A DNA stretch of 64,000 bases from Paenarthrobacter aurescens (GTDB lineage Bacteria > Actinomycetota > Actinomycetes > Actinomycetales > Micrococcaceae). Location of the stretch: contig NZ_CP157456.1 of the NCBI RefSeq assembly GCF_041549525.1, forward strand, positions 2,232,001 through 2,296,000, given 5' to 3'. A model generated the notes under the pieces. The model saw only the letters and a program-made list of their open reading frames with translations, had not been told where the DNA came from and did not search any database. Made by a program: the position numbers and the translations under genes. Shown here in pieces: positions 1 to 64,000 of the stretch. Every line of letters starts with the position of its first letter. Position 1 is the first letter of the stretch.

Positions 1-731
1 TTGACGGTGCGCTTCGCCTTATGCCGGGTGTCATTAACGACTTCCACTTCGAATGGGTCATCTTCGGACGAACCCTGACGCTGAACGTTCTGCTTCCGGC
101 ACTTGTCCCGGCCGGAATCATCTTCACGGTGCTGTTCATGTACCCGTGGATCGAACGCTGGGTCACCAAGGACAACCGTGAACACCACGTTCTCGACCGT
201 CCGCGCAACGCCCCCACCCGCACCGCGATCGGCGTGGCCGGCTTCACCTGGTACTGCGTTATGTGGGCAGCTGCAGGTTCGGACCTCATTGCAACCCACT
301 TCCATGTTTCGTTGAACGATGTGACCTACTGGCTGAGGACACTGTTCTTCATCGGCCCTGTGATCGCATTCATCGTCACCAAGCGAATTGCTCTGGCACT
401 GCAGCGCAAGGACCGGGAAATTGCCCTTCATGGTCGTGAGACTGGGCGCATCGTACGACTCCCCCACGGTGAGTTCATCGAGGTCCACGCTCCGCTGGAT
501 GAGTACAAGCGTTACAAGCTCGTCGGCTTCGAATCGCCTGCTCCGATTCCGGCGCAGCCGAACGAACACGGCGTTGTTACCGCCAAGGAAAAGCGCCGCG
601 CGGCACTTTCCCGCTGGTTCTTCGAAGACCGCGTTGCTCCGGCAACACCGGCGGAACTCGAGGCAGCACACGCTCACGGTCACCACGAGGCCATCGAGAC
701 TGCTGAAGACCAGAAGAGCCTGAGCCACTAA
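1..731 (+). CDS. qcrB: Cytochrome bc1 complex cytochrome b subunit, C-terminal part (5' end outside window)
   Basis: This is the C-terminal part of the cytochrome b subunit of the actinobacterial bc1-aa3 supercomplex, which passes electrons from menaquinol towards cytochrome c oxidase. The reading frame is open from base 3, so the start lies upstream of the window. Hydrophobic segments near the beginning (around GRTLTLNVLLPALVPAG) and middle (around WLRTLFFIGPVIAF) alternate with charged loops. A long hydrophilic, His-rich tail (AHAHGHHEAIE) is typical of actinobacterial QcrB. A strong hairpin terminator follows 19 bases after the stop. The gene faces the ctaCDF genes, its functional partners. 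Identity is fairly sure from the conserved WIERWVTKDNREHHVLDRPR segment. Confidence 0.93.
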   Translation, partial: DGALRLMPGVINDFHFEWVIFGRTLTLNVLLPALVPAGIIFTVLFMYPWIERWVTKDNREHHVLDRPRNAPTRTAIGVAGFTWYCVMWAAAGSDLIATHFHVSLNDVTYWLRTLFFIGPVIAFIVTKRIALALQRKDREIALHGRETGRIVRLPHGEFIEVHAPLDEYKRYKLVGFESPAPIPAQPNEHGVVTAKEKRRAALSRWFFEDRVAPATPAELEAAHAHGHHEAIETAEDQKSLSH

Positions 732-750
732 CGGTTCAGACCTCGAACAT

Positions 751-790
751 AAAGGAAGGGCCCGGTCCACATGGACCGGGCCCTTCCTTT
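751..790 (+). terminator. Intrinsic terminator after qcrB
   Basis: A perfect 18-bp inverted repeat with a 4-base loop (ACAT) starts AAAGGAAGGGCCCGG and ends in CCTTCCTTT, so the structure can work in both directions. It lies just after the qcrB stop and about 75 bases beyond the stop of the facing gntR gene. Confidence 0.9.
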
Positions 791-831
791 ATCTATGCTC
801 ATTCCTACAGTATCTATCCTCATCCCTACAG
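790..831. repeat. Two-copy 21-bp tandem repeat beside the qcrB terminator
   Basis: The unit TATCTATGCTCATTCCTACAG (790-810) is followed directly by a second copy (811-831) that differs at two positions. The copies lie between the qcrB terminator and the gntR stop and encode nothing. They look like a local duplication. Confidence 0.7.
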
Positions 832-863
832 GGGCGCTCCAGACCTTTCAAACCGATCAGGAG

Positions 864-1652
864 CTACTGGGAGCGGTACCCCGAGGAATAGTTGCGTGTG
901 GGGCGAACTCCAGGCCGCTGCAATGGCACCCAGAGTTTGTAGCGGTCCGCCCGATAGTAGGAGACGGAGTAGTCCACCATTGCACGGGCCACGAACGCAT
1001 GCCGTTGTATTTTGAGTAACGGAGCCCCCACATCCACATTGAGAAGTCTGGCGGTGGACGGAGACGCCGCAGTGGCTTCAATCATGTCCTCGCCCCACTC
1101 CATCACCAAGCCGAAACGCTCGCTCAGAACGTTGTACAGCGAGGTTGGAGGTGCCTCATCGAGCAAACCGGGCACCCGATGGGCTGGAATGAAGTTTTCA
1201 TCCACACTCATGGGCTCATTGTCGGCCAGAAGCAAACGGCGGAACCGGACCAGCGGGGTGCCTTCGTCCAACTGGAGTTCCCTGGCGAGGAAAGCGCTGG
1301 CAGCAATTTGCTCAAAGCTCAAGACCTTGGCGGCAGGGACCATCCCGCGACGCTGCATCTCCTCGCTATAGGAAGTCAGTTTCACCTGCAGGTCCAGCTT
1401 CGGTTTTCTTACAAAGGTCCCAAGGCCTACGACTCGCTCAATGACTTCCTCCCCCACCAGGGCGTCAATAGCCTGGCGGACAGTCATCCTGGCTAATCCA
1501 AACCGTTCGGACAGATCCCGTTCTGATGGCAGTGCAGATCCGGGAGGACAGGACTGGGCGATGAACGTCCTGAGGATTTCACGGAGTTGAACGTAGATTG
1601 GTGTGCCGCTGGCTCGGTCTATTTCACCGGCTATGCTTGCTGCCTCAGCCAC
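864..1652 (-). CDS. GntR family regulator, HutC/DasR type (UTRA domain)
   Basis: A 262-residue transcription regulator. Residues about 15-80 form a GntR winged helix (GTPIYVQLREILRTFI, then LPSERDLSERFGLARMTVRQAI and GLGTFV). Residues about 90-240 form a UTRA effector domain with the usual RRGMVPAAKVLSFE start and a DYSVSYYRADRYKLWV end. Regulators of this kind, such as DasR and NagR, commonly bind phosphosugars of amino-sugar metabolism. The start is GTG at 1652. The gene is divergent from ptsH, and the spacer holds a perfect GGTCTAGACC palindrome, the core of the DasR/NagR binding site, so control of both ptsH and itself is likely. The exact ligand cannot be read from the sequence. Confidence 0.88.
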   Translation of the reverse strand: MAEAASIAGEIDRASGTPIYVQLREILRTFIAQSCPPGSALPSERDLSERFGLARMTVRQAIDALVGEEVIERVVGLGTFVRKPKLDLQVKLTSYSEEMQRRGMVPAAKVLSFEQIAASAFLARELQLDEGTPLVRFRRLLLADNEPMSVDENFIPAHRVPGLLDEAPPTSLYNVLSERFGLVMEWGEDMIEATAASPSTARLLNVDVGAPLLKIQRHAFVARAMVDYSVSYYRADRYKLWVPLQRPGVRPTRNYSSGYRSQ

Positions 1653-1703
1653 GGCAGCCTTCCAGCAATTGAGTCATGATTCAAGAATAAGTGAGTCAGT
1701 GCG

Positions 1704-1717
1704 GAGGTCTAGACCAC
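1704..1717. promoter_or_regulatory. dre-like operator between gntR and ptsH
   Basis: The perfect 10-bp palindrome GGTCTAGACC (1706-1715), flanked by A on each outer side or close to it (GAGGTCTAGACCAC), matches the core of DasR/NagR operators. It lies 54 bases upstream of the gntR start and about 93 bases upstream of the ptsH start. A weaker half-matching site, TGGTACGGACCA, follows at 1757-1768. Confidence 0.72.
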
Positions 1718-1807
1718 CACCCCTATGTGGAAGACGAGAGGTCCCGGCGGATAGGCTGGTACGGACCAATTTTTAGACGGAGTCCGTCACTTATCAAAGG
1801 AGCTGGG

Positions 1808-2101
1808 TTGCCGGAGCAGAAGACCTTCGTTGCCGCAGAGATCGGTTTACACGCGCGGGCGGCCGCAGTATTTGTGCGTGCCGTGACGGAGACAGGACTT
1901 CCAGTAACCATTCGCAAACAGGACGGCGCTCCGGTTGATGCCCGCTCGCTGCTCGAGGTCATGACGGAGGACTTCGAGCAGGGCTGCACGGTCTATCTGG
2001 AAATAGCCCCTGAGGCGCTCAGTGACGAGCAAAGCCTTCAGACCGCTCAGAGTGCTCTGGCCGCGCTTTCAGCCGTCCTGGAGCGTACAGAAGCCCGCTG
2101 A
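1808..2101 (+). CDS. ptsH: Phosphocarrier protein HPr of the sugar phosphotransferase system
   Basis: A 97-residue HPr that carries phosphate from enzyme I to the sugar-specific EIIA proteins. I chose the TTG at 1808 because AAAGGAGC precedes it by a few bases and the family begins here; upstream in-frame codons give a non-conserved 39-residue extension. With this start the phosphorylated histidine in GLHARAA is His15, the classical position. The regulatory serine region appears as VDARSLLEVM with Ser47. The gene stands alone without ptsI, opposite a DasR-type regulator, a pairing that suggests amino-sugar-responsive control of general PTS capacity. Confidence 0.9.
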   Translation: MPEQKTFVAAEIGLHARAAAVFVRAVTETGLPVTIRKQDGAPVDARSLLEVMTEDFEQGCTVYLEIAPEALSDEQSLQTAQSALAALSAVLERTEAR

Positions 2102-2153
2102 GAGCCCATTCGGCTCCTTCACTCTGTGGATACCAAGCAGTCCTTCAGGCTTA

Positions 2154-2195
2154 AACAGCAATGGGCCCCACCAAAAGGTGGGGCCCATTGCTGTT
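2154..2195. terminator. Bidirectional intrinsic terminator between ptsH and ctaF
   Basis: A 19-bp perfect inverted repeat (arm AACAGCAATGGGCCCCACC) with an AAAA loop lies between the convergent genes ptsH and ctaF and can end transcripts from both sides. Confidence 0.9.
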
Positions 2196-2205
2196 CTCAC
2201 ACTAA

Positions 2206-2607
2206 CTAGTGGGCGTGATCGCCACGGCTGTACTCAAAAACCCAGCCAACCAATGCAATCAATGCGAGGCCACCGGCAACGTAAGTCACCCAGAAGCCAA
2301 TGGCAAGACCGAGGAACCCACCGGCACAAGCCAAGCCGAGGACCAGCGGCCACCAGCTCCAAGGGCTGAAGTGCCCTTGCTCGCCGGCGCCTTCATGAAT
2401 CTCAGCATCGGGACGGTCTTCAGGTCGCAGACCGATGCGCTTGCCGGTGAATCCGAGGTATGCGCCGATCATGCCTGCGAGGCCGCCTACGAGGAGGATG
2501 CCGAGGACACCCACCCACTCGTTCCATTCCGTCAGGAAGCCGTAGGCGATAGCTACGGGGACGAAGAAGAAGACTCCTGCTCCGAAGAGCCACGATTCAA
2601 TTTTCAT
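2206..2607 (-). CDS. ctaF: Cytochrome c oxidase subunit IV, actinobacterial type
   Basis: A 133-residue membrane protein of the aa3 oxidase, found in actinobacteria. It starts [22 protein letters not shown] and has four hydrophobic segments at about 7-25, 31-51, 84-100 and 105-123. The loop around 55-80 ([20 protein letters not shown]) is typical of CtaF. Its ATG overlaps the ctaD stop in an ATGA junction, so the two are translationally coupled. It is the last gene of ctaC-ctaD-ctaF and is followed by a strong terminator. Confidence 0.92.
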
Positions 2608-4328
2608 TTGCTGACGTCCCTTTGGTCGGCGTTACCCAAAACAGCTGCTGCGGGCGACGGGGCCTCGGCGGTGTGAACCTGGGCCAACTCCGGGTGGTGA
2701 AGGTCCAGGGCCGGGCGCTCGGAGCGGATACGTGGCAAGGAAGTGAAGTTGTGACGCGGCGGCGGGCAGGACGTGGCCCATTCGAGCGACGCTCCAAAGC
2801 CCCACGGGTCATCGACTTCGACCTTCTTGTTGCTGCGCCAGGTGATGTAGACGTTCCAGAAGAACGGCAGGAGCGAAGCACCCAGGACGAAGGAGGAAAT
2901 GGTGGAGAACTGGTTCATCCACGTGAAGTTATCCTGCGGCATGTAGTCGGCGTAACGACGAGGCATACCTTCAACACCCAACCAGTGCTGGATCAGGAAG
3001 GTGCCGTGGAAGCCGAGGAACAGGAGCCAGAAGTGGATCTTGCCGAGCCGCTCGTTGAGCATCTTGCCCGTCCACTTCGGCCACCAGAAGTAGAAGCCCG
3101 CGAACATGGCAAACACAACGGTGCCGAACACAACATAGTGGAAGTGTGCCACCACGAAGTAGGAGTCAGAGACGTGGAAGTCAAGCGGCGGCGAGGCCAG
3201 GATGATTCCCGTGAGGCCACCGAAGAGGAAGGTAACCAGGAAGCCGATGCTCCAGAGCATGGGCGTCTCAAAGGTAATTGAGCCCTGCCACAGGGTACCG
3301 ATCCAGTTGAAGAACTTCACACCGGTTGGCACCGCGATCAGCATGGTCATGAAGGCGAAGAAGGGCAACAGCACGGAACCGGTGACGTACATGTGGTGGG
3401 CCCACACGGTGACGGACAAGGCGGCAATGGCGATCGTTGCGTAAACAAGACCCTTGTAGCCGAAGATCGGCTTGCGGCTGAAGACCGGGAAGATCTCCGA
3501 GACGATGCCGAAGAACGGCAACGCAATGATGTACACCTCGGGGTGCCCAAAGAACCAGAACAGGTGCTGCCAGAGAACGGCGCCACCATTCTCGGGGTCA
3601 AAGATGTGGGCACCGAAGCGGCGGTCAGCACCAAGTGCGAACAGCGCAGCTGCCAGCGGCGGGAACGCCATCAGCACCAGAATCGCCGTAACAAGAGTGT
3701 TCCAGGTGAAGATCGGCATACGCCACATGGTCATGCCGGGAGCACGCATGCAGATGATGGTGGTGATGAAGTTGACGGCACCAAGGATGGTTCCGAAACC
3801 GGACAATGCGAGGCCAAAGACCCAGAGGTCACCACCCACGCCAGGGCTGAAGGTGGTGTTGGACAGTGGAGCATATGCGAACCAGCCGAAGGATGCAGCA
3901 CCCTGCGGCGTGATGAAGCCGGAAACAGCAATGGTGGAACCGAAGAGGAAGAACCAGAATGCCAGCGCGTTCAGTCGCGGGAAAGCGACGTCGGGAGCGC
4001 CGATCTGCAGCGGCATGATGACGTTCGCAAAACCGGCAAACAGCGGCGTAGCGAACATCAGGAGCATGACGGTGCCGTGCATGGTGAACATCTGGTTGTA
4101 CTGCTCTTTGGTCTGCAGGATCTGCATTCCGGGTTCGAACAGTTCAGCGCGGATCAACAGCGCCATAACGCCACCGAGGCAGAAGAACACGAAGGACGCA
4201 ATGAGGTACATGTACCCGATGGTCTTGTGGTCGGTGGAGGTGATCCAGTTGACGACGATGCGCCCCTTGGACTTAGGAACAACGGGAGCTTCGAGGACCC
4301 CCGGTGCGGATTGAGTGTACGTAGCCAC
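2604..4328 (-). CDS. ctaD: Cytochrome c oxidase subunit I (aa3 type)
   Basis: The 574-residue catalytic subunit that reduces oxygen to water and pumps protons. About twelve membrane segments are visible. The heme and copper ligands sit in the family motifs: [11 protein letters not shown] in helix [16 protein letters not shown] (with the His and Tyr of the active site), WAHHMYVTG (the CuB histidine pair) and [12 protein letters not shown] for the two late heme histidines. The length is normal for actinobacteria. The C-terminal 60 residues are hydrophilic and Pro-rich. It lies 10 bases after ctaC and overlaps ctaF by 4 bases. Confidence 0.97.
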
Positions 4329-4338
4329 GTCGCTCCCC

Positions 4339-5208
4339 TTACTTCTCGTTCAGGTTCGGATTGCGGTCATATTCCGCACCGAGCAGGCCCGTGTTGCCAT
4401 CCTGGCGAAGCTTGTCCATGTGGGCCTGGAATTCAGACTCGGAGACAACCTTGACGCGGAAAAGCATTTCGGAGTGGTATTCACCGCAGAGTTCGGCACA
4501 CTTGCCATCGAAGGTGCCCTCCTTGGTTGGAGTGAACCTGATGTAGTTCGTCTTGCCCGGGATCATGTCGCGCTTCTGAAGGAAGGCGGGTACCCAGAAT
4601 GAGTGGATGACGTCGCGGGAATTCAGCTCCAGATCCACTGACTTGCCTACTGGCAAGTACAGAGTGGGGAGCAGTTCCTTGTTGACCTCGTTGCCGGTGA
4701 GGTGGGCCTGTACGCCAGCCTCATGGAGATCTTCTTTGATGACCTCGCCCTGCTTGTAGTTGAAGTCCCACGCCCACTGCTTGCCGCGGACGTCAACAAC
4801 GACGTCGGCAGGCTGGGAGCGGTCATCAATAGCGCGCTGATCCTGGTCGGTGAAGTAGAAGAACACCAAAACCATGAACAACGGGATGGTCAAGTAGAAG
4901 ACCTCAAGCGGCAGGTTGTAGCTGAGCTGCTTGGGGAAACCCGTGGTGCCCTTGCGGCGACGGTAAGCGATGATGCACCAGACCAGGAGGCCCCACGTGA
5001 TAATACCGACTGCCAAGGCGGCGATCCATGAGTTGACCCAGAGGTCCATGATCCGGTCAGTGTGGTTGGTCGTGCCGCGCTCTGTAGGCAGCCAACCCTT
5101 CTCTACCTCTGGTGAACATCCGGTCAAAACCAACGCGCCGGCTAGTGCCAAGCCAGTGATCGATGTGATCTTTATGCGTCGGCTGCCGGTTCGGTTCTGC
5201 GAACTCAC
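4339..5208 (-). CDS. ctaC: Cytochrome c oxidase subunit II, lipoprotein
   Basis: The 289-residue CuA-carrying subunit, which receives electrons from cytochrome c and passes them to CtaD. I chose the GTG at 5208 because GAGGAAGG lies just upstream; an upstream in-frame ATG would add 19 unlikely residues. A lipoprotein signal ends in LTGC (Cys31). Two membrane segments follow, around [19 protein letters not shown] and [18 protein letters not shown]. The C-terminal cupredoxin domain has the CuA ligands in [20 protein letters not shown]. It is the first gene of ctaC-ctaD-ctaF. Confidence 0.95.
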
Positions 5209-5391
5209 AGACGGCCCTTCCTCTTGTTGCTGTCTCCCGGCAGGCCGAAGGCTCACCGGGCACACTAAAAGTTTTACTACCCGATGTAGAGCTTACCGCT
5301 ATCACGCGGTTTTCGCGCACATGTCAGCGCCGTGGCTCCGAACGACTTCAAACTCGTCCGGAGGGGCGCCGACATGCGGCGATGGCTCACA

Positions 5392-5784
5392 TCAGTGGAA
5401 CGAATCACCGCAGGCGCAGGACCCGCCGGCATTCGGGTTATCGATGGTGAAGCCCTGCTTCGAAATGGTGTCTTCGAAGTCGATGCTTGCGCCACTGAGG
5501 TAAGGAACGCTCATCTTGTCCACTACCACCTCAACGCCGTCGTAGTCGCGGACAGCATCTCCGTCGAGCAGACGCTCATCGAAGTAAAGCTGGTAGATCA
5601 GACCCGAGCATCCGCCAGGCTGGACTGCAACGCGCAGCCGGAGGTCTGTGCGCCCTTCCTGCTCCAGCAGGCTGCGGACCTTACCTGCGGCGACGTCGGT
5701 CAGATTGACCTCGTGCGTGGCCAGTTCGTCGTCGTTGGTGACGAGCTGTGCTCCGGTGCTGTTTTCGTTGGTTGCAGTGCTCAT
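5392..5784 (-). CDS. erpA: A-type iron-sulfur cluster carrier/insertion protein
   Basis: A 130-residue HesB/IscA family protein that delivers iron-sulfur clusters to apoproteins. The three conserved cysteines occur in VQPGGCSGLIYQL and near the C-terminus in GGSCACGDSF. The first 25 residues form a non-conserved polar extension. It lies upstream of ctaC, separated by 183 bases with no gene; a separate transcript is likely. A long palindrome lies over the probable promoter at 5856-5896, suggesting specific regulation. Confidence 0.92.
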   Translation of the reverse strand: MSTATNENSTGAQLVTNDDELATHEVNLTDVAAGKVRSLLEQEGRTDLRLRVAVQPGGCSGLIYQLYFDERLLDGDAVRDYDGVEVVVDKMSVPYLSGASIDFEDTISKQGFTIDNPNAGGSCACGDSFH

Positions 5785-5855
5785 TGGCCTACCTTCTTAT
5801 GAAGCTCTTGGCGGCGGCGCCGGAACGCTGCCTGCCCTTACCCAATAACGTACGG

Positions 5856-5896
5856 GTTATAGCTAATGCTACGTCGCGCAGACGCTTAGCTATAAC
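5856..5896. promoter_or_regulatory. 11-bp inverted repeat over the likely erpA promoter
   Basis: Perfect arms GTTATAGCTAA (5856-5866) and TTAGCTATAAC (5886-5896) are separated by 19 bases. On the - strand the arm nearest erpA contains TATAAC, a good -10 hexamer 70 bases upstream of the erpA start, so the element could be a repressor operator. Because it also lies 68 bases after the stop of the M20 peptidase gene on the same strand, a weak terminator hairpin is the alternative; there is no U-tract. Confidence 0.5.
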
Positions 5897-5963
5897 TCCT
5901 GACGTAACCACACACAGCATCCGGTTGTTCCCGGAGCACGCACGAGGACATTCACCGGTGGCC

Positions 5964-7397
5964 TCAGGCTTTAAGGCCTTCGGCATTGAGCCGTGCCAAC
6001 ATCAGCGCCTCCGCCAGGACCGCATGCCGGAAGTCTCCTATATGCAAGGATTCATTGGCGCTGTGGGCCCGGGAATCGGGATCCTCCACGCCGGTCACCA
6101 GGATCTGAACATCCGGATACATCTCCAGCAGATCAGAGATAAAAGGAATGGAACCGCCGATTCCCATTTCCACGGGCGTGACACCCCACGATTCCCCCAG
6201 GGCCCAAAGGGCAACCCGTGCCGCAGCGGACAAAGTGTCTGTGGAAAAGGCATTGCCCCTCTCCCCCGGAGTGAAGGTCACCTGTGCACCAAATGGCGCG
6301 TGGGACTCAACGTGCTCCTTCAGGGCGGCCATTGCCGCTTCGGGATCCTGCCCCGGGGCCAACCTCATACTGAACTTCGCGCGGGCAGCCGGGATGAGCG
6401 TATTGGATGCGACGTCCACCGCGGGGACGTCCATTCCAATGATGGAAAGTGCCGGTTTGGTCCACAAGCGCGAGGCAATGGTTCCGCTGCCGGCCAGCTT
6501 CACGCCGTCGAGCACTGATGCATCGGCGCGGTAGTCCTCTTCGGCAAGGTCCACGGCGACGTCATCCCGGCCCACCAGGCCGGCTACTGCCACGTTGCCG
6601 GCGTCGTCATGGAGAGTAGCTATAAGCCGTGACAAAAGTGTTGGCGCATCAAGCACCGGACCACCGAACATGCCCGAATGGACCGCGTGTTCCAGCACTC
6701 GCACCTCGAACGTTCCGTCCACCAGGCCTCGAAGGCTGGTGGTCAGGGCGGGGACGCCCACCTTCCAGTTGCTGGAATCGGCAACGACGATCACATCGGC
6801 CCGGAGAAGTTCTTTGTGCTCCTCGAGGAACGTCCGGAATGTGGGAGACCCCGCTTCTTCCTCCCCTTCGAAGAAAAAGGTCACCCCAATCCCGAAATCT
6901 TCGCCGAGAACCTTGGAAACTGCACTGTAAGCGGCAAGGTGCGCCATGATGCCTGCTTTGTCATCGGCGGCACCACGGCCGTACAACCGGCCATCTCGCT
7001 CTTCGGCGACGAACGGCTCGGAGTTCCAAAGGCTGCGGTCCCCGGGAGGTTGCACGTCATGGTGCGCATACAGCAAGATGGTCGGCTTGCCTTCGGCGGC
7101 AGGTCGGCGTGCGACGACGGCAGGACCACCGGGCGTACCGTCGGCTTTGCTGCAGCGAAGGATCCGCACGTCCTCCATCCCGGCTTCCTTTACCAGAGCG
7201 GCAACAGCGTCAGCGCTCCGATCCAGTTCATTGGGATCGAAGCTTGCCCACGCAATCCCCGGAATAGCCACCAGGTCTTTCAGTGACGCCATAGTGGCCT
7301 CAAAGGTTTGGTTTACCGCCGTTGTCAGTGCCTCGACGGGAGTGGAGCCGGAGTGCCCTTGCTTGTTCTGCGGGATCTCCGCATGTGCTGAAGTCAT
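5964..7397 (-). CDS. M20 family dipeptidase (zinc metallopeptidase)
   Basis: A 477-residue cytoplasmic peptidase of the M20 dipeptidase group (PepV/CNDP-like). The start is ATG at 7397 (MTSAHAEIPQNKQ); an in-frame upstream extension is unconserved. The two-zinc site is visible: HHDVQPPGD, GRGAADDKAG, EGEEEAGSP with the catalytic glutamate pair, VVADSSNW, and a late HSANE(S)LH motif. The dimerisation domain lies between about residues 230 and 345. It is monocistronic between erpA and the divergent DUF3043 gene. The substrate is not predictable beyond dipeptides or related amides. Confidence 0.9.
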   Translation of the reverse strand: MTSAHAEIPQNKQGHSGSTPVEALTTAVNQTFEATMASLKDLVAIPGIAWASFDPNELDRSADAVAALVKEAGMEDVRILRCSKADGTPGGPAVVARRPAAEGKPTILLYAHHDVQPPGDRSLWNSEPFVAEERDGRLYGRGAADDKAGIMAHLAAYSAVSKVLGEDFGIGVTFFFEGEEEAGSPTFRTFLEEHKELLRADVIVVADSSNWKVGVPALTTSLRGLVDGTFEVRVLEHAVHSGMFGGPVLDAPTLLSRLIATLHDDAGNVAVAGLVGRDDVAVDLAEEDYRADASVLDGVKLAGSGTIASRLWTKPALSIIGMDVPAVDVASNTLIPAARAKFSMRLAPGQDPEAAMAALKEHVESHAPFGAQVTFTPGERGNAFSTDTLSAAARVALWALGESWGVTPVEMGIGGSIPFISDLLEMYPDVQILVTGVEDPDSRAHSANESLHIGDFRHAVLAEALMLARLNAEGLKA

Positions 7398-7526
7398 GGG
7401 CCACACTTTACCGCCGGGGATTCTTCCCCCGAAGCAGGCACAGCCGGAACCGGTGGGCCGGGCAGCTTGGCCACCGGCAGCGGGACACGTAACGTGGACC
7501 ACCTTCTTGAGGGGTATTCTGTATGG

Positions 7527-8120
7527 GTGTTCGGACGCAAAAAGGAAGAGCCCAGCGCTCAATCAGTAGTAGATCAGGCCTACGCCACCGCACCGGAGCC
7601 CGGAGCAGGAAAGGGCGCTCCAACGCCCAAGCGGAAGGACCAGGAAGCGGCCCGCAAGCGCCCGCTGGTCCCCACCGACCGTAAGGCTTCAAAGGCAGCG
7701 GAAAGGGTAGCCATTCAGGACCAGCGGCAGAAGATGCGGCAGGCCCTGGATACAGGAGATGAGAGGTTCCTCCCCCTCCGTGACAAAGGCCCCCAGAAGC
7801 GGTACACCCGAGACTACGTAGACGCCAGGTTCAGCCTGGGCGAGTACCTCATGTTCGGCGCCCTGCTGTTCGTGGTGATTTCGCTGATTATTCCGCCCAC
7901 CAGCGCCGGCATCAGCTACGTCCTGATTGGCTTCTGGATCATGTTCCTCGCAGTCTTTGTGGACGTGTTCATCCTTTCGCGCAAACTTCGGAAGCGCCTC
8001 ACGGAGAAGTTCGGCGAAGTGGAACGCGGCTCAATTTGGTATGGCTGCATGCGCGCCCTTCAGTTCCGCAAACTCCGCCTTCCCAAACCCCAGGTAAAGC
8101 GCGGACAATTCCCGGCCTAG
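7527..8120 (+). CDS. DUF3043 membrane protein
   Basis: A 197-residue protein conserved in actinobacteria, function unknown. I chose the GTG at 7527, giving the family-like start MFGRKKEEPSAQSV; the ribosome binding site is weak (GAGGGG about 13 bases upstream). The first 110 residues are charged and rich in Lys, Arg and Pro. Two adjacent membrane helices follow at about 113-131 and 135-155 (EYLMFGALLFVVISLII and YVLIGFWIMFLAVFVDVFI), then a basic tail. The N- and C-termini are probably cytoplasmic. It is divergent from the M20 dipeptidase gene and convergent with pyrD. Confidence 0.85.
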   Translation: MFGRKKEEPSAQSVVDQAYATAPEPGAGKGAPTPKRKDQEAARKRPLVPTDRKASKAAERVAIQDQRQKMRQALDTGDERFLPLRDKGPQKRYTRDYVDARFSLGEYLMFGALLFVVISLIIPPTSAGISYVLIGFWIMFLAVFVDVFILSRKLRKRLTEKFGEVERGSIWYGCMRALQFRKLRLPKPQVKRGQFPA

Positions 8121-8163
8121 GCTCCACGCAGCCCCACGGGCTCCATTCCCTGCGTTACCAACA

Positions 8164-8196
8164 AGAAGACCCCGGACCACTGGTCCGGGGTCTTCT
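8164..8196. terminator. Bidirectional terminator between DUF3043 gene and pyrD
   Basis: Perfect 16-bp arms (AGAAGACCCCGGACCA and its complement) surround one central base. The real stem probably opens to a loop of three to five bases. It lies between two convergent genes and ends in TCTTCTCTGTTT. Confidence 0.85.
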
Positions 8197-8244
8197 CTGT
8201 TTCGGTTTGTCTCCGAAAATGTGTCCCTGACTACAAAGCCATCC

Positions 8245-9324
8245 TTAGCGGGCTGCGCGCCGGCGAAGTTTCACAAGGCCCTTGTTGATCCGGGAAGCCC
8301 AGAAAGGGCCCTCGTAGAGGAAAGCTGTATAGCCCTGCACCAAAGTGGCTCCGGCATCCAATCGGTCCTGAACATCCTGCGGCGTGGCAACGCCACCTAC
8401 CGCAATAAGGACAAGCTGGTCCCCCACTGAGCCCTTGAGCCTGCGCAGCACCTCCAGGGATCGCTGCTTGAGGGGCGCACCAGACAAACCGCCAGCGCCC
8501 AGAGACTCCACTTTCGTGGTGTCCGAGACGAGCCCCTCGCGGGAAATGGTGGTGTTGGTGGCGATAATTCCGTCAAGTTTCAGGTCGAGCGCCAGGCGTG
8601 CGACGTCGTCGATGTCTTCATCCGAGAGATCGGGGGCGATCTTGACCAGAAGCGGGACGTGCCGGCCTGCGGCCTCATCGGCTGCGTCGCCGACAGCCCG
8701 CAGCAGGGGCCGAAGGGTTTCCACGTTCTGCAGCAAGCGCAAACCCGGGGTATTGGGAGAGCTGACATTGACCACCAGGTAATCTGCAGCCGGCGCAAGG
8801 CTGCGGGCACTTATCAAGTAGTCCTCGGTTGCGTCGTCGAGCTCAACCAGCTTGGTTTTACCGATGTTGACCCCAATGATGGGCCGAACGTCAGGGTGCA
8901 GCCGCTGCAAAGCAGCCCGTGCTGACTTGAGTCTCGGAGCCACGGCAGCGGCGCCGTCGTTATTGAATCCCATGCGGTTGATAACCGCTTTGTCCTCAAT
9001 CAAACGGAAAAGGCGCGGTTTTTCATTGCCGGGCTGTGCTTGGCCGGTGATGGTCCCCACTTCCACATGACCAAAACCCAGCTCCGACAAAGCTTCGATT
9101 CCGTGGCCCTCCTTATCGAAGCCTGCAGCCAAACCGAACGGGGAGGGGAAGGTGAGCCCCAGCGCCTCCGTGCGAAGCGAAGCATCAGGAGCCGTGATCC
9201 GCGCAAGGATCCTACCGGCGCCGGAGCGGTGGGCCGCCCGGATTCCCTGGAAGCCGATCTTGTGGGCCTTCTCGGCATCCATCCAGGAGAAGGCCAACTT
9301 GAAGAATGTGGGGTAAACACGCAT
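8245..9324 (-). CDS. pyrD: Dihydroorotate dehydrogenase (quinone), class 2
   Basis: A 359-residue flavoenzyme that oxidises dihydroorotate to orotate and passes electrons to the quinone pool at the membrane. The N-terminal extension with [24 protein letters not shown] marks class 2. FMN-site motifs are clear: [37 protein letters not shown] with the catalytic serine, KIAPDL, and IAVGGV. The gene stands apart from the pyr operon at the other end of the window, as is common in actinobacteria. Confidence 0.95.
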
Positions 9325-9392
9325 GGTCCTAGTTTTCCCGCTTACCCACCCCTGACCAAACCCGTGACTTGGCCGCCCGCTAGCATGTAGGG

Positions 9393-11075
9393 ATGCCGCT
9401 GGAAAATCGTGATGCAGATCATGGGCACCGCAAGGTCATTGCCGACGTCGTGGTGGTCGGTGCGGGCTTATCCGGACTTGTTGCCGCCGCCACAGCCTAT
9501 GCTGCGGGCAAGACGGTGGCGCTGGTGGACCAGGAACCCGCAGCCTCTGTTGGAGGTCAGGCGCACTGGTCCTTCGGCGGCCTCTTCATGGTCAATACGC
9601 CGGAGCAACGGCGCCTGGGTGTAAAGGACAGCGCAGAGCTGGCTCTGTCCGATTGGCTCGCTTCGGCAGCCTTTGACCGAACCTCGGACAACCATGCCCG
9701 GGAGTGGGCGGAGGCCTATGTCCACTTCGCCTCAGGTGAGATGCGGGCATGGTTGCGGAGCCTTGGGGTAGGCATCTTTCCCTTGGTGCAATGGGCCGAA
9801 CGCGGCGGATACGGGCCGCAGGGGCACGGCAACACGGTTCCCCGCTTCCACCTCACCTGGGGAACCGGTCCTGCGCTTGTTGAGCCGTTCCTCGCCAAGG
9901 TGCGCGAGGGCCTCGGCGCCGGCAGGGTCAGCCTTCATTTCAGGCATCGGGCATCGTCCTTGACCACTTCATCAGGCAGGGTCACCGGCGTTTCCGGCGA
10001 GCTGTTGGAAGATTCGACGGCGGCGAGGGGTCAGGCGTCCGGACGGGGCGTCGTCGGGAGCTTTGAGGCAGAAGCTGCAGCCGTGGTGGTGACCCTGGGC
10101 GGGATTGGTGGTAATCATCAGGCCGTGCGCGGACAATGGCCCGGGCACGGAGCACCTGACTACATGCTCAGTGGCGTTCCGGCGTCCGTTGACGGCGAGT
10201 TCCTTTCCGTGGTTGAGTCCGCCGGCGCTTCCTTGGTCAACACTGACCGCATGTGGCACTACCCCGAAGGAATTCACAACGATGATCCGGTGTGGCCCAA
10301 GCACGGAATCCGGATCCTGCCCGGACCTTCCTCTCTCTGGTTGGACGCCGAGGGCCACCAACTGCCGGCGCCGCTCTTTCCGGGCTTCGACTCACAGGGA
10401 GCATTGAGGCACATCGTGGGAACGGGACATGGATACTCGTGGTTTGTCCTGAACCGCACCATTGCCCTGAAAGAAATGGCACTCTCCGGTTCCGAGCAGA
10501 ACCCGGATCTTACGGGCAAGAATGTTCGACTGCTCGCATCCCGGCTTCGGCCAACGGCGGATTCACCAATACAGCACTTCATGGACAAGGGTGTCGACTT
10601 CCTACAGGCGTCAACACCTGCAGGTCTTGCAACACGGATGAACCAGCTCGCACAAAACACTTTCATTGACGCCGCCGGGCTGGAGGCTATAATCCGGGCA
10701 CGGGACAACCAGGTGGCCAGCGGCCTGGGCAAGGACCCACAACTGGCCGCCATCAGGGCGGCGCGTCGATTCGCTACCGACAAGCTCATGCGGGTTGCTC
10801 CCCCGCACCGATTGACCGATCCTGATCACGGACCCCTAATGGCCATCCGCCTCTCGATATTGACGAGGAAGAGCCTGGGAGGAATCACCACGGATCTGAA
10901 CTCACGGGTTGTGGATCGCGAAGGCGTGGCAGTGCCCGGGCTCTATGCCGCGGGTGAAGCAGCCGGCTTTGGAGGCGGTGGCGTCCATGGGTACCGGGCC
11001 TTGGAAGGAACGTTCCTGGGAGGTTGCCTCTTTACCGGCAGGGCTGCGGGGCGGCACGCCGCCGCCAGTGTCTAA
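9393..11075 (+). CDS. FAD-binding dehydrogenase (succinate dehydrogenase flavoprotein/ketosteroid dehydrogenase-like)
   Basis: A 560-residue flavoprotein. The N-terminal Rossmann motif [28 protein letters not shown] binds FAD, with a second FAD-contacting segment [16 protein letters not shown]-terminal [10 protein letters not shown]...[20 protein letters not shown] segment is typical of the fumarate reductase/3-ketosteroid dehydrogenase superfamily. The protein matches a group annotated only as FAD-binding dehydrogenase; I do not assign a substrate. It is followed by two hydrolase genes in the same direction after a 9-base gap, so co-transcription is likely. Confidence 0.87.
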
Positions 11076-11084
11076 GCTGGAGCC

Positions 11085-12110
11085 ATGGAGTGGACCGCCG
11101 ATATATTGGGACCCGATTTCCAGTCCTGCGGCCTTGACGCCACGGGCGTCGATGGCGTGAGCCGACATGCCACTTTGATCCGGCACCGGCTCCCGTCCGG
11201 GAAGCAGACTCACGACGACGGCCAGTCACCGCCGAAGCGCACTGGTGCTGTGCTGTTCCTCCACGGTTGGAGCGACTACTTTTTCAACACCGAGCTGGCC
11301 GGTTTCTGGGCAGAGCAAGGCTACGATTTCTATGCGCTGGACATGCACAACCACGGACGGAGCCTCCAGGCAGACATGCCCGGCGGCTACGTGGCAAGCC
11401 TGACCGACTACGACGCCGAAATTGAAAAAGCCATCCACATCATTCACGGCGATCGCCCTGACTCCCAAAAAGGGAGCCTGACACTGATGGGCCATTCAAC
11501 CGGAGGATTGGTGGCCGCGTTATGGGCCAGCCGCCATCCGGACGATGTCCAGTACCTGATCCTGGACAGCCCGTGGCTGGAAATGCACGGCAGTTCGCTG
11601 GTGCGGCGCGCCGCGCAGGCCATGGTGTCGCCAATAGCCCGCCTTCGACCCGAAACTGTCTTGAGGTTGCCGGAGCGCGGCTTCTACTTCAGGAGCATCA
11701 GCAGCACAGCCGAAGGTGAATGGACTCTGGATGAAAACTACCGGCCACCGCTTGCGTTCCCGGTCCGCGCAGGTTGGCTGAGTGCTGTGTTCGCCGGCCA
11801 TTCACAGGTAGCGCGTGGCCTGAAGTTGGAGATGCCGGTCCTTGTCCTGACCTCAACCACCAGCGCCAACGGCATGGTGTGGCAGGAATCAATGCGCCGT
11901 TCGGATGCCGTGCTGGATGTCAGTGTCATCGCCTTACGGGCCATGGCTTTGGGCAGGACAGTTACGTTGGAACGCATAGACGGCGCCCTCCACGATGTCT
12001 TTCTTTCGGCCCCGGCTGTTCGGAAAGACGCCTATGCGCGGCTTGCGCGGTGGGTCAATGGATTCATGGACACCAACGAGCCAGGGCATCGGCGGGAAGG
12101 AGACACATGA
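11085..12110 (+). CDS. Alpha/beta hydrolase, serine aminopeptidase S33/monoglyceride lipase-like (copy 1)
   Basis: A 341-residue alpha/beta hydrolase. The oxyanion region is VLFLHGWSDYF, the nucleophile elbow GHSTG places Ser138, and the late catalytic histidine is in GALHDVFLS. No signal peptide is visible. It overlaps the next gene by four bases (ATGA), and that gene encodes a clear paralogue with the same cap segment (WLE[ML][HQ]GSSLVR). Substrate unknown; the resemblance to monoglyceride lipases suggests an ester or acyl substrate. Confidence 0.85.
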   Translation: MEWTADILGPDFQSCGLDATGVDGVSRHATLIRHRLPSGKQTHDDGQSPPKRTGAVLFLHGWSDYFFNTELAGFWAEQGYDFYALDMHNHGRSLQADMPGGYVASLTDYDAEIEKAIHIIHGDRPDSQKGSLTLMGHSTGGLVAALWASRHPDDVQYLILDSPWLEMHGSSLVRRAAQAMVSPIARLRPETVLRLPERGFYFRSISSTAEGEWTLDENYRPPLAFPVRAGWLSAVFAGHSQVARGLKLEMPVLVLTSTTSANGMVWQESMRRSDAVLDVSVIALRAMALGRTVTLERIDGALHDVFLSAPAVRKDAYARLARWVNGFMDTNEPGHRREGDT

Positions 12111-13180
12111 CCACCACGGAGGAGACGGTTTCACTATGGAAGCCTGACGTACTGGGGCACGGCTACGAGTGCATGGACCTGCCGATGAAAGCTGATGAAG
12201 AGGGGCCGGTCAAAGCGACCCTCATCAGGTACGCACCTCCGGCAGCCCAGCCAGCTCCGCAAGGGGTCCTTGACTTCCTCGCGTCCTTTACCAAGCGCAA
12301 ACGGCGCCCCGCACCCGCGGATCCCGGAGGAGCCCCGAGGGTTGTTCTCTATTTGCATGGATGGGCCGACTACTTCCTGCAGACCGAACTGGCCGAGTAC
12401 TTGACGGCGTCCGGCTTTCATTTCTACGCCCTGGACCTGCGGAAGTTCGGCCGAAGTCTGTTGCCGGGACAAACGCCTGGCTACACCTCGGACCTGGGCA
12501 TATACGACCAAGACCTCGCCGCTGCCCTTCATGAGATAGAACGGGACATTGCTTCACGAACCGGTAATGCGACGCCGCCCACCATTCACATGCTGGCCCA
12601 TTCGCTGGGTGGGCTGATCGCCGCTCTATGGGCTGACCGCAATCCGGGACGGTTGGGCACACTCGTCCTGAATTCGCCCTGGCTTGAGCTCCAGGGAAGC
12701 AGCCTCGTCAGAAGCATCGCCATGCACCTGGTGGAACCCTTTGCACGGACAGACCCCAAGCGTCCCTTCAGATTCCCCGAAATGCCCGCCTACTGGGAAA
12801 GCGTCAGCAATGAGGGACACGGTGAATGGATGCTGGATCCTGTATGGCGGCCGCGGGCTTCCTTTCCCATTCGTGCCGGATGGACAAAGGCGGTTCTCGC
12901 CGGCCACGCCGCAGTAGAACGCAAGCTCAACATCGACGCACCTGTGCTGGTACTCCTGTCCGGAAGAACCCGGATCCAGGCCGAATGGACTGCCGATCTC
13001 ATGCGCGCTGACGCGGTGATTGATGTTGAGGAAACTTCACGGCGGGCCCTCGGCCTCGCCCGCCGAACTGCTGTGTTCCGCTACCCCGGCGCCCTGCACG
13101 ACGTATTCCTCTCACGGCGCACGGTCCGTCAGCAGGCCTACCGGGACGTGGCTGTGTGGTTGGCGGCATATCCCTACTGA
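12107..13180 (+). CDS. Alpha/beta hydrolase, S33-like (copy 2)
   Basis: A 357-residue paralogue of the preceding hydrolase. Its ATG at 12107 overlaps the upstream stop, giving translational coupling. Motifs: VLYLHGWADYF, nucleophile AHSLG with Ser166, and GALHDVFLS with the catalytic histidine. Compared with copy 1 it has an insert of about 25 residues near 45-72, rich in Pro, Lys and Arg. Both copies keep the residues of the catalytic triad, so both are probably active, perhaps on different substrates. The gene ends only 15 bases from the convergent uppS stop with no obvious terminator. Confidence 0.85.
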   Translation: MTTTEETVSLWKPDVLGHGYECMDLPMKADEEGPVKATLIRYAPPAAQPAPQGVLDFLASFTKRKRRPAPADPGGAPRVVLYLHGWADYFLQTELAEYLTASGFHFYALDLRKFGRSLLPGQTPGYTSDLGIYDQDLAAALHEIERDIASRTGNATPPTIHMLAHSLGGLIAALWADRNPGRLGTLVLNSPWLELQGSSLVRSIAMHLVEPFARTDPKRPFRFPEMPAYWESVSNEGHGEWMLDPVWRPRASFPIRAGWTKAVLAGHAAVERKLNIDAPVLVLLSGRTRIQAEWTADLMRADAVIDVEETSRRALGLARRTAVFRYPGALHDVFLSRRTVRQQAYRDVAVWLAAYPY

Positions 13181-13195
13181 CTTAACATGCACGTG

Positions 13196-14020
13196 CTACT
13201 TTGCCGCGGGTGCGGCGTCCACCGCCCCGCCATAGCGACGATCGCGTTGTGCGTAAATTTCAACCGCTTCCCACAAGGTCCGCCTGTCCACATCCGGCCA
13301 TAAGGTGTCCATAAAAACGAACTCCGCATAGGCCGATTGCCACAGCAGGAAGTTGGAGAGCCTTTGCTCCCCCGAACTGCGGAGAAAGAGGTCTACATCA
13401 GGAAGGTCCGGCTCATCCAGATACTTCTGAATCGTTTTCTCCGTCACCGATCCTGGCCTAAGACGGCCGGCGGCGACGTCGTGCGCAATGGCTGAAACGG
13501 CGTCGGCAATTTCTGCCCGGCCACCGTAATTAACACACATGGTCAAGGTGCAGGTGTCATTGGCACGGGTGAAATCCTCGGCCTCCTCCAACTCCTTGAT
13601 CACCGAACCCCACAAGCGGGGGCGGCGCCCAGCCCAGCGAATGCGGACGCCCCAATCATCGAGTTGGTTACGCTGGCGTCGTAGTACATCCTTGTTAAAT
13701 CCCATAAGGAATCGGACTTCTTCGGGTGAGCGGCGCCAGTTCTCGGTGGAAAATGCGTAAACGCTGACGTATTTGATTCCCAGTTCGATCGCCCCGGCCA
13801 TGACGTCCAGAAGCGCCGGTTCGCCGGCCTTATGCCCCTCTATCCGTGGCAGGCCCCGTTGATTGGCCCAGCGCCCGTTGCCGTCCATGACAATAGCCAC
13901 GTGCTGCGGAATGAACTCGCTGGGGATGCTTGGCGGCACTGCCCCGGAAGGGTGCCTGTAAGGGGGGACCACAGGAGCAGTCCTTGCCACGGTTGTTTTG
14001 CTCTTCTTTCCCAATACCAC
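13196..14020 (-). CDS. uppS: Isoprenyl transferase (undecaprenyl diphosphate synthase family)
   Basis: A 274-residue cis-prenyltransferase that makes the long-chain prenyl diphosphate carrier for cell wall synthesis. The GTG start at 14020 follows the recO stop by two bases; longer in-frame forms run through recO and are not credible. Motifs: [17 protein letters not shown] with the catalytic Asp, [31 protein letters not shown], and [24 protein letters not shown]. The first 40 residues are a basic, Pro-rich extension. It lies directly after recO, as is usual in related genomes. Confidence 0.94.
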
Positions 14021-14022
14021 TA

Positions 14023-14775
14023 TTAGCTTCGCTCCACGTGTTTGAGTGATTTCAAGGCCCGTTCGAGGTGCCACTGAAGGTAGCTTGCCACCAGGCCGGC
14101 AGCCTCCCGTCGGTGCCGCGGATCTGAAGCATCGGCAACGCTCCACGTACCAGTCAACAGGGCACCGAGCAACACCACCGTCTCCGGTGCCGGGGCCGGT
14201 GAGCCTGGAGGCCTGCAGTCGCTGCACACCATACCCCCAACGGGAGCGGCGAATGCCGTGTGAGGACCCGGGCGGCCGCACCGTGCACAATCGGTGAAAC
14301 TCGGTGCCCAGCCGCCGGTGGCCAGTGCCCGCAATAAATAGGAGTCCAGAATGAGTTCCGGCGGATGGTCCGAGCGGCTCAGGGCCGCCAGGGCTCCAAC
14401 CAGCAGATTGTAGTGGGCGGTTCCCGATTCGGTATCTGCATCCGTTAGCTTCTCGGCAGTTTCCGTCATGGCCGCGGCCACAGTAAAACGCCCGTAGTCA
14501 GCGGCGATACTGCTTCCGTAAGCACCTTTCGCCACGGCCTGGGTAACAATGTCCAAGGTCCGGCCTTGGACAAGTTGCAAATCTGCCACCATAAAAGGTT
14601 CCAGACGTGCTCCAAAACGGCTGCTGGTCCTGCGGACCCCCTTGGCGACGGCACGAACCTGACCATGATGCTTGGTCAGTAAAGTGATGATTCGATCCGC
14701 TTCGCCCAGCTTGTGGGTGCGGAGCACCACGGCGTCGTCCCTATAGGACCGCGCTGCAAACGACGGATTGGCCAC
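14023..14775 (-). CDS. recO: DNA repair protein RecO
   Basis: A 250-residue recombination mediator that helps load RecA at gaps. The N-terminal OB fold begins [25 protein letters not shown] and continues with [16 protein letters not shown] zinc-binding region at about residues 165-185 has CARCGRPG and CSDCRPPG. I chose the GTG at 14775; the start is uncertain because the ribosome binding site is weak and an upstream ATG at 14874 would add 33 residues and overlap leuA. It lies between leuA and uppS on the same strand. Confidence 0.92.
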
Positions 14776-14860
14776 AACTAATCTTCGCACTATGCCAGGG
14801 TCCGGCGGTGTTCGCCGGACCGTGTGGTGACGGAATTTACCGTCACCACACTCAGCGTTC

Positions 14861-16624
<1,764 letters not shown>

Positions 16625-16629
16625 CTAAG

Positions 16630-16706
16630 TGAAAGCTTAGCCGGACACAACGGAACTCCGCGGCGAGGATGGCCCAGCTTCAGATAGCTTTCAGGCCTCG
16701 CCGCGG
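16630..16706 (-). promoter_or_regulatory. LEU-element-like pseudoknot in the leuA leader
   Basis: On the - strand an 11-bp perfect stem pairs CCGCGGCGAGG (16706-16696) with CCTCGCCGCGG (16668-16658) around a 27-base loop. The first loop bases, TGAAAGCT (16693-16686), are perfectly complementary to AGCTTTCA (16637-16630) downstream of the stem, so an H-type pseudoknot can form. The first stem arm lies inside the last codons of the leucine leader ORF, so ribosome position would decide folding. No U-tract is present, which points to control of translation rather than termination. Confidence 0.8.
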
Positions 16707-16735
16707 CAGCTAAGAAGAAGCATCGCCGTACGCAC
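16691..16735 (-). CDS. leuA leader peptide with three leucine codons
   Basis: A 14-codon ORF, MRTAMLLLSCRGEA, starts at GTG 16735 (an internal ATG at 16723 gives MLLLSCRGEA). Three consecutive CTT leucine codons sit in the middle. The start codon is six bases after a TACTGT -10-like hexamer, so the transcript probably begins at the start codon and has no ribosome binding site. Its last four codons form one arm of the downstream stem. It closely resembles the leuS leader peptide MRAILLLS in this window. Confidence 0.8.
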   Translation of the reverse strand: MRTAMLLLSCRGEA

Positions 16736-16741
16736 AAATTC

Positions 16742-16747
16742 ACAGTA
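16742..16747 (-). promoter_or_regulatory. Probable -10 element of the leuA leader promoter
   Basis: TACTGT on the - strand lies six bases before the leader GTG. A clear -35 hexamer is not visible at the normal spacing. The same arrangement (TATTGT, six bases, ATG) precedes the leuS leader. Confidence 0.5.
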
Positions 16748-16849
16748 ACACGATGCGTATGATGACAGTGCAACACCTCATGCAACGTCCACTATGCAGA
16801 CGCCGCGACGGTGGAAACGCCGGCTGCAGTGTCCACACAAGGAGCCACA

Positions 16850-18802
16850 GTGCCACAGTCGGGGATATCTCTTTCCAATATCGATCACAGCGTCCGGCCC
16901 CAGGATGACCTCTATCAACATGTCAACGGCGCGTGGCTCGACAGCACTACAATCCCCGACGACAGGCCGCTTGAAGGTACTTTTACGGCCTTGCGGGATG
17001 GCGCCGAACTGGCTGTCAAGGCCATCATCGAAGAGGCAGCGGCGAAGGGACAGACGGCCACCGGCATTGAACAGAAAGTCGGCGGTCTGTATGCCAGCTT
17101 CATGGACGAAGAAGCAGCTGAGAAAAAGGGCATGGAGCCTGTGCGTGGCCGTCTTGAACAGGTACGGGCGGTAGCCTCTGCAGAGGAGCTGGCAAGCCTC
17201 ATAGGGCGGTTGTTCCGCTCAGACATCTCAGGCCTCTTTTCCATTTACCCCGCACCTGATGCGGGCAACCCTGAACGTATCCTCCTCTACATAGGTCAGG
17301 GCGGCCTCGGCCTTCCGGACGAGTCTTATTACCGCGAGGAAAAGTTCGCGCCCATTGTCTCTGCCTACGGGGACTACATTGCCAAACTGTTCAAACTGGC
17401 GGGCATCCCGGACGCGGACGCGGCTTCACAAAGAATCGTCGCCCTCGAGACTGCTCTGGCGTCCCACCACTGGGACAACGTGACCTTGCGGGATCCCCAA
17501 AAGACATACAACCTCAAGACTGCTGAGGAAGCCGAAGCACTGTTCCCCTTGCTCGACACCTGGTTCCAGGCGGCAAGGGTTGAACAAGACAAGCGGAACG
17601 AAATTGTTGTGAGTACTCCGGACTTCTTTGCAGGGGCTGCAGCGCTGCTGAAATCCGAGCCATTGGAAACCTGGAAGGAGTGGCTGACTCTCCGGGTTCT
17701 CAGCTCCGCCGCGCCATACCTGTCTTCCGCTTTTGTTTCCACCAACTTTGATTTCTACGGCACCACCCTCAGCGGTACACCGCAGAACAAAGAGCGGTGG
17801 AAGCGCGGGGTGGCGGTGGTCGAGGCGGCCCTGGGCGAAGCTGTGGGCCAGATCTATGTTGATCGGCATTTCCCTGCCGGACACAAAGCAAGGATGGAGA
17901 CACTGGTCTCAAACCTGATCGAAGCGTATCGGGAGAGCATCACGGCCCTTGGGTGGATGGGTGAGGAAACCAAGAAGGAGGCCCTGAAGAAGCTGGACGC
18001 CTTCCGCCCGAAAATTGGTTTCCCGGACAAGTGGATCGACTACTCCGCAGTGGAGATCGACCCCAGCGATCTCCTCGGGAACGTGGAGCGTGCACACGAC
18101 GCGGATGTTGACCGGCACTTGGATGAGATCGGGAAGCCCGTAGACCTCACAAAGTGGCTCATGACTCCCCAGACGGTAAATGCCTATTACCATCCCATGC
18201 TCAACGAGATCGTTTTCCCCGCGGCTATTCTCCAGCCTCCGTTCTTTACTGCCGATGCCGATGACGCTGTGAACTATGGCGGCATCGGTGCAGTGATCGG
18301 ACACGAGATCGGCCACGGATTCGATGACCAAGGCTCCCAGTTCGATGGCAGCGGAGCACTTCGTAATTGGTGGACCGAGGACGACCGTACGGCCTTTGAG
18401 GCCCTGACGGCCAAGCTGGTTGCCCAGTACGACGCCCTATCGCCCTACGCAGCTCCGGACCATAAGGTCAACGGCAAGCTGACCTTGGGTGAGAACATCG
18501 GCGACCTCGGAGGCTTAACCATCGCCTACAAGGCATACCTCTTGAGCCTGAACGGCACGGAGCCCGAGGTGCTTGACGGCTTCACAGGCTTCCAACGGTT
18601 CTTCATGTCGTGGGCAGCCGGTTGGCGCCAGGTGATCCGGACTGAAGAAGCCATCCGAAGACTGGCCACTGATCCCCACTCCCCCAATGAATTCCGGACC
18701 AATGCCATAGCCCGGAACCTCGACGCCTTCCATGCAGCATTCGGCGTGACCGAGGGGGACGGCATGTGGATGGCGCCCGGGGAACGCGTCAGCATCTGGT
18801 AG
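16850..18802 (+). CDS. M13 family zinc metallopeptidase (neprilysin/PepO-like)
   Basis: A 650-residue endopeptidase. I chose the GTG at 16850 because AAGGAG stands five bases upstream; an in-frame GTG 13 codons earlier lacks such a site. The zinc motif HEIGH places His485 and His489 with the catalytic Glu486. The third ligand is Glu548 in LGENIGDLGG. The N-terminal lobe begins VRPQDDLYQHVNGAWLD, and VNAYYHPMLNEIVFPA precedes the active site. No signal peptide or membrane anchor is visible, so it is probably cytoplasmic. The gene is monocistronic. Confidence 0.93.
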   Translation: MPQSGISLSNIDHSVRPQDDLYQHVNGAWLDSTTIPDDRPLEGTFTALRDGAELAVKAIIEEAAAKGQTATGIEQKVGGLYASFMDEEAAEKKGMEPVRGRLEQVRAVASAEELASLIGRLFRSDISGLFSIYPAPDAGNPERILLYIGQGGLGLPDESYYREEKFAPIVSAYGDYIAKLFKLAGIPDADAASQRIVALETALASHHWDNVTLRDPQKTYNLKTAEEAEALFPLLDTWFQAARVEQDKRNEIVVSTPDFFAGAAALLKSEPLETWKEWLTLRVLSSAAPYLSSAFVSTNFDFYGTTLSGTPQNKERWKRGVAVVEAALGEAVGQIYVDRHFPAGHKARMETLVSNLIEAYRESITALGWMGEETKKEALKKLDAFRPKIGFPDKWIDYSAVEIDPSDLLGNVERAHDADVDRHLDEIGKPVDLTKWLMTPQTVNAYYHPMLNEIVFPAAILQPPFFTADADDAVNYGGIGAVIGHEIGHGFDDQGSQFDGSGALRNWWTEDDRTAFEALTAKLVAQYDALSPYAAPDHKVNGKLTLGENIGDLGGLTIAYKAYLLSLNGTEPEVLDGFTGFQRFFMSWAAGWRQVIRTEEAIRRLATDPHSPNEFRTNAIARNLDAFHAAFGVTEGDGMWMAPGERVSIW

Positions 18803-18814
18803 CTCCCAAAACCA

Positions 18815-18847
18815 AAGGCCGGGTCAGTTGGTAACTGGCCCGGCCTT
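18815..18847. terminator. Bidirectional terminator between M13 peptidase and LCP genes
   Basis: A 15-bp stem (AAGGCCGGGTCAGTT with AACTGGCCCGGCCTT, one G-T pair) with a GGT loop lies between two convergent genes. Confidence 0.85.
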
Positions 18848-18876
18848 CATGTTCATCTACCCTCGGCGACGCTCTG

Positions 18877-20436
18877 CTATTGCTCGATGTACAGGGGATT
18901 GACCTGCTGGCACACGGCATCACTGGCCGTTTGGTTTACCACATCGGAAGGTACAGATGCCGCGCCGTACGCAGTACCAGTGCCGAAATCTGTACCCACG
19001 TAGAGCTGAACGCCAGCTACACCCGGAGCTTCTTGAACCTGCGCCGCGGGGATGCCGAAAAGTGCAGCGACGTCGGCAGCGACGTCAGCGAATCCGGAGC
19101 CGTAGTAAAGCACCGTCTGATCCACCGGGTTGGCCAGGTAGGAGACAGCTTGGGTAAAACCGTTTCCTGTGAGGACAGTCATGAGTTCCTGCGCCCTGGT
19201 AGGAACGCCGCTGCCATTGGCAACAGCCACCGGCTGGATTGCTTTGTCGTAAGCCGGCGGGGCGGGCGTGGTAGCTGTCGGCTGTGGGGCCGGGCTTTCG
19301 CTGGGGGCAGGCGTGGACGTCGCACCAGGGTTCGTGAGATCGAGATCTGCTCGAAGCGCCGCGAAGAGCTGTGATGCCTGCGGCTCCACCAGTTCCAACC
19401 GGTTGAGGTCAGCGGCGGCCTGCTGCGTGGGCACGGCAACGAAAGCTACCTTGGACACATCAATATCCTTCAGCCGCCCACCAATGGTCAGCAGCGACGG
19501 AACTGATGCCAGGCCCTCATCAACGGTCAGGTTCTTGGTGACCACGTCTGCGATCTGCAGCAGTCTCTGCGGGTTCCCAAGAGTGCCCTCGTCCTTAAGC
19601 TTCCTCGTCAGGGATGAGAGGAACGCCTGCTGGCCCTTGATGCGGCCAAGGTCCCCTCCGTCACCGAACGCATGCCTGGTTCGCAGGAAAGCCAAGGCTT
19701 GTTCGCCTTCCACCATGGAGTCGCCCTTGGGCAGGCGAAGCCGGGAATCCGGGTCAAAAACGGGATCACTGACGCAGACGTTGACGCCGCCAACAGCGTG
19801 GGAGAGCTCCTTGACGGCATTGAAGTCCGCCATCATGAAGTGGTCGATTTCCAAGCCCGTGAGGTTGTTGACCGTATCCACGGCACAACCAATTCCAGCT
19901 TCCGCCATGGCCTCGTTGATCATGACTCCGCTACGGGCGGGAAAGGTCTGGTTGTTGGTGCGGTCAGTACATTGGGGAACGTCCACCAGGAGGTCCCGCG
20001 GGAAACTCAGGACATTGACGCGTTTATTGTCCGCTGAAATGTCCAACAGCATCATGACGTCGGAGTGGCCGTAACCGGTGGAGTCTTCAGTACTGCCGTA
20101 CTCCGCGTTCTTGCCATCACGGGTATCGGATCCCAGGATCAGGATCTGCAAGCGATCCGTCTTGTCATCAGCCAAGGGATCACCGGCATTACGGGTTTCC
20201 CCGGCGGTCAGCGGCGCCTTGGTGATGTTGGTCTGTAGTCGAATGAACCAGAAAGCGGCAAAGGCGACGCCGGCAACCAGGGCAACAGAGACTACGCCGG
20301 TAACAATTTTCAACCAAAGCGGCAGCCCCTTGGGCGCCTTCATATGGCGAGGGGTACCATCGGCATCCTCACCATGGCGAGCCCCGGCAGGGCCGGCGGT
20401 GCCGGTGCCCTGCGGGCGGGCGTCACGACGTCGCAC
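18877..20436 (-). CDS. LytR-CpsA-Psr family cell wall glycopolymer transferase with LytR C-terminal domain
   Basis: A 519-residue membrane-anchored protein. LCP enzymes attach wall glycopolymers to peptidoglycan. After a cytoplasmic N-terminus of about 40 residues comes one membrane helix (LKIVTGVVSVALVAGVAFAAF). The LCP domain (about 95-260) has ILGSDTRDG, GHSDVMMLL, LSFPRDLLVDVP and FLRTRH with the conserved Asp and Arg residues. A Pro- and Thr-rich linker (about 370-395) leads to a LytR_C domain at about 395-500. The start is GTG at 20436 with AAAGG upstream. Confidence 0.92.
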   Translation of the reverse strand: MRRRDARPQGTGTAGPAGARHGEDADGTPRHMKAPKGLPLWLKIVTGVVSVALVAGVAFAAFWFIRLQTNITKAPLTAGETRNAGDPLADDKTDRLQILILGSDTRDGKNAEYGSTEDSTGYGHSDVMMLLDISADNKRVNVLSFPRDLLVDVPQCTDRTNNQTFPARSGVMINEAMAEAGIGCAVDTVNNLTGLEIDHFMMADFNAVKELSHAVGGVNVCVSDPVFDPDSRLRLPKGDSMVEGEQALAFLRTRHAFGDGGDLGRIKGQQAFLSSLTRKLKDEGTLGNPQRLLQIADVVTKNLTVDEGLASVPSLLTIGGRLKDIDVSKVAFVAVPTQQAAADLNRLELVEPQASQLFAALRADLDLTNPGATSTPAPSESPAPQPTATTPAPPAYDKAIQPVAVANGSGVPTRAQELMTVLTGNGFTQAVSYLANPVDQTVLYYGSGFADVAADVAALFGIPAAQVQEAPGVAGVQLYVGTDFGTGTAYGAASVPSDVVNQTASDAVCQQVNPLYIEQ

Positions 20437-20542
20437 TATTTGGTTTACCTTTCATCAAACAGCTGAATCCCCGCAATCATAGTTGCCGTTTCTGGGAAGT
20501 TCCTTATCGGGACCCAAGCCACGCCGGATCCAGAGGTGCCAA

Positions 20543-21505
20543 TCAGAAGCCCAGCTTGACCAATTGTTTGGGATCGCGCTGCCAATCCTTGGCCACTTTG
20601 ACGTGAAGATCGAGGTAGATCCGGGTACCCAGCAGCGTCTCAATCCCCTTGCGGGCGTTGGTTCCCACCTCACGCAAACGGCTGCCACCCTTACCGATGA
20701 TGATGGCCTTCTGGGAGGGCCGCTCAACGTAGAGATTTACCCGAACATCCAACAGCGGGTTGTCCTCGGTCCGACCCTCGCGGGGAACGATCTCCTCCAC
20801 CACAACTGCCAATGAGTGGGGAAGTTCATCGCGGACACCCTCCAAGGCTGCTTCGCGAACGAGCTCAGCGATCATGACGGCTTCTGGCTCGTCAGTCAGC
20901 TCGCCATCAGGGTAAAGAGGCGGTGAGGACGGCATATGACTGATCAGGACATCGGCAACGGTAGAAACCTGGAAACCATCCGCAGCTGAAACGGGCACGA
21001 TGTCGGCCCACCCCTGCTCACCCAGTACATCGCGTCCCAGCGCGGCGACCGCGAGCAATTGCTCCGTCAACGCCTGACGGTCCACGAGGTCCGTCTTTGT
21101 CACCAGCGCCACGATGGGCTTACGTCCGACGGCGGCCAGCTGAGCTGCAATGTACTTGTCGCCTGGGCCGATCTTTTCGTTGGCCGGCAGGCAGAAACCA
21201 ATGGCATCCACTTCGGCCAGGGTATCGGCAACCAACTCATTCAGGCGCTTACCCAGCAGCGTCCGGGGGCGGTGAAGGCCCGGAGTGTCCACAAGAATCA
21301 GTTGGGCATCCTCGCGGTGGACAATACCCCGGATGGTGTGCCGCGTTGTTTGTGGCTTAGCAGAGGTTATGGCCACCTTTTGCCCCACAAGAGCGTTGGT
21401 CAGCGTGGACTTTCCCGCATTGGGACGGCCCACAAGCACCGAGAAGCCCGCGTGGAAGCCACCGAAATCTGCGTCGGCGTCGAATTTCTTATTTTGCTTG
21501 CTCAC
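20543..21505 (-). CDS. era: GTPase Era, 16S rRNA maturation and 30S assembly
   Basis: A 320-residue ribosome assembly GTPase. G1 GRPNAGKS is at 26-33; G2/G3 are KPQTTRHTIRG and DTPGLHRPR; G4 is TKTD. The C-terminal KH domain has AIIIGKGGSRLREVG, which binds the 3' end of 16S rRNA. The start overlaps the corC end by 17 bases. It is the last gene of phoH-ybeY-corC-era. Confidence 0.96.
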   Translation of the reverse strand: MSKQNKKFDADADFGGFHAGFSVLVGRPNAGKSTLTNALVGQKVAITSAKPQTTRHTIRGIVHREDAQLILVDTPGLHRPRTLLGKRLNELVADTLAEVDAIGFCLPANEKIGPGDKYIAAQLAAVGRKPIVALVTKTDLVDRQALTEQLLAVAALGRDVLGEQGWADIVPVSAADGFQVSTVADVLISHMPSSPPLYPDGELTDEPEAVMIAELVREAALEGVRDELPHSLAVVVEEIVPREGRTEDNPLLDVRVNLYVERPSQKAIIIGKGGSRLREVGTNARKGIETLLGTRIYLDLHVKVAKDWQRDPKQLVKLGF

Positions 21506-22820
21506 GTGGAACTCCCTGTTGCGTTAAGTCGGCGTCGTCGAGTAGGTCTTCAAAGTCAGTGTCTTCCTTTGGCATGGCTGCCGCAATGATGTGGCTGACC
21601 CTGTTTCGGCGACCCTCCAGCCTATCGGCCCTGAGCGATATTCCATTCACATCAACGGCGCTTCCCACAATGGGGACCTGGCCAAGCGCCTTTGCCAGCA
21701 GGCCGCCCACCGTATCCACTTCGTCGTCGTCCAGATCAATGTCGAAAAGTTCGCCCAGGTCATCAATGCTCATACGGGCACTGACCCGGTATGTGCCGTC
21801 ACCGAGGTCAACCGCCTCTTCGGCGGCGGCGTCGTATTCATCCACGATCTCGCCAACGATCTCCTCAATGAGATCCTCAAGGGTGACCAATCCGGCGGTG
21901 CCGCCATATTCGTCGATCACGATGGCCACATGGGTGGACTCCTTTTGGAGTTCCCTGAGAAGATCACTCACCGGCTTGGATTCCGGAACATAACGTACGT
22001 CGCGGGCCAAGGAGTCGACGTCGTGTGCTTGCAGTCCCGGCTCCCGCCGATGCATGGCCGCAGCAACGTCCTTGAGGTAGAGAATTCCCCGGATCTGGTC
22101 AGTGTTCTCCCCGATCACCGGGATCCGTGAGTAGCCCGACCGCAGGAAAAGGCCCATGGCCGTCTCCAGATCCGAGCCAGTACCAATGCTGACAATGTCC
22201 GTGCGGGGAACCATGACAGAACGCACCAACGTGTCGCCGAAGTCAAAGACCGAATGAATGAGTTCTGCCTCATTGTCTTCGATCATGTCCGATTCCGCGG
22301 CACGATCAACAAATTCGCGGAACTCTTCTTCACTGACGAAAGCATCGTCCCCACTCGGTGCACCGGGGGCAACAGCCTGCCCCAATGCCACCAGCCAGCC
22401 TGGGATAGGCCCCAGTATCCAGCAGAGAAACCTGATAAGCGGTGCCGTGAACCGGACAACGGGCCCGGAATGCGCCCGGCCCAACTGCCTGGGGGAAACA
22501 CCTACCAGAACAAAACCAATCACGGCCATGATGCCCGTGGCCGCAAGGCCCGCGAGCCAAACGTTGTCCAACAAACTGTGCAAAACCACCGCGACGGCAA
22601 CTGCCGCCGCCATCTCAAACCACACACGCCAGAAACGCAGGGCGCGCATGTGCGCAATGGGGTTCTTGAGGATGCCCCCAAGCGCCTTACCTTTGCTCCG
22701 TACTATGGATTGTTCGGCCTCATGGCGGGGCAGGAAGTTGAACGCAGCCTCGGCTGCGGTCAACAAAGCCACGAAGCTGAGGAAAACCAGCGCCATGCCG
22801 ACCAGGATGATCGAGGTCAC
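21489..22820 (-). CDS. Hemolysin/CorC family protein with DUF21 (CNNM), CBS and CorC domains
   Basis: A 443-residue membrane protein. Residues 1-160 form a DUF21 membrane domain with hydrophobic segments beginning TSIILVGMALVFLSFVALLTA. A CBS pair follows (about 205-330; VMVPRTDIVSI, RIPVIGE, HVAIVIDEYGGTAGLVTLEDLIEEIVGEI). The C-terminal CorC_HlyC domain (about 345-425) ends in a variable acidic tail. Members act in magnesium/cobalt homeostasis or export; the hemolysin name is historical. The ATG overlaps the ybeY stop by four bases. Confidence 0.9.
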   Translation of the reverse strand: MTSIILVGMALVFLSFVALLTAAEAAFNFLPRHEAEQSIVRSKGKALGGILKNPIAHMRALRFWRVWFEMAAAVAVAVVLHSLLDNVWLAGLAATGIMAVIGFVLVGVSPRQLGRAHSGPVVRFTAPLIRFLCWILGPIPGWLVALGQAVAPGAPSGDDAFVSEEEFREFVDRAAESDMIEDNEAELIHSVFDFGDTLVRSVMVPRTDIVSIGTGSDLETAMGLFLRSGYSRIPVIGENTDQIRGILYLKDVAAAMHRREPGLQAHDVDSLARDVRYVPESKPVSDLLRELQKESTHVAIVIDEYGGTAGLVTLEDLIEEIVGEIVDEYDAAAEEAVDLGDGTYRVSARMSIDDLGELFDIDLDDDEVDTVGGLLAKALGQVPIVGSAVDVNGISLRADRLEGRRNRVSHIIAAAMPKEDTDFEDLLDDADLTQQGVPREQAK

Positions 22821-23290
22821 TGCATGGTCTCCATGGGGGCATCCTTGCCCAGGAATTCAGACAGCAGTTCCCGCTGCAAACCGAACATTTCTTCTTTTTC
22901 CTCCGGCTCGGCATGGTCAAAGCCCAGCAGGTGAAGAATGCCATGGGTGGTCAGAAGCAGCATCTCATCCTGCGTAGCGTGGCCGGCGTTGCGTGCCTGC
23001 ACCTCGGCAACCTGCGGGCAGATGGCGATGTCGCCCAGCATGCCTTGCGGGGTGGGCTTATCCGGAGTGCCCGGCGTCAGTTCGTCCATAGGTACGGAGA
23101 GAACATCGGTAGCTCCAGGCTCATCCATCAGTTCGATGTGAAGTTTTTCCATGGCCGGTTCATCGACCAGGAGGATGGAAAGCTCCGCTTGGGGGTGGAT
23201 GTACAACCGCTCAAAGATAAAGCGCGACAACGTCACCAGCCGGGCCTCGTCCACCGCTACACCGGACTCGTTGTTTACTTCAATGCTCAT
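22817..23290 (-). CDS. ybeY: Endoribonuclease YbeY, rRNA maturation
   Basis: A 157-residue zinc RNase for 16S rRNA 3' processing and ribosome quality control. The zinc site HGILHLLGFDH supplies His116, His120 and His126. The conserved TDVLSVPMDE segment precedes it. It overlaps phoH and corC by four bases each, so all three are translationally coupled. Confidence 0.95.
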   Translation of the reverse strand: MSIEVNNESGVAVDEARLVTLSRFIFERLYIHPQAELSILLVDEPAMEKLHIELMDEPGATDVLSVPMDELTPGTPDKPTPQGMLGDIAICPQVAEVQARNAGHATQDEMLLLTTHGILHLLGFDHAEPEEKEEMFGLQRELLSEFLGKDAPMETMQ

Positions 23291-24387
23291 TTACGTTCTC
23301 CACGTTTGTACTGCGTTCCGGAGGTGTACTGCGATTTAGCGGCGTCGCTGCTGTGCGCGTCATCCCAAGCGCCGTAAGCGGAGACGATGTCGGCAACCAG
23401 ACGGTGCCGTACGACGTCTGTTGCCTCCAGGATGGAGAAATTGACGTCATCAATTCCCTTCAGGATTTCCCGGACGATCCGCAAGCCCGACGTCGAACCG
23501 GACGGGAGGTCGATCTGTGTGACATCTCCGGTGACCACCATTTTTGAACCGAAACCCAGACGAGTGAGGAACATCTTCATCTGCTCCGGCGTGGTGTTCT
23601 GTGCTTCGTCGAGGATGATGAAGGCGTCATTCAACGTGCGTCCGCGCATGTACGCCAAGGGGGCTACTTCGATGGTCCCGGCAGCCATCAGGCGTGGAAT
23701 GGACTCGGGATCCATCATGTCGTGCAAGGCGTCATACAGCGGGCGAAGATAGGGATCGATTTTATCGCTCAGCGTGCCGGGCAGAAAGCCCAGCCTCTCC
23801 CCCGCTTCCACTGCGGGCCGGGTCAGGATGATCCGGCTGACTTCCTTGGTCTGCAGGGCCTGCACGGCCTTGGCCATCGCCAGATACGTCTTTCCTGTGC
23901 CCGCCGGGCCGATGCCAAAAATCACGGTGTTGTCATCAATGGCGTCAACATAGTTCTTCTGATTCAGCGTTTTGGGCCGTATGGTCTTACCCCTGCTGGA
24001 AAGAATGTTGTGCGTCAGGACATCGGCCGGATTCTGGACTGACTGGGCCCTCAAAAGCGAAACCAGCTGCTGGAGGACGTCCGGAGTGACCACGGTTCCT
24101 TTTGCTACGAGCCCACGGACTTCCTCCAAAAGGCGCATGACGCGTGGAATAACGGTGGAAGGACCTGTCATGGAAAGCTCGTTGCCCCGGACATGGAAAC
24201 TTACGTCCTGGAACTGTTCCTCAATGTAGCGCAAGGCTTCGTCGTGGCTGCCCAACGAGTGAACCATCTGGTCGGAGTTGTCGAACGTGACAACTTCCGT
24301 GCGCGTACCCGGTAGTGTGTGCGGGAACTCGGTGGGCGGCAGGTTGCCGTTTCCGGTCCTGAGCCGCCCGTTCAAAGATTCACTCAT
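23287..24387 (-). CDS. phoH: PhoH-like ATPase
   Basis: A 366-residue RNA-linked ATPase. The Walker A motif GPAGTGKT is at 160-167 and Walker B is FIILDEAQN. The N-terminal third contains a KH-like segment (NELSMTGPSTVIPRVMRLLEEV), usual in PhoH partners of YbeY. It is the first gene of phoH-ybeY-corC-era. The 285 bases upstream, shared with the divergent lipoprotein gene, show no other gene. Confidence 0.95.
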   Translation of the reverse strand: MSESLNGRLRTGNGNLPPTEFPHTLPGTRTEVVTFDNSDQMVHSLGSHDEALRYIEEQFQDVSFHVRGNELSMTGPSTVIPRVMRLLEEVRGLVAKGTVVTPDVLQQLVSLLRAQSVQNPADVLTHNILSSRGKTIRPKTLNQKNYVDAIDDNTVIFGIGPAGTGKTYLAMAKAVQALQTKEVSRIILTRPAVEAGERLGFLPGTLSDKIDPYLRPLYDALHDMMDPESIPRLMAAGTIEVAPLAYMRGRTLNDAFIILDEAQNTTPEQMKMFLTRLGFGSKMVVTGDVTQIDLPSGSTSGLRIVREILKGIDDVNFSILEATDVVRHRLVADIVSAYGAWDDAHSSDAAKSQYTSGTQYKRGERK

Positions 24388-24672
24388 AGTGCTGGCCTCA
24401 GGCCTTTTCTCCTCCGGTTGGTCCTATTAACGCCATCGATTCGACATTCGCGACCGCTAAGAGGCGCTCGTCCGAGATGCCGGAATGTCTTCAATCCTAC
24501 GCCAGCCCGGCGTTCAAGGAACCGAAATCCGCGGCAACACCGGCCCCTCTCCGTCATGTCACACGTTTTGTCTCAACTCCGCATCAAGCGGGTATCAATC
24601 CTGTTTCAGTTGGCGCCCGTCCGCCCAATCCCGGCCGACCGCCGTCGACGATGTGCCAAGCTGGCATAGCGG

Positions 24673-25701
24673 GTGGCATCAGCACCCTGCTGCCCGGCCC
24701 TCGCGGCCGGGGATCGGCGGCACCTGCTGCCACACCGGATACATGAAGGCAGGACACCCATTACGGAGCCAGTAACCATCAAAGATGGCGCGCGCAGGCG
24801 GACCAAGTCCCTCTCAGCGGTGCCTGCGATGCTTGCTGCCCTTCTGCTGACGGGATGCATTGCCAATGGCGGCGGCAGCGCGGCCGGGGTGACTTCCCCG
24901 CCAGTCACCATTGCAGACGCACCAGCCAGCCACGCTCCACTGGAAACTACGCAGGCCTCCACAAAAATACCGGTGTATTGGATTGGCCGCAGCAAGGAAG
25001 AGGTCTACCTCTACCGCGAGTTCAGGGACATCTCCAGCGATGGAAACCCCGTAACCACCGCACTGAAGATCATGATGTCCGAAAAGCCATTGGACCACGA
25101 CTTCTTCACACCCTGGCAGGCACCGGAAAACCTGGCCACGTCCATCTCCGGCAAGAACGTCATCACCGTCGACATCTCCCGGGATGCGTTCAACTCGAAC
25201 CTCGACGCTGGAATGGCGCAGCGCGCCGTCCAACAGTTGGTCTATACAGCTACAGCAGCAGCCTCCTCCTCAGGCCTGATCAACTCCGGACAACAAATCC
25301 AAGTTGTCATCCTGGTTGACGGGCACACGGACTACATGGCCTTCGGCCAAGTCAAACTTGGCCAACCCATGGAACGAAATGCCTCCCTGGTAGCACCTCT
25401 GTGGATCATCGACCCCCAAGAGGAAACAACATTGCCAACAGGTGTGGTCAAGTTCAATGGCCGCAGCACGGACAGCTCAAAACCGGTCAGCTGGCAGATT
25501 CTCCAAGAAAACAACAAGGGCGAAAAGACCAGCCTTTTCACCGGACAAACCCAAGCCACCGGCGACCCCGGTCAATACGGCGTCTTCAACTTCAGTGCCC
25601 AATTGAAGGCCGGAAAATATGAGTTGCGGGTCTCGCAGGTGGACGAAGCCGGCGCAACCATCGAGACGAGCACCGACACCCGCATATTCAACGTCGGATA
25701 A
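24673..25701 (+). CDS. Lipoprotein with GerMN and C-terminal Gmad2-like immunoglobulin-type domains
   Basis: Up to 342 residues. A lipoprotein signal ends LAALLLTGC. A GerMN domain follows (about 95-220: IPVYWIGRSKEEVYLYREFR, VTVDISRDAFNSNLDAGMAQRAVQQLVYT), then a domain resembling Gmad2 (about 235-340: LWIIDPQEETTLPTGVVKFNGRS and a C-terminal YELRVSQVDEAGA). These domains occur in Gram-positive surface lipoproteins also outside spore formers. The GTG at 24673 gives an over-long 60-residue lead; no better ATG, GTG or TTG with a basic signal start is in frame, so the start is uncertain. Function unknown. Confidence 0.78.
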   Translation: MASAPCCPALAAGDRRHLLPHRIHEGRTPITEPVTIKDGARRRTKSLSAVPAMLAALLLTGCIANGGGSAAGVTSPPVTIADAPASHAPLETTQASTKIPVYWIGRSKEEVYLYREFRDISSDGNPVTTALKIMMSEKPLDHDFFTPWQAPENLATSISGKNVITVDISRDAFNSNLDAGMAQRAVQQLVYTATAAASSSGLINSGQQIQVVILVDGHTDYMAFGQVKLGQPMERNASLVAPLWIIDPQEETTLPTGVVKFNGRSTDSSKPVSWQILQENNKGEKTSLFTGQTQATGDPGQYGVFNFSAQLKAGKYELRVSQVDEAGATIETSTDTRIFNVG

Positions 25702-25726
25702 CCGCGTGCCCTAGGGGCGGCAGCCT

Positions 25727-25770
25727 ACCAACGGCGGTGACTACCAGCGGCCGTTGTCTACCAGCGGCCG
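25727..25770. repeat. Short tandem repeat at the rsmE 3' end
   Basis: CTACCAGCGGCCG occurs at 25741-25753 and again at 25758-25770, a 17-base spacing. A degenerate third copy, CTACCAACGGCGGTGA, precedes them. The last copy is the rsmE stop codon with its final codons, so the repeat looks like a duplication of the gene end. Confidence 0.65.
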
Positions 25771-26531
25771 AGGACGTCGCTGGCCAGCACGACGGCGGCG
25801 GGTCCCGCCGTCGAAGACCTCAAGACATGGTGACCCAACAGTGCCGTCACCGCACCCGCGTCGCTGAGCCGCGTCACCTCACGCGGGGCGATTCCACCCT
25901 CCGGCCCCACGATCAGGAGCACCTCGCGGGAAGTCCCTGCCTGTCCTTCCATGACCGCAAGTGTCTCCTCAAGGACAGCCCTTAAGGGGTTCTTCGCATC
26001 TTCATGGAGGATGATGGCTGCATCAGCAGCCGCCACGGCTTTCGCCAAGGCGCCTGTGTCCACTATGGAACGTACCTCGGGAATCCAAGCACGTCGCGCC
26101 TGTTTGGCTGCCGCAGTGACCACTGACTGCCACTTGGCGTGCGCCTTGACGGCCCTATCGCCTTTCCAGCGCACGATTGCCCGCTCGGACTGCCACGGAA
26201 TGACTGCATCAATTCCAAGCTCGGTAGCAGTCTCGATGGCTAGTTCGTCGCGATCGCCCTTCGCTAACGCCTGAACCAGGACCAGCCGGATTTCCGGCTG
26301 GTCCTCGACGAGGATCTCCGACGCCTGCACGGTGAGGGTGCTCGAACCGGTGTCCATCACGGTGCCGATCAACCGCGCGCCCGCACCGTCCGCTATGTCC
26401 ACCGGCTCGCCTACAGCCAATCGCTTGACTGTGACAGCGTGGCGGGCTTCAGCGCCCTCCAGGACGAACGTAGAGCCGGGGCTCAACTGACCGAAGCTAC
26501 CCGCCGGTGCAAAGAAAACCGGGTTGCTCAC
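25758..26531 (-). CDS. rsmE: 16S rRNA (uracil1498-N3)-methyltransferase
   Basis: A 257-residue SPOUT-class methyltransferase that modifies U1498 of 16S rRNA using S-adenosylmethionine. The knot motif LLIVGPEGGIAPREV and the end LGHHVLRSSTAGPAAVV are diagnostic. The N-terminal PUA-like domain contains GAEARHAVTVKRLAVGEPVDI. It starts two bases after the dnaJ stop, so it belongs to the hrcA-dnaJ-rsmE operon. Confidence 0.94.
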   Translation of the reverse strand: MSNPVFFAPAGSFGQLSPGSTFVLEGAEARHAVTVKRLAVGEPVDIADGAGARLIGTVMDTGSSTLTVQASEILVEDQPEIRLVLVQALAKGDRDELAIETATELGIDAVIPWQSERAIVRWKGDRAVKAHAKWQSVVTAAAKQARRAWIPEVRSIVDTGALAKAVAAADAAIILHEDAKNPLRAVLEETLAVMEGQAGTSREVLLIVGPEGGIAPREVTRLSDAGAVTALLGHHVLRSSTAGPAAVVLASDVLGRW

Positions 26532-26533
26532 CG

Positions 26534-27661
26534 CTACAGGTTACCGAGCTTGTCGCGAAGTTTTGCGAACATCCCGCCGCTGGCCACAAGCTTTCCCTCG
26601 GTAAACTGCTCACCGCGGAGCTTGGCCAACTGCTGCAGGAGTTCTTCTTGGGCGGGGTCGAGCTTGGTGGGGGTCTCCACGTGCAAGTGCACCTTCAGGT
26701 CGCCTCGGCCGTAGCCCCGGAGGTGCGTCACACCCAGGCCGCGCAGAGTGATGACTTCTCCGGATTGGGTTCCGGCCTTGACGTCAATGTCCTGGGCGCC
26801 GTCGAAGGTGTCCAGCTGCAATTCAGTGCCAAGTGCCGCCGCGGTCATGGGCACACTCAGTGTGGCATGGAGGTCGTCGCCTTCACGCATGAACATGGAA
26901 TCGTTGTTGACCCGGATCTCCACGTAGAGATCACCGGAGGGGCCTCCTGCCGGTCCCGCTTCACCCTGCCCGGAGAGCTGAATGCGCGTACCAGTGGCAA
27001 CACCGGCGGGAACCTTGATGGTCAGTGAACGGCGGCTGCGGATGCGGCCCTGCCCGCTGCACTCATTGCAGGGGTCCTTAATGACCGTGCCGAAGCCCTC
27101 ACACGAACCGCAAGGGGCGGTTGTCATGACCTGGCCGAGGATCGACCGGACAGCCCGCTGGACCTGACCGCTGCCACCGCAAATATCGCAGCGTTCCGGG
27201 TGTGTCCCCGGGCGGCAGCAACTGCCATCACATGTGGGGCAGATGACGGCGGTGTCCACTTCGAGCTTCTTGTTGACGCCGAACACGGCGTCCTTCAAGT
27301 CGATGCGGACGCTGATGAGCGCATCCTGGCCCCGACGGACACGGGAGGCAGGGCCGCCCTGGCCGCCACCCCCGCCAAAGAAGGTGTCAAAGATGTCCTG
27401 GAACGCGAAGCCCTGGCCGGCATAGCCGCCACCGTATCCGTTGTCGGTGCCGTTCTCATTGCCCGTGGCGTCGTAGACGCGGCGCTTCTGGGGATCGGAC
27501 AACACCTCGTAGGCGTGCGTCACGGCCTTGAACTGTTCCGCGACATCCTCGCCCGGGTTTACGTCGGGGTGGAGTTTCCGCGCCAACTTGCGGTACGCCT
27601 TTTTGATCTCTTCCCCGGTGGCTTCCGGCGAGACTCCCAAAACGTCATAGTGGCTGCTCAA
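26534..27661 (-). CDS. dnaJ: Co-chaperone DnaJ (DnaJ2, HrcA-linked)
   Basis: A 375-residue Hsp40. The J domain has HPD at 31-33. A Gly/Phe-rich region follows ([25 protein letters not shown]). The zinc region contains four CxxC repeats: [20 protein letters not shown] and CNECSGQG. In the first repeat the usual CxGxG glycine is replaced by Cys (CDGSCC). It is the second gene after hrcA, so HrcA/CIRCE control is likely. The other dnaJ expected with dnaK and grpE would lie elsewhere. Confidence 0.96.
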
Positions 27662-27711
27662 AGTCGGTATCTCTTCCTTGTTGTACTGCGGATGTTTCCT
27701 CGGGCCGGTGT

Positions 27712-28719
27712 TCAGCCGCCGAGAATGCGGGAAAGGTAACGGGCCACGGCGCGAACGGCTGCCATGGTAGTGGGATAGTCCATGCGTGTAGGACCAAGAA
27801 TCCCCACTTTGGCTCCGGATCCGTAACCGGTTGCCACGACTGACGCCTCCGCCAGACCGTCGTAAGGATTCTCACGTCCAATGCTTACGGTCACGCCCCG
27901 GGGATCATCCCCCATGTCAGACAACAACCGAAGCATGACAACTTGTTCCTCGAGTGCTTCCAGAACAGGCCCAATGCTTAGGGGGAAGTCCACGTTGGAC
28001 CGGGCCAGGTTCGCTGTTCCGGCCATCAGGATCCGCTCTTCACGGCTGGTGTCGCTCAATGACTGCAGCCCTTGGGCCAAAGTCTGCGCCAGGCCGCGAA
28101 GCTCCGGAGGACAAAGTGCCACCACCGACGGAAGTACCTGCGGCAAAAGAGCCAGCTGGGTGCCTGCAATATTGCCCAGGAACCGGGACCTCAGAAGCAT
28201 TAGCGCCTCGTTGCCCACATCGGTGCCGGCATCGATGACCTTCTGCACCACGCTACCGGTGTCAGCGATCAACACCACGAGGACCTGATGAGGGGCCAGC
28301 AGGACGAATTCCACGTGACGGACCAACGCCCGGTGTGACTGCGGGTACTGAACGACCGCCACCTGGTTTGTCAGCTGGGACAGAAGCCTTACTGTGCGCT
28401 CCAGGATGTCGTCAACATCATCAGGACCCTCAAGTAAGGAGTGGATGGCCCGGCGTTCGGCTGCAGATAATGGTTTGACCTGGGAAATGCGGTCAACGAA
28501 CAAGCGATAGCCCTTGTCCGTGGGGATTCGGCCTGCGCTGGTATGGGGCGCGGCAATAAGGCCTTCTTCTTCCAGGACAGCCATGTCATTCCTGATGGTG
28601 GCGCTGGAAACGCCAAGATGGTGGCGTTCTACAAGGGCCTTCGATCCAACAGGTTCCCTGGAATGCACGTAGTCTTCAACGATGGCACGCAGCACCTCGA
28701 GCTTGCGCGGCTCACTCAT
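27712..28719 (-). CDS. hrcA: Heat-inducible transcription repressor HrcA
   Basis: A 335-residue repressor of class I heat shock genes. The ATG at 28719 ([18 protein letters not shown]) follows a strong GGAGGTGG site; longer in-frame forms are not conserved. The winged helix covers about 1-75 ([24 protein letters not shown] region, with [14 protein letters not shown]). The GAF-like domain and dimer regions follow ([34 protein letters not shown]). A CIRCE operator lies 73 bases upstream, indicating autoregulation. Confidence 0.96.
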
Positions 28720-28791
28720 TGCTCCACCTCCTGACGACTGCCTTGGCCCATTCGACCGGTCAACGCGGGGTCTCACCGGAGCCCCACACTT

Positions 28792-28818
28792 AGCACTCAA
28801 CATGCCCAAGTGCTAACA
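28792..28818. promoter_or_regulatory. CIRCE operator upstream of hrcA
   Basis: TTAGCACTC, nine spacer bases, AAGTGCTAA. This matches the CIRCE consensus with one changed base in the second arm (A for G). It lies in the hrcA promoter region and about 112 bases before the divergent DUF3097 gene. Confidence 0.93.
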
Positions 28819-28929
28819 AGTCTAGTATGAGCCACCCCGTTGTTAGCATTGAAACCTGCCGTCGGGCGGCTCAGGCCCGCACTATGAACCAGCACACCAC
28901 CATGAACCAGCACAAAAGGTAGGAATCCC

Positions 28930-29781
28930 GTGGCTTTGAACAATTGGGGTCCGCAGGATCTTTCCGCTCCAGCCAAGAAGCAACTGCCCGAAGTTGCCGT
29001 TCAACGCGGAATGGTCCTTGAGGACGTTCAATCGGGCTGGGTGGGCGAAGTCACGCGTGTGGAGAAATCCGGCGGCATGCATGTGGTATCCCTTGAGGAC
29101 CGGCGCGGTAAGACCAAGTCCTTCCAACTGGGATTCGGCTTCCTCCTCGAGGGGCAAGCCATCCGGTTGATGCCTCCCGCCCCGCGGGCTGCCACCTCCG
29201 CAGTTCCCGCCGGGCGGACGGCTTCAGGCTCGGTGAAAGTGCAGGGTCAGCGGGCCCAGGTAGCGAAGGCCAGCCGGATTTGGGTGGAAGGAAAGCACGA
29301 CGCCGAGCTTGTGGAGAAGGTCTGGGGTGACGACCTCCGGGTGGAGGGCATCGTGGTGGAACCACTCCATGGCGTTGATGACCTGAAGTCAGCAATCGCA
29401 GACTTCAACCCCGGCCCGGGCCGCAGGCTTGGCATCCTCGTGGACCACCTCGTCCCGGGCTCCAAGGAGTCCCGAATCGCCGCCGATGCCATGACAGTAC
29501 CGGGGGCAGCAGGGAACGTCTTGATTGTGGGACACCCCTATGTGGATGTGTGGCAGGCCATCCGGCCGAAGGTTCTGGGCATTGATGCCTGGCCCGCAGT
29601 GCCCCGGGGAATCGATTGGAAAACCGGGATCCTCAGCGCATTCGGCTGGCCGCACGAGACCGCGGAGGACATAGGCTTGGGTTGGCAACGGCTCCTGGGT
29701 GCGGTCCGCACTTATGCCGACCTCGAGGCCTCGCTCCTGGGACGGGTGGAGGAAGTCATCGATTTCCTGACTGTTCCCTGA
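28930..29781 (+). CDS. DUF3097 family protein, Toprim-like
   Basis: A 283-residue actinobacterial protein of unknown function. The N-terminal part (about 20-85) looks like a small beta-rich domain (GMVLEDVQSGWVGEVTRVEK, VSLEDRRGKTKSFQLG). The second half resembles a Toprim-type fold: IWVEGKHDAELVEKVWG supplies an acidic residue and LGILVDHLVPGSKE an Asp, followed by VLIVGHPYVDVWQAI. The start is GTG at 28930 after AAAAGGTAGGAA. It is divergent from hrcA. A nucleic-acid-linked role is inference. Confidence 0.85.
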   Translation: MALNNWGPQDLSAPAKKQLPEVAVQRGMVLEDVQSGWVGEVTRVEKSGGMHVVSLEDRRGKTKSFQLGFGFLLEGQAIRLMPPAPRAATSAVPAGRTASGSVKVQGQRAQVAKASRIWVEGKHDAELVEKVWGDDLRVEGIVVEPLHGVDDLKSAIADFNPGPGRRLGILVDHLVPGSKESRIAADAMTVPGAAGNVLIVGHPYVDVWQAIRPKVLGIDAWPAVPRGIDWKTGILSAFGWPHETAEDIGLGWQRLLGAVRTYADLEASLLGRVEEVIDFLTVP

Positions 29782-29903
29782 TTCGGGCTTCCTCTTGTAT
29801 CAGTAACTACCGTGTCAATGGGGCGCATGTCCCGGGAAGTGCGCTGGGGCCGGTATTCTTGGACAGCAACACCGCACCATTTTTACAGCAAAGGGAAGAC
29901 ACC

Positions 29904-30317
29904 GTGGCAGATAACGCTCCTGAAGAACCGGGCAGCGCCGCAGGCCGGCCCCAGTACCATGGCGCGCCTGCCAACGCACTCCCCCTGACGGCCAGCGAGG
30001 ACAGGCAATGGGCTACCCTGGCCCATTTTGGCGGCATCCTGGGGTGCCTGCCGTCCCTTTTGATCTACTTGATTTTCAAGGATCGCGGACCGTTCACAGC
30101 GCAGGAATCCAAAGAAGCACTGAACTTCACGTTGCCTCCCACCATTGCCGCCGTGCTGGCAAACATCCTGGTTTTGCTGCCTGTTGTTGGCAACATCTTC
30201 GCCGTCATCGCTACCGCAATCTGGGTGGCCCTGACGTGCTTCTCCGTTTCGGCGGGCATCCGCGTAAACCACGGGCAGCCTCACCGCTACAAAATCAACC
30301 TCCGCTGGATTAAGTAG
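29904..30317 (+). CDS. DUF4870 membrane protein
   Basis: A 137-residue protein with three membrane segments: THE first around HFGGILGCLPSLLIYLIF, then TLPPTIAAVLANILVLLPVV and NIFAVIATAIWVALTCFSV. It ends in a basic YKINLRWIK. This matches DUF4870 (Tic20-like). The GTG at 29904 follows AAGGGAAG; longer forms run into DUF3097. The stop lies three bases from the convergent hemW stop with no terminator. Function unknown. Confidence 0.85.
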   Translation: MADNAPEEPGSAAGRPQYHGAPANALPLTASEDRQWATLAHFGGILGCLPSLLIYLIFKDRGPFTAQESKEALNFTLPPTIAAVLANILVLLPVVGNIFAVIATAIWVALTCFSVSAGIRVNHGQPHRYKINLRWIK

Positions 30318-30320
30318 AGG

Positions 30321-31550
30321 TCAGTCGGGCAGGAGCCTTCGGACTACGGCGTCAGCCAGGAGCCGACCCTTCAGGGTCAGGACGAGCCTGCCCTTGAACG
30401 CCTGTACAGGGTCCACCAGTTGGTCGGCAATGAGCCCGGCCATCGCGTGCCGTCCGATCGCGCCCAAGGCATCCACGGACAATCCTGTGCCAAGCCGGGC
30501 TTCAAGCATGATCCGCTCGACTTCCCGGGTTTCGGCGTCGAGGGTTTCGCGTCCGGCGGCCGGAGAGCTTCCGCTCCCCAACCTCCCGGCGTAAGCAGTG
30601 GGATGCTTAACGTTCCACCACCTGACGCCCCCGACGTGCGAGTGGGCGCCGGGTCCAATGCCCCACCAGTCGTCCCCGCGCCAGTAAGCAAGGTTGTGGC
30701 GGCACGCCTGCTCCGGTGTTCGCGACCAGTTGCTGACCTCATACCAGCCCAAGCCCGCTTCGGAGATCATCTTGTCCGCCAGCTCGTACTTGGAAGCGTG
30801 GTCGTCGTCGTCAATACCGGGCACCTCACCGCGGCGTATCTGGGCGGCAAGTTTGGTGCCGTCCTCCACGATCAAAGCGTAGGCACTGATGTGATCCGGC
30901 TCGTAAGAGAGCGCAGTCTCAAGGGAGAACTGCCAATCAGCCATGGATTCTCCGGGCGTGCCGTAAATGAGATCCAGGCTCACGGCAAGTCCCGCTTCAC
31001 GCGCCCACTGCACCACCAGGGGTACCCGACTCGGCGTATGGGTGCGGTCCAGCACCTTCAGAACGTGCGGTACGGCAGACTGCATACCGAAGGAGACGCG
31101 GGTGAAACCTGCGTCGGCCAAAACCTTCAGGGACTCCGGAGTCACGGAATCGGGATTGGCCTCCGTGGTCACTTCGGCACCGGGCTCAAGGCCCCAATGG
31201 TCGACGGCAGCCCGCAGGATCCTTGCCAGATCTTCTGCAGGAAGAAGGGTGGGAGTACCTCCACCAAAGAAAACAGTGCTGAGGGGACGGCGGGGCAAAC
31301 CTGAGGCATCCAAGGCCACCGAAGCAAAGTCCAGCTCAGAGACAGCCGTGGAAGCGTAGGCATCCTGAGAGGCACCCCCGCCGAGCTCCGTGGCCGTATA
31401 GGTGTTGAAATCGCAGTAACCGCATCGGACAGCGCAGAACGGTATGTGGACATAGAGCCCGAACTTGCGGTGCTCGACGCCGGCCAACACCTGCGGAGGC
31501 AAAATGCCATCCGCAGGTGCCGGGTCGCCCAAAGGTAGGACGCTGGGCAT
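30321..31550 (-). CDS. hemW: Radical SAM heme chaperone HemW (coproporphyrinogen III oxidase-like)
   Basis: A 409-residue radical SAM protein. HIPFCAVRCGYCDFNTY supplies the three cluster cysteines (39, 43, 46). The conserved FFGGGTPTLLP and EVTTEANPDS segments follow, and the C-terminal HemN_C region is present. Proteins like this were long annotated as coproporphyrinogen oxidase but are now seen as heme chaperones for respiratory enzymes. The ATG directly follows the lepA stop without a gap. Confidence 0.92.
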   Translation of the reverse strand: MPSVLPLGDPAPADGILPPQVLAGVEHRKFGLYVHIPFCAVRCGYCDFNTYTATELGGGASQDAYASTAVSELDFASVALDASGLPRRPLSTVFFGGGTPTLLPAEDLARILRAAVDHWGLEPGAEVTTEANPDSVTPESLKVLADAGFTRVSFGMQSAVPHVLKVLDRTHTPSRVPLVVQWAREAGLAVSLDLIYGTPGESMADWQFSLETALSYEPDHISAYALIVEDGTKLAAQIRRGEVPGIDDDDHASKYELADKMISEAGLGWYEVSNWSRTPEQACRHNLAYWRGDDWWGIGPGAHSHVGGVRWWNVKHPTAYAGRLGSGSSPAAGRETLDAETREVERIMLEARLGTGLSVDALGAIGRHAMAGLIADQLVDPVQAFKGRLVLTLKGRLLADAVVRRLLPD

Positions 31551-33404
31551 TTACTTCTTGGCCTTGTCCTTGGATTCATCAGTGGTGAGGGCTGCGATAA
31601 ATGCCTCCTGGGGCACTTCCACGCGACCCACCATCTTCATGCGCTTCTTGCCTTCCTTCTGCTTCTCCAGCAGTTTGCGCTTACGGGTGATGTCACCGCC
31701 GTAGCACTTGGCAAGAACATCCTTGCGGATAGCCCGGATACTCTCACGCGCAATAATGCGTGATCCGATGGCGGCCTGAATGGGCACCTCAAACTGCTGC
31801 CTGGGAATAAGCTCGCGGAGCTTGCCAGTCATCATCACACCGTAGGCGTACGCCTTATCGCGGTGGGTGATGGCACTGAAAGCATCAACTTGTTCACCCT
31901 GAAGCAGGATGTCCACCTTGACGAGGTCGGCAACCTGCTCGCCGTCGGCCTTCCAGTCCAGCGAGGCGTAGCCCCTGGTCTTGGACTTCAGGAGGTCGAA
32001 GAAGTCGAACACGATCTCAGCCAGCGGGATCCAGTAGCGAAGTTCCACACGGTCCTCGGACAGGTAATCCATTCCGCGCATTTGGCCACGGCGGCTCTGG
32101 CAGAGTTCCATGATGGACCCAACAAATTCATTGGGCGCCAGAATGGTTGCCGAAACCATCGGCTCGCGCACCTCGGAAATCTTGCCTGTGGGGTATTCGC
32201 TCGGGTTGGTGACGTGAATGACTTTTTTGTCCTCGAGCGTTACCTCATACTCCACGTTGGGAGCAGTAGAGATGAGGTCCAGGTTGTATTCACGCTCAAG
32301 ACGCTCACGGGTGATCTCAAGGTGAAGCAAACCCAGGAATCCTACGCGGAACCCAAAGCCAAGCGCGGCTGAGGTCTCGGGCTCGTAGACCAGCGCAGCA
32401 TCGTTGAGCATCAGCTTTTCCAGGGCATCACGAAGGACCGGGTAATCCGTTCCATCCAACGGGTAAAGACCGGAAAAGACCATTGGCTTGGCGTCGGCGT
32501 AGCCGCTGAGCGACTCCGACGCCGGCTTGGCAAGGTTAGTGACAGTATCGCCAACCTTGGACTGGCGGACGTCCTTCACACCGGTGATCAGGTAACCCAC
32601 CTCGCCGACGCCCAGGCCCTTGGACGGCGTGGGCTCCGGGGAACTGACACCAATCTCCAAGAGCTCGTGCGTCGCCCGGGTGGACATCATTTGGATGCGT
32701 TCGCGCGGGTGGAGCATGCCGTCCACTACACGGACGTAGGTGACCACGCCGCGGTAGGTGTCATAGACCGAGTCGAAAATCATGGCGCGGGCCGGGGCGT
32801 CGGGATCACCGACGGGCGCGGGGAGATCGCGGACAATCTTGTCCAGCAGAGCCTCTACGCCTACGCCGGTTTTGCCGGACACCTTGAGAACGTCCTCCGG
32901 ATCGCCACCGATCAGGTTGGCAAGCTCCGCAGCGTACTTCTCGGGCTGTGCGGCCGGGAGGTCGATCTTATTCAGCACGGGAATGATGGTGAGGTTGTTT
33001 TCCATCGCCAGGTACAAGTTGGCGAGGGTCTGCGCCTCAATACCCTGTGCCGCATCCACCAAAAGCACTGCGCCTTCACAAGCTGCCAGGGAGCGGGAGA
33101 CCTCGTAGGTGAAGTCGACGTGGCCGGGAGTATCGATCATGTTCAGCGCGTAGCTGTTGCCATCAAGTTCCCAGGGCATGCGAACAGCCTGTGACTTGAT
33201 GGTGATGCCGCGCTCACGTTCGATATCCATACGGTCCAGATACTGGGCCTTCATGTCGCGTTGCTTAACGACGCCGGTGTACTGCAGCATGCGGTCGGCC
33301 AAGGTGGACTTACCGTGGTCAATGTGGGCAATGATGCAGAAGTTCCGGATGATGGCCGGATCTGTTGCGGCGGGCACCGGTGCGGTGCGGGCCATGGGAG
33401 ACAC
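31551..33404 (-). CDS. lepA: Elongation factor 4 (LepA)
   Basis: A 617-residue translational GTPase that acts on the ribosome under stress and in initiation. G1 AHIDHGKST is at 26-34, G3 DTPGHVDF and G4 NKIDLP follow. The LepA-specific C-terminal domain includes [20 protein letters not shown]. The GTG at 33404 or the ATG three codons later could be the start. It forms an operon with hemW. Confidence 0.97.
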
Positions 33405-33562
33405 GCAGGATCCTTACTGTCGACACTCGCGCGGTAGTTCCCGCCACTGGGCATAGCCAGCCGGAACACGCCGCGCATCTGATCCTCTAGTCTCCCATGA
33501 ACCGGCGCTTCGCCGTACATTGCGTGCCGGGCGTTCTCAGGACCCAGCTGTAGCGTTGTCAC

Positions 33563-34105
33563 ATGGCATTCGACTTGCGCCCCTTGGGCAAATTTCTCCT
33601 GCGATCATTCAAGGCACTCGGGGGCAGCAGCACCAAGGCCGGCACTCCATCCCGGGCGTCCGGGCAGAGTTCCGCGCGGCAGCGGAGCCGGCAGGCCGTC
33701 GTCGAGCGTCAACCCGGTTCCTACCCTGGCGACTTTCAAGGAAAGGCTTCAGTACGCTACTCCCCCACACCTGATGGCCAACCGGATCCGGGCGAGATCG
33801 TGTGGAGCTGGGTGCCCTACGAAGAGGATCACACGCAGGGAAAAGACCGGCCTGTACTCCTTATTGGGCGGGACGGGCAGTGGCTTCTGGGGCTGATGCT
33901 CACATCCAGGGATCACGACAACGGCAGCCGGGCCGGGGACTACATTGATATCGGAACCGGCTCCTGGGATCGACAAGGCCGACCAAGCGAAATTAACGTG
34001 GGCCGCATCATTCGACTGGACCCACACGCTATTCGGCGCGAGGGCGCGGTACTGGAAAAGTCCAGGTTCCAAGAGATAGCCAAAGCCCTTCAAGCGCGTC
34101 GTTAG
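33563..34105 (+). CDS. Solitary PemK/MazF-like protein
   Basis: A 180-residue protein. Residues about 75-178 resemble the PemK/MazF endoribonuclease fold: DPGEIVWSWVPYEED, then the QGKDRPVLLIG loop, GLMLTSRDHDN, and a C-terminal EINVGRIIRLDP strand and helix. Residues 1-70 are a basic Ser/Arg-rich extension not seen in classical MazF. No antitoxin gene is adjacent on either strand. It sits between lepA (divergent) and rpsT. It may be a housekeeping relative rather than an active toxin; nuclease activity cannot be judged. Confidence 0.75.
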   Translation: MAFDLRPLGKFLLRSFKALGGSSTKAGTPSRASGQSSARQRSRQAVVERQPGSYPGDFQGKASVRYSPTPDGQPDPGEIVWSWVPYEEDHTQGKDRPVLLIGRDGQWLLGLMLTSRDHDNGSRAGDYIDIGTGSWDRQGRPSEINVGRIIRLDPHAIRREGAVLEKSRFQEIAKALQARR

Positions 34106-34282
34106 CGGGAATAAGCTGCAAGTCTGCGTGAGTCCGTACTTTCTGCTATCCTTTATAGCTGTGTGTCCGTGCAGGTCGACGGCCACTCATGGTTGGCTGC
34201 CATAGGCATCCCCACGCCGCTCAGTCGATGGCCAACCTGAAAACCCTCTAGACCATTTCCGCATTAAAAAGAGAGTTCATAC
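34106..34282 (+). promoter_or_regulatory. rpsT promoter region and 5' leader
   Basis: A 177-base gap before rpsT with no ORF. AT-rich TATCCTTTATAGC (around 34147-34159) is the likeliest -10 region, giving a leader of about 120 bases. Within it GGTTGGC (34191-34197) is complementary to GCCAACC (34231-34237). Ribosomal protein leaders often bind their own product; that role here is inference. Confidence 0.4.
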
Positions 34283-34543
34283 GTGGCTAATATCAAGTCC
34301 CAGAAGAAGCGCATCCTCACCAACGAGAAGGCTCGCCTGCGTAACAACGCCGTCAAGTCTGAGCTGAAGACGGCCATTCGCGCCGTCAACACCGCCGTTG
34401 AGTCTGCCGACAAGGATGCTGCTGGAACTGCACTTGTTGCTGCCAGCCGCAAGCTGGACAAGGCTGTCAGCAAGGGCGTTATTCACAAGAACAACGCTGC
34501 AAACCGCAAGTCTGCGATCTCCAAGAAGGTCAACGCACTCTAA
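34283..34543 (+). CDS. rpsT: 30S ribosomal protein S20
   Basis: An 86-residue small-subunit protein with the diagnostic start [21 protein letters not shown] and an all-helical, Lys- and Ala-rich composition. The start is GTG at 34283 after AAAAAGAGAG. It is monocistronic with its own terminator. Confidence 0.97.
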
Positions 34544-34570
34544 GGTTTTTCCAGTTCGACTGAGCTGATC

Positions 34571-34602
34571 AAAAGGCCGGTGCCCATTGGGCGCCGGCCT
34601 TT
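34571..34602. terminator. Terminator between rpsT and holA
   Basis: AAAGGCCGG and CCGGCCTTT form the base of a GC-rich hairpin whose upper part pairs GCCCA with TGGGC. It ends in TTTGGGTTT and serves the convergent rpsT and holA genes. Confidence 0.85.
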
Positions 34603-34657
34603 GGGTTTAAGTGGGCCAGGCAGCGCTGACGTGCATCAGCACCGACGGCGACCGGCA

Positions 34658-35674
34658 TCAGCGGCGACTCGCAGAAGTGGCGATGACCGTGACCGCGTGC
34701 TCCACAGCATAAACGGGGTCACGCGCCTCGCCTTTTACCTGGGCGTCCGCTTCGGCGATGACCTGAATGGAGCGGATCAGGCCTTCCGGCGTCCAGCGGC
34801 GCACATCCCGCTGGGCCTGCTCCACAAGCCAGGGCTGCATTCCCAGATTCTTGGCGATGGTGGCCGGCGAACCATTGGCTCCCGCAACTTTTGCCAGGGT
34901 CCTCAGTTTGGCTGCCAGCGCCGCGACCAAAGGAACCGGATCCACGCCCGTAGCCAGGGCGTGCCTTAGCGTGGACAACGCCACCGGTCCGTTGCCGGCC
35001 ATGGCAGCATCGGCCACTTTGAAAGCAGTGGCTTCAACCCGCCCACCGTAGTAGCGCTCCACGGTTTCCGCCGTCACCGCGGTTGTGGCGTCGGCAATCA
35101 ACTGATTGCACGCTGCTGCCAGCTCGGACAGATTGGCACCCACGGCATTAACAAGAGCCTGGACAGCTTCACCTTCAATGCGGCGTCCGCCGGCCCTGAA
35201 TTCGGAGACGACAAATGCGGTCTTGTCCGAGTCTTTCTTCAGCGGTTGGCAATCAATGACGGGCCAGCCTGCTGACTTCACAGCATCGAGCAGCTTTTTG
35301 CCACGAACTCCCCCAGCATGACGCAAGACGAGGACAACGTCCTGGTCCGGATGTTGGAGGTAGGCCAATCCGTCGGCAAGGAAGGCATCGTTCATGGCTT
35401 CCAGATCCTCAACCTCTATGAGCTTGCCCTCTCCAAAAAGAGACGGCGTAACGGTCATCGCCAGTGATCCGGACTCGTAGGAGCCCGCGTTCAGTCGGCT
35501 GAGCTCGACATCAGGTGTAGCGCTTCGCACTTGGGCGCGGATGCCGTCCATGGCCCGGATACCCAGGTATTCCTCCGGTCCCATGATCAGGACGACGGCG
35601 GCCGGTGCCGCATCCCGCCACGTGACGGTGTTCGCCGCGACGCTCTTGGCCCGGGTGTTTTGGGCAGCAGCCAC
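34658..35674 (-). CDS. holA: DNA polymerase III delta subunit
   Basis: A 338-residue clamp-loader subunit that opens the sliding clamp. Typical actinobacterial HolA features: VVLIMGPEEYLGIRAMDGI at the start, VLVLRHAGGVRGKKLLDAV, the NLSELAAACNQL segment, and the C-terminal collar domain ending HAVTVIATS. The start is GTG at 35674. It is the last gene after comEA and comEC. Confidence 0.92.
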   Translation of the reverse strand: MAAAQNTRAKSVAANTVTWRDAAPAAVVLIMGPEEYLGIRAMDGIRAQVRSATPDVELSRLNAGSYESGSLAMTVTPSLFGEGKLIEVEDLEAMNDAFLADGLAYLQHPDQDVVLVLRHAGGVRGKKLLDAVKSAGWPVIDCQPLKKDSDKTAFVVSEFRAGGRRIEGEAVQALVNAVGANLSELAAACNQLIADATTAVTAETVERYYGGRVEATAFKVADAAMAGNGPVALSTLRHALATGVDPVPLVAALAAKLRTLAKVAGANGSPATIAKNLGMQPWLVEQAQRDVRRWTPEGLIRSIQVIAEADAQVKGEARDPVYAVEHAVTVIATSASRR

Positions 35675-35740
35675 AGGTGGTTCCTTCCGGACGTTTTATT
35701 GCAGGATTCAAGTCTGCCATGTTTAGCGATGTCCGCGCGC

Positions 35741-37507
35741 TCACCTGCCGCCGTGAATGCGACGCCCCGCCGGGCCCCGCCGGCGGGGCGCCGAGGGCTC
35801 TTTCCTCCATCTCCTTTTTGGCGACCACCGCTGTACATGCCGGCTTCGTTGCGGTTCCGTCATTGACCTCCTCCTCAGAGCGCCATGATGGGACCACACC
35901 TCGAGGAGTGTCACGATAACGCCGTGCAAACCAACGATGCCTGCCGAAGTTCGCGCAGGGTGAACTGCTGCCCAGAGACCCAACAGCGTCACCGTTGAGA
36001 ATGCCACCATGGACACGATCCCGGGTGGTCCTTCTGCCCACGGCACGGCCGCCCCGGGCAGATGCGCGAAGAACCTGGCCAACCCGGCCACAACGCCCGC
36101 GCAGGTGCCTGCAATACCGATGGGCACCACCGCCAGCCATGGAAGGGTGGCAGCCAAGGGAACCGCTAGGGTCCCGAAGATCGTCACCGGTGCCACCAAT
36201 GGACCGGCTACCACATTGGCAATGAGTGCGTAGGGAGTGAACTGCGGCTGAAGCGCCACAATCACCGGTCCGCATAGCAGCTGGGCTGACAACGGCACGG
36301 AAATTGCTGCGGCCAACCACCGTGGCACCCATGCAGGAATCCAAGACGCAATGCGGCTGGCCAGCAGAATTATGCCCAGGGTTGCCAGTACGGACAGGAG
36401 GAACCCGAAATTTGCAGCCATGCCCGGATCCAGCAGCAAAAGAACAACAGCGGCCAGGCAGAGGAAGGTCAGGGATCGGCCCCGCAGGCCTCCGATGAGG
36501 GCAACCAGGCCCACGGCTCCCATGACAGCAGCTCTCAGAACGCTCGGGTCCGGACCCACCATGACCACAAAGGCCGTCAGTCCGCATGCAGCAAAGACTC
36601 CGGCAAACGGTCGACTCATCCTGAGGCATCTGGCCAACAGAATGAAGCCTCCCAACACCAAACTGCAATTCGCACCGCTGACGGCAGTCAGGTGGGTCAT
36701 TCCGGTTGTCCTCATATCCGCCTCGAGACTTTCCGGCAGCGCGCTGGTGTCCCCCGTAACCATTCCGGGCATCAAACCCGCCGGGTCCGGAGGTAGCCAG
36801 GCCGCTGCTTCCACGAACTGTCTCCTGACATCGAAGGCTGAATGCCGGACATCAAAATCAGACGCGATGACAACCGGTGCAGAGGATGCCGCAAGAAGGC
36901 CGGCCTGAGTTTGTCCATCCCGCACGGATTTCAACGTCCCGGAGGTCCTCACCTGTTGACCTGGCCGCACATCTTGCCAGCCAACCCCACCCACCACCAA
37001 GACATCCGCGGAGCCTTGTGTCACTGAGCCCTTGGTGGTGACCTGGAGCAATTGCGCATCAACGGCCCACCGATTTCCACCGGAGCTGCCAGGCCCTGGA
37101 AGCTCGGCAGGGATGCCAGAGACACGCACCTCAATCAGGACGCCGCCTCCTGCCTCCATAGCCTCAGCGAGAGGTCCCTCTTCCCGAATATTGGCGGTGA
37201 CCGCACAACTCACAGCCACTGCTGCGCCCAGAACCCCGGCCACGGCAAGGGTTGCCGAAAGTGTCCTTGCCCTATGCCCTGCCGACCGCTTTCGCCGTGC
37301 CCCTACCAACAGCACAACCGACAATAGGGCCAAGATCCCCGCCAGCGCTGCGGACCATACTGCGTCGATCAGCACTCCTGCAAAAGCAACCGTCCAGGTA
37401 ACCAGCACGGCCGGGACCAACCGCAGGTCCGTGCGCGCTGGGGACAGAACGCCCTCCGGAGGGTGAGCGGGCCGAGCGGGACCAGCCCGTCTTGACAGCT
37501 CAGCCAC
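35741..37507 (-). CDS. comEC: ComEC/Rec2 family competence protein without metallo-beta-lactamase domain
   Basis: A 588-residue polytopic membrane protein. ComEC forms the channel through which single-stranded DNA enters during transformation. The N-terminal hydrophobic block and OB-like region (DUF4131) cover about 25-215. The competence domain begins GMVTGDTSALPESLEADMRTTGMTHLTAVSGANCSLV and runs through several helices to about residue 530. A strongly basic tail follows (about 545-588). The C-terminal metallo-beta-lactamase domain of full-length ComEC is absent, and only 66 bases separate the stop from holA. The GTG start overlaps comEA by eight bases. Confidence 0.88.
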   Translation of the reverse strand: MAELSRRAGPARPAHPPEGVLSPARTDLRLVPAVLVTWTVAFAGVLIDAVWSAALAGILALLSVVLLVGARRKRSAGHRARTLSATLAVAGVLGAAVAVSCAVTANIREEGPLAEAMEAGGGVLIEVRVSGIPAELPGPGSSGGNRWAVDAQLLQVTTKGSVTQGSADVLVVGGVGWQDVRPGQQVRTSGTLKSVRDGQTQAGLLAASSAPVVIASDFDVRHSAFDVRRQFVEAAAWLPPDPAGLMPGMVTGDTSALPESLEADMRTTGMTHLTAVSGANCSLVLGGFILLARCLRMSRPFAGVFAACGLTAFVVMVGPDPSVLRAAVMGAVGLVALIGGLRGRSLTFLCLAAVVLLLLDPGMAANFGFLLSVLATLGIILLASRIASWIPAWVPRWLAAAISVPLSAQLLCGPVIVALQPQFTPYALIANVVAGPLVAPVTIFGTLAVPLAATLPWLAVVPIGIAGTCAGVVAGLARFFAHLPGAAVPWAEGPPGIVSMVAFSTVTLLGLWAAVHPARTSAGIVGLHGVIVTLLEVWSHHGALRRRSMTEPQRSRHVQRWSPKRRWRKEPSAPRRRGPAGRRIHGGR

Positions 37508-38363
37508 CCTGCACCGTCACAAGGTCCTTCAGGGACTCCATGAGTTTGGGCCCTATACCGTCAACCGCGTCAAGTTCATCTACGGAGGCAAAGGGGCCAT
37601 GCTCTTTCCGCCAGTCAATGATTCCCTGCGCAGTCACGGGCCCCACTCTGGGCAGGGTGCCCAACTCCTCCAGCGTTGCAGTGTTGATGTTGACCTTGGC
37701 TCCAGAGGCAGCCGGGCCCGAGAGGCCCCCGGCGCTCGAGCCCCCGCCCGCACTCCCGGAACTTCCACTCAGCGGGGTGGATGCGGGCGGCGGCACTTCC
37801 CCCACCCTTGGCACCTGAATCTTGGCGCCGTCGGTCAGGAGCTCGGCAAGGTTCAGAGCATCGAGTTCGGCGTTCGCCACAGCACCACCGGCAGCGTCAA
37901 TGGCCTGAAAGACCCTGCTTCCCTGCGGAAGAGACACAATACCGGGCTTCTGCACCGCGCCAGCCACATGCACCAGCAGGATCCCGGCCACCCCCGTAGC
38001 TTCCGTGCGGGGAGATTCCAAGGGCTCGGGCAACGCAGGGCTGGAAGAAAGAGAAGGACTGAGAGGCTCTGTTCGTGGCTGTCCAATGGCGGACTGCCAT
38101 AAGTGCCAGCCAATGATGCCAATGCCGAGGACGGCCAGGAGAGCTGCAACCCGCCAAGGGCTTCTCCACCGGGTCCTTGCGTACAGAGATGTTTCCGCGT
38201 ACAGAGGTGTTTCCGGGTCTGACTCGTCAAAGTCCGGTTCAGGCTCGTGGGACAACTGAAGCAGGGGAAGTGTCTGGGGTTCGGACCCGAGACGGGACGC
38301 AAAGCGCTGCCGGGCTGCCTGTGTTGCGGCATCTGGGGAGGCGTCCCTGTTCCGGCGTGGCAT
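37500..38363 (-). CDS. comEA: ComEA family DNA-binding protein (SLBB and helix-hairpin-helix domains)
   Basis: A 287-residue membrane-anchored DNA receptor. A cytoplasmic N-terminus of about 65 residues precedes one membrane helix (VAALLAVLGIGIIGWHLW). An SLBB domain covers about 125-185 (VHVAGAVQKPGIVSLPQGSR). A Gly/Ser/Ala linker leads to paired helix-hairpin-helix motifs at about 225-285 (VNINTATLEELGTLPRVGP and ELDAVDGIGPKLMESL). It overlaps comEC. A tandem duplication encodes ETPLYA-ETSLYA near the N-terminus. Confidence 0.92.
   Translation of the reverse strand: MPRRNRDASPDAATQAARQRFASRLGSEPQTLPLLQLSHEPEPDFDESDPETPLYAETSLYARTRWRSPWRVAALLAVLGIGIIGWHLWQSAIGQPRTEPLSPSLSSSPALPEPLESPRTEATGVAGILLVHVAGAVQKPGIVSLPQGSRVFQAIDAAGGAVANAELDALNLAELLTDGAKIQVPRVGEVPPPASTPLSGSSGSAGGGSSAGGLSGPAASGAKVNINTATLEELGTLPRVGPVTAQGIIDWRKEHGPFASVDELDAVDGIGPKLMESLKDLVTVQGG
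38179..38214. repeat. 18-bp in-frame tandem repeat in comEA
   Basis: GCGTACAGAGATGTTTCC (38179-38196) is followed directly by the same unit with one change. It encodes ETPLYA and ETSLYA in the unconserved N-terminal segment. Confidence 0.7.
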
Positions 38364-38436
38364 ATTTCGAGCCTATGACCGTTGATGCGGGAAGGCAGCG
38401 GCCGAGGTGCTCTATGTGGATAAGAGGGCCTCTGGG

Positions 38437-39420
38437 TCAGTCGGTTGGCGTACTGCTCTCCCCCACAATGACCGCAAGAACACCCAATCCGGCATGTGCC
38501 GCCAACACTGCCGGCAGCGCGCTGATTTGAGGGGCCGGGCAGTCAGGACACTTTTCCCTCAGGCGGGCAGCCAAGGCTTCGGCTTCCAGTTGATTACCAA
38601 AATGGTGCACGGCCAATCGCGGCTGCCCCGCCGGACGGGAGGCAACATCGGCTGCCACAATCTCCTCCAGACGAGCCACGGCACGCGCTGCGGACCGAAC
38701 CTTTTCCAGCGGTACGATCCTGCCGCCGTCCACCGCCAGGATGGGCTTGATGGCCAGAACGGTGCCAAACAGTGATGCTGCGGCACCTATGCGTCCACCC
38801 CGCCTCAGTTGTTCGAGGCTTGGCACGTAAAAGTAGACCTTGGTGCGCTCCATACGCTTTTCGGCAAAACCGCGGACTTCCGCCGCTCCTTGCCCGTCCG
38901 CTGCCGCGACGACGGCACTCTGCACACCCATTCCCTGGGCCATGCCCACCGTGCGCGAGTCCACCACTTCCACCGGGATGGTGACGCGTGCAGCGGCCAG
39001 TCTCGCCGCATCAGCAGTTCCCGAGAGTTCGGAGGAGATATGGATGGACACCACGGATTCGAATCCATGGCGCTGCGCGGCCAGGTAAGCCTGCTCGAAT
39101 TGTCCCGGTGATGGCCGTGAAGTTTTCACCGAGGCGCCGGAGGCGAGAGCCAAAGACAAGGTTTGGGTGATGTCGTCTTCCCCCTCGCCGTAGATTTCCG
39201 TTCCCACCATGACTGGCATCGGAACTACGGTCAGACGCCCGTCGGCAGTAAAGGCCGACACCCAATCCGGTGGGAGGGCAGCTGCGGAATCGGTGACGAC
39301 TGCTGTCTTGACGACGGCGGCCAACGGCACGTCCGCGGCAGCAACCGGCGCGGTCGGCTGGCGAAGACGCGCCACTCTTTCCTTGAGCCAAAGCCATGCG
39401 GGTGGTTCTCGCTCAGGCAC
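38437..39420 (-). CDS. DegV family fatty-acid-binding protein
   Basis: A 327-residue protein. DegV proteins bind fatty acids, and some supply fatty acid kinases. The start VVTDSAAALPPDW, the segment TSRPSPGQFEQAYLAA with the lipid head-group residues, IHISSELSGTADAARLAA and VDSRTVGMAQGMGV are all characteristic. I chose the GTG at 39420, which has GGAGGT four bases upstream; another in-frame start lies 17 codons earlier. It lies between leuS and comEA on the same strand. Confidence 0.9.
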   Translation of the reverse strand: MPEREPPAWLWLKERVARLRQPTAPVAAADVPLAAVVKTAVVTDSAAALPPDWVSAFTADGRLTVVPMPVMVGTEIYGEGEDDITQTLSLALASGASVKTSRPSPGQFEQAYLAAQRHGFESVVSIHISSELSGTADAARLAAARVTIPVEVVDSRTVGMAQGMGVQSAVVAAADGQGAAEVRGFAEKRMERTKVYFYVPSLEQLRRGGRIGAAASLFGTVLAIKPILAVDGGRIVPLEKVRSAARAVARLEEIVAADVASRPAGQPRLAVHHFGNQLEAEALAARLREKCPDCPAPQISALPAVLAAHAGLGVLAVIVGESSTPTD

Positions 39421-39479
39421 GCGACCTCCAAAGATGATGGCTGGCCGCCGGCAAAGAGCCGGCGGCCGCACAATTCCTG

Positions 39480-42008
39480 CTAGGCAGGAACGATGTTCAC
39501 CAGTTTAGGTGCCCTGACGATCACGGTGCGGATGCCGCGGCCATCCAGGGCACGCTGAACGTTCTCCGAGGCCAAGGCGAGTTCACGCAGCTCGTCCTCT
39601 GCGATGTCCGGCGAAACTTCCAGACGGTCGCGCACCTTGCCTTGAACCTGAACAACGGCGGTAACGGTGTCCTGCACCAGCAAGGCGTCGTCGTGCTTCG
39701 GCCAGCCTGCGTTCGCTACAGATGCAGGGTGACCCAAGGCGTTCCAGAGGTCCTCCGCCGTGTAGGGCGCAAACAAGCTCAGGATGACAGCCACGGCCTC
39801 CGTTGCCTCACGAACGGCGGGATCTGCGGCACCTGCACCAGAGTCGATGGTCTTACGGGTGGCGTTGACCAGCTCCATCAACCGGGCCACAACCACGTTG
39901 AACTTGTTGTTATCCAACAGTTCAGCGGCGTCGGCAATGGTCTTGTGCGTGACTGTACGCAGGGCACGGTCACCGGCAGCAGGGTCAACACCGGGCTCGC
40001 TGCTGACGTCCTGCCCGAGGCGCCATGCGCGGGCAAGGAACTTGGCAGAACCCGACGGCGATACGTCCGCCCAGTCGACGTCGTCTTCCGGTGGGGAGGC
40101 GAAGACCATGGTGAGGCGGACGGCATCGACACCGAACTTGTCCAACTGCTCGCCCAAATCCACCCCGTTGCCGAGGGACTTGCTCATGGCCTTGCCGCCA
40201 TTGAGTACCTGGCCTTGGTTGAGCAGGGCTGAGAAAGGCTCGTTGGCTTCAATCAAGCCAATGTCCTTGATGACCTTGGTGAAGAAACGGGCGTAGAGCA
40301 GGTGCAGGATGGCATGCTCCACGCCACCTACGTACTGTCCAACCGGCATCCAGTTGTTGATTTTTTCGGGATCGAACGGGCCCTCGGTGTAGTCAGGTGA
40401 GACAAACCGCAGGAAGTACCAGGAGGAGTCCACGAACGTGTCCATGGTGTCCGTATCGCGCTGGGCGGCCCGACCACAATTGGGGCACTCAACGTTGACC
40501 CACTCGACGGCCGCAGCCAACGGGGAGGTCCCCTTCGGTGACAACGCCTCACCGCGCAGGTTATCCGGCAGCCTGACGGGCAGCTGGTCATCGGGCACGG
40601 GCACCTCGCCGCATTCACCACAGTGGATGATGGGGATGGGCGCACCCCAGAAACGTTGTCGGCTCAGGAGCCAGTCCCGCAGACGGAAGTTGACGAATTT
40701 CTCGCCGGTTCCCAGCTTCTCCAAAATCTCGATCGCGGCCGGAATTCCCTCGGACTTTGACAGGCCGTCCAGGTCGCCCGAGTTTTTCAGTGTGCCTTCA
40801 CCGGCAGTTGCTACGCCGGTTTCGGCGGGGTCCTCGGCGCCAGTTTCCAGCACCTCGCGGACGGGCAGTCCGAACGCCTTGGCGAAGTCGAGGTCGCGCT
40901 GGTCGTGCGCAGGCACAGCCATGATGGCACCCGTGCCGTAGTCGGCCAGCACGTAGTCAGCGGCCCATACCGGGAGCTTCTCGCCCGTGAGCGGGTTGAT
41001 GGCGTAGCGGCCGGTGAACACACCGGTCTTCTCGCGGTCGGTGGACTGGCGCTCAATCTCGGAGAGCGCCTTGACCTTCTCCCGGTAGGCCATGAGTTCA
41101 TCGTGCTGTTCCGGGGTCACCAGGTCCAGCGCCAAATGCGCATCTGCTGCAACCACAAAGAACGTTGCACCATACAGGGTGTCCGGGCGGGTGGTGAATA
41201 CCGTGACTTCGCGTTCAGCACGGTCTTCGGTGCCTTCGATGACGAAGCGCACGTGGGCGCCTTCGGAGCGGCCAATCCAGTTGCGTTGCATCGCCAGGAC
41301 ACGCTCAGGCCAGTGACCTTGGAGCTGGTCCATATCGTCCAGCAGGCGGTCGGCGTACTCGGTGATTTTGAAGTACCACTGGTTCAGGGACTTCTTGGTG
41401 ACCAGCGTGCCGCAACGCTCACAAGCACCGTTGACAACCTGCTCGTTTGCCAGGACGGTGAGGTCCTTGGGGCACCAGTTGACGGGCGAGTCCTTGCGGT
41501 AGGCCAAGCCGCGCTCGTAGAAGCGTTTGAACAGCCACTGCGTCCACCGGTAGTACTCGGGATCCGAGGTGTGGATGCGGCGTGACCAGTCGGCAGAGAT
41601 GGCGTAACGCTTGAATGAGGCCGCCTGCGTCTCGATGTTCGCGTAGGTCCACTCGCTGGGGTGGGCGTTGCGTTTGATTGCAGCATTTTCCGCGGGCAAT
41701 CCGAACGAGTCCCAGCCAATGGGGTGCAGGACGTCGAAGCCCTTCTGGCGCAGGTAGCGCGCCACGACGTCGCCCATGGCGAACGCTTCTGCGTGGCCCA
41801 TGTGGAGGTCGCCGGAAGGGTAGGGGAACATGTCCAGCACATAACGGCGCTCTTTGGAGCCGTCATCGGCAGGGGTGAAGACTTTGAGGTCTTCCCAGAC
41901 CTGCGGCCACTTGGCTTCCATCGCCGCGAAGCTGTAAACGCCTTCTTCAGGCGCTTCGGCTGCGGCTGTTGGTGCTGTTCCGGTCTCTGTCTCCGGCTGA
42001 ACGCTCAC
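39480..42008 (-). CDS. leuS: Leucyl-tRNA synthetase
   Basis: An 842-residue class I synthetase that charges tRNA-Leu. The HIGH-type motif is HMGH in [15 protein letters not shown], and the KMSKS-type motif is AMSKS in [13 protein letters not shown]. The editing domain in the middle contains [12 protein letters not shown] and the late Asp-containing [14 protein letters not shown] chose the GTG at 42008, preceded by GAGGG; an in-frame ATG 23 codons earlier is less likely. The upstream region carries a leucine-codon leader ORF and a terminator, consistent with attenuation. Confidence 0.96.
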
Positions 42009-42081
42009 TGCTGCCCTCTTCTGTTCTTTGATGGCGGTTTTGACTCCTGCTATGGCACGGGAATGTCCCGGACACACAAAA

Positions 42082-42102
42082 GCCCCTCAACAATGGAGGG
42101 GC
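42082..42102 (-). terminator. Intrinsic terminator in the leuS leader (attenuator)
   Basis: On the - strand GCCCCTC, a CATTGTT loop and GAGGGGC are followed by TTTTGTGTG. It stands between the leucine leader ORF and leuS, 73 bases before the leuS start, so it would block leuS unless prevented from forming. Confidence 0.82.
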
Positions 42103-42103
42103 G

Positions 42104-42131
42104 GCCGCACGGCTAATGAAAGCCGGGCGGC
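42104..42131 (-). other. Leader hairpin between the leuS leader ORF and the terminator
   Basis: GCCGCCCGGC and GCCGTGCGGC (- strand) pair at nine of ten positions around an eight-base loop, TTTCATTA. The left arm starts in the last base of the leader stop codon, so a ribosome at the stop would cover it. It could be the pause hairpin or part of an antiterminator. Confidence 0.65.
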
Positions 42132-42157
42132 TAGCTAAGCAGAAGGATCGCACGCAT
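42131..42157 (-). CDS. leuS leader peptide with three leucine codons
   Basis: An eight-codon ORF MRAILLLS (ATG at 42157, stop TAG) has leucine codons CTT, CTG, CTT in a row. The ATG lies six bases after TATTGT, so the mRNA probably starts at the ATG. It resembles the leuA leader peptide and sits before a hairpin and terminator, as expected for ribosome-mediated attenuation by leucyl-tRNA supply. Confidence 0.78.
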   Translation of the reverse strand: MRAILLLS

Positions 42158-42163
42158 AGATCT

Positions 42164-42169
42164 ACAATA
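42164..42169 (-). promoter_or_regulatory. Probable -10 element of the leuS leader promoter
   Basis: TATTGT on the - strand, six bases before the leader ATG, mirrors the leuA arrangement. No strong -35 hexamer is visible. Confidence 0.5.
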
Positions 42170-42232
42170 GCGCACGTTCAATCGTCCACGTCGCATCGAG
42201 CGGCTTACAAAAGACCGGCTCAACGACGCCGC

Positions 42233-42296
42233 GCTGTTATGGGGGCCCGGGAGCGGCTCCGGGCGTCCGCGTAGCGGGCGGGGCCCCCATAACAGC
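42233..42296. terminator. Long GC-rich hairpin after glpK
   Basis: Perfect 16-bp outer arms (GCTGTTATGGGGGCCC) enclose 32 bases that hold further GC-rich self-complementary segments such as GGAGCGGCTCC. It lies 22 bases after the glpK stop and upstream of the leuS promoter, so it should insulate leuS from glpK transcription. Confidence 0.82.
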
Positions 42297-42317
42297 TAAG
42301 GCGTCATGTCGCTGGTC

Positions 42318-43832
42318 TTACTTCACGTCCTCGTCGACCCAGTCCATGGACTTTGTCACGGCTTTCTTCCAGAGGCGCAGCTGACGCTCCTGCTCCTCTG
42401 CCGGAAGCTGCGGCTCCCAGCGCTTGTCTTCGTTCCAGTTGGCGCTGAGTTCACCCAGGTCCTTCCAGAATCCCACTGCGAGGCCGGCCGCATAGGCCGC
42501 GCCGAGGGCAGTGGTCTCCACTACCTTCGGCCGGACCACCGGTACGCCCAGGATGTCGGCCTGGAACTGCATGAGGGCCTCGTTGGCCACCATGCCGCCG
42601 TCCACCTTCAGCTCGGTGAGCGGAACGCCGGAGTCGGCGTTGACGGCGTCCAGTACCTCGCGGGTCTGGAAAGCAGTTGCTTCCAGGGCGGCGCGGGCAA
42701 TGTGACCCTTGTTGGCGAACCGCGTGAGGCCCACGATCGCGCCGCGAGCGTCAGCACGCCAGTACGGCGCGAACAGGCCGGAGAAGGCAGGGACAATGTA
42801 GACGCCGCCGTTGTCCTTGACCCCGGCAGCCAATTCCTCAACCTCGGGAGCGGAGCTGATCATTCCGAGGTTGTCACGAAGCCACTGGATCAAGGAACCA
42901 GTCACAGCGATGGAGCCCTCAAGGGCGTAGTGCGGCTTGGCATCGCCCAGTTTGTACCCGAGGGTGGTGAGGAGGCCGTTCTTGGAATGAACAATTTCCT
43001 CGCCGGTGTTGAAGATCAGGAAGCAACCGGTGCCGTACGTGTTCTTCGCTTCACCGGGCTGGAATGCTGCCTGGCCGAACGTCGCTGCCTGCTGGTCACC
43101 AAGGATGCCTGCAACCGGAGTTTCGCGCAGAAGCTGCGAGGTGTGAACCTGGCCGTAGACCTCGGATGAAGACTTGATGGCGGGCATCATGGAAGCCGGA
43201 ACGCCGAAGACGTCCAGGATTTCCTGGTCCCACTGCAACGTCTCAAGGTCCATGAACAGGGTGCGTGAGGCGTTGGTGACGTCAGTAACGTGCACTCCGC
43301 CGTCAACACCGCCGGTGAGGTTCCACAGAACCCAGGCATCGGTGTTGCCGAAGAGGAGGTCGCCGGCTTCGGCTTTCTCGCGGGCGCCATCGACGTTGTC
43401 CAGGATCCATTTGATCTTGGTGCCGGAGAAGTACGTTGCCAACGGCAGTCCGACCTTTTGCTTGAAACGCTCAAGCCCGCCGTCCTGCGCCAGCTGATCA
43501 ACAATGGGCTGCGTGCGGGTGTCCTGCCAGACGATGGCGTTGTACACCGCTTCGCCGGTGTTCTTGTCCCAGACCACAGCGGTTTCGCGCTGGTTGGTGA
43601 TACCGACGGCGGCAATATCGTGCCGCGTCAGGTTCGCCTTGGACAAAGCTGAGGCGATGACCTCACGGGTGTTGTTCCAGATTTCGGCGGGGTTGTGCTC
43701 AACCCATCCGGCCTGCGGGAAGATCTGCTCGTGTTCCATCTGGCCGGTGGAGACGATGTTTCCGGAGTGGTCAAAAACGATGGCACGGGAGCTGGTGGTG
43801 CCCTGATCGATGGCGATGACGTATTGGTTCAT
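42318..43832 (-). CDS. glpK: Glycerol kinase
   Basis: A 504-residue FGGY kinase that phosphorylates glycerol to glycerol 3-phosphate. N-terminal [19 protein letters not shown] is the ATP phosphate motif; WFEHNP-type segment appears as [12 protein letters not shown]. The second FGGY signature region is [16 protein letters not shown] with [19 protein letters not shown]. The ATG at 43832 follows AAGGACG. It is the last of glpD-glpF-glpK and ends at a long hairpin. Confidence 0.97.
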
Positions 43833-43902
43833 GGTGACGTCCTTGTCTTAGTTTGCTCGGTATTCAGTGATATTGGTTGGTGCGCTTGGGGGCGGTGCAG
43901 AA

Positions 43903-44655
43903 TCAGCCGGCGATGGCGGGCATGATGTCCGGCACCCAAAGGGCTACCAGACCGGCAAGGGCGCCACCTGCCAAGGGGCCGACTACGGGGATCCAGGAGT
44001 AGGCCCAGTCGCTGGAGCCTTTGCCCTTGATGGGAAGGAGGGCGTGGGCAATGCGGGGGCCAAGGTCACGTGCCGGGTTGATGGCGTAGCCGGTGGGGCC
44101 ACCGAGGGAAACGCCGATGCCAACAACAAGCAATGCCACAGCCAGCGGGCCCAGGCCCGAGGGGGTGCCGCCGAAGGTCAGGATGACGAAGACCAGGACG
44201 AACGTGCCGATGATTTCGGTGATGAGGTTCCACGGGGTTGAACGAATGGCCGGACCGGTGGAGAAGGTGCCCAGCCTATTGGCTGCAAGCGGTTCTTCAT
44301 CGAAGTGCTGCTTGTAAGCGAGCCAGCAAACCACGGCACCCAGGAAGGCGCCCAGCAGCTCAGCGCCGAAGTACGTCAGGGTTGACGCGAAATCCACGGG
44401 AACGCCGGGGGCGTATTCTGCTTTCTGGTTGACCAACAGCCCCAAAGTGACTGCCGGGTTCAGGTGCGCACCGGACTTTGCGGCCACGAAAACGCCCGCG
44501 AAGACCGCAATACCCCAGCCCCACGTCACCATCAAGAATCCACCGTTGTTGCCCTTGGTGCCTTTGAGCGCAACGTTTGCCACGACGCCGCAACCCAGCA
44601 GGGTCAGCATCATGGTTCCGAATACTTCGGAAAGGAAAACAATTCCAAGAGACAT
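43903..44655 (-). CDS. glpF: Glycerol uptake facilitator (aquaglyceroporin)
   Basis: A 250-residue MIP-family channel. Both pore motifs are present: HLNPAVTLG and INPARDLGPRI; the Asp after the second NPAR favours glycerol over water. Six membrane segments are visible. It lies between glpD and glpK. A 70-base spacer separates it from glpK, so co-transcription is likely. Confidence 0.96.
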   Translation of the reverse strand: MSLGIVFLSEVFGTMMLTLLGCGVVANVALKGTKGNNGGFLMVTWGWGIAVFAGVFVAAKSGAHLNPAVTLGLLVNQKAEYAPGVPVDFASTLTYFGAELLGAFLGAVVCWLAYKQHFDEEPLAANRLGTFSTGPAIRSTPWNLITEIIGTFVLVFVILTFGGTPSGLGPLAVALLVVGIGVSLGGPTGYAINPARDLGPRIAHALLPIKGKGSSDWAYSWIPVVGPLAGGALAGLVALWVPDIMPAIAG

Positions 44656-44709
44656 CTTTGACTCCTCATTTTTCTGTTGTCAGCCCCCTCGCGGGTGAAG
44701 AGGCCGTTT

Positions 44710-44740
44710 GGGACGGTTCCGTTGTTTCCGGAACCGTCCC
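44710..44740 (-). terminator. Hairpin between glpD and glpF
   Basis: A perfect 12-bp stem (GGGACGGTTCCG and its complement) with a seven-base loop lies 88 bases after the glpD stop. No U-tract follows on either strand, so it may be a weak terminator or an mRNA-stabilising structure that sets the glpD to glpF ratio. Confidence 0.55.
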
Positions 44741-44827
44741 GGTGTGGTGATCCCCAGGCGGGCCCACCTACCCCATTCCGTCCCTGGCGCACCGTGGGAC
44801 GGTCAAGCTGTTTTCCGCTGCTCGAGC

Positions 44828-46609
44828 TCAGGCTACGAGGCTGTGCACGTCAACCTTGTGGAAACGGTGCAGTACTTCCTGGGCGTGGCGGATTTCTGCC
44901 TCGCGGGCAGCAGCGTCCCAACCGAGCGGCCCGGCCAATGCGGCGGCGATCTCATTGAGCAACTCACCGGTCACCAGGCCACGGAACGCCAAGGATGTCC
45001 TGCGGATGAGAACATCCACCAGGTGCCCGATTTGCTCGTGCTCGGCCATGAAGGCAAGTTCACGGACGCTCAGTTCGCGGGTGGAACGCAGAGGCTGGTC
45101 CTGTCCGGCATTGAGGTACTCAATAACGGAATCCGCCCGGGTGCCGTACCTGGTCAGCAGGACAGCTACGCGGTCAGCATCCAGGCCGGGACCCATGTGC
45201 TTCTTGATCCATTCCTGTTCGCCTTGCTCAGTGGCTGGGAAGCCGGCGCCGCCGCCGATGGCGAGCTTCGCCGTCGAGACTTTGCGTTCCATACCCAGTT
45301 CACGCAGGACGTCGTTGGTCATGTGCTCAGCCAGGGCGCGGAACGTGGTCCATTTGCCACCCACCAAACTGAGTACGACGGCGGCCTTGCCGCCTGGCGT
45401 TGCAACCGCTCCACTGCCGGAGCGGACGCTGCGTTCGATGCGGTAATCGCGCGAGACAAACCCAGGCTGCGTTTCGTCGTGGCGCGGAAGGGGCCGGACA
45501 CCAGCGAAGCTGTAGACGATCTGTTCCCGCCCTACCTTGATGGTGGGGAACACGTGGCCGACGAGGTCAAAGAAGTAGTCAATCTCTTCTTCCGTGCACA
45601 CGGCGTCTTCGTTCATATCTGCGTCCACATCCGTAGTCCCCACCAGCACGCGGTCTCCCATGGGGTAGATCAAAACGATCCGGCCATCGGTGTGCTCGAA
45701 GAAGATTTCCCGGCCGTTGCAGGCTGCGAGCAGTTCCGGGTGGTCCAGGACGATGTGTGAGCCTTTGGTGCCCCCCATGAACTTGCTGACAGCGCCCATG
45801 GCCTGGTTTGTGAGGTCTACCCATGCACCGGTGGTGTTGACGATGACATCGGCCTGGAAGTCGAATTCCTTGCCGGTCAGCTCATCCCTGAGCCGAACTC
45901 CCCCGGAGCCCATGGAGACGAGCGAGACGTAGTTGCTGGCGCGGGCACTGCCTCCCGGCAGTCCCCCGCCGCGGCCTGCCTTTTCGCCGTCCTGCAGGAC
46001 GTCCAGGGTGAGGCGTTCTGGATTGTGCACGGAAGCGTCAAAGTACGTGGCAGCGTACTTGATTCCGGAATGAAGCTTGGGAAGCTCAGCCAGGGCCTTG
46101 GTCCGGCCCCTGAACTGGTGACGGGGAACGCTGCCGCCGTCGCGGGAGAAGAAGTCATACATGCTCAAGCCGACCTTGATGAGGAAGGCGCCGCGTTCCT
46201 TGGGCTTTCCCTGCTTGTGGGTGAGGAAGCGCATGGGCGCGGAGAGAATGCCGGAGAAAGTGCTGAAGATGGGAATGGTGGTTTGCAGTGGCTTGACGTA
46301 GTGCGGGGCAATCCTCAGAAGCCTGTTGCGCTCGACCACGGATTCCTGAACAAGGCGGAACTCACCGTTTTCCAGGTAGCGGATGCCGCCGTGGATCATG
46401 TGGGAGGAAGCGCCGCTGGCACCCTGGCAGTAGTCGCCACGTTCAACAAGTGCCACGTCCACACCCTGAAGAGCGAGATCACGGAATGTTCCCACACCGT
46501 TGATGCCGCCGCCGATGATGAGTACCTTGGCCGACGGCCGCTCCTGCAACGCAACGACGGAGTCGCGCTGTGTGTGCTCTGAGGTACCGGAAATCCTGTT
46601 GTGTCCCAA
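44828..46609 (-). CDS. glpD: Glycerol-3-phosphate dehydrogenase (FAD-dependent)
   Basis: A 593-residue membrane-associated flavoprotein that oxidises glycerol 3-phosphate to dihydroxyacetone phosphate and passes electrons to quinone. The FAD motif is VLIIGGGINGVGTFRDLALQG, followed by GASGASSHMIHGGIRYLENG. The C-terminal DAO_C-like domain covers about 430-560. The TTG at 46609 follows AAGGGAG six bases upstream. A good promoter lies about 60 bases before the start. It is divergent from a SorC-type regulator. Confidence 0.96.
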   Translation of the reverse strand: MGHNRISGTSEHTQRDSVVALQERPSAKVLIIGGGINGVGTFRDLALQGVDVALVERGDYCQGASGASSHMIHGGIRYLENGEFRLVQESVVERNRLLRIAPHYVKPLQTTIPIFSTFSGILSAPMRFLTHKQGKPKERGAFLIKVGLSMYDFFSRDGGSVPRHQFRGRTKALAELPKLHSGIKYAATYFDASVHNPERLTLDVLQDGEKAGRGGGLPGGSARASNYVSLVSMGSGGVRLRDELTGKEFDFQADVIVNTTGAWVDLTNQAMGAVSKFMGGTKGSHIVLDHPELLAACNGREIFFEHTDGRIVLIYPMGDRVLVGTTDVDADMNEDAVCTEEEIDYFFDLVGHVFPTIKVGREQIVYSFAGVRPLPRHDETQPGFVSRDYRIERSVRSGSGAVATPGGKAAVVLSLVGGKWTTFRALAEHMTNDVLRELGMERKVSTAKLAIGGGAGFPATEQGEQEWIKKHMGPGLDADRVAVLLTRYGTRADSVIEYLNAGQDQPLRSTRELSVRELAFMAEHEQIGHLVDVLIRRTSLAFRGLVTGELLNEIAAALAGPLGWDAAAREAEIRHAQEVLHRFHKVDVHSLVA

Positions 46610-46669
46610 AACTGCTCCCTTGGGCTTGGTTCGTGCGCCGCGCCACTCGCTGCCGCACCGTTCACCACT

Positions 46670-46698
46670 AATCTTGCGAAGGTGGAAAATGGAGTCAA
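46670..46698 (-). promoter_or_regulatory. Candidate glpD promoter
   Basis: On the - strand TTGACT, 17 bases, AAGATT. The spacing is ideal and the hexamers match the sigma-70 consensus at five of six (-35) and three of six or better (-10). The palindrome at 46705-46718 lies six bases upstream of the -35. Confidence 0.6.
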
Positions 46699-46704
46699 GC
46701 TATT

Positions 46705-46718
46705 TGCACAAACGTGCA
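46705..46718. promoter_or_regulatory. Palindrome between glpD and the SorC-type regulator
   Basis: TGCAC, AAAC, GTGCA forms a 5-bp inverted repeat 13 bases before the regulator start and just upstream of the glpD promoter. It is a reasonable operator candidate for the adjacent regulator. No clear copy was seen before glpF or glpK. Confidence 0.45.
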
Positions 46719-46731
46719 GTAAGGAAATGAG

Positions 46732-47694
46732 ATGGCACGCTCACGTCACTCGGATGCGCTCCGGGCTGCACAAATGTATTACCTTCAGGACCTGACCATG
46801 GATGCGATTGCCCGGGAGCTCCGAACGTCCCGGTCCACCGTGTCCAGATTGCTCTCGTCCGCAAGGGAAACGGGGCTGGTACAAGTCCAGATTCGAAGCC
46901 CTTTTGACACCGGGCCCGAGCTGGAAAGCCAAATCCGCAACCGGTACGGAGTGGATGTCCACGTGGTTCCGGTTCTGGACACCCTCAACGAGGCAGAGAC
47001 CCTGGACCGCGTAGCCATTCAGGCTGCACGGACAATCGGCCCCCTGGTGGACTCCAATGCCATCATCGGCGTGGCTTGGGGAGCGACGCTCAGCGCAGTC
47101 AGCCGGCACCTCACCCGCAAGGTCACCCATGACAGCATCGTGGTCCAGCTCAACGGCGCAGGAAACATGCAAACCACGGGCATCACCTACGCCAGCGACA
47201 TCATGCGGCGTTTCGGCAGCGCCTACGGTGCGCGGGTGGAGCAGTTTCCTGTTCCGGCGTTTTTTGATCATGCTTCCACCAAGACAGCCATGTGGAATGA
47301 GCGCAGCGTTCAACGCATCCTGGACTTGCAAGCCCGGATGAGCATTGCCATTTTTGGTGTCGGATCAGTGGATTCGGACTACCCGAGCCACGTATACGCC
47401 GGTGGCTACCTTGATGAACATGACCTCACCATGCTGGCCGCCGACGACGTCGTAGGAGACGTCGCTACGGTCTTCTTCCGCAGTGACGGGTCCTCGGACG
47501 GCATCACCTTGAATGAGCGCTCAACCGGCCCCAGCCATGAACAGTTGCGGCAAGTCAGGCGCCGGATCTGCGTTATTTCCGGGGCATCGAAAATCAACGG
47601 CCTCCAAGGTGCGCTGGCAGCCGGACTGGCCACGGACCTGATTCTGGACGAAGCCTCAGCACGGCGCCTGGTGAGTTTCAATGACCATTCCTGA
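46732..47694 (+). CDS. SorC/DeoR-type sugar-binding transcriptional regulator
   Basis: A 320-residue regulator. The N-terminal helix-turn-helix is at about 20-45 (LTMDAIARELRTSRSTVSRLL). The C-terminal sugar-phosphate-binding domain (about 60-315) has IGVAWGATLSAVSRHL, VVQLNGAGN and GAGAR-like ISGASKINGLQGAL. SorC-family members respond to phosphorylated sugars or polyols. The position opposite glpD suggests glycerol 3-phosphate or a related effector, which is inference. An aldo/keto reductase gene overlaps its end. Confidence 0.88.
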   Translation: MARSRHSDALRAAQMYYLQDLTMDAIARELRTSRSTVSRLLSSARETGLVQVQIRSPFDTGPELESQIRNRYGVDVHVVPVLDTLNEAETLDRVAIQAARTIGPLVDSNAIIGVAWGATLSAVSRHLTRKVTHDSIVVQLNGAGNMQTTGITYASDIMRRFGSAYGARVEQFPVPAFFDHASTKTAMWNERSVQRILDLQARMSIAIFGVGSVDSDYPSHVYAGGYLDEHDLTMLAADDVVGDVATVFFRSDGSSDGITLNERSTGPSHEQLRQVRRRICVISGASKINGLQGALAAGLATDLILDEASARRLVSFNDHS

Positions 47695-48640
47695 AGCAAT
47701 TGTGCAAGGACTGGGTAAAGTCGTTGCTATGACTTCCCCCTCCAGGCTGACATCAAACAAGCTGGCACTGAACAAGCTGGCCCTGAACAACGGCGTACAG
47801 ATGGAACGCCTGGGATACGGACTCTACAAAGTTCCCGCCAAAGACGCAGAAGCCTTGGTTGCCACGGCTTTGGGTGAGGGCTACCGACGTTTTGACACTG
47901 CCGCGATGTACGGCAACGAAGTAGGGGTGGGCCGGGCGCTGGGCGGTGCAATCGGCGACGCTGCTGCGGCAAACAGGGGCACCGGTGGCTCCGGCGAATT
48001 CGTCCACGCCCTGGCGCGCGAAGACGTCTTTGTCACCACCAAAGTCTGGAATGACGACCAAGGCTACGATTCAACCCTGCGGGCCTTTGACACCTCCATG
48101 GCAAACCTTGGACTGGACTACGTGGACCTCTATTTGATCCACTGGCCGTGCGCCGGACGAGGTTTGTTCGCGGAGACCTATAAGGCCATGGAAACCCTCT
48201 ACAGGGAGGGCAAAGTCCGGGCGATCGGAGTCTCCAACTTCCAGCCGGAACATCTGGCCGAACTGATGCAAAGGGCCGAGGTTGTCCCCGCCGTCAACCA
48301 GATCGAACTGCACCCCTGGCTGCAACAGACCCGGTTGCGGACCTTGCATGAACAACTCGGAATCCGGACCGAGGCGTGGAGCCCACTTGGCCGCGGGCAG
48401 GTTCTGGCGGACCCCGCCATTCTCTCGTTGGCCGAAAAGTACCGCCGGACTCCGGCCCAGATCATTCTCCGGTGGCATCTTCAGCTGGGAAACCTGGTAA
48501 TCCCCAAAGCGAGCTCCGCGGGACGCATCAAGGAAAACTTCGCCGTCTTCGATTTCGAGCTGGAGCCCGCGGACGTGGACGGAATGGCCGCACTTGAACG
48601 CCATCACCGGACGGGCTCACACCCGGATAACGTGAAGTAG
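47681..48640 (+). CDS. Aldo/keto reductase
   Basis: Up to 319 residues of a NADPH-dependent (beta/alpha)8 oxidoreductase. The catalytic tetrad is visible: Asp and Tyr in RRFDTAAMYGNE, Lys in VTTKVWND and His in LIHWPCAG. The cofactor motif IPKASSAGRIKENF is near the C-terminus. The first 35 residues are not conserved and hold a NKLAL tandem repeat. The start may be the ATG at 47681, which overlaps the regulator, or the ATG at 47729. The substrate is unknown. Confidence 0.88.
   Translation: MTIPEAIVQGLGKVVAMTSPSRLTSNKLALNKLALNNGVQMERLGYGLYKVPAKDAEALVATALGEGYRRFDTAAMYGNEVGVGRALGGAIGDAAAANRGTGGSGEFVHALAREDVFVTTKVWNDDQGYDSTLRAFDTSMANLGLDYVDLYLIHWPCAGRGLFAETYKAMETLYREGKVRAIGVSNFQPEHLAELMQRAEVVPAVNQIELHPWLQQTRLRTLHEQLGIRTEAWSPLGRGQVLADPAILSLAEKYRRTPAQIILRWHLQLGNLVIPKASSAGRIKENFAVFDFELEPADVDGMAALERHHRTGSHPDNVK
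47756..47785. repeat. 15-bp in-frame tandem repeat in the aldo/keto reductase gene
   Basis: AACAAGCTGGCACTG is followed directly by AACAAGCTGGCCCTG, encoding NKLAL twice in the unconserved N-terminus. Confidence 0.7.
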
Positions 48641-48650
48641 GGACAGAGGA

Positions 48651-49610
48651 ATGGACAACGTGGACACCGCCCGCTCCTCCCCGGGCCAATACCCCTCCCA
48701 AAGCGCCCTGGACGATGAATTCTTCAGCGCAACGCTGCCGGGACGGACCACCGCCTCCGCCGTCCACGTGGATGGCAGTAAGGTGGCGTACTGGACCTAC
48801 GAACCAGTCACTATCACGCCCCTGACCCGCACCATCCTGGTCATCCATGGCTTCCGGGGGGACCACCACGGGTTGCTGCGCGTGGCCGATCACCTTCCGG
48901 ACATGCGCATTATCATGCCGGACCTGCCTGCATTCGGGAGCTCGGAACCCTTCGCCCGGGACGAACACAGTGTTGAACGCTACGGCAAGTTCATCTCCGG
49001 CTTCATGGCCGCACTGGGCTTGGATGAGAAAACTGTCCTGCTGGGACACTCCTTCGGCTCAATCGTCGCCAGCCACTTCGCCGCGGCGAATCCGGGAGCC
49101 ATCTACCCGCTGATCCTGATCAACCCCATCGCCGCTCCGGCCTTGGAAGGCCCCAAGGGCATCATGACAAAACTCGCCGTGCTCTACTACCAGGTTTCGG
49201 CCAAACTTCCCCGCACGCTGGGACTGGCGGTCCTCCGCAACAGGGTAATTGTGCGGATCATGAGCATCACCATGGCCAAAACCAAAGACAAGAGCCTTCG
49301 CCGGTTCATCCACGGTCAGCATGACGCCTACTTCAGTGCCTTCGCAGACAGGAAGAGCCTGCTCGAATCCTTCAAGGCCTCAGTCTCGGGACACGTCGCC
49401 CAGGTAGCCGAGGAACTGACTTTCCCCGTACTCCTGATCGCAGGGGAAAAAGATGAGATCGCCACCCTACCCAACCAGTACAAACTGATGCAGCGCCTGC
49501 CTGCGGCAAAGCTGGAAGTAATTCCCGACGTCGGGCATCTCATCCACTACGAAACGCCGGTTCCGGCCGCAGAAGCAATCCGAACTTTCCTGGAGGAACA
49601 TCCCGCGTGA
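48651..49610 (+). CDS. Alpha/beta hydrolase
   Basis: A 319-residue alpha/beta hydrolase. Motifs: ILVIHGFRGDHHG for the oxyanion hole, GHSFG with nucleophile Ser134, a late Asp in AGEKDEIATLP and His in VIPDVGHLIHYETP. No signal peptide is seen. It starts 10 bases after the aldo/keto reductase and its stop overlaps the next GTG by four bases, so these genes form an operon. Substrate unknown. Confidence 0.87.
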   Translation: MDNVDTARSSPGQYPSQSALDDEFFSATLPGRTTASAVHVDGSKVAYWTYEPVTITPLTRTILVIHGFRGDHHGLLRVADHLPDMRIIMPDLPAFGSSEPFARDEHSVERYGKFISGFMAALGLDEKTVLLGHSFGSIVASHFAAANPGAIYPLILINPIAAPALEGPKGIMTKLAVLYYQVSAKLPRTLGLAVLRNRVIVRIMSITMAKTKDKSLRRFIHGQHDAYFSAFADRKSLLESFKASVSGHVAQVAEELTFPVLLIAGEKDEIATLPNQYKLMQRLPAAKLEVIPDVGHLIHYETPVPAAEAIRTFLEEHPA

Positions 49611-50689
49611 AAATTGTCATCGACGCCCGCTTTACCCGAACGGACCACCACGATGGCATCAGCCGCTACGGTTCCAGCCTCATAGCCGCAACGTCCAAAA
49701 TTGCCGATGTCACCATGCTCATCAGCGACAAACGGCAACTGGCCCTTCTGCCCGACGTTCCGTACGTGATGATCAACAGCCCGCTCTCACCCATGGAATT
49801 GTTCGTAGCCCGAAAGGTGAACCCCTTGGGCGCTGACGTGGTTGTCTGCCCCATGCAGACCATGGGCACCCTCGGCCGGAAGTACGGGCTGATACTGACC
49901 CTGCACGATCTCATTTACTACGAACACCCGACTCCCCCGGGCTTCCTGCCCGCCCCGGTGCGCCTGCTGTGGAGGCTCTATCACAAGGGGTACTGGCCGC
50001 AGCGGCTGCTGCTCAACCGCGCAGACATCGTGGCCACCATCAGCAGCACCACTGAAGCGCTCATGGCCAAGTACACACTGACAAAACGTCCCGTTCGCAT
50101 TGTGGGAAACGCACCCCAACCCGGTCAGAGACCTCGGGACCCTGGAGCAGGGGCAGAGAAGACGCTCCTCTACATGGGCTCGTTCATGCCCTACAAAAAT
50201 GTGGAAACCATGATCCGTGGCATGGCACAGCTGCCCGAATACACTCTGCACCTGCTCAGCCGGATCACGCCGCAACGCAAGGCAGAATTGGAGGCTTTGG
50301 TACCCCGCGGCGCCAAGGTGCTGTTTCACAACGGTGTGACAGACGCCGAGTATGACGAGCTCCTGGTGCGGGCGACTGCGTTGATCAGCCTCTCGCGGGC
50401 CGAGGGCTACGGCTTACCGCTGGTGGAGGCGATGGCCTTGGGAACCCCTGTGATCGCCAGCGATATTCCTATCTTCCGTGAAGTGGGAGGCGACGCCGTC
50501 AGCTACGTCCACCCTGAGTCTCCGGCCGAATTCGCTGCGGCAGTAACTGCGCTGGGCGAGGAACCACTGTGGCAGGAACGTTCCCGGAAATCCGTGGAAC
50601 GCGCCGGGCACTTCAACTGGGAAGCTTCGGCACGGCAGCTCCTGTCCGCGGCCGAAGAGGTAGTGGCCAGACGTCAACGTAAGGCTTAG
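49607..50689 (+). CDS. Glycosyltransferase family 4 (GT-B fold)
   Basis: A 360-residue transferase. N-terminal IVIDARFTRTDHHDGISRYGSSLI and the C-terminal donor-site segment ALISLSRAEGYGLPLVEAMALGTPVIASDIPIFREVGG match GT4 enzymes, often mannosyltransferases. The E-x7-E pattern is present in EGYGLPLVE. The start is GTG at 49607, overlapping the preceding hydrolase stop. No membrane segment is obvious. The acceptor is unknown; a lipid or wall glycan is plausible because glycerol metabolism genes are near. Confidence 0.87.
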   Translation: MKIVIDARFTRTDHHDGISRYGSSLIAATSKIADVTMLISDKRQLALLPDVPYVMINSPLSPMELFVARKVNPLGADVVVCPMQTMGTLGRKYGLILTLHDLIYYEHPTPPGFLPAPVRLLWRLYHKGYWPQRLLLNRADIVATISSTTEALMAKYTLTKRPVRIVGNAPQPGQRPRDPGAGAEKTLLYMGSFMPYKNVETMIRGMAQLPEYTLHLLSRITPQRKAELEALVPRGAKVLFHNGVTDAEYDELLVRATALISLSRAEGYGLPLVEAMALGTPVIASDIPIFREVGGDAVSYVHPESPAEFAAAVTALGEEPLWQERSRKSVERAGHFNWEASARQLLSAAEEVVARRQRKA

Positions 50690-50722
50690 GCCAACGTCAG
50701 CTGAGACCGGTGAGCTCCGGCT

Positions 50723-52813
50723 TTAGAGGACATCCACGCCGTCCAAACGCAACTGAACCGGGCCGGATGTGCGCTTTGCTGCGCTGGCCACTTTCACCGC
50801 CCGCATGGCACGGGTGGCCTCCGCGGCGTCTGCATAAGGAATGAAGTAGAGCGTCCTCACGTCGGAATCGGTGTCGCTGGCACCGGTGTGGGCACCGGAG
50901 GACAGCAGCATGGGAGCGGGCCCTGCGCTGCGCAGTTTACTTCCCAGTGCGGCGCTGGCCTGAAACGCCTCGGCGAAATGCACGACGTCGTTCCTCGCGC
51001 CGGTCACCGATGCCACCCGAACGGCCGGGGGCAGCTGAAGTTCCTTCCGAAGCGCCAATTCACGTGATGCGAAGCCGGCGGCATCCCAGCGCAACAGTGC
51101 TCCAGTCGCGGCGGTATCGTCGGCAGTAATTACCACCAGCCCTCCCTGGCCGGCGGGCTTCACGAGGGACGCGGCATTGAACCACCGGCGCACAGTGTCT
51201 TCGCCTGCGCGCAGGTTTTCGCGCCGAAGCAACGAGTTGCCGTCCAGCAACAGCGCTGCCGCGTACCCGTTGGGTGCTACCGGCTCGGCACCGACTGTAG
51301 CTACCACCAGAGCCGGAGTTTCCGGGACAGTGGCTTTAATGTGTTCACCGGAAGAGGTCACCACCGCTTTTCCGGGGAATGCCCGCCCGAGTTCCTCGGC
51401 GGTTCTCATGACTCCTGCTGCTCCCCGGCGCAGGCGTGTTCCGCTGCAGTGGCTGCAGCGCCACTGTGGGGCGGGCGTGGAACACCAGCGGCACGCTGGT
51501 ATGGCAGAGCTGCTGGCAACGGCCAGGGGGCCTTGGCAGGCGTTGCAGCGCGCCAGTTCACGGCACGTTTCGCACACCAAGGACGGGGCGTATCCGGCGC
51601 GGGCTACCTGAACCAGGACCGGGCCCCGTTCCAGGCCTTCCTTGGCCGCCCTCCACGCCGCGGCAGGCAGACGCGCAATGCGCGCCAAAGGATCACGATC
51701 CTGCTCGAAGCTGTCGGCGGTGTTCAAAACCCGTGGAGCTGTGGCACGGACAGTACTTCGTGGTGCTTCGATGGGCACCGCCCATTGCATTTCCACAAGG
51801 CGTTGGAGTTCTGTGCTTCGGTTATGGGAGGCCATAAGGCAAGCGGCGTTCTCCTGCTCGGCACGCAACAGAAGGACTTCCCTGGTGTGCGCATAGGGCG
51901 CCCTTTGCTCGATGTGGAGGTCATCACCGTCGTCCCAACACACCACAAGGCCAAGATTGTGAACAGGAGCATATGCTGCCGAGCGAGTGCCGATCGCAAC
52001 TCCCGCCGCACCGCTGAGAAGCCGCAGAAAGTTCCTGTAGCGGGGAGTTTGCCCGTCATCGGCCGTGAGGCGGGCAACGTCCGAGGACGGCAGGACTTTG
52101 GCAAGCGCTGCCTCCAACCGCTCAAGATCGCGGTAGTCCGGCACAACCACTACGGCCCCACGCCCCGAAGACCGAACTGTGGCAACTGCCGAAGCAATCA
52201 GGGCCGGCCAACCATGGGGCCCGAATCCCTGCAGCGCTGTGAGTACCGCTTTGGGTGATCCGCCGCTGGCGAGATGCTGAAGAAACGCCTCACCGTTGCC
52301 GTAGGAGACCCATGCCCGGGCATCCGTGTCCGGTTTGAGCTCTGCGCGGCCTTCATCCGGCTCGCCTGCCAGCAGTTCCTTCTCCACCTTGGCCATCCGT
52401 GGCGGAACTGCCGTTCTAAGGACATCGCTGAGGGTTCCGGCGTATCTGGCCGCTACGGTACCGGCCAACTCCAATACGGCCGGGGTGAGGACCACCACCG
52501 GTGAGACCACCTTGTGCAGGGTGCTTAACGGTGCCGCAGCGTCCGAGTCTGCGCGCCGTTCAATGATGTAGCCGTTAAGCTCCTGGCCGTTGAACTTCAC
52601 CTTCACCCGGACACCGGGCAAAGCCACCTCAGCCAGTTCGGCAGGAACACTGTAGTCAAAGGGCCTGTCCAGGTGGGGCAGGGAGGACTCGAGCACCACC
52701 CGGGCCACGGGGTTCTCGGCGGCCAGGGGCGGCCCATTGGCCGCCATGCGATCCGGAAAGCCCTGCAGCAACGAGGGTTGGAGCAAGGACGGCTGGGCCT
52801 CGTTTCCTGCCAA
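50723..52813 (-). CDS. priA: Primosomal protein N' PriA, actinobacterial form without helicase motifs
   Basis: A 696-residue replication restart protein. I chose the TTG at 52813 because GGAGGT stands seven bases upstream; upstream GTG codons would overlap that site. The N-terminal 3'-DNA-binding domain (VARVVLESSLPHLDRPFDYSVP, PGVRVKVKFNGQELNGYI) is normal. The zinc region in the middle has paired cysteines (CETCRELARCNACQG, CRWCSTP, CSHCSG). The Walker A is absent (LQGFGPHGWPAL instead of GxxGxGKT) and the Walker B is degraded (CWDDGDD), as known for actinobacterial PriA. A PSLLQ-PSLLQ repeat is near the N-terminus. Confidence 0.9.
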   Translation of the reverse strand: MAGNEAQPSLLQPSLLQGFPDRMAANGPPLAAENPVARVVLESSLPHLDRPFDYSVPAELAEVALPGVRVKVKFNGQELNGYIIERRADSDAAAPLSTLHKVVSPVVVLTPAVLELAGTVAARYAGTLSDVLRTAVPPRMAKVEKELLAGEPDEGRAELKPDTDARAWVSYGNGEAFLQHLASGGSPKAVLTALQGFGPHGWPALIASAVATVRSSGRGAVVVVPDYRDLERLEAALAKVLPSSDVARLTADDGQTPRYRNFLRLLSGAAGVAIGTRSAAYAPVHNLGLVVCWDDGDDLHIEQRAPYAHTREVLLLRAEQENAACLMASHNRSTELQRLVEMQWAVPIEAPRSTVRATAPRVLNTADSFEQDRDPLARIARLPAAAWRAAKEGLERGPVLVQVARAGYAPSLVCETCRELARCNACQGPLAVASSSAIPACRWCSTPAPQWRCSHCSGTRLRRGAAGVMRTAEELGRAFPGKAVVTSSGEHIKATVPETPALVVATVGAEPVAPNGYAAALLLDGNSLLRRENLRAGEDTVRRWFNAASLVKPAGQGGLVVITADDTAATGALLRWDAAGFASRELALRKELQLPPAVRVASVTGARNDVVHFAEAFQASAALGSKLRSAGPAPMLLSSGAHTGASDTDSDVRTLYFIPYADAAEATRAMRAVKVASAAKRTSGPVQLRLDGVDVL

Positions 52814-52865
52814 GCACTTCACCTCCACCTCTGAGCGCGGAAAGCCCACGCATTCTTAACTGTGA

Positions 52866-52898
52866 ATGCCCGCAGCGGGATTGACCCGCTGCGGGCAT
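52866..52898 (-). terminator. Terminator after metK
   Basis: ATGCCCGCAGCGGG and its complement form a perfect 14-bp stem with a five-base loop, 84 bases after the metK stop and before the priA start. Confidence 0.85.
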
Positions 52899-52981
52899 CT
52901 CTCTGGCACCAGCCAATCATGGGCTACTGACATTACAACAACGCGGAGTTGATGCTTCTGCCTCCGTCCCTGATCCGGGGC

Positions 52982-54211
52982 TCAGGCGTTGAAGTATTCC
53001 TTCAGGTCCGCAACGCGGTCCAGGCGTTCCCACGTGAAATCCGGGTCATCGCGTCCGAAGTGGCCGTGGGCCGCCGTCTTGGCGTAAATGGGCCGCTTGA
53101 GGTCCAGTGCGTCAATGATGGCGCGCGGACGGAGGTCGAACAGTTCGTCGATCGCTTCACTGATGCGCGCGGGGTCAACGGTTTCCGTGCCGAAGGTCTC
53201 AACGTACGTTCCAACCGGGCGTGCCTGGCCGATGGCGTAGGCAATTTGAATCTCAGCCCGCTTGGCCAGCCCTGCAGCCACCACGTTCTTTGCCACCCAA
53301 CGCATGGCATACGCGGCAGAACGGTCCACCTTGGAAGGATCCTTGCCGGAGAACGCACCTCCGCCATGCCGGGAGAATCCGCCATAGGTGTCAACAATGA
53401 TCTTGCGGCCCGTAAGACCCGCGTCTCCCACAGGCCCACCTATAACGAAAGCACCGGCAGGGTTGAGGATGTTCGCAGTGTGCGCAATGTCCAGATTGGA
53501 CGCAGACATGACGGGGTCAATCACATAGCTGGCCAAATCAGCGCGAAGCTGCTCAAGGCTTGCCTCTTCAGCGTGTTGGCTGGAAATGACCACAGTTTCC
53601 ACGGAAACCGGCCGGTCGCCGTCGTACCCTACCGTCACCTGGGTCTTGCCATCCGGGCGGAGGTAGGCCAGCTCGCCGTTCTTTCGAACTTCGGTAAGGC
53701 GTTCAGACAACCGGTGGGCCAGCCAGATGGGAGTGGGCATGTAGGAAGCCGTCTCATCGCTTGCGTAGCCGAACATGATGCCCTGATCGCCAGCGCCCTG
53801 GAGGTCGTAGTCGTCTTCCTGGCGGCCTTCACGGGCCTCCAGAGAGTTGAATACTCCACCGGCGATGTCGTTGGACTGTTGGCCAATGGATACCGACACA
53901 CCACAGCGGGCGCCATCAAATCCATTGGCCGAGGAATCATAGCCAATGCCCAAGATGGTTTCCCGGACAATCTGCGGAATTTCCACGTAGGCGTCGGTAG
54001 TAACCTCACCGGCCACGTGCACCAGGCCCGTAGTAGCCATGGTTTCAACGGCCACGCGGGATTCAGGATCAGCAGCCAGCAGCGCGTCCAGGATGGCATC
54101 GCTGATTTGGTCACAGATCTTGTCCGGGTGCCCCTCGGTAACAGACTCGGACGTGAAGAGCCGGAGCTTGGACGGGGTGCCATGGTGTTCATGGTGCAGC
54201 GGTAAAGTCAC
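52982..54211 (-). CDS. metK: S-adenosylmethionine synthetase
   Basis: A 409-residue enzyme that makes S-adenosylmethionine from methionine and ATP. Signature segments: [33 protein letters not shown], and [19 protein letters not shown], the phosphate loop. Length and motif order are normal. It follows coaBC by 78 bases on the same strand. No SAM-responsive riboswitch was recognised. Confidence 0.97.
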
Positions 54212-54289
54212 TCGACCACCTTACTGGGTTGCGGGAGGACGGCATCGACCGTATGTCCCTTTGCTAAGAATTCGGGTGTGTGGGCTCAG

Positions 54290-55540
54290 TTACATGGCCG
54301 GGAAGACCCTGGTGAGTTCAGCGCCCACCCGATCGATCACAGCAGAAGCGACGTCCGCCTTTGAGCCGGCCGCTGACTGGGGTTCGGCTCCGTGACCGGA
54401 CAGGATGACCACAGAGTTCTCATCCTGGCCGAAAACACGGCCAATGCCCACCTGGTTCACTACCAGGAGATCGCAGCCCTTGCGCTTGAGCTTGGCTGTG
54501 GCATGTTCGAGGACATCGCCCTGGGCGTCTCCCGTTTCGGCTGCGAAACCGACAATCAGCTGGCGGCCACCCTCGTCATTGCGACGTTCCACGAGCTCGT
54601 GCAGGATGTCCGGGTTCCGGATCAACCGCACAACAGGTGCATCCTCGCCGTCGACCTTCTTGATCTTGGTGTCCGAAACCTCGGCCGGACGGAAGTCCGC
54701 CACGGCAGCGGCCATAATAACGACGTCGGAGTCCACTGCCGCCTTCAGCGCCGCCTCGCGCAGTTCCAAGGCTGATTCAACGCGAACGAGCTCGACGCCG
54801 GCGGGCGGCTGAACGTCCATATGCGCGGCGAGGAACTTTACGGTTGCCCCCGCAGCCAGTGCCGCTTCAGCCAGTGCCGCTCCCTGTTTGCCGGAGGAGC
54901 GATTGCCGAGGAATCGTACGGGATCCAACGCCTCCCTGGTACCACCGGCGGAAATCGTCACGGTCCGGCCTGCCAGGGACTGTCCTGCGGAAGGGGATGC
55001 CATGGCACGGTCCCGGCCGTCAGTCAGAGCCATGGCTGCGGCGAAGATGGCTTCCGGCTCCGGCAACCGGCCCGGGCCTGAGTCGGCACCCGTCAAGCGA
55101 CCGGAAGCCGGCTCCAGCACTGTCACGCCCCGGCTTCGCAACGTTTCCACATTGGCCCGGGTTGCAGCATGTTGCCACATTTCCGTGTGCATGGCAGGAG
55201 CGAACAGAACAGGACCATGGGCCATGAGGAGCGTGTTGGTGAGGAGGTCGCCTGCTTGTCCGCTTGCAGCTTTAGCCAAAAGATCGGCAGTGGCGGGAGC
55301 AACAACGATCAGGTCCGCCTCATGCCCCAAACGGACATGGTTGACCTTTTCAACGTCATCAAAGACGCTGTTGCTCACAGGATTGCCGGAGAGGGCTTCC
55401 CACGTGGCCACTCCCACAAATCGGGTAGCGGCCTCGGTAGGGATGACCGTCACCTTGTGACCGGCTTCAGTAAAAAGCCGGAGGAGCGATGCAACCTTGT
55501 AGGCTGCTATCCCTCCCCCGACTCCGAGGACTATGCGCAC
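54290..55540 (-). CDS. coaBC: Bifunctional phosphopantothenoylcysteine decarboxylase/phosphopantothenate-cysteine ligase
   Basis: A 416-residue fusion for two steps of coenzyme A synthesis. The N-terminal CoaC flavodoxin-like half (about 1-190) begins VLGVGGGIAAYKVASLLR and has VNHVRLGHEADLIVVAPATA with the active-site His, and FAPAMHTEMW. The CoaB half has GGTREALDPVRFLGNRSSGKQG and MAAAVADFRP. The start is GTG at 55540 after GGAGGT. Confidence 0.95.
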   Translation of the reverse strand: MRIVLGVGGGIAAYKVASLLRLFTEAGHKVTVIPTEAATRFVGVATWEALSGNPVSNSVFDDVEKVNHVRLGHEADLIVVAPATADLLAKAASGQAGDLLTNTLLMAHGPVLFAPAMHTEMWQHAATRANVETLRSRGVTVLEPASGRLTGADSGPGRLPEPEAIFAAAMALTDGRDRAMASPSAGQSLAGRTVTISAGGTREALDPVRFLGNRSSGKQGAALAEAALAAGATVKFLAAHMDVQPPAGVELVRVESALELREAALKAAVDSDVVIMAAAVADFRPAEVSDTKIKKVDGEDAPVVRLIRNPDILHELVERRNDEGGRQLIVGFAAETGDAQGDVLEHATAKLKRKGCDLLVVNQVGIGRVFGQDENSVVILSGHGAEPQSAAGSKADVASAVIDRVGAELTRVFPAM

Positions 55541-55567
55541 GTGACCTCCGTCAACAGGCAGTCTTTG

Positions 55568-55828
55568 TTATTCTGCGGGCTCGATCGGCGTGGAAACCAA
55601 CAGGCCTTCGTTGATCTCGCGCAGGGCGATGGACAACGACTTCTCGTTCAGCTTGGTGTCTACCAACGGACCGACGTACTCGAACAGGCCCTCGTGCAGC
55701 TGTGCGTAGTAGGCGTTGATCTGGCGGGCGCGCTTGGCGCCGAAGATTACCAGGCCGTACTTGGAATCAGCAGCCTCAAGCAGCGAATCGATCGGCGGGT
55801 TGATGATGCCTTCAAGGTTCGTGGACAC
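55568..55828 (-). CDS. rpoZ: RNA polymerase omega subunit
   Basis: An 86-residue assembly subunit of RNA polymerase. [29 protein letters not shown] contains the conserved omega core. The GTG at 55828 follows GGAG. It lies between gmk and coaBC, the usual actinobacterial place. Confidence 0.95.
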
Positions 55829-55867
55829 GAATTCTCCAAATTTTAGCGGGCCAACAAATGCAAGCGC

Positions 55868-56440
55868 TTAGCGCTGGTGCGGGGTAAGCCCCATGAGTGA
55901 AACAAGCTCGTCCGCTGCCCGGCGTACGTCGTCATTGATGACGGTGTGGTCAAACTCCGGCTCAGCAGCAAGTTCCAGTTTAGCGGTTTCCAGCCTGCGC
56001 TGCTGTTCCTCGGGAGTTTCGGTGCCGCGGCCCACCAGGCGTCGGACCATTTCGTCCCAGCTGGGCGGTGCCAGGAACACGAAATTCGCGTCCGGGACGG
56101 CGGCTTTGACCTGCCGCGCACCCTGGAGGTCTATCTCAAGCAGTACTGACTTGCCATCGGCAATGGCCGCGTCAACTGTGCTGCGGAGGGTCCCGTACCG
56201 GTTCTGGCCATGCACTACGGCCCATTCCAGAAGTTCGCCTCCGGCCACCAGGGAGTCGAACTCCTCGGCAGACTTGAAGAAGTAGTGAACCCCGTCCTTT
56301 TCACCCGGACGCGCAGCCCTGGTGGTGGCTGAGACTGAGAGCCAAACCTCCGGATAGTTGTCCCTGATGTAGGTGGATACGGTTCCCTTGCCAACGGCAG
56401 TGGGGCCTGCAAGGACAGTCAGTCCGGGTTTCTTGCTCAC
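55868..56440 (-). CDS. gmk: Guanylate kinase
   Basis: A 190-residue nucleotide kinase that converts GMP to GDP. The P-loop GPTAVGKG is at 12-19; [21 protein letters not shown] binds GMP, and [14 protein letters not shown] is Walker B-like. The C-terminal 10 residues are variable. The GTG at 56440 follows GAAGGA. It follows mihF. Confidence 0.96.
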
Positions 56441-56461
56441 GGATTCCTTCGGGGAGATGCG

Positions 56462-56788
56462 TCAAACGCTTTGCTGGGTATCCATAAAATCTACCAGCGC
56501 CCGGGCCTGGTGAATTCCCAGCCCCCTGATGCGCCGGGATCCGGCGATGCCGATCTCCGCCATGATCCCGGCGGCCCTGACCGGTCCGATGCCCGGCAGG
56601 GCCTCCAGGAGTTCCACAACCCGCATGCGCGCAATCGCATCGTCGGTGGCTCCGGAAGAAATCAACTCCGCAACGCTCACTTCGCCGCGCTTGAGTCTTT
56701 CCTTGGCGGCGGCACGCACAGCCCGCGCCTTGGCAGCTTTCTCAAGCGCATCTGAGCGCTCCTGTGGTGTCAGTTCTTTAAGGCCCAC
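56462..56788 (-). CDS. mihF: Integration host factor, actinobacterial type (mIHF)
   Basis: A 108-residue nucleoid protein that binds DNA through an S13-like helix-two-turn-helix fold; unrelated to enterobacterial IHF. The core is ERLKRGEVSVAELI, then VVELLEALPGIGPVRAAGIMAEIGIAGSRRIRGLG. I chose the GTG at 56788 because AGGGG lies seven bases upstream; a TTG two codons earlier is too close to it. It lies between pyrF and gmk, the standard order. Confidence 0.93.
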   Translation of the reverse strand: MGLKELTPQERSDALEKAAKARAVRAAAKERLKRGEVSVAELISSGATDDAIARMRVVELLEALPGIGPVRAAGIMAEIGIAGSRRIRGLGIHQARALVDFMDTQQSV

Positions 56789-56886
56789 TGCCAAACCCCT
56801 GTCAGATCGCGATTGTGATCCAGATCACGCGGAACTGATCCTGAACCTACCTGCAGGGGCCCTGTTGCGCAATGAGGCTTGGCAAC

Positions 56887-57754
56887 TTACGCGGAACGAA
56901 GCCCACGCAAAGTCTCCCCGGTTGCGGCCCGAAGTGCCTCAACGGATGGCCCCGCCGCCAAAATGCCGCGGCTGGAGGTTGCAAGCACCGAGGGATAAGC
57001 ATCGCCAAAGGTTGCACGGAGATCGGAAGGAGTGGCGCCCTGGGCGCCAAGGCCCGGAGCCAGGATTGCCCCACGGACAGGTCCGAGATCGATGTCCAGG
57101 TCCTTCAACGCGGAGCCAATGGTGGCACCAACAACCAAACCCACAGAACCCAGGGTGCCCTGGTAGCGCCTGTTTTCGGCTGCTGCCGCTGCCACGATCC
57201 TGCGCGCTACCGAATCGCTGCCCCCAACGTGCTGGACGGACTTCCCTTCAGGGTTCGATGTCAGCGCAAGCACAAACACTCCCCTGCCGTGCTCGGCGGC
57301 AAGATCCAACGCCGGGCGCAACGATTCAAATCCCAGGTAAGGGCTCAACGTCACCGAGTCCGCAGCCAGGGACGAACCATCCCGCAACCAGGCATCGGCG
57401 TAGGCGGCCATGGTGGAACCGATATCCCCGCGCTTTGCATCTGCGATGCTGAGCACGCCCGAGTCCGCGCATGCGGCAAGGGTGCGCTCCAAGACGGCCA
57501 ACCCGGCCGAGCCGTGACGTTCATAAAGTGCCACCTGCGGCTTCACCGCGGCAGCGAGGGAAGCCACGGCATCCACCACTGTCAGCGAGAAGCGCTCCAG
57601 GCCAGCGACGTCGTCGTTCAATCCCCACTCAGCCAAAAGCTGCGGGTGCGGGTCTATGCCGACGCAGAGCGGACCCTGGGCGACCATGGCCGCAGCCAGC
57701 CGGGAGCCAAAGGACTCCCGGGCCGGCTGCTGCTCTTGATGCTGTGAAACAGAC

Positions 57755-57762
<8 letters not shown>
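56887..57762 (-). CDS. pyrF: Orotidine 5'-phosphate decarboxylase (type 2)
   Basis: A 291-residue enzyme that makes UMP in the last pyrimidine step. The type 2 features [26 protein letters not shown] and the catalytic [22 protein letters not shown] are present. The ATG overlaps the carB stop by eight bases, so it is translationally coupled to carB. Confidence 0.95.
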
Positions 57763-61062
<3,300 letters not shown>

Positions 61063-61063
<1 letters not shown>

Positions 61064-62319
61064 TACTTCTTGTCCTCAGTCTTGGAGTCGGTGTTCTTTG
61101 CGGGGACGGCGTCTGTGGCCTTGGCCTTGGTGTCGGCCATGAGGTCGATGAAGCGGTCGAACAGGTAAGCGGCATCGTGGGGTCCGGCCGCGGCTTCAGG
61201 GTGGTACTGGACCGAGAACGCGGGGATGTCGAGGCAGGCGAGCCCTTCAACGACGTCGTCGTTCAACGAAACGTGGCTGACCTCCACACGTCCGAAGCGT
61301 TCTTCCGGCGCAACAGTGGAACCGTTCAGTGGAGCGTCAACGGCAAAGCCGTGGTTCTGGGAGGTGATTTCCACCTTGCCGGTGCGGCGATCCATGACGG
61401 GCTGGTTGATTCCGCGGTGTCCGTAGCGGAGCTTGTAGGTGCCGAAACCCAGGGCACGGCCCAGGATCTGGTTGCCAAAGCAGATGCCGAAGTACGGGAG
61501 TTTCTCATCCAGAACCGAGCGCAGCAAGGAGACCTGGTGGTCTGCCGTGGCGGGGTCGCCAGGTCCGTTGGACATGAAGAAGCCGTCCGGCTTGACTGCG
61601 TTGACGTCCTCCAGGGTGGAGGTGGCAGGAAGGACATGCACACGGACTCCACGCTCTGCAAAGCGCACCGGTGTCATTGCCTTGATGCCGAGGTCAACGG
61701 CTGCGATGGAGAAGCGCGGCTCACCCTCCCAGCCGTGGTCCTTGGGTTCGACGACGTAAGCCTCATCAATGGAGACTTCCTCAGCCAGGGCCGCGCCTTC
61801 CATGGGAGCACTGGCCAGGACAGCGTCCAGCAGTTCCTTGTCGGTAGCCTGTGCGGCTTCGCCGGAGAAAATGCCCGCACGCATGGTCTTGTGCTCGCGG
61901 AGGTGGCGGGTGATGGCACGGGTGTCCACACCCTGGATGCCAACAATTCCCTGCTCCACCAGTTCGTCATCAAGGCTGCGCTCGGAGCGCCAGTTGGAGG
62001 GCCGGCGGGCGGCGTCGCGCACAATGTACCCGGCCACCCAGATGCGGCGGGATTCAGCGTCTTCGCTGTTGACGCCGGTGTTTCCAATGTGGGGGGCCGT
62101 CTGGACCACCAGTTGGCGGGCGTAGGAGGGATCGGTAATGGTCTCCTGGTAGCCGGTCATGCCGGTGGCGAAGACTGCCTCTCCAAGAGCGGTTCCCTGG
62201 GCTCCGTAGCTGCGGCCGCGGAACATGCGGCCGTCTTCGAGCACCAGTACTGCTGCTGAGGGGGCGGGGGTGGTGGCTGCTTTACTATCCGTCACTTTAT
62301 TACTTTCCACTATCGGCAT
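61063..62319 (-). CDS. carA: Carbamoyl phosphate synthase small subunit
   Basis: A 418-residue glutamine amidotransferase subunit. The N-terminal CPSase domain begins [20 protein letters not shown]. The GATase has [10 protein letters not shown], the nucleophile cysteine in [16 protein letters not shown], and the catalytic His and Glu in [14 protein letters not shown]. The C-terminus is an unusual Lys- and Asp-rich tail. It overlaps the upstream membrane protein by 20 bases. Confidence 0.97.
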
Positions 62320-62821
62320 CTGCCTGAGGGGCTGCGGAGATCAATTCTTGGAGGGCATCGAGGAGGAGCGGCTTGTCGCTTGCATGCCGGGAGCGGAATC
62401 CGGTGTCTAGTTCACGGGAGCCCAGCTTCCAGTTGATGACCAGAAGTCCGTCCTTTTCAACGAATTTTCCGGCCATTCCATTGGTTTCGCGGCTGTCAAC
62501 CACTGCGGAGCGGGGGATGAATACCGGAGCCGCGCCGGACCGGTCGAACAGTACGCCTTCGGCGTGGATACTCAGTTCCGCGTTGGTCCGGATACCGAGG
62601 CCGTGAACCGCTATCCGGTCAAGCCAGTCGCCGGCCGTGGTGGTGGCCACGTACTGGCCGTCCGCCACCACAGTGGCCGGGGTCAGCTGCTCCGGAACCT
62701 CGGGGAGACGTTCGACGTCGGCTTGTCGCCTCAGCCGGTTCCGCCATCCCAGCCAGATCATCGCCAGGACGACGACGATCAACGGCACCGTGATGAGCAC
62801 GGTCAGTGTTTGGTTGTCCAT
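62300..62821 (-). CDS. Membrane-anchored PH-like protein of the pyr operon
   Basis: A 173-residue protein conserved between pyrC and carA in many actinobacteria, equivalent in position to Mycobacterium tuberculosis Rv1382. One N-terminal membrane helix ([21 protein letters not shown]) precedes a globular domain at about 55-165 ([41 protein letters not shown]) of PH-like appearance. Its ATG overlaps the pyrC stop (TAATG), and it overlaps carA by 20 bases. The function is unknown; tight coupling suggests a role linked to pyrimidine synthesis. Confidence 0.83.
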
Positions 62822-64000
62822 TAGTTGCTGCTGACTGCCGGGTACCTGTAGGGCGTGTTGAGCTGACCGTCGAGGACCGTGGGATGGCCTTTGAAGAAGG
62901 TCGCCACCACGGATCCGGGCAGCTCCTTGCCCTTGAACGGTGAATTGCGGCCCATGGTTGCCATTTTATGCGGGTCAACGGTCCAACGCGCAGCCGGGTC
63001 CACCAGGATGACGTTGGCAGGTTCGCCTACTTCCAAGGGACGGCCCTGATCAGCGACGCGTCCGATCACTGCAGGCGTGAACGAGGTAACCCTGGCGAAG
63101 TCCGCCCAGGTCATAAGGCCGGTTTCGATCATGGTCTCCTGCACCACGGACAAGGCGGTTTCAAGACCGGTCATGCCCATTGCCGCCTGCGCCCATTCAC
63201 ATTCCTTATGCTCGCTGGGATGCGGGGCGTGGTCGGTTCCCACGACGTCGATGGTGCCATCGGCCAGGCCTTCACGGAGCGCCTGAACGTCAGCATCGGT
63301 GCGCAGCGGCGGGTTGACCTTGTACACGGGATCGTAGCTGCGAACCAGTTCATCGGTCAGCAGCAGGTGGTGCGGTGTGACCTCGGCGGTAACGTTGATG
63401 CCGCGCGCCTTGGCCCAGCGCACAATTTCCACGGATCCTGCAGTGGAGACGTGGCATACGTGGAGGCGGGAACCTACATGCTGGGCCAGCAGGACATCGC
63501 GGGCAATGATGCTTTCCTCGGCAACAGCCGGCCAACCGGTAAGCCCCAGCACGGCGGACACTGCGCCTTCATTCATCTGTGCACCGGCAGTCAGGCGGGG
63601 CTCCTGCGCGTGCTGGGCCACCACGCCGTCGAACGCTTTGACGTATTCCAGGGCACGGCGCATCAGGACGGGATCGTGAACGCAGATGCCGTCATCGGAG
63701 AACATCCGCACTTGGGCGCGGGAGTCCGCCATGGCGCCCAGCTCTGCCAACTGCTCTCCTGCCAAGCCCACGGTGACTGCGCCAACCGGGCGGACATCCA
63801 CCCAACCGGAAGCGCGGCCCAGGCTGTGAACCTGTTCCACTACCCCGGCCGTATCTGCCACGGGGTTGCTGTTGGCCATGGCGTGGACAGCGGTGAAACC
63901 GCCCAGCGCAGCAGCACGCGTGCCGGTCTCCACGGTTTCGGCGTCTTCGCGGCCGGGTTCGCGCAAGTGCGTATGAACGTCCACCATGCCCGGCAGGGCG
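62821..64000 (-). CDS. pyrC: Dihydroorotase (N-terminal end outside window)
   Basis: Partial gene; the 5' end lies beyond base 64000. It converts carbamoyl aspartate to dihydroorotate. [14 protein letters not shown] supplies the metal-binding histidines; the carboxylated-Lys type appears replaced in this class, and later metal ligands lie in [13 protein letters not shown] and [10 protein letters not shown]. The form is class I (PyrC/DHOase-allantoinase-like). It is translationally coupled to the following membrane protein gene by TAATG. Confidence 0.95.

Follow-up and report, generated by a model that had tools for sequence, protein, structure and literature searches.

A candidate leucyl-tRNA-sensing attenuator before leuS in Paenarthrobacter aurescens combines two adjoining, compatible hairpins and has counterparts before ilvB and cimA

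The window, a 64,000-nucleotide stretch of the Paenarthrobacter aurescens genome, carries leuS on the minus strand downstream of glpK (minus strand, stop at 42318), and between them lie a short leader reading frame and two hairpins (Table 1). After its ATG (42157-42155) the leader reads CGT GCG ATC, three leucine codons (CTT 42145-42143, CTG 42142-42140, CTT 42139-42137), AGC and TAG (42133-42131), the Leu-rich peptide MRAILLLS with CTT, CTG and CTT that an earlier note on this DNA had read here. The first hairpin (H1) has ten pairs and one C.T mismatch around a loop at 42120-42115; it starts at the G of the TAG, 5 nt past the last Leu codon, in agreement with the note's placement of its start in the stop codon. 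One base, C 42103, separates H1 from the second hairpin (T), whose arms GCCCCTC (42102-42096) and GAGGGGC (42088-42082) enclose the loop 42095-42089 and are followed from 42081 by the U-tract. Both the sequence and a terminator scan bear out the 7-bp terminator stem with U-tract that had been claimed: in 41950-42400, both strands scanned, T is the sole terminator-like site (shuffles gave a mean of 0.4), and it ends 73 nt before leuS. By its sequence, T would thus qualify as an intrinsic terminator before a structural gene.

Table 1. Features before leuS and the gene itself, with their positions in the window.
Feature	Position	Strand	Basis and remarks
-10-like element TATTGT	42164..42169	-	sequence; 6 nt upstream of leader ATG, leaderless-type start
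Leader ORF MRAILLLS, with stop	42131..42157	-	sequence; Leu codons at 42145-42137
H1 5' arm GCCGCCCGGCT	42121..42131	-	sequence; first base is the G of the TAG stop
H1 3' arm AGCCGTGCGGC	42104..42114	-	sequence; two-sided changes in 9/10 H1 pairs (42 sequences)
Terminator hairpin T (7 bp, 7-nt loop)	42082..42102	-	sequence, terminator scan; 97.2% of cells paired (42 sequences)
U-tract TTTTGTGTG	42073..42081	-	sequence; predicted RNA 3' end at U42074
leuS, leucyl-tRNA synthetase, 842 aa, GTG start	39480..42008	-	PF13603 editing domain, PF00133

The leuS start is most likely the GTG at 42008, judging by the translation and by the start GTGAG(C/T)..CAGTC in several relatives; a longer reading frame would begin within the tail of T. 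The segment 42157-42009 folds with a minimum free energy of -60.1 kcal/mol (z -3.07), as low as none of 200 shuffles. A promoter scan returned no sigma-70 site, although TATTGT at 42169-42164 lies 6 nt before the leader ATG. Nothing points to a T-box riboswitch with its specifier loop and tRNA-bound antiterminator bulge: no Rfam family reached its threshold anywhere in the window, the three weak matches at E<=5 in 41980-42320 all belonging to unrelated families. Behind glpK lies a long inverted repeat without a U-tract (about 42307-42224, minus strand). A similar core precedes the leader in one relative (L021); a repeat family was ruled out, the core being single-copy in the genome at up to 2 mismatches.

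A DNA search found the element in 13 of 19 genomes, namely in all 13 of the genus, the own genome counted. Eleven of these leaders read MRAILLLS, one MRAILLLT and one MHAILLLS, and all 13 keep three Leu codons; the loss of Leu codons in close relatives, which the earlier note had named as evidence against its reading, was not seen, and the leader reading frame is conserved as it had suggested checking. In the family, leuS was present in all 61 genomes drawn. One match (G046) begins inside the gene and was left out of the leader check; in 38 of the other 60 genomes, script or eye recognised a leader containing one or more Leu codons, together with a terminator, ahead of leuS, and in 22 of the 60 the script found no leader, only G020 among these also having been read by eye. 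Counted irrespective of the downstream gene, a DNA pattern had 100 matches in named genomes, and among the 80 listed, 72 came from Arthrobacter, Pseudarthrobacter or Paenarthrobacter and 8 from Sinomonas, Haematomicrobium, two Nocardioides, a Micrococcaceae, a Streptosporangiaceae and two unplaced actinobacterial bins. Going by these names, the window's family is Micrococcaceae. The element precedes leuS also where the upstream flank has no glpK match (e.g. L017, L018 and L025).

A covariance model built from 42 aligned elements matched 104 of 197 genomes in the family, belonging to 18 of 32 genera, and 140 of 296 in the class, belonging to 64 of 114 genera, the class count pooling leuS, ilvB and cimA sites; a leuS-only reading of it was ruled out, weaker matches preceding ilvB and cimA. 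Across the phylum 17 of 198 genomes matched. Five of the 17 lie outside the class and precede leuS (2), ilvB (2) and a leuA-like gene (1), as judged by eye from the reading frames. In the own genome of 4.36 Mb the model has one site at E<=10, the leuS element (E 9.6e-14), a match that is not independent because the window's own sequence was among the 42 used to build the model. The model does not find every element, since it missed the one before the genome's own ilvB. The leuS observation nevertheless stands well above chance.

Detection gave 82 elements, or 76 after merging identical ones; L029, L033, L036, L051, L098, L101, L140 and L150, with a full or reduced element recognised by eye or by an earlier script, stand outside the 76. 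A TANNNT motif lies 6 nt (63 elements) or 7 nt (13) upstream of the start codon in all 76, own included; the script demanded it at 4-9 nt, so that its presence reflects selection, the 6-7 nt spacing not. H1 is present in 76/76. It begins exactly 5 nt past the last Leu codon in 57 (2-8 nt in the others), and the spacer between H1 and T measures -1 in 3, 0 in 40, 1 in 24 and 2 in 9, ranges that are partly set by a search allowing starts at 2-9 nt and spacers of -1 to 3. Against composition-kept shuffles the H1 score reached p<0.05 in 70/76.

For the alignment, 42 of the 76 were hand-picked so as to be widely spread and of moderate length. From the MAFFT alignment RNAalifold returned the same two helices, mutually compatible, and two-sided changes were found in 13 of 17 pairs (9/10 in H1, 4/7 in T). 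Cells were paired in 93.9%, compared with 41-52% when the partners were slid by 1-3 columns, and 71 cells carried two-sided changes; neither value was reached by any shuffle (0/500).

As their last Leu codon, 63 of the 76 use CTT, 6 CTC, 5 CTA and 2 CTG, whereas CTT makes up 91 of 2760 Leu codons (3.3%) in the coding sequence of 41 leuS genes; related sequences are not independent, and the bias extends across families. Rare codons at the control positions of a leader are a known way to sharpen attenuation. Past T, counted from its GGGG, a T stands at +12 in 71/76 and a G at +13 in 64/76, and this T-G conserved eight nt after T would place the RNA 3' end at 42074. Stop codons are TAG in 45, TGA in 27 and TAA in 4. 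In other families the peptide usually ends LLL-x-(E/G/R/Q)-P-R-TGA, its P-R codons (CCGCG) forming the arm of H1; TAG replaces GAG or GGG in the majority of the window's own family and, outside it, in L068, L145 and L148, so that the same RNA arm comes after the stop. These sequences thus keep the RNA arm and not the peptide end.

Beyond the genus Leu is mostly retained, with only one or two Leu codons in L029, L033, L036, L051, L098 and L101. A single Leu codon, the rare CTA, is found in MYSQRDLV (L098) and MYSQRDLA (L101), and a single CTC in MSSRRLAGRR (L051); an H1-like hairpin and a terminator still follow in all of these. In L029, a family member with the one-Leu leader MAYFLG, H1 is absent and the terminator arm begins in the stop codon, which looks like a deletion between TAGCC repeats. 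L029 is a natural test case for the role of H1.

A translating ribosome covers 9 nt beyond its A-site codon. With this footprint placed on each of the 76 elements and the free RNA folded, the median pairing probability of H1 fell from 0.99 with Leu1 in the A site to 0.87 (Leu2), 0.35 (Leu3) and 0.00 (stop), and that of T stayed at 0.98 for all three Leu codons and 0.97 for the stop. The window's own element, for which the earlier note had suggested such folding, behaves alike (H1 0.99, 0.89, 0.49 and 0.00; T 0.97). T exceeded 0.5 in 76/76 at Leu1 and Leu2, in 75/76 at Leu3 and at the stop and in 74/76 without a ribosome. The predicted RNA structure thus depends on ribosome position, and since H1 varies with the ribosome and T remains stable, the ribosome would decide H1 and H1 would not decide T by pairing.

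Visual inspection and partition functions, the latter computed for a ribosome at Leu1, Leu2, Leu3, the stop or absent, showed an antiterminator overlapping T to be rare. Upstream pairing of roughly two or more among the first four bases of T was predicted in 5/76 at Leu1 (counted with the second arm of T not yet made), 2/76 at Leu2 and 10/76 without a ribosome. In ribosome-free RNA the first base of T has a mean probability of 0.41 of pairing upstream, by eye through the Ser and stop codons (AGC TAG), a pairing that we did not count as a starvation state because a stalled ribosome would cover those codons. Within secondary structure, an antiterminator and a terminator contending for the same bases, the mark of the classical attenuator, are thus lacking in nearly all elements. 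The observation that the first hairpin and the terminator are adjacent and not mutually exclusive holds in nearly all of the 76 relatives: as modelled, H1 and T abut yet hardly ever compete for bases, which is unusual.

The same layout recurs before other genes. From the class list, 20 second or weaker model matches were hand-picked for gene assignment: 12 precede cimA, 6 ilvB and 1 leuS, and one (L221) has no assigned gene. An NCBIfam scan of 10 of the 18 cimA and ilvB genes placed five above the curated cut-off of TIGR00977 (citramalate synthase) and the other five above those of NF005860 and TIGR00118 (acetolactate synthase large subunit); the remaining 8 were named from sequence motifs. 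All 12 cimA leaders contain two or three consecutive Ile codons (LIIS, IIIN and LLIIGRRAG, each before a stop), and by their sequence they are candidate isoleucine attenuators; the loci are L210, L212, L213, L215, L217, L219, L220, L222-L225 and L227. The ilvB leaders carry I/L/V runs (ILVLP and LVVLGQRAG, again before a stop). Among the 18 ilvB and cimA loci, 10 have H1 starting 5 nt past the last I/L/V codon, and the spacer between H1 and T is -1 to 1 in 18/18 (allowed -1 to 3). That the codons follow the gene while the hairpins stay is the strongest evidence for a switch that reads codons.

Before the genome's own ilvB (L239, 2542592 downward) the leader MITFVTVGVVVLTKRVA, ending in a stop, has Val-Val-Val-Leu control codons; its last run codon CTT is followed by 5 nt, GCGCGTG.../CACGCGC and a terminator. 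Two ilvB loci (L350, L353) have the leader MRTRILVLGKRVG, which is the S. lividans ilvL peptide, with the same layout. When 28 ilvB loci, drawn from 30 chosen genomes, were surveyed, the script oriented 24, with the layout in 15 and none in 9, and left 4 unoriented; by eye the layout is also present in L345, L356, L359 and L369, and the survey gives no total, L342, L343, L344, L349, L358 and L367 being unread. When the ilvB and cimA rows were folded, H1 exceeded 0.5 at the chosen stall in 17/22 and T in 21/22. The five low H1 values arose where the script set the end of the control codons too far downstream (L211, L216, L220), from competing pairs (L356) and from a wrong terminator call (L345); in L369 the script gave no terminator.

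The window's leuA (16600) also follows a leader, MRTAMLLLSCRGEA with its stop (16735-16691, minus strand), and a perfect 11-bp helix CCGCGGCGAGG/CCTCGCCGCGG (16706-16696, 16668-16658) occupies the place equivalent to H1. No U-tract follows the leader and helix (16735-16658). A LEU element described before leuA (PMC1262725, accessible text) has a Leu-run leader and no terminator, and either a protein site or a pseudoknot, with the Leu codons pairing with the leuA Shine-Dalgarno sequence, has been proposed for it. By resemblance, in its Leu-run leader and in the helix at the matching place, the window's leuA leader appears to be such an element; it is perhaps kin of the leuS element, with which it has LLLS and CTTAGCTxGCCGC in common, although the leuS element has a terminator and the LEU element has none. 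Outside the class, L235 (G569) has a leuA-like gene behind the Leu-run leader MYSPARDLLLLM with its stop, a hairpin and a terminator, in contrast to the window's terminator-free leuA element.

The element precedes two types of LeuS, which in our sample have 42-47% identity to the other type's reference and 60% or more to their own (typed by one reference per type, no tree), and it does so even in one family (f13: G083 long; G100 and G115 short). Contrasting types behind the same attenuator are seen in L162 versus L163 and L164, and in L158 versus L014. The gene degV follows leuS at many loci of the short type and, among the typed genomes of the long type, in six (G093, G016, G013, G181, G150 and G169). 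It was not found after leuS in the f13 loci; many of the stretches examined end soon after leuS. On the simplest reading, the leuS coding sequence was possibly exchanged at the locus and the switch stayed.

Attenuators before leuS are already known from Streptomyces (PMC1262725; PMC8079986), as the earlier note had stated for predicted ones. In the accessible text of the former, Seliverstov et al. (2005) predicted them in Streptomyces avermitilis and S. coelicolor, alike to ours in gene, Leu-codon leader peptide, upstream hairpin and terminator; they are called classical, with an antiterminator hairpin, whereas the window's element has almost no base overlap, and that text nowhere mentions Arthrobacter. 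For S. lividans TK24, the available part of a 2021 RNA-seq study (PMC8079986) maps LeuL2, MRAVRLLLSEPR, a leuS leader that is likewise leaderless and has a hairpin and a U-stretch; the identical peptide occurs in L155 and L157. In register with MRAILLLS, LLLS is common to both and is followed by E-P-R in LeuL2 and stop-P-R here, the window's TAG standing where the longer form has GAG, so that the H1 arm would be untranslated.

Branched-chain genes offer further parallels in the accessible parts of their sources. The 'fast' attenuator of Corynebacterium glutamicum ilvBNC (PMC11857589) resembles our element in a leader start near the transcript start (one nucleotide away), a CUU control codon and adjacent antiterminator and terminator bases; its hairpins share three bases, whereas most window-type sequences have no overlap. 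The Corynebacterium ilvB-II motif, whose reporter was higher in minimal medium (PMC10272879), likewise has a uORF rich in branched-chain codons and two neighbouring stems, the second a terminator, but the antiterminator suggested for it arises from pairing between the first stem's loop and the second stem, which was not seen in the leuS element. In Mycobacterium tuberculosis ilvB1 (PMC13236596), again with a branched-chain-codon uORF, an upstream hairpin and an intrinsic terminator, the control codons matter: changing LVVI to Ala left expression low and unresponsive to the inhibitor; set beside the leuS element by its description, it is presented as two mutually exclusive structures. In S. coelicolor ilvB, replacement of the control codons was reported to be without effect on regulation (PMC1262725).

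Because hairpin competition was tested for and not found, we regard the leuS element as a structural variant of a functionally known kind. Our literature search, with subscription papers mostly beyond its scope, found no title on Arthrobacter leuS, no paper combining citramalate synthase, leader peptide and attenuator and, judged mostly by titles, none describing neighbouring hairpins that antiterminate without shared bases; a 2010 study by Lopatovskaya et al. may cover leuS more widely. The accessible parts of two surveys (PMC2965389, PMC4833913) contain no leuS.

The candidate attenuator proposed in the earlier note gains support from conservation, covariation and the matching codons before ilvB and cimA. 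Its leader is a short reading frame with a run of Leu codons, Leu being kept in relatives, as would be expected of an attenuator by sequence. We consider it probable, at roughly 0.7, that the element is a ribosome-mediated transcription attenuator which senses charged tRNA-Leu and sets leuS transcription; the estimate concerns the attenuator as such, a part shared by the readings with a classical antiterminator or a pause hairpin discussed below. With plentiful leucyl-tRNA, the ribosome would reach the stop codon and cover the 5' arm of H1, T would form unhindered and transcription would end near 42074. With scarce leucyl-tRNA, the ribosome would stall with the first or second Leu codon in its A site, H1 would form and RNA polymerase would read on into leuS. 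We infer that stalling at Leu raises leuS transcription, a direction of control taken from this logic and from the codon-to-Ala result in M. tuberculosis ilvB1. Several observations speak against the attenuator: the single-Leu leaders L098 and L101, the loss of H1 in L029 and the 22 of 60 family genomes without a leader by script. The S. coelicolor codon replacement also counts against it, because the ilvB loci with the S. lividans ilvL peptide (L350, L353) have the same layout.

The least certain step is how H1 would prevent T from forming. Folding of a terminator has to be completed within the RNA exit channel, where its base lies some 8 nt back from the 3' end of the RNA. If a 10-bp helix backed by a stalled ribosome stands 0-2 nt before the base of T, no room would remain, and H1 may thus block T by steric exclusion at the exit channel and not by capturing bases. 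Taken alone, this steric step is our best guess at the mechanism, but a tentative one that we think more probably wrong than right. After gyrA in M. smegmatis, tandem hairpins are more efficient terminators than single hairpins (cited in PMC8355165, as far as its accessible part goes), the opposite of what the steric step predicts.

Alternatively, the attenuator may be classical, with an exclusive antiterminator not seen by us, formed by a short overlap at the base of T, a register-shifted H1 or a tertiary contact. The adjacent ilvBNC antiterminator and terminator with their common GCC trinucleotide (PMC11857589) offer a precedent, and folding predicts a shifted H1 that takes several T bases in L055, L056, L058 and L096; in L022 it predicts a different upstream pairing. 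Such pairing of T bases is confined to the 5/76 and 2/76 given above for the Leu1 and Leu2 stalls, at both of which T exceeds 0.5 in every sequence (folded without pseudoknots), and RNAalifold finds H1 and T compatible, all of which makes this alternative unlikely. We regard as quite unlikely that H1 serves mainly as a class I pause hairpin, keeping RNA polymerase in place until the arrival of the ribosome, which, stalled or moving, would then act on termination through contact with the polymerase, H1 itself being no antiterminator. The fixed geometry of control codons, H1 and T would suit this role, a leaderless start with a short leader would require synchronisation, and pausing at the first hairpin has been proposed for ilvBNC (PMC11857589). 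Among 69 sequences (7 of the 76 with long T loops left out), however, no conserved pause motif was found after H1: a YG step occurs in 24, 23 and 22 at +10, +11 and +12 and in 21 and 20 at +14 and +15, so that no single step is prominent 10-12 nt past H1.

Were H1 and T a single tandem terminator, in which H1 aids termination, leuS transcription would rise when the ribosome translates to the stop codon and fall when it stalls. The contiguous hairpins could stack, and the M. smegmatis precedent fits, but the sign would be wrong for an aminoacyl-tRNA synthetase, ilvB and cimA, induction of M. tuberculosis ilvB1 needs its control codons (PMC13236596), and T is predicted to be stable on its own; we hold this reading very improbable. 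A non-regulatory origin, as the 3' terminator of glpK (which ends upstream on the same strand) beside a chance short reading frame, deserves next to no credence and is already contradicted by the relatives without an upstream glpK match, by the conservation of codons, distances and pairing and by the inverted repeat that glpK has of its own.

Textbook attenuation rests on two hairpins that are unable to coexist. The leuS design is widespread and strongly covarying, with two compatible hairpins set end to end at a near-fixed distance from the control codons, and if H1 antiterminates, geometry alone can block the folding of a terminator. Actinomycetota may, in a wider proposal that we would advance only as a possibility, share an attenuator design in which the antiterminating hairpin contains no terminator bases and works solely by touching the terminator's base, and whose module stayed at the leuS locus while the coding sequence there was replaced by another type. 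Control codons, 5 nt, a hairpin, 0-2 nt and a terminator would be its parts, the codons being exchanged for leuS, ilvB and cimA, and antitermination would depend on where the hairpin sits at the RNA exit channel and how large it is, backed by the docked, stalled ribosome. Under antitermination by position and not by base-pair competition, any helix could serve and sequences could turn over freely. The finding gives a covariance model for an element that reaches no Rfam threshold in the window, adds a candidate isoleucine attenuator before cimA and could be relevant to the ilvB result from S. coelicolor, which does not fit classical attenuation.
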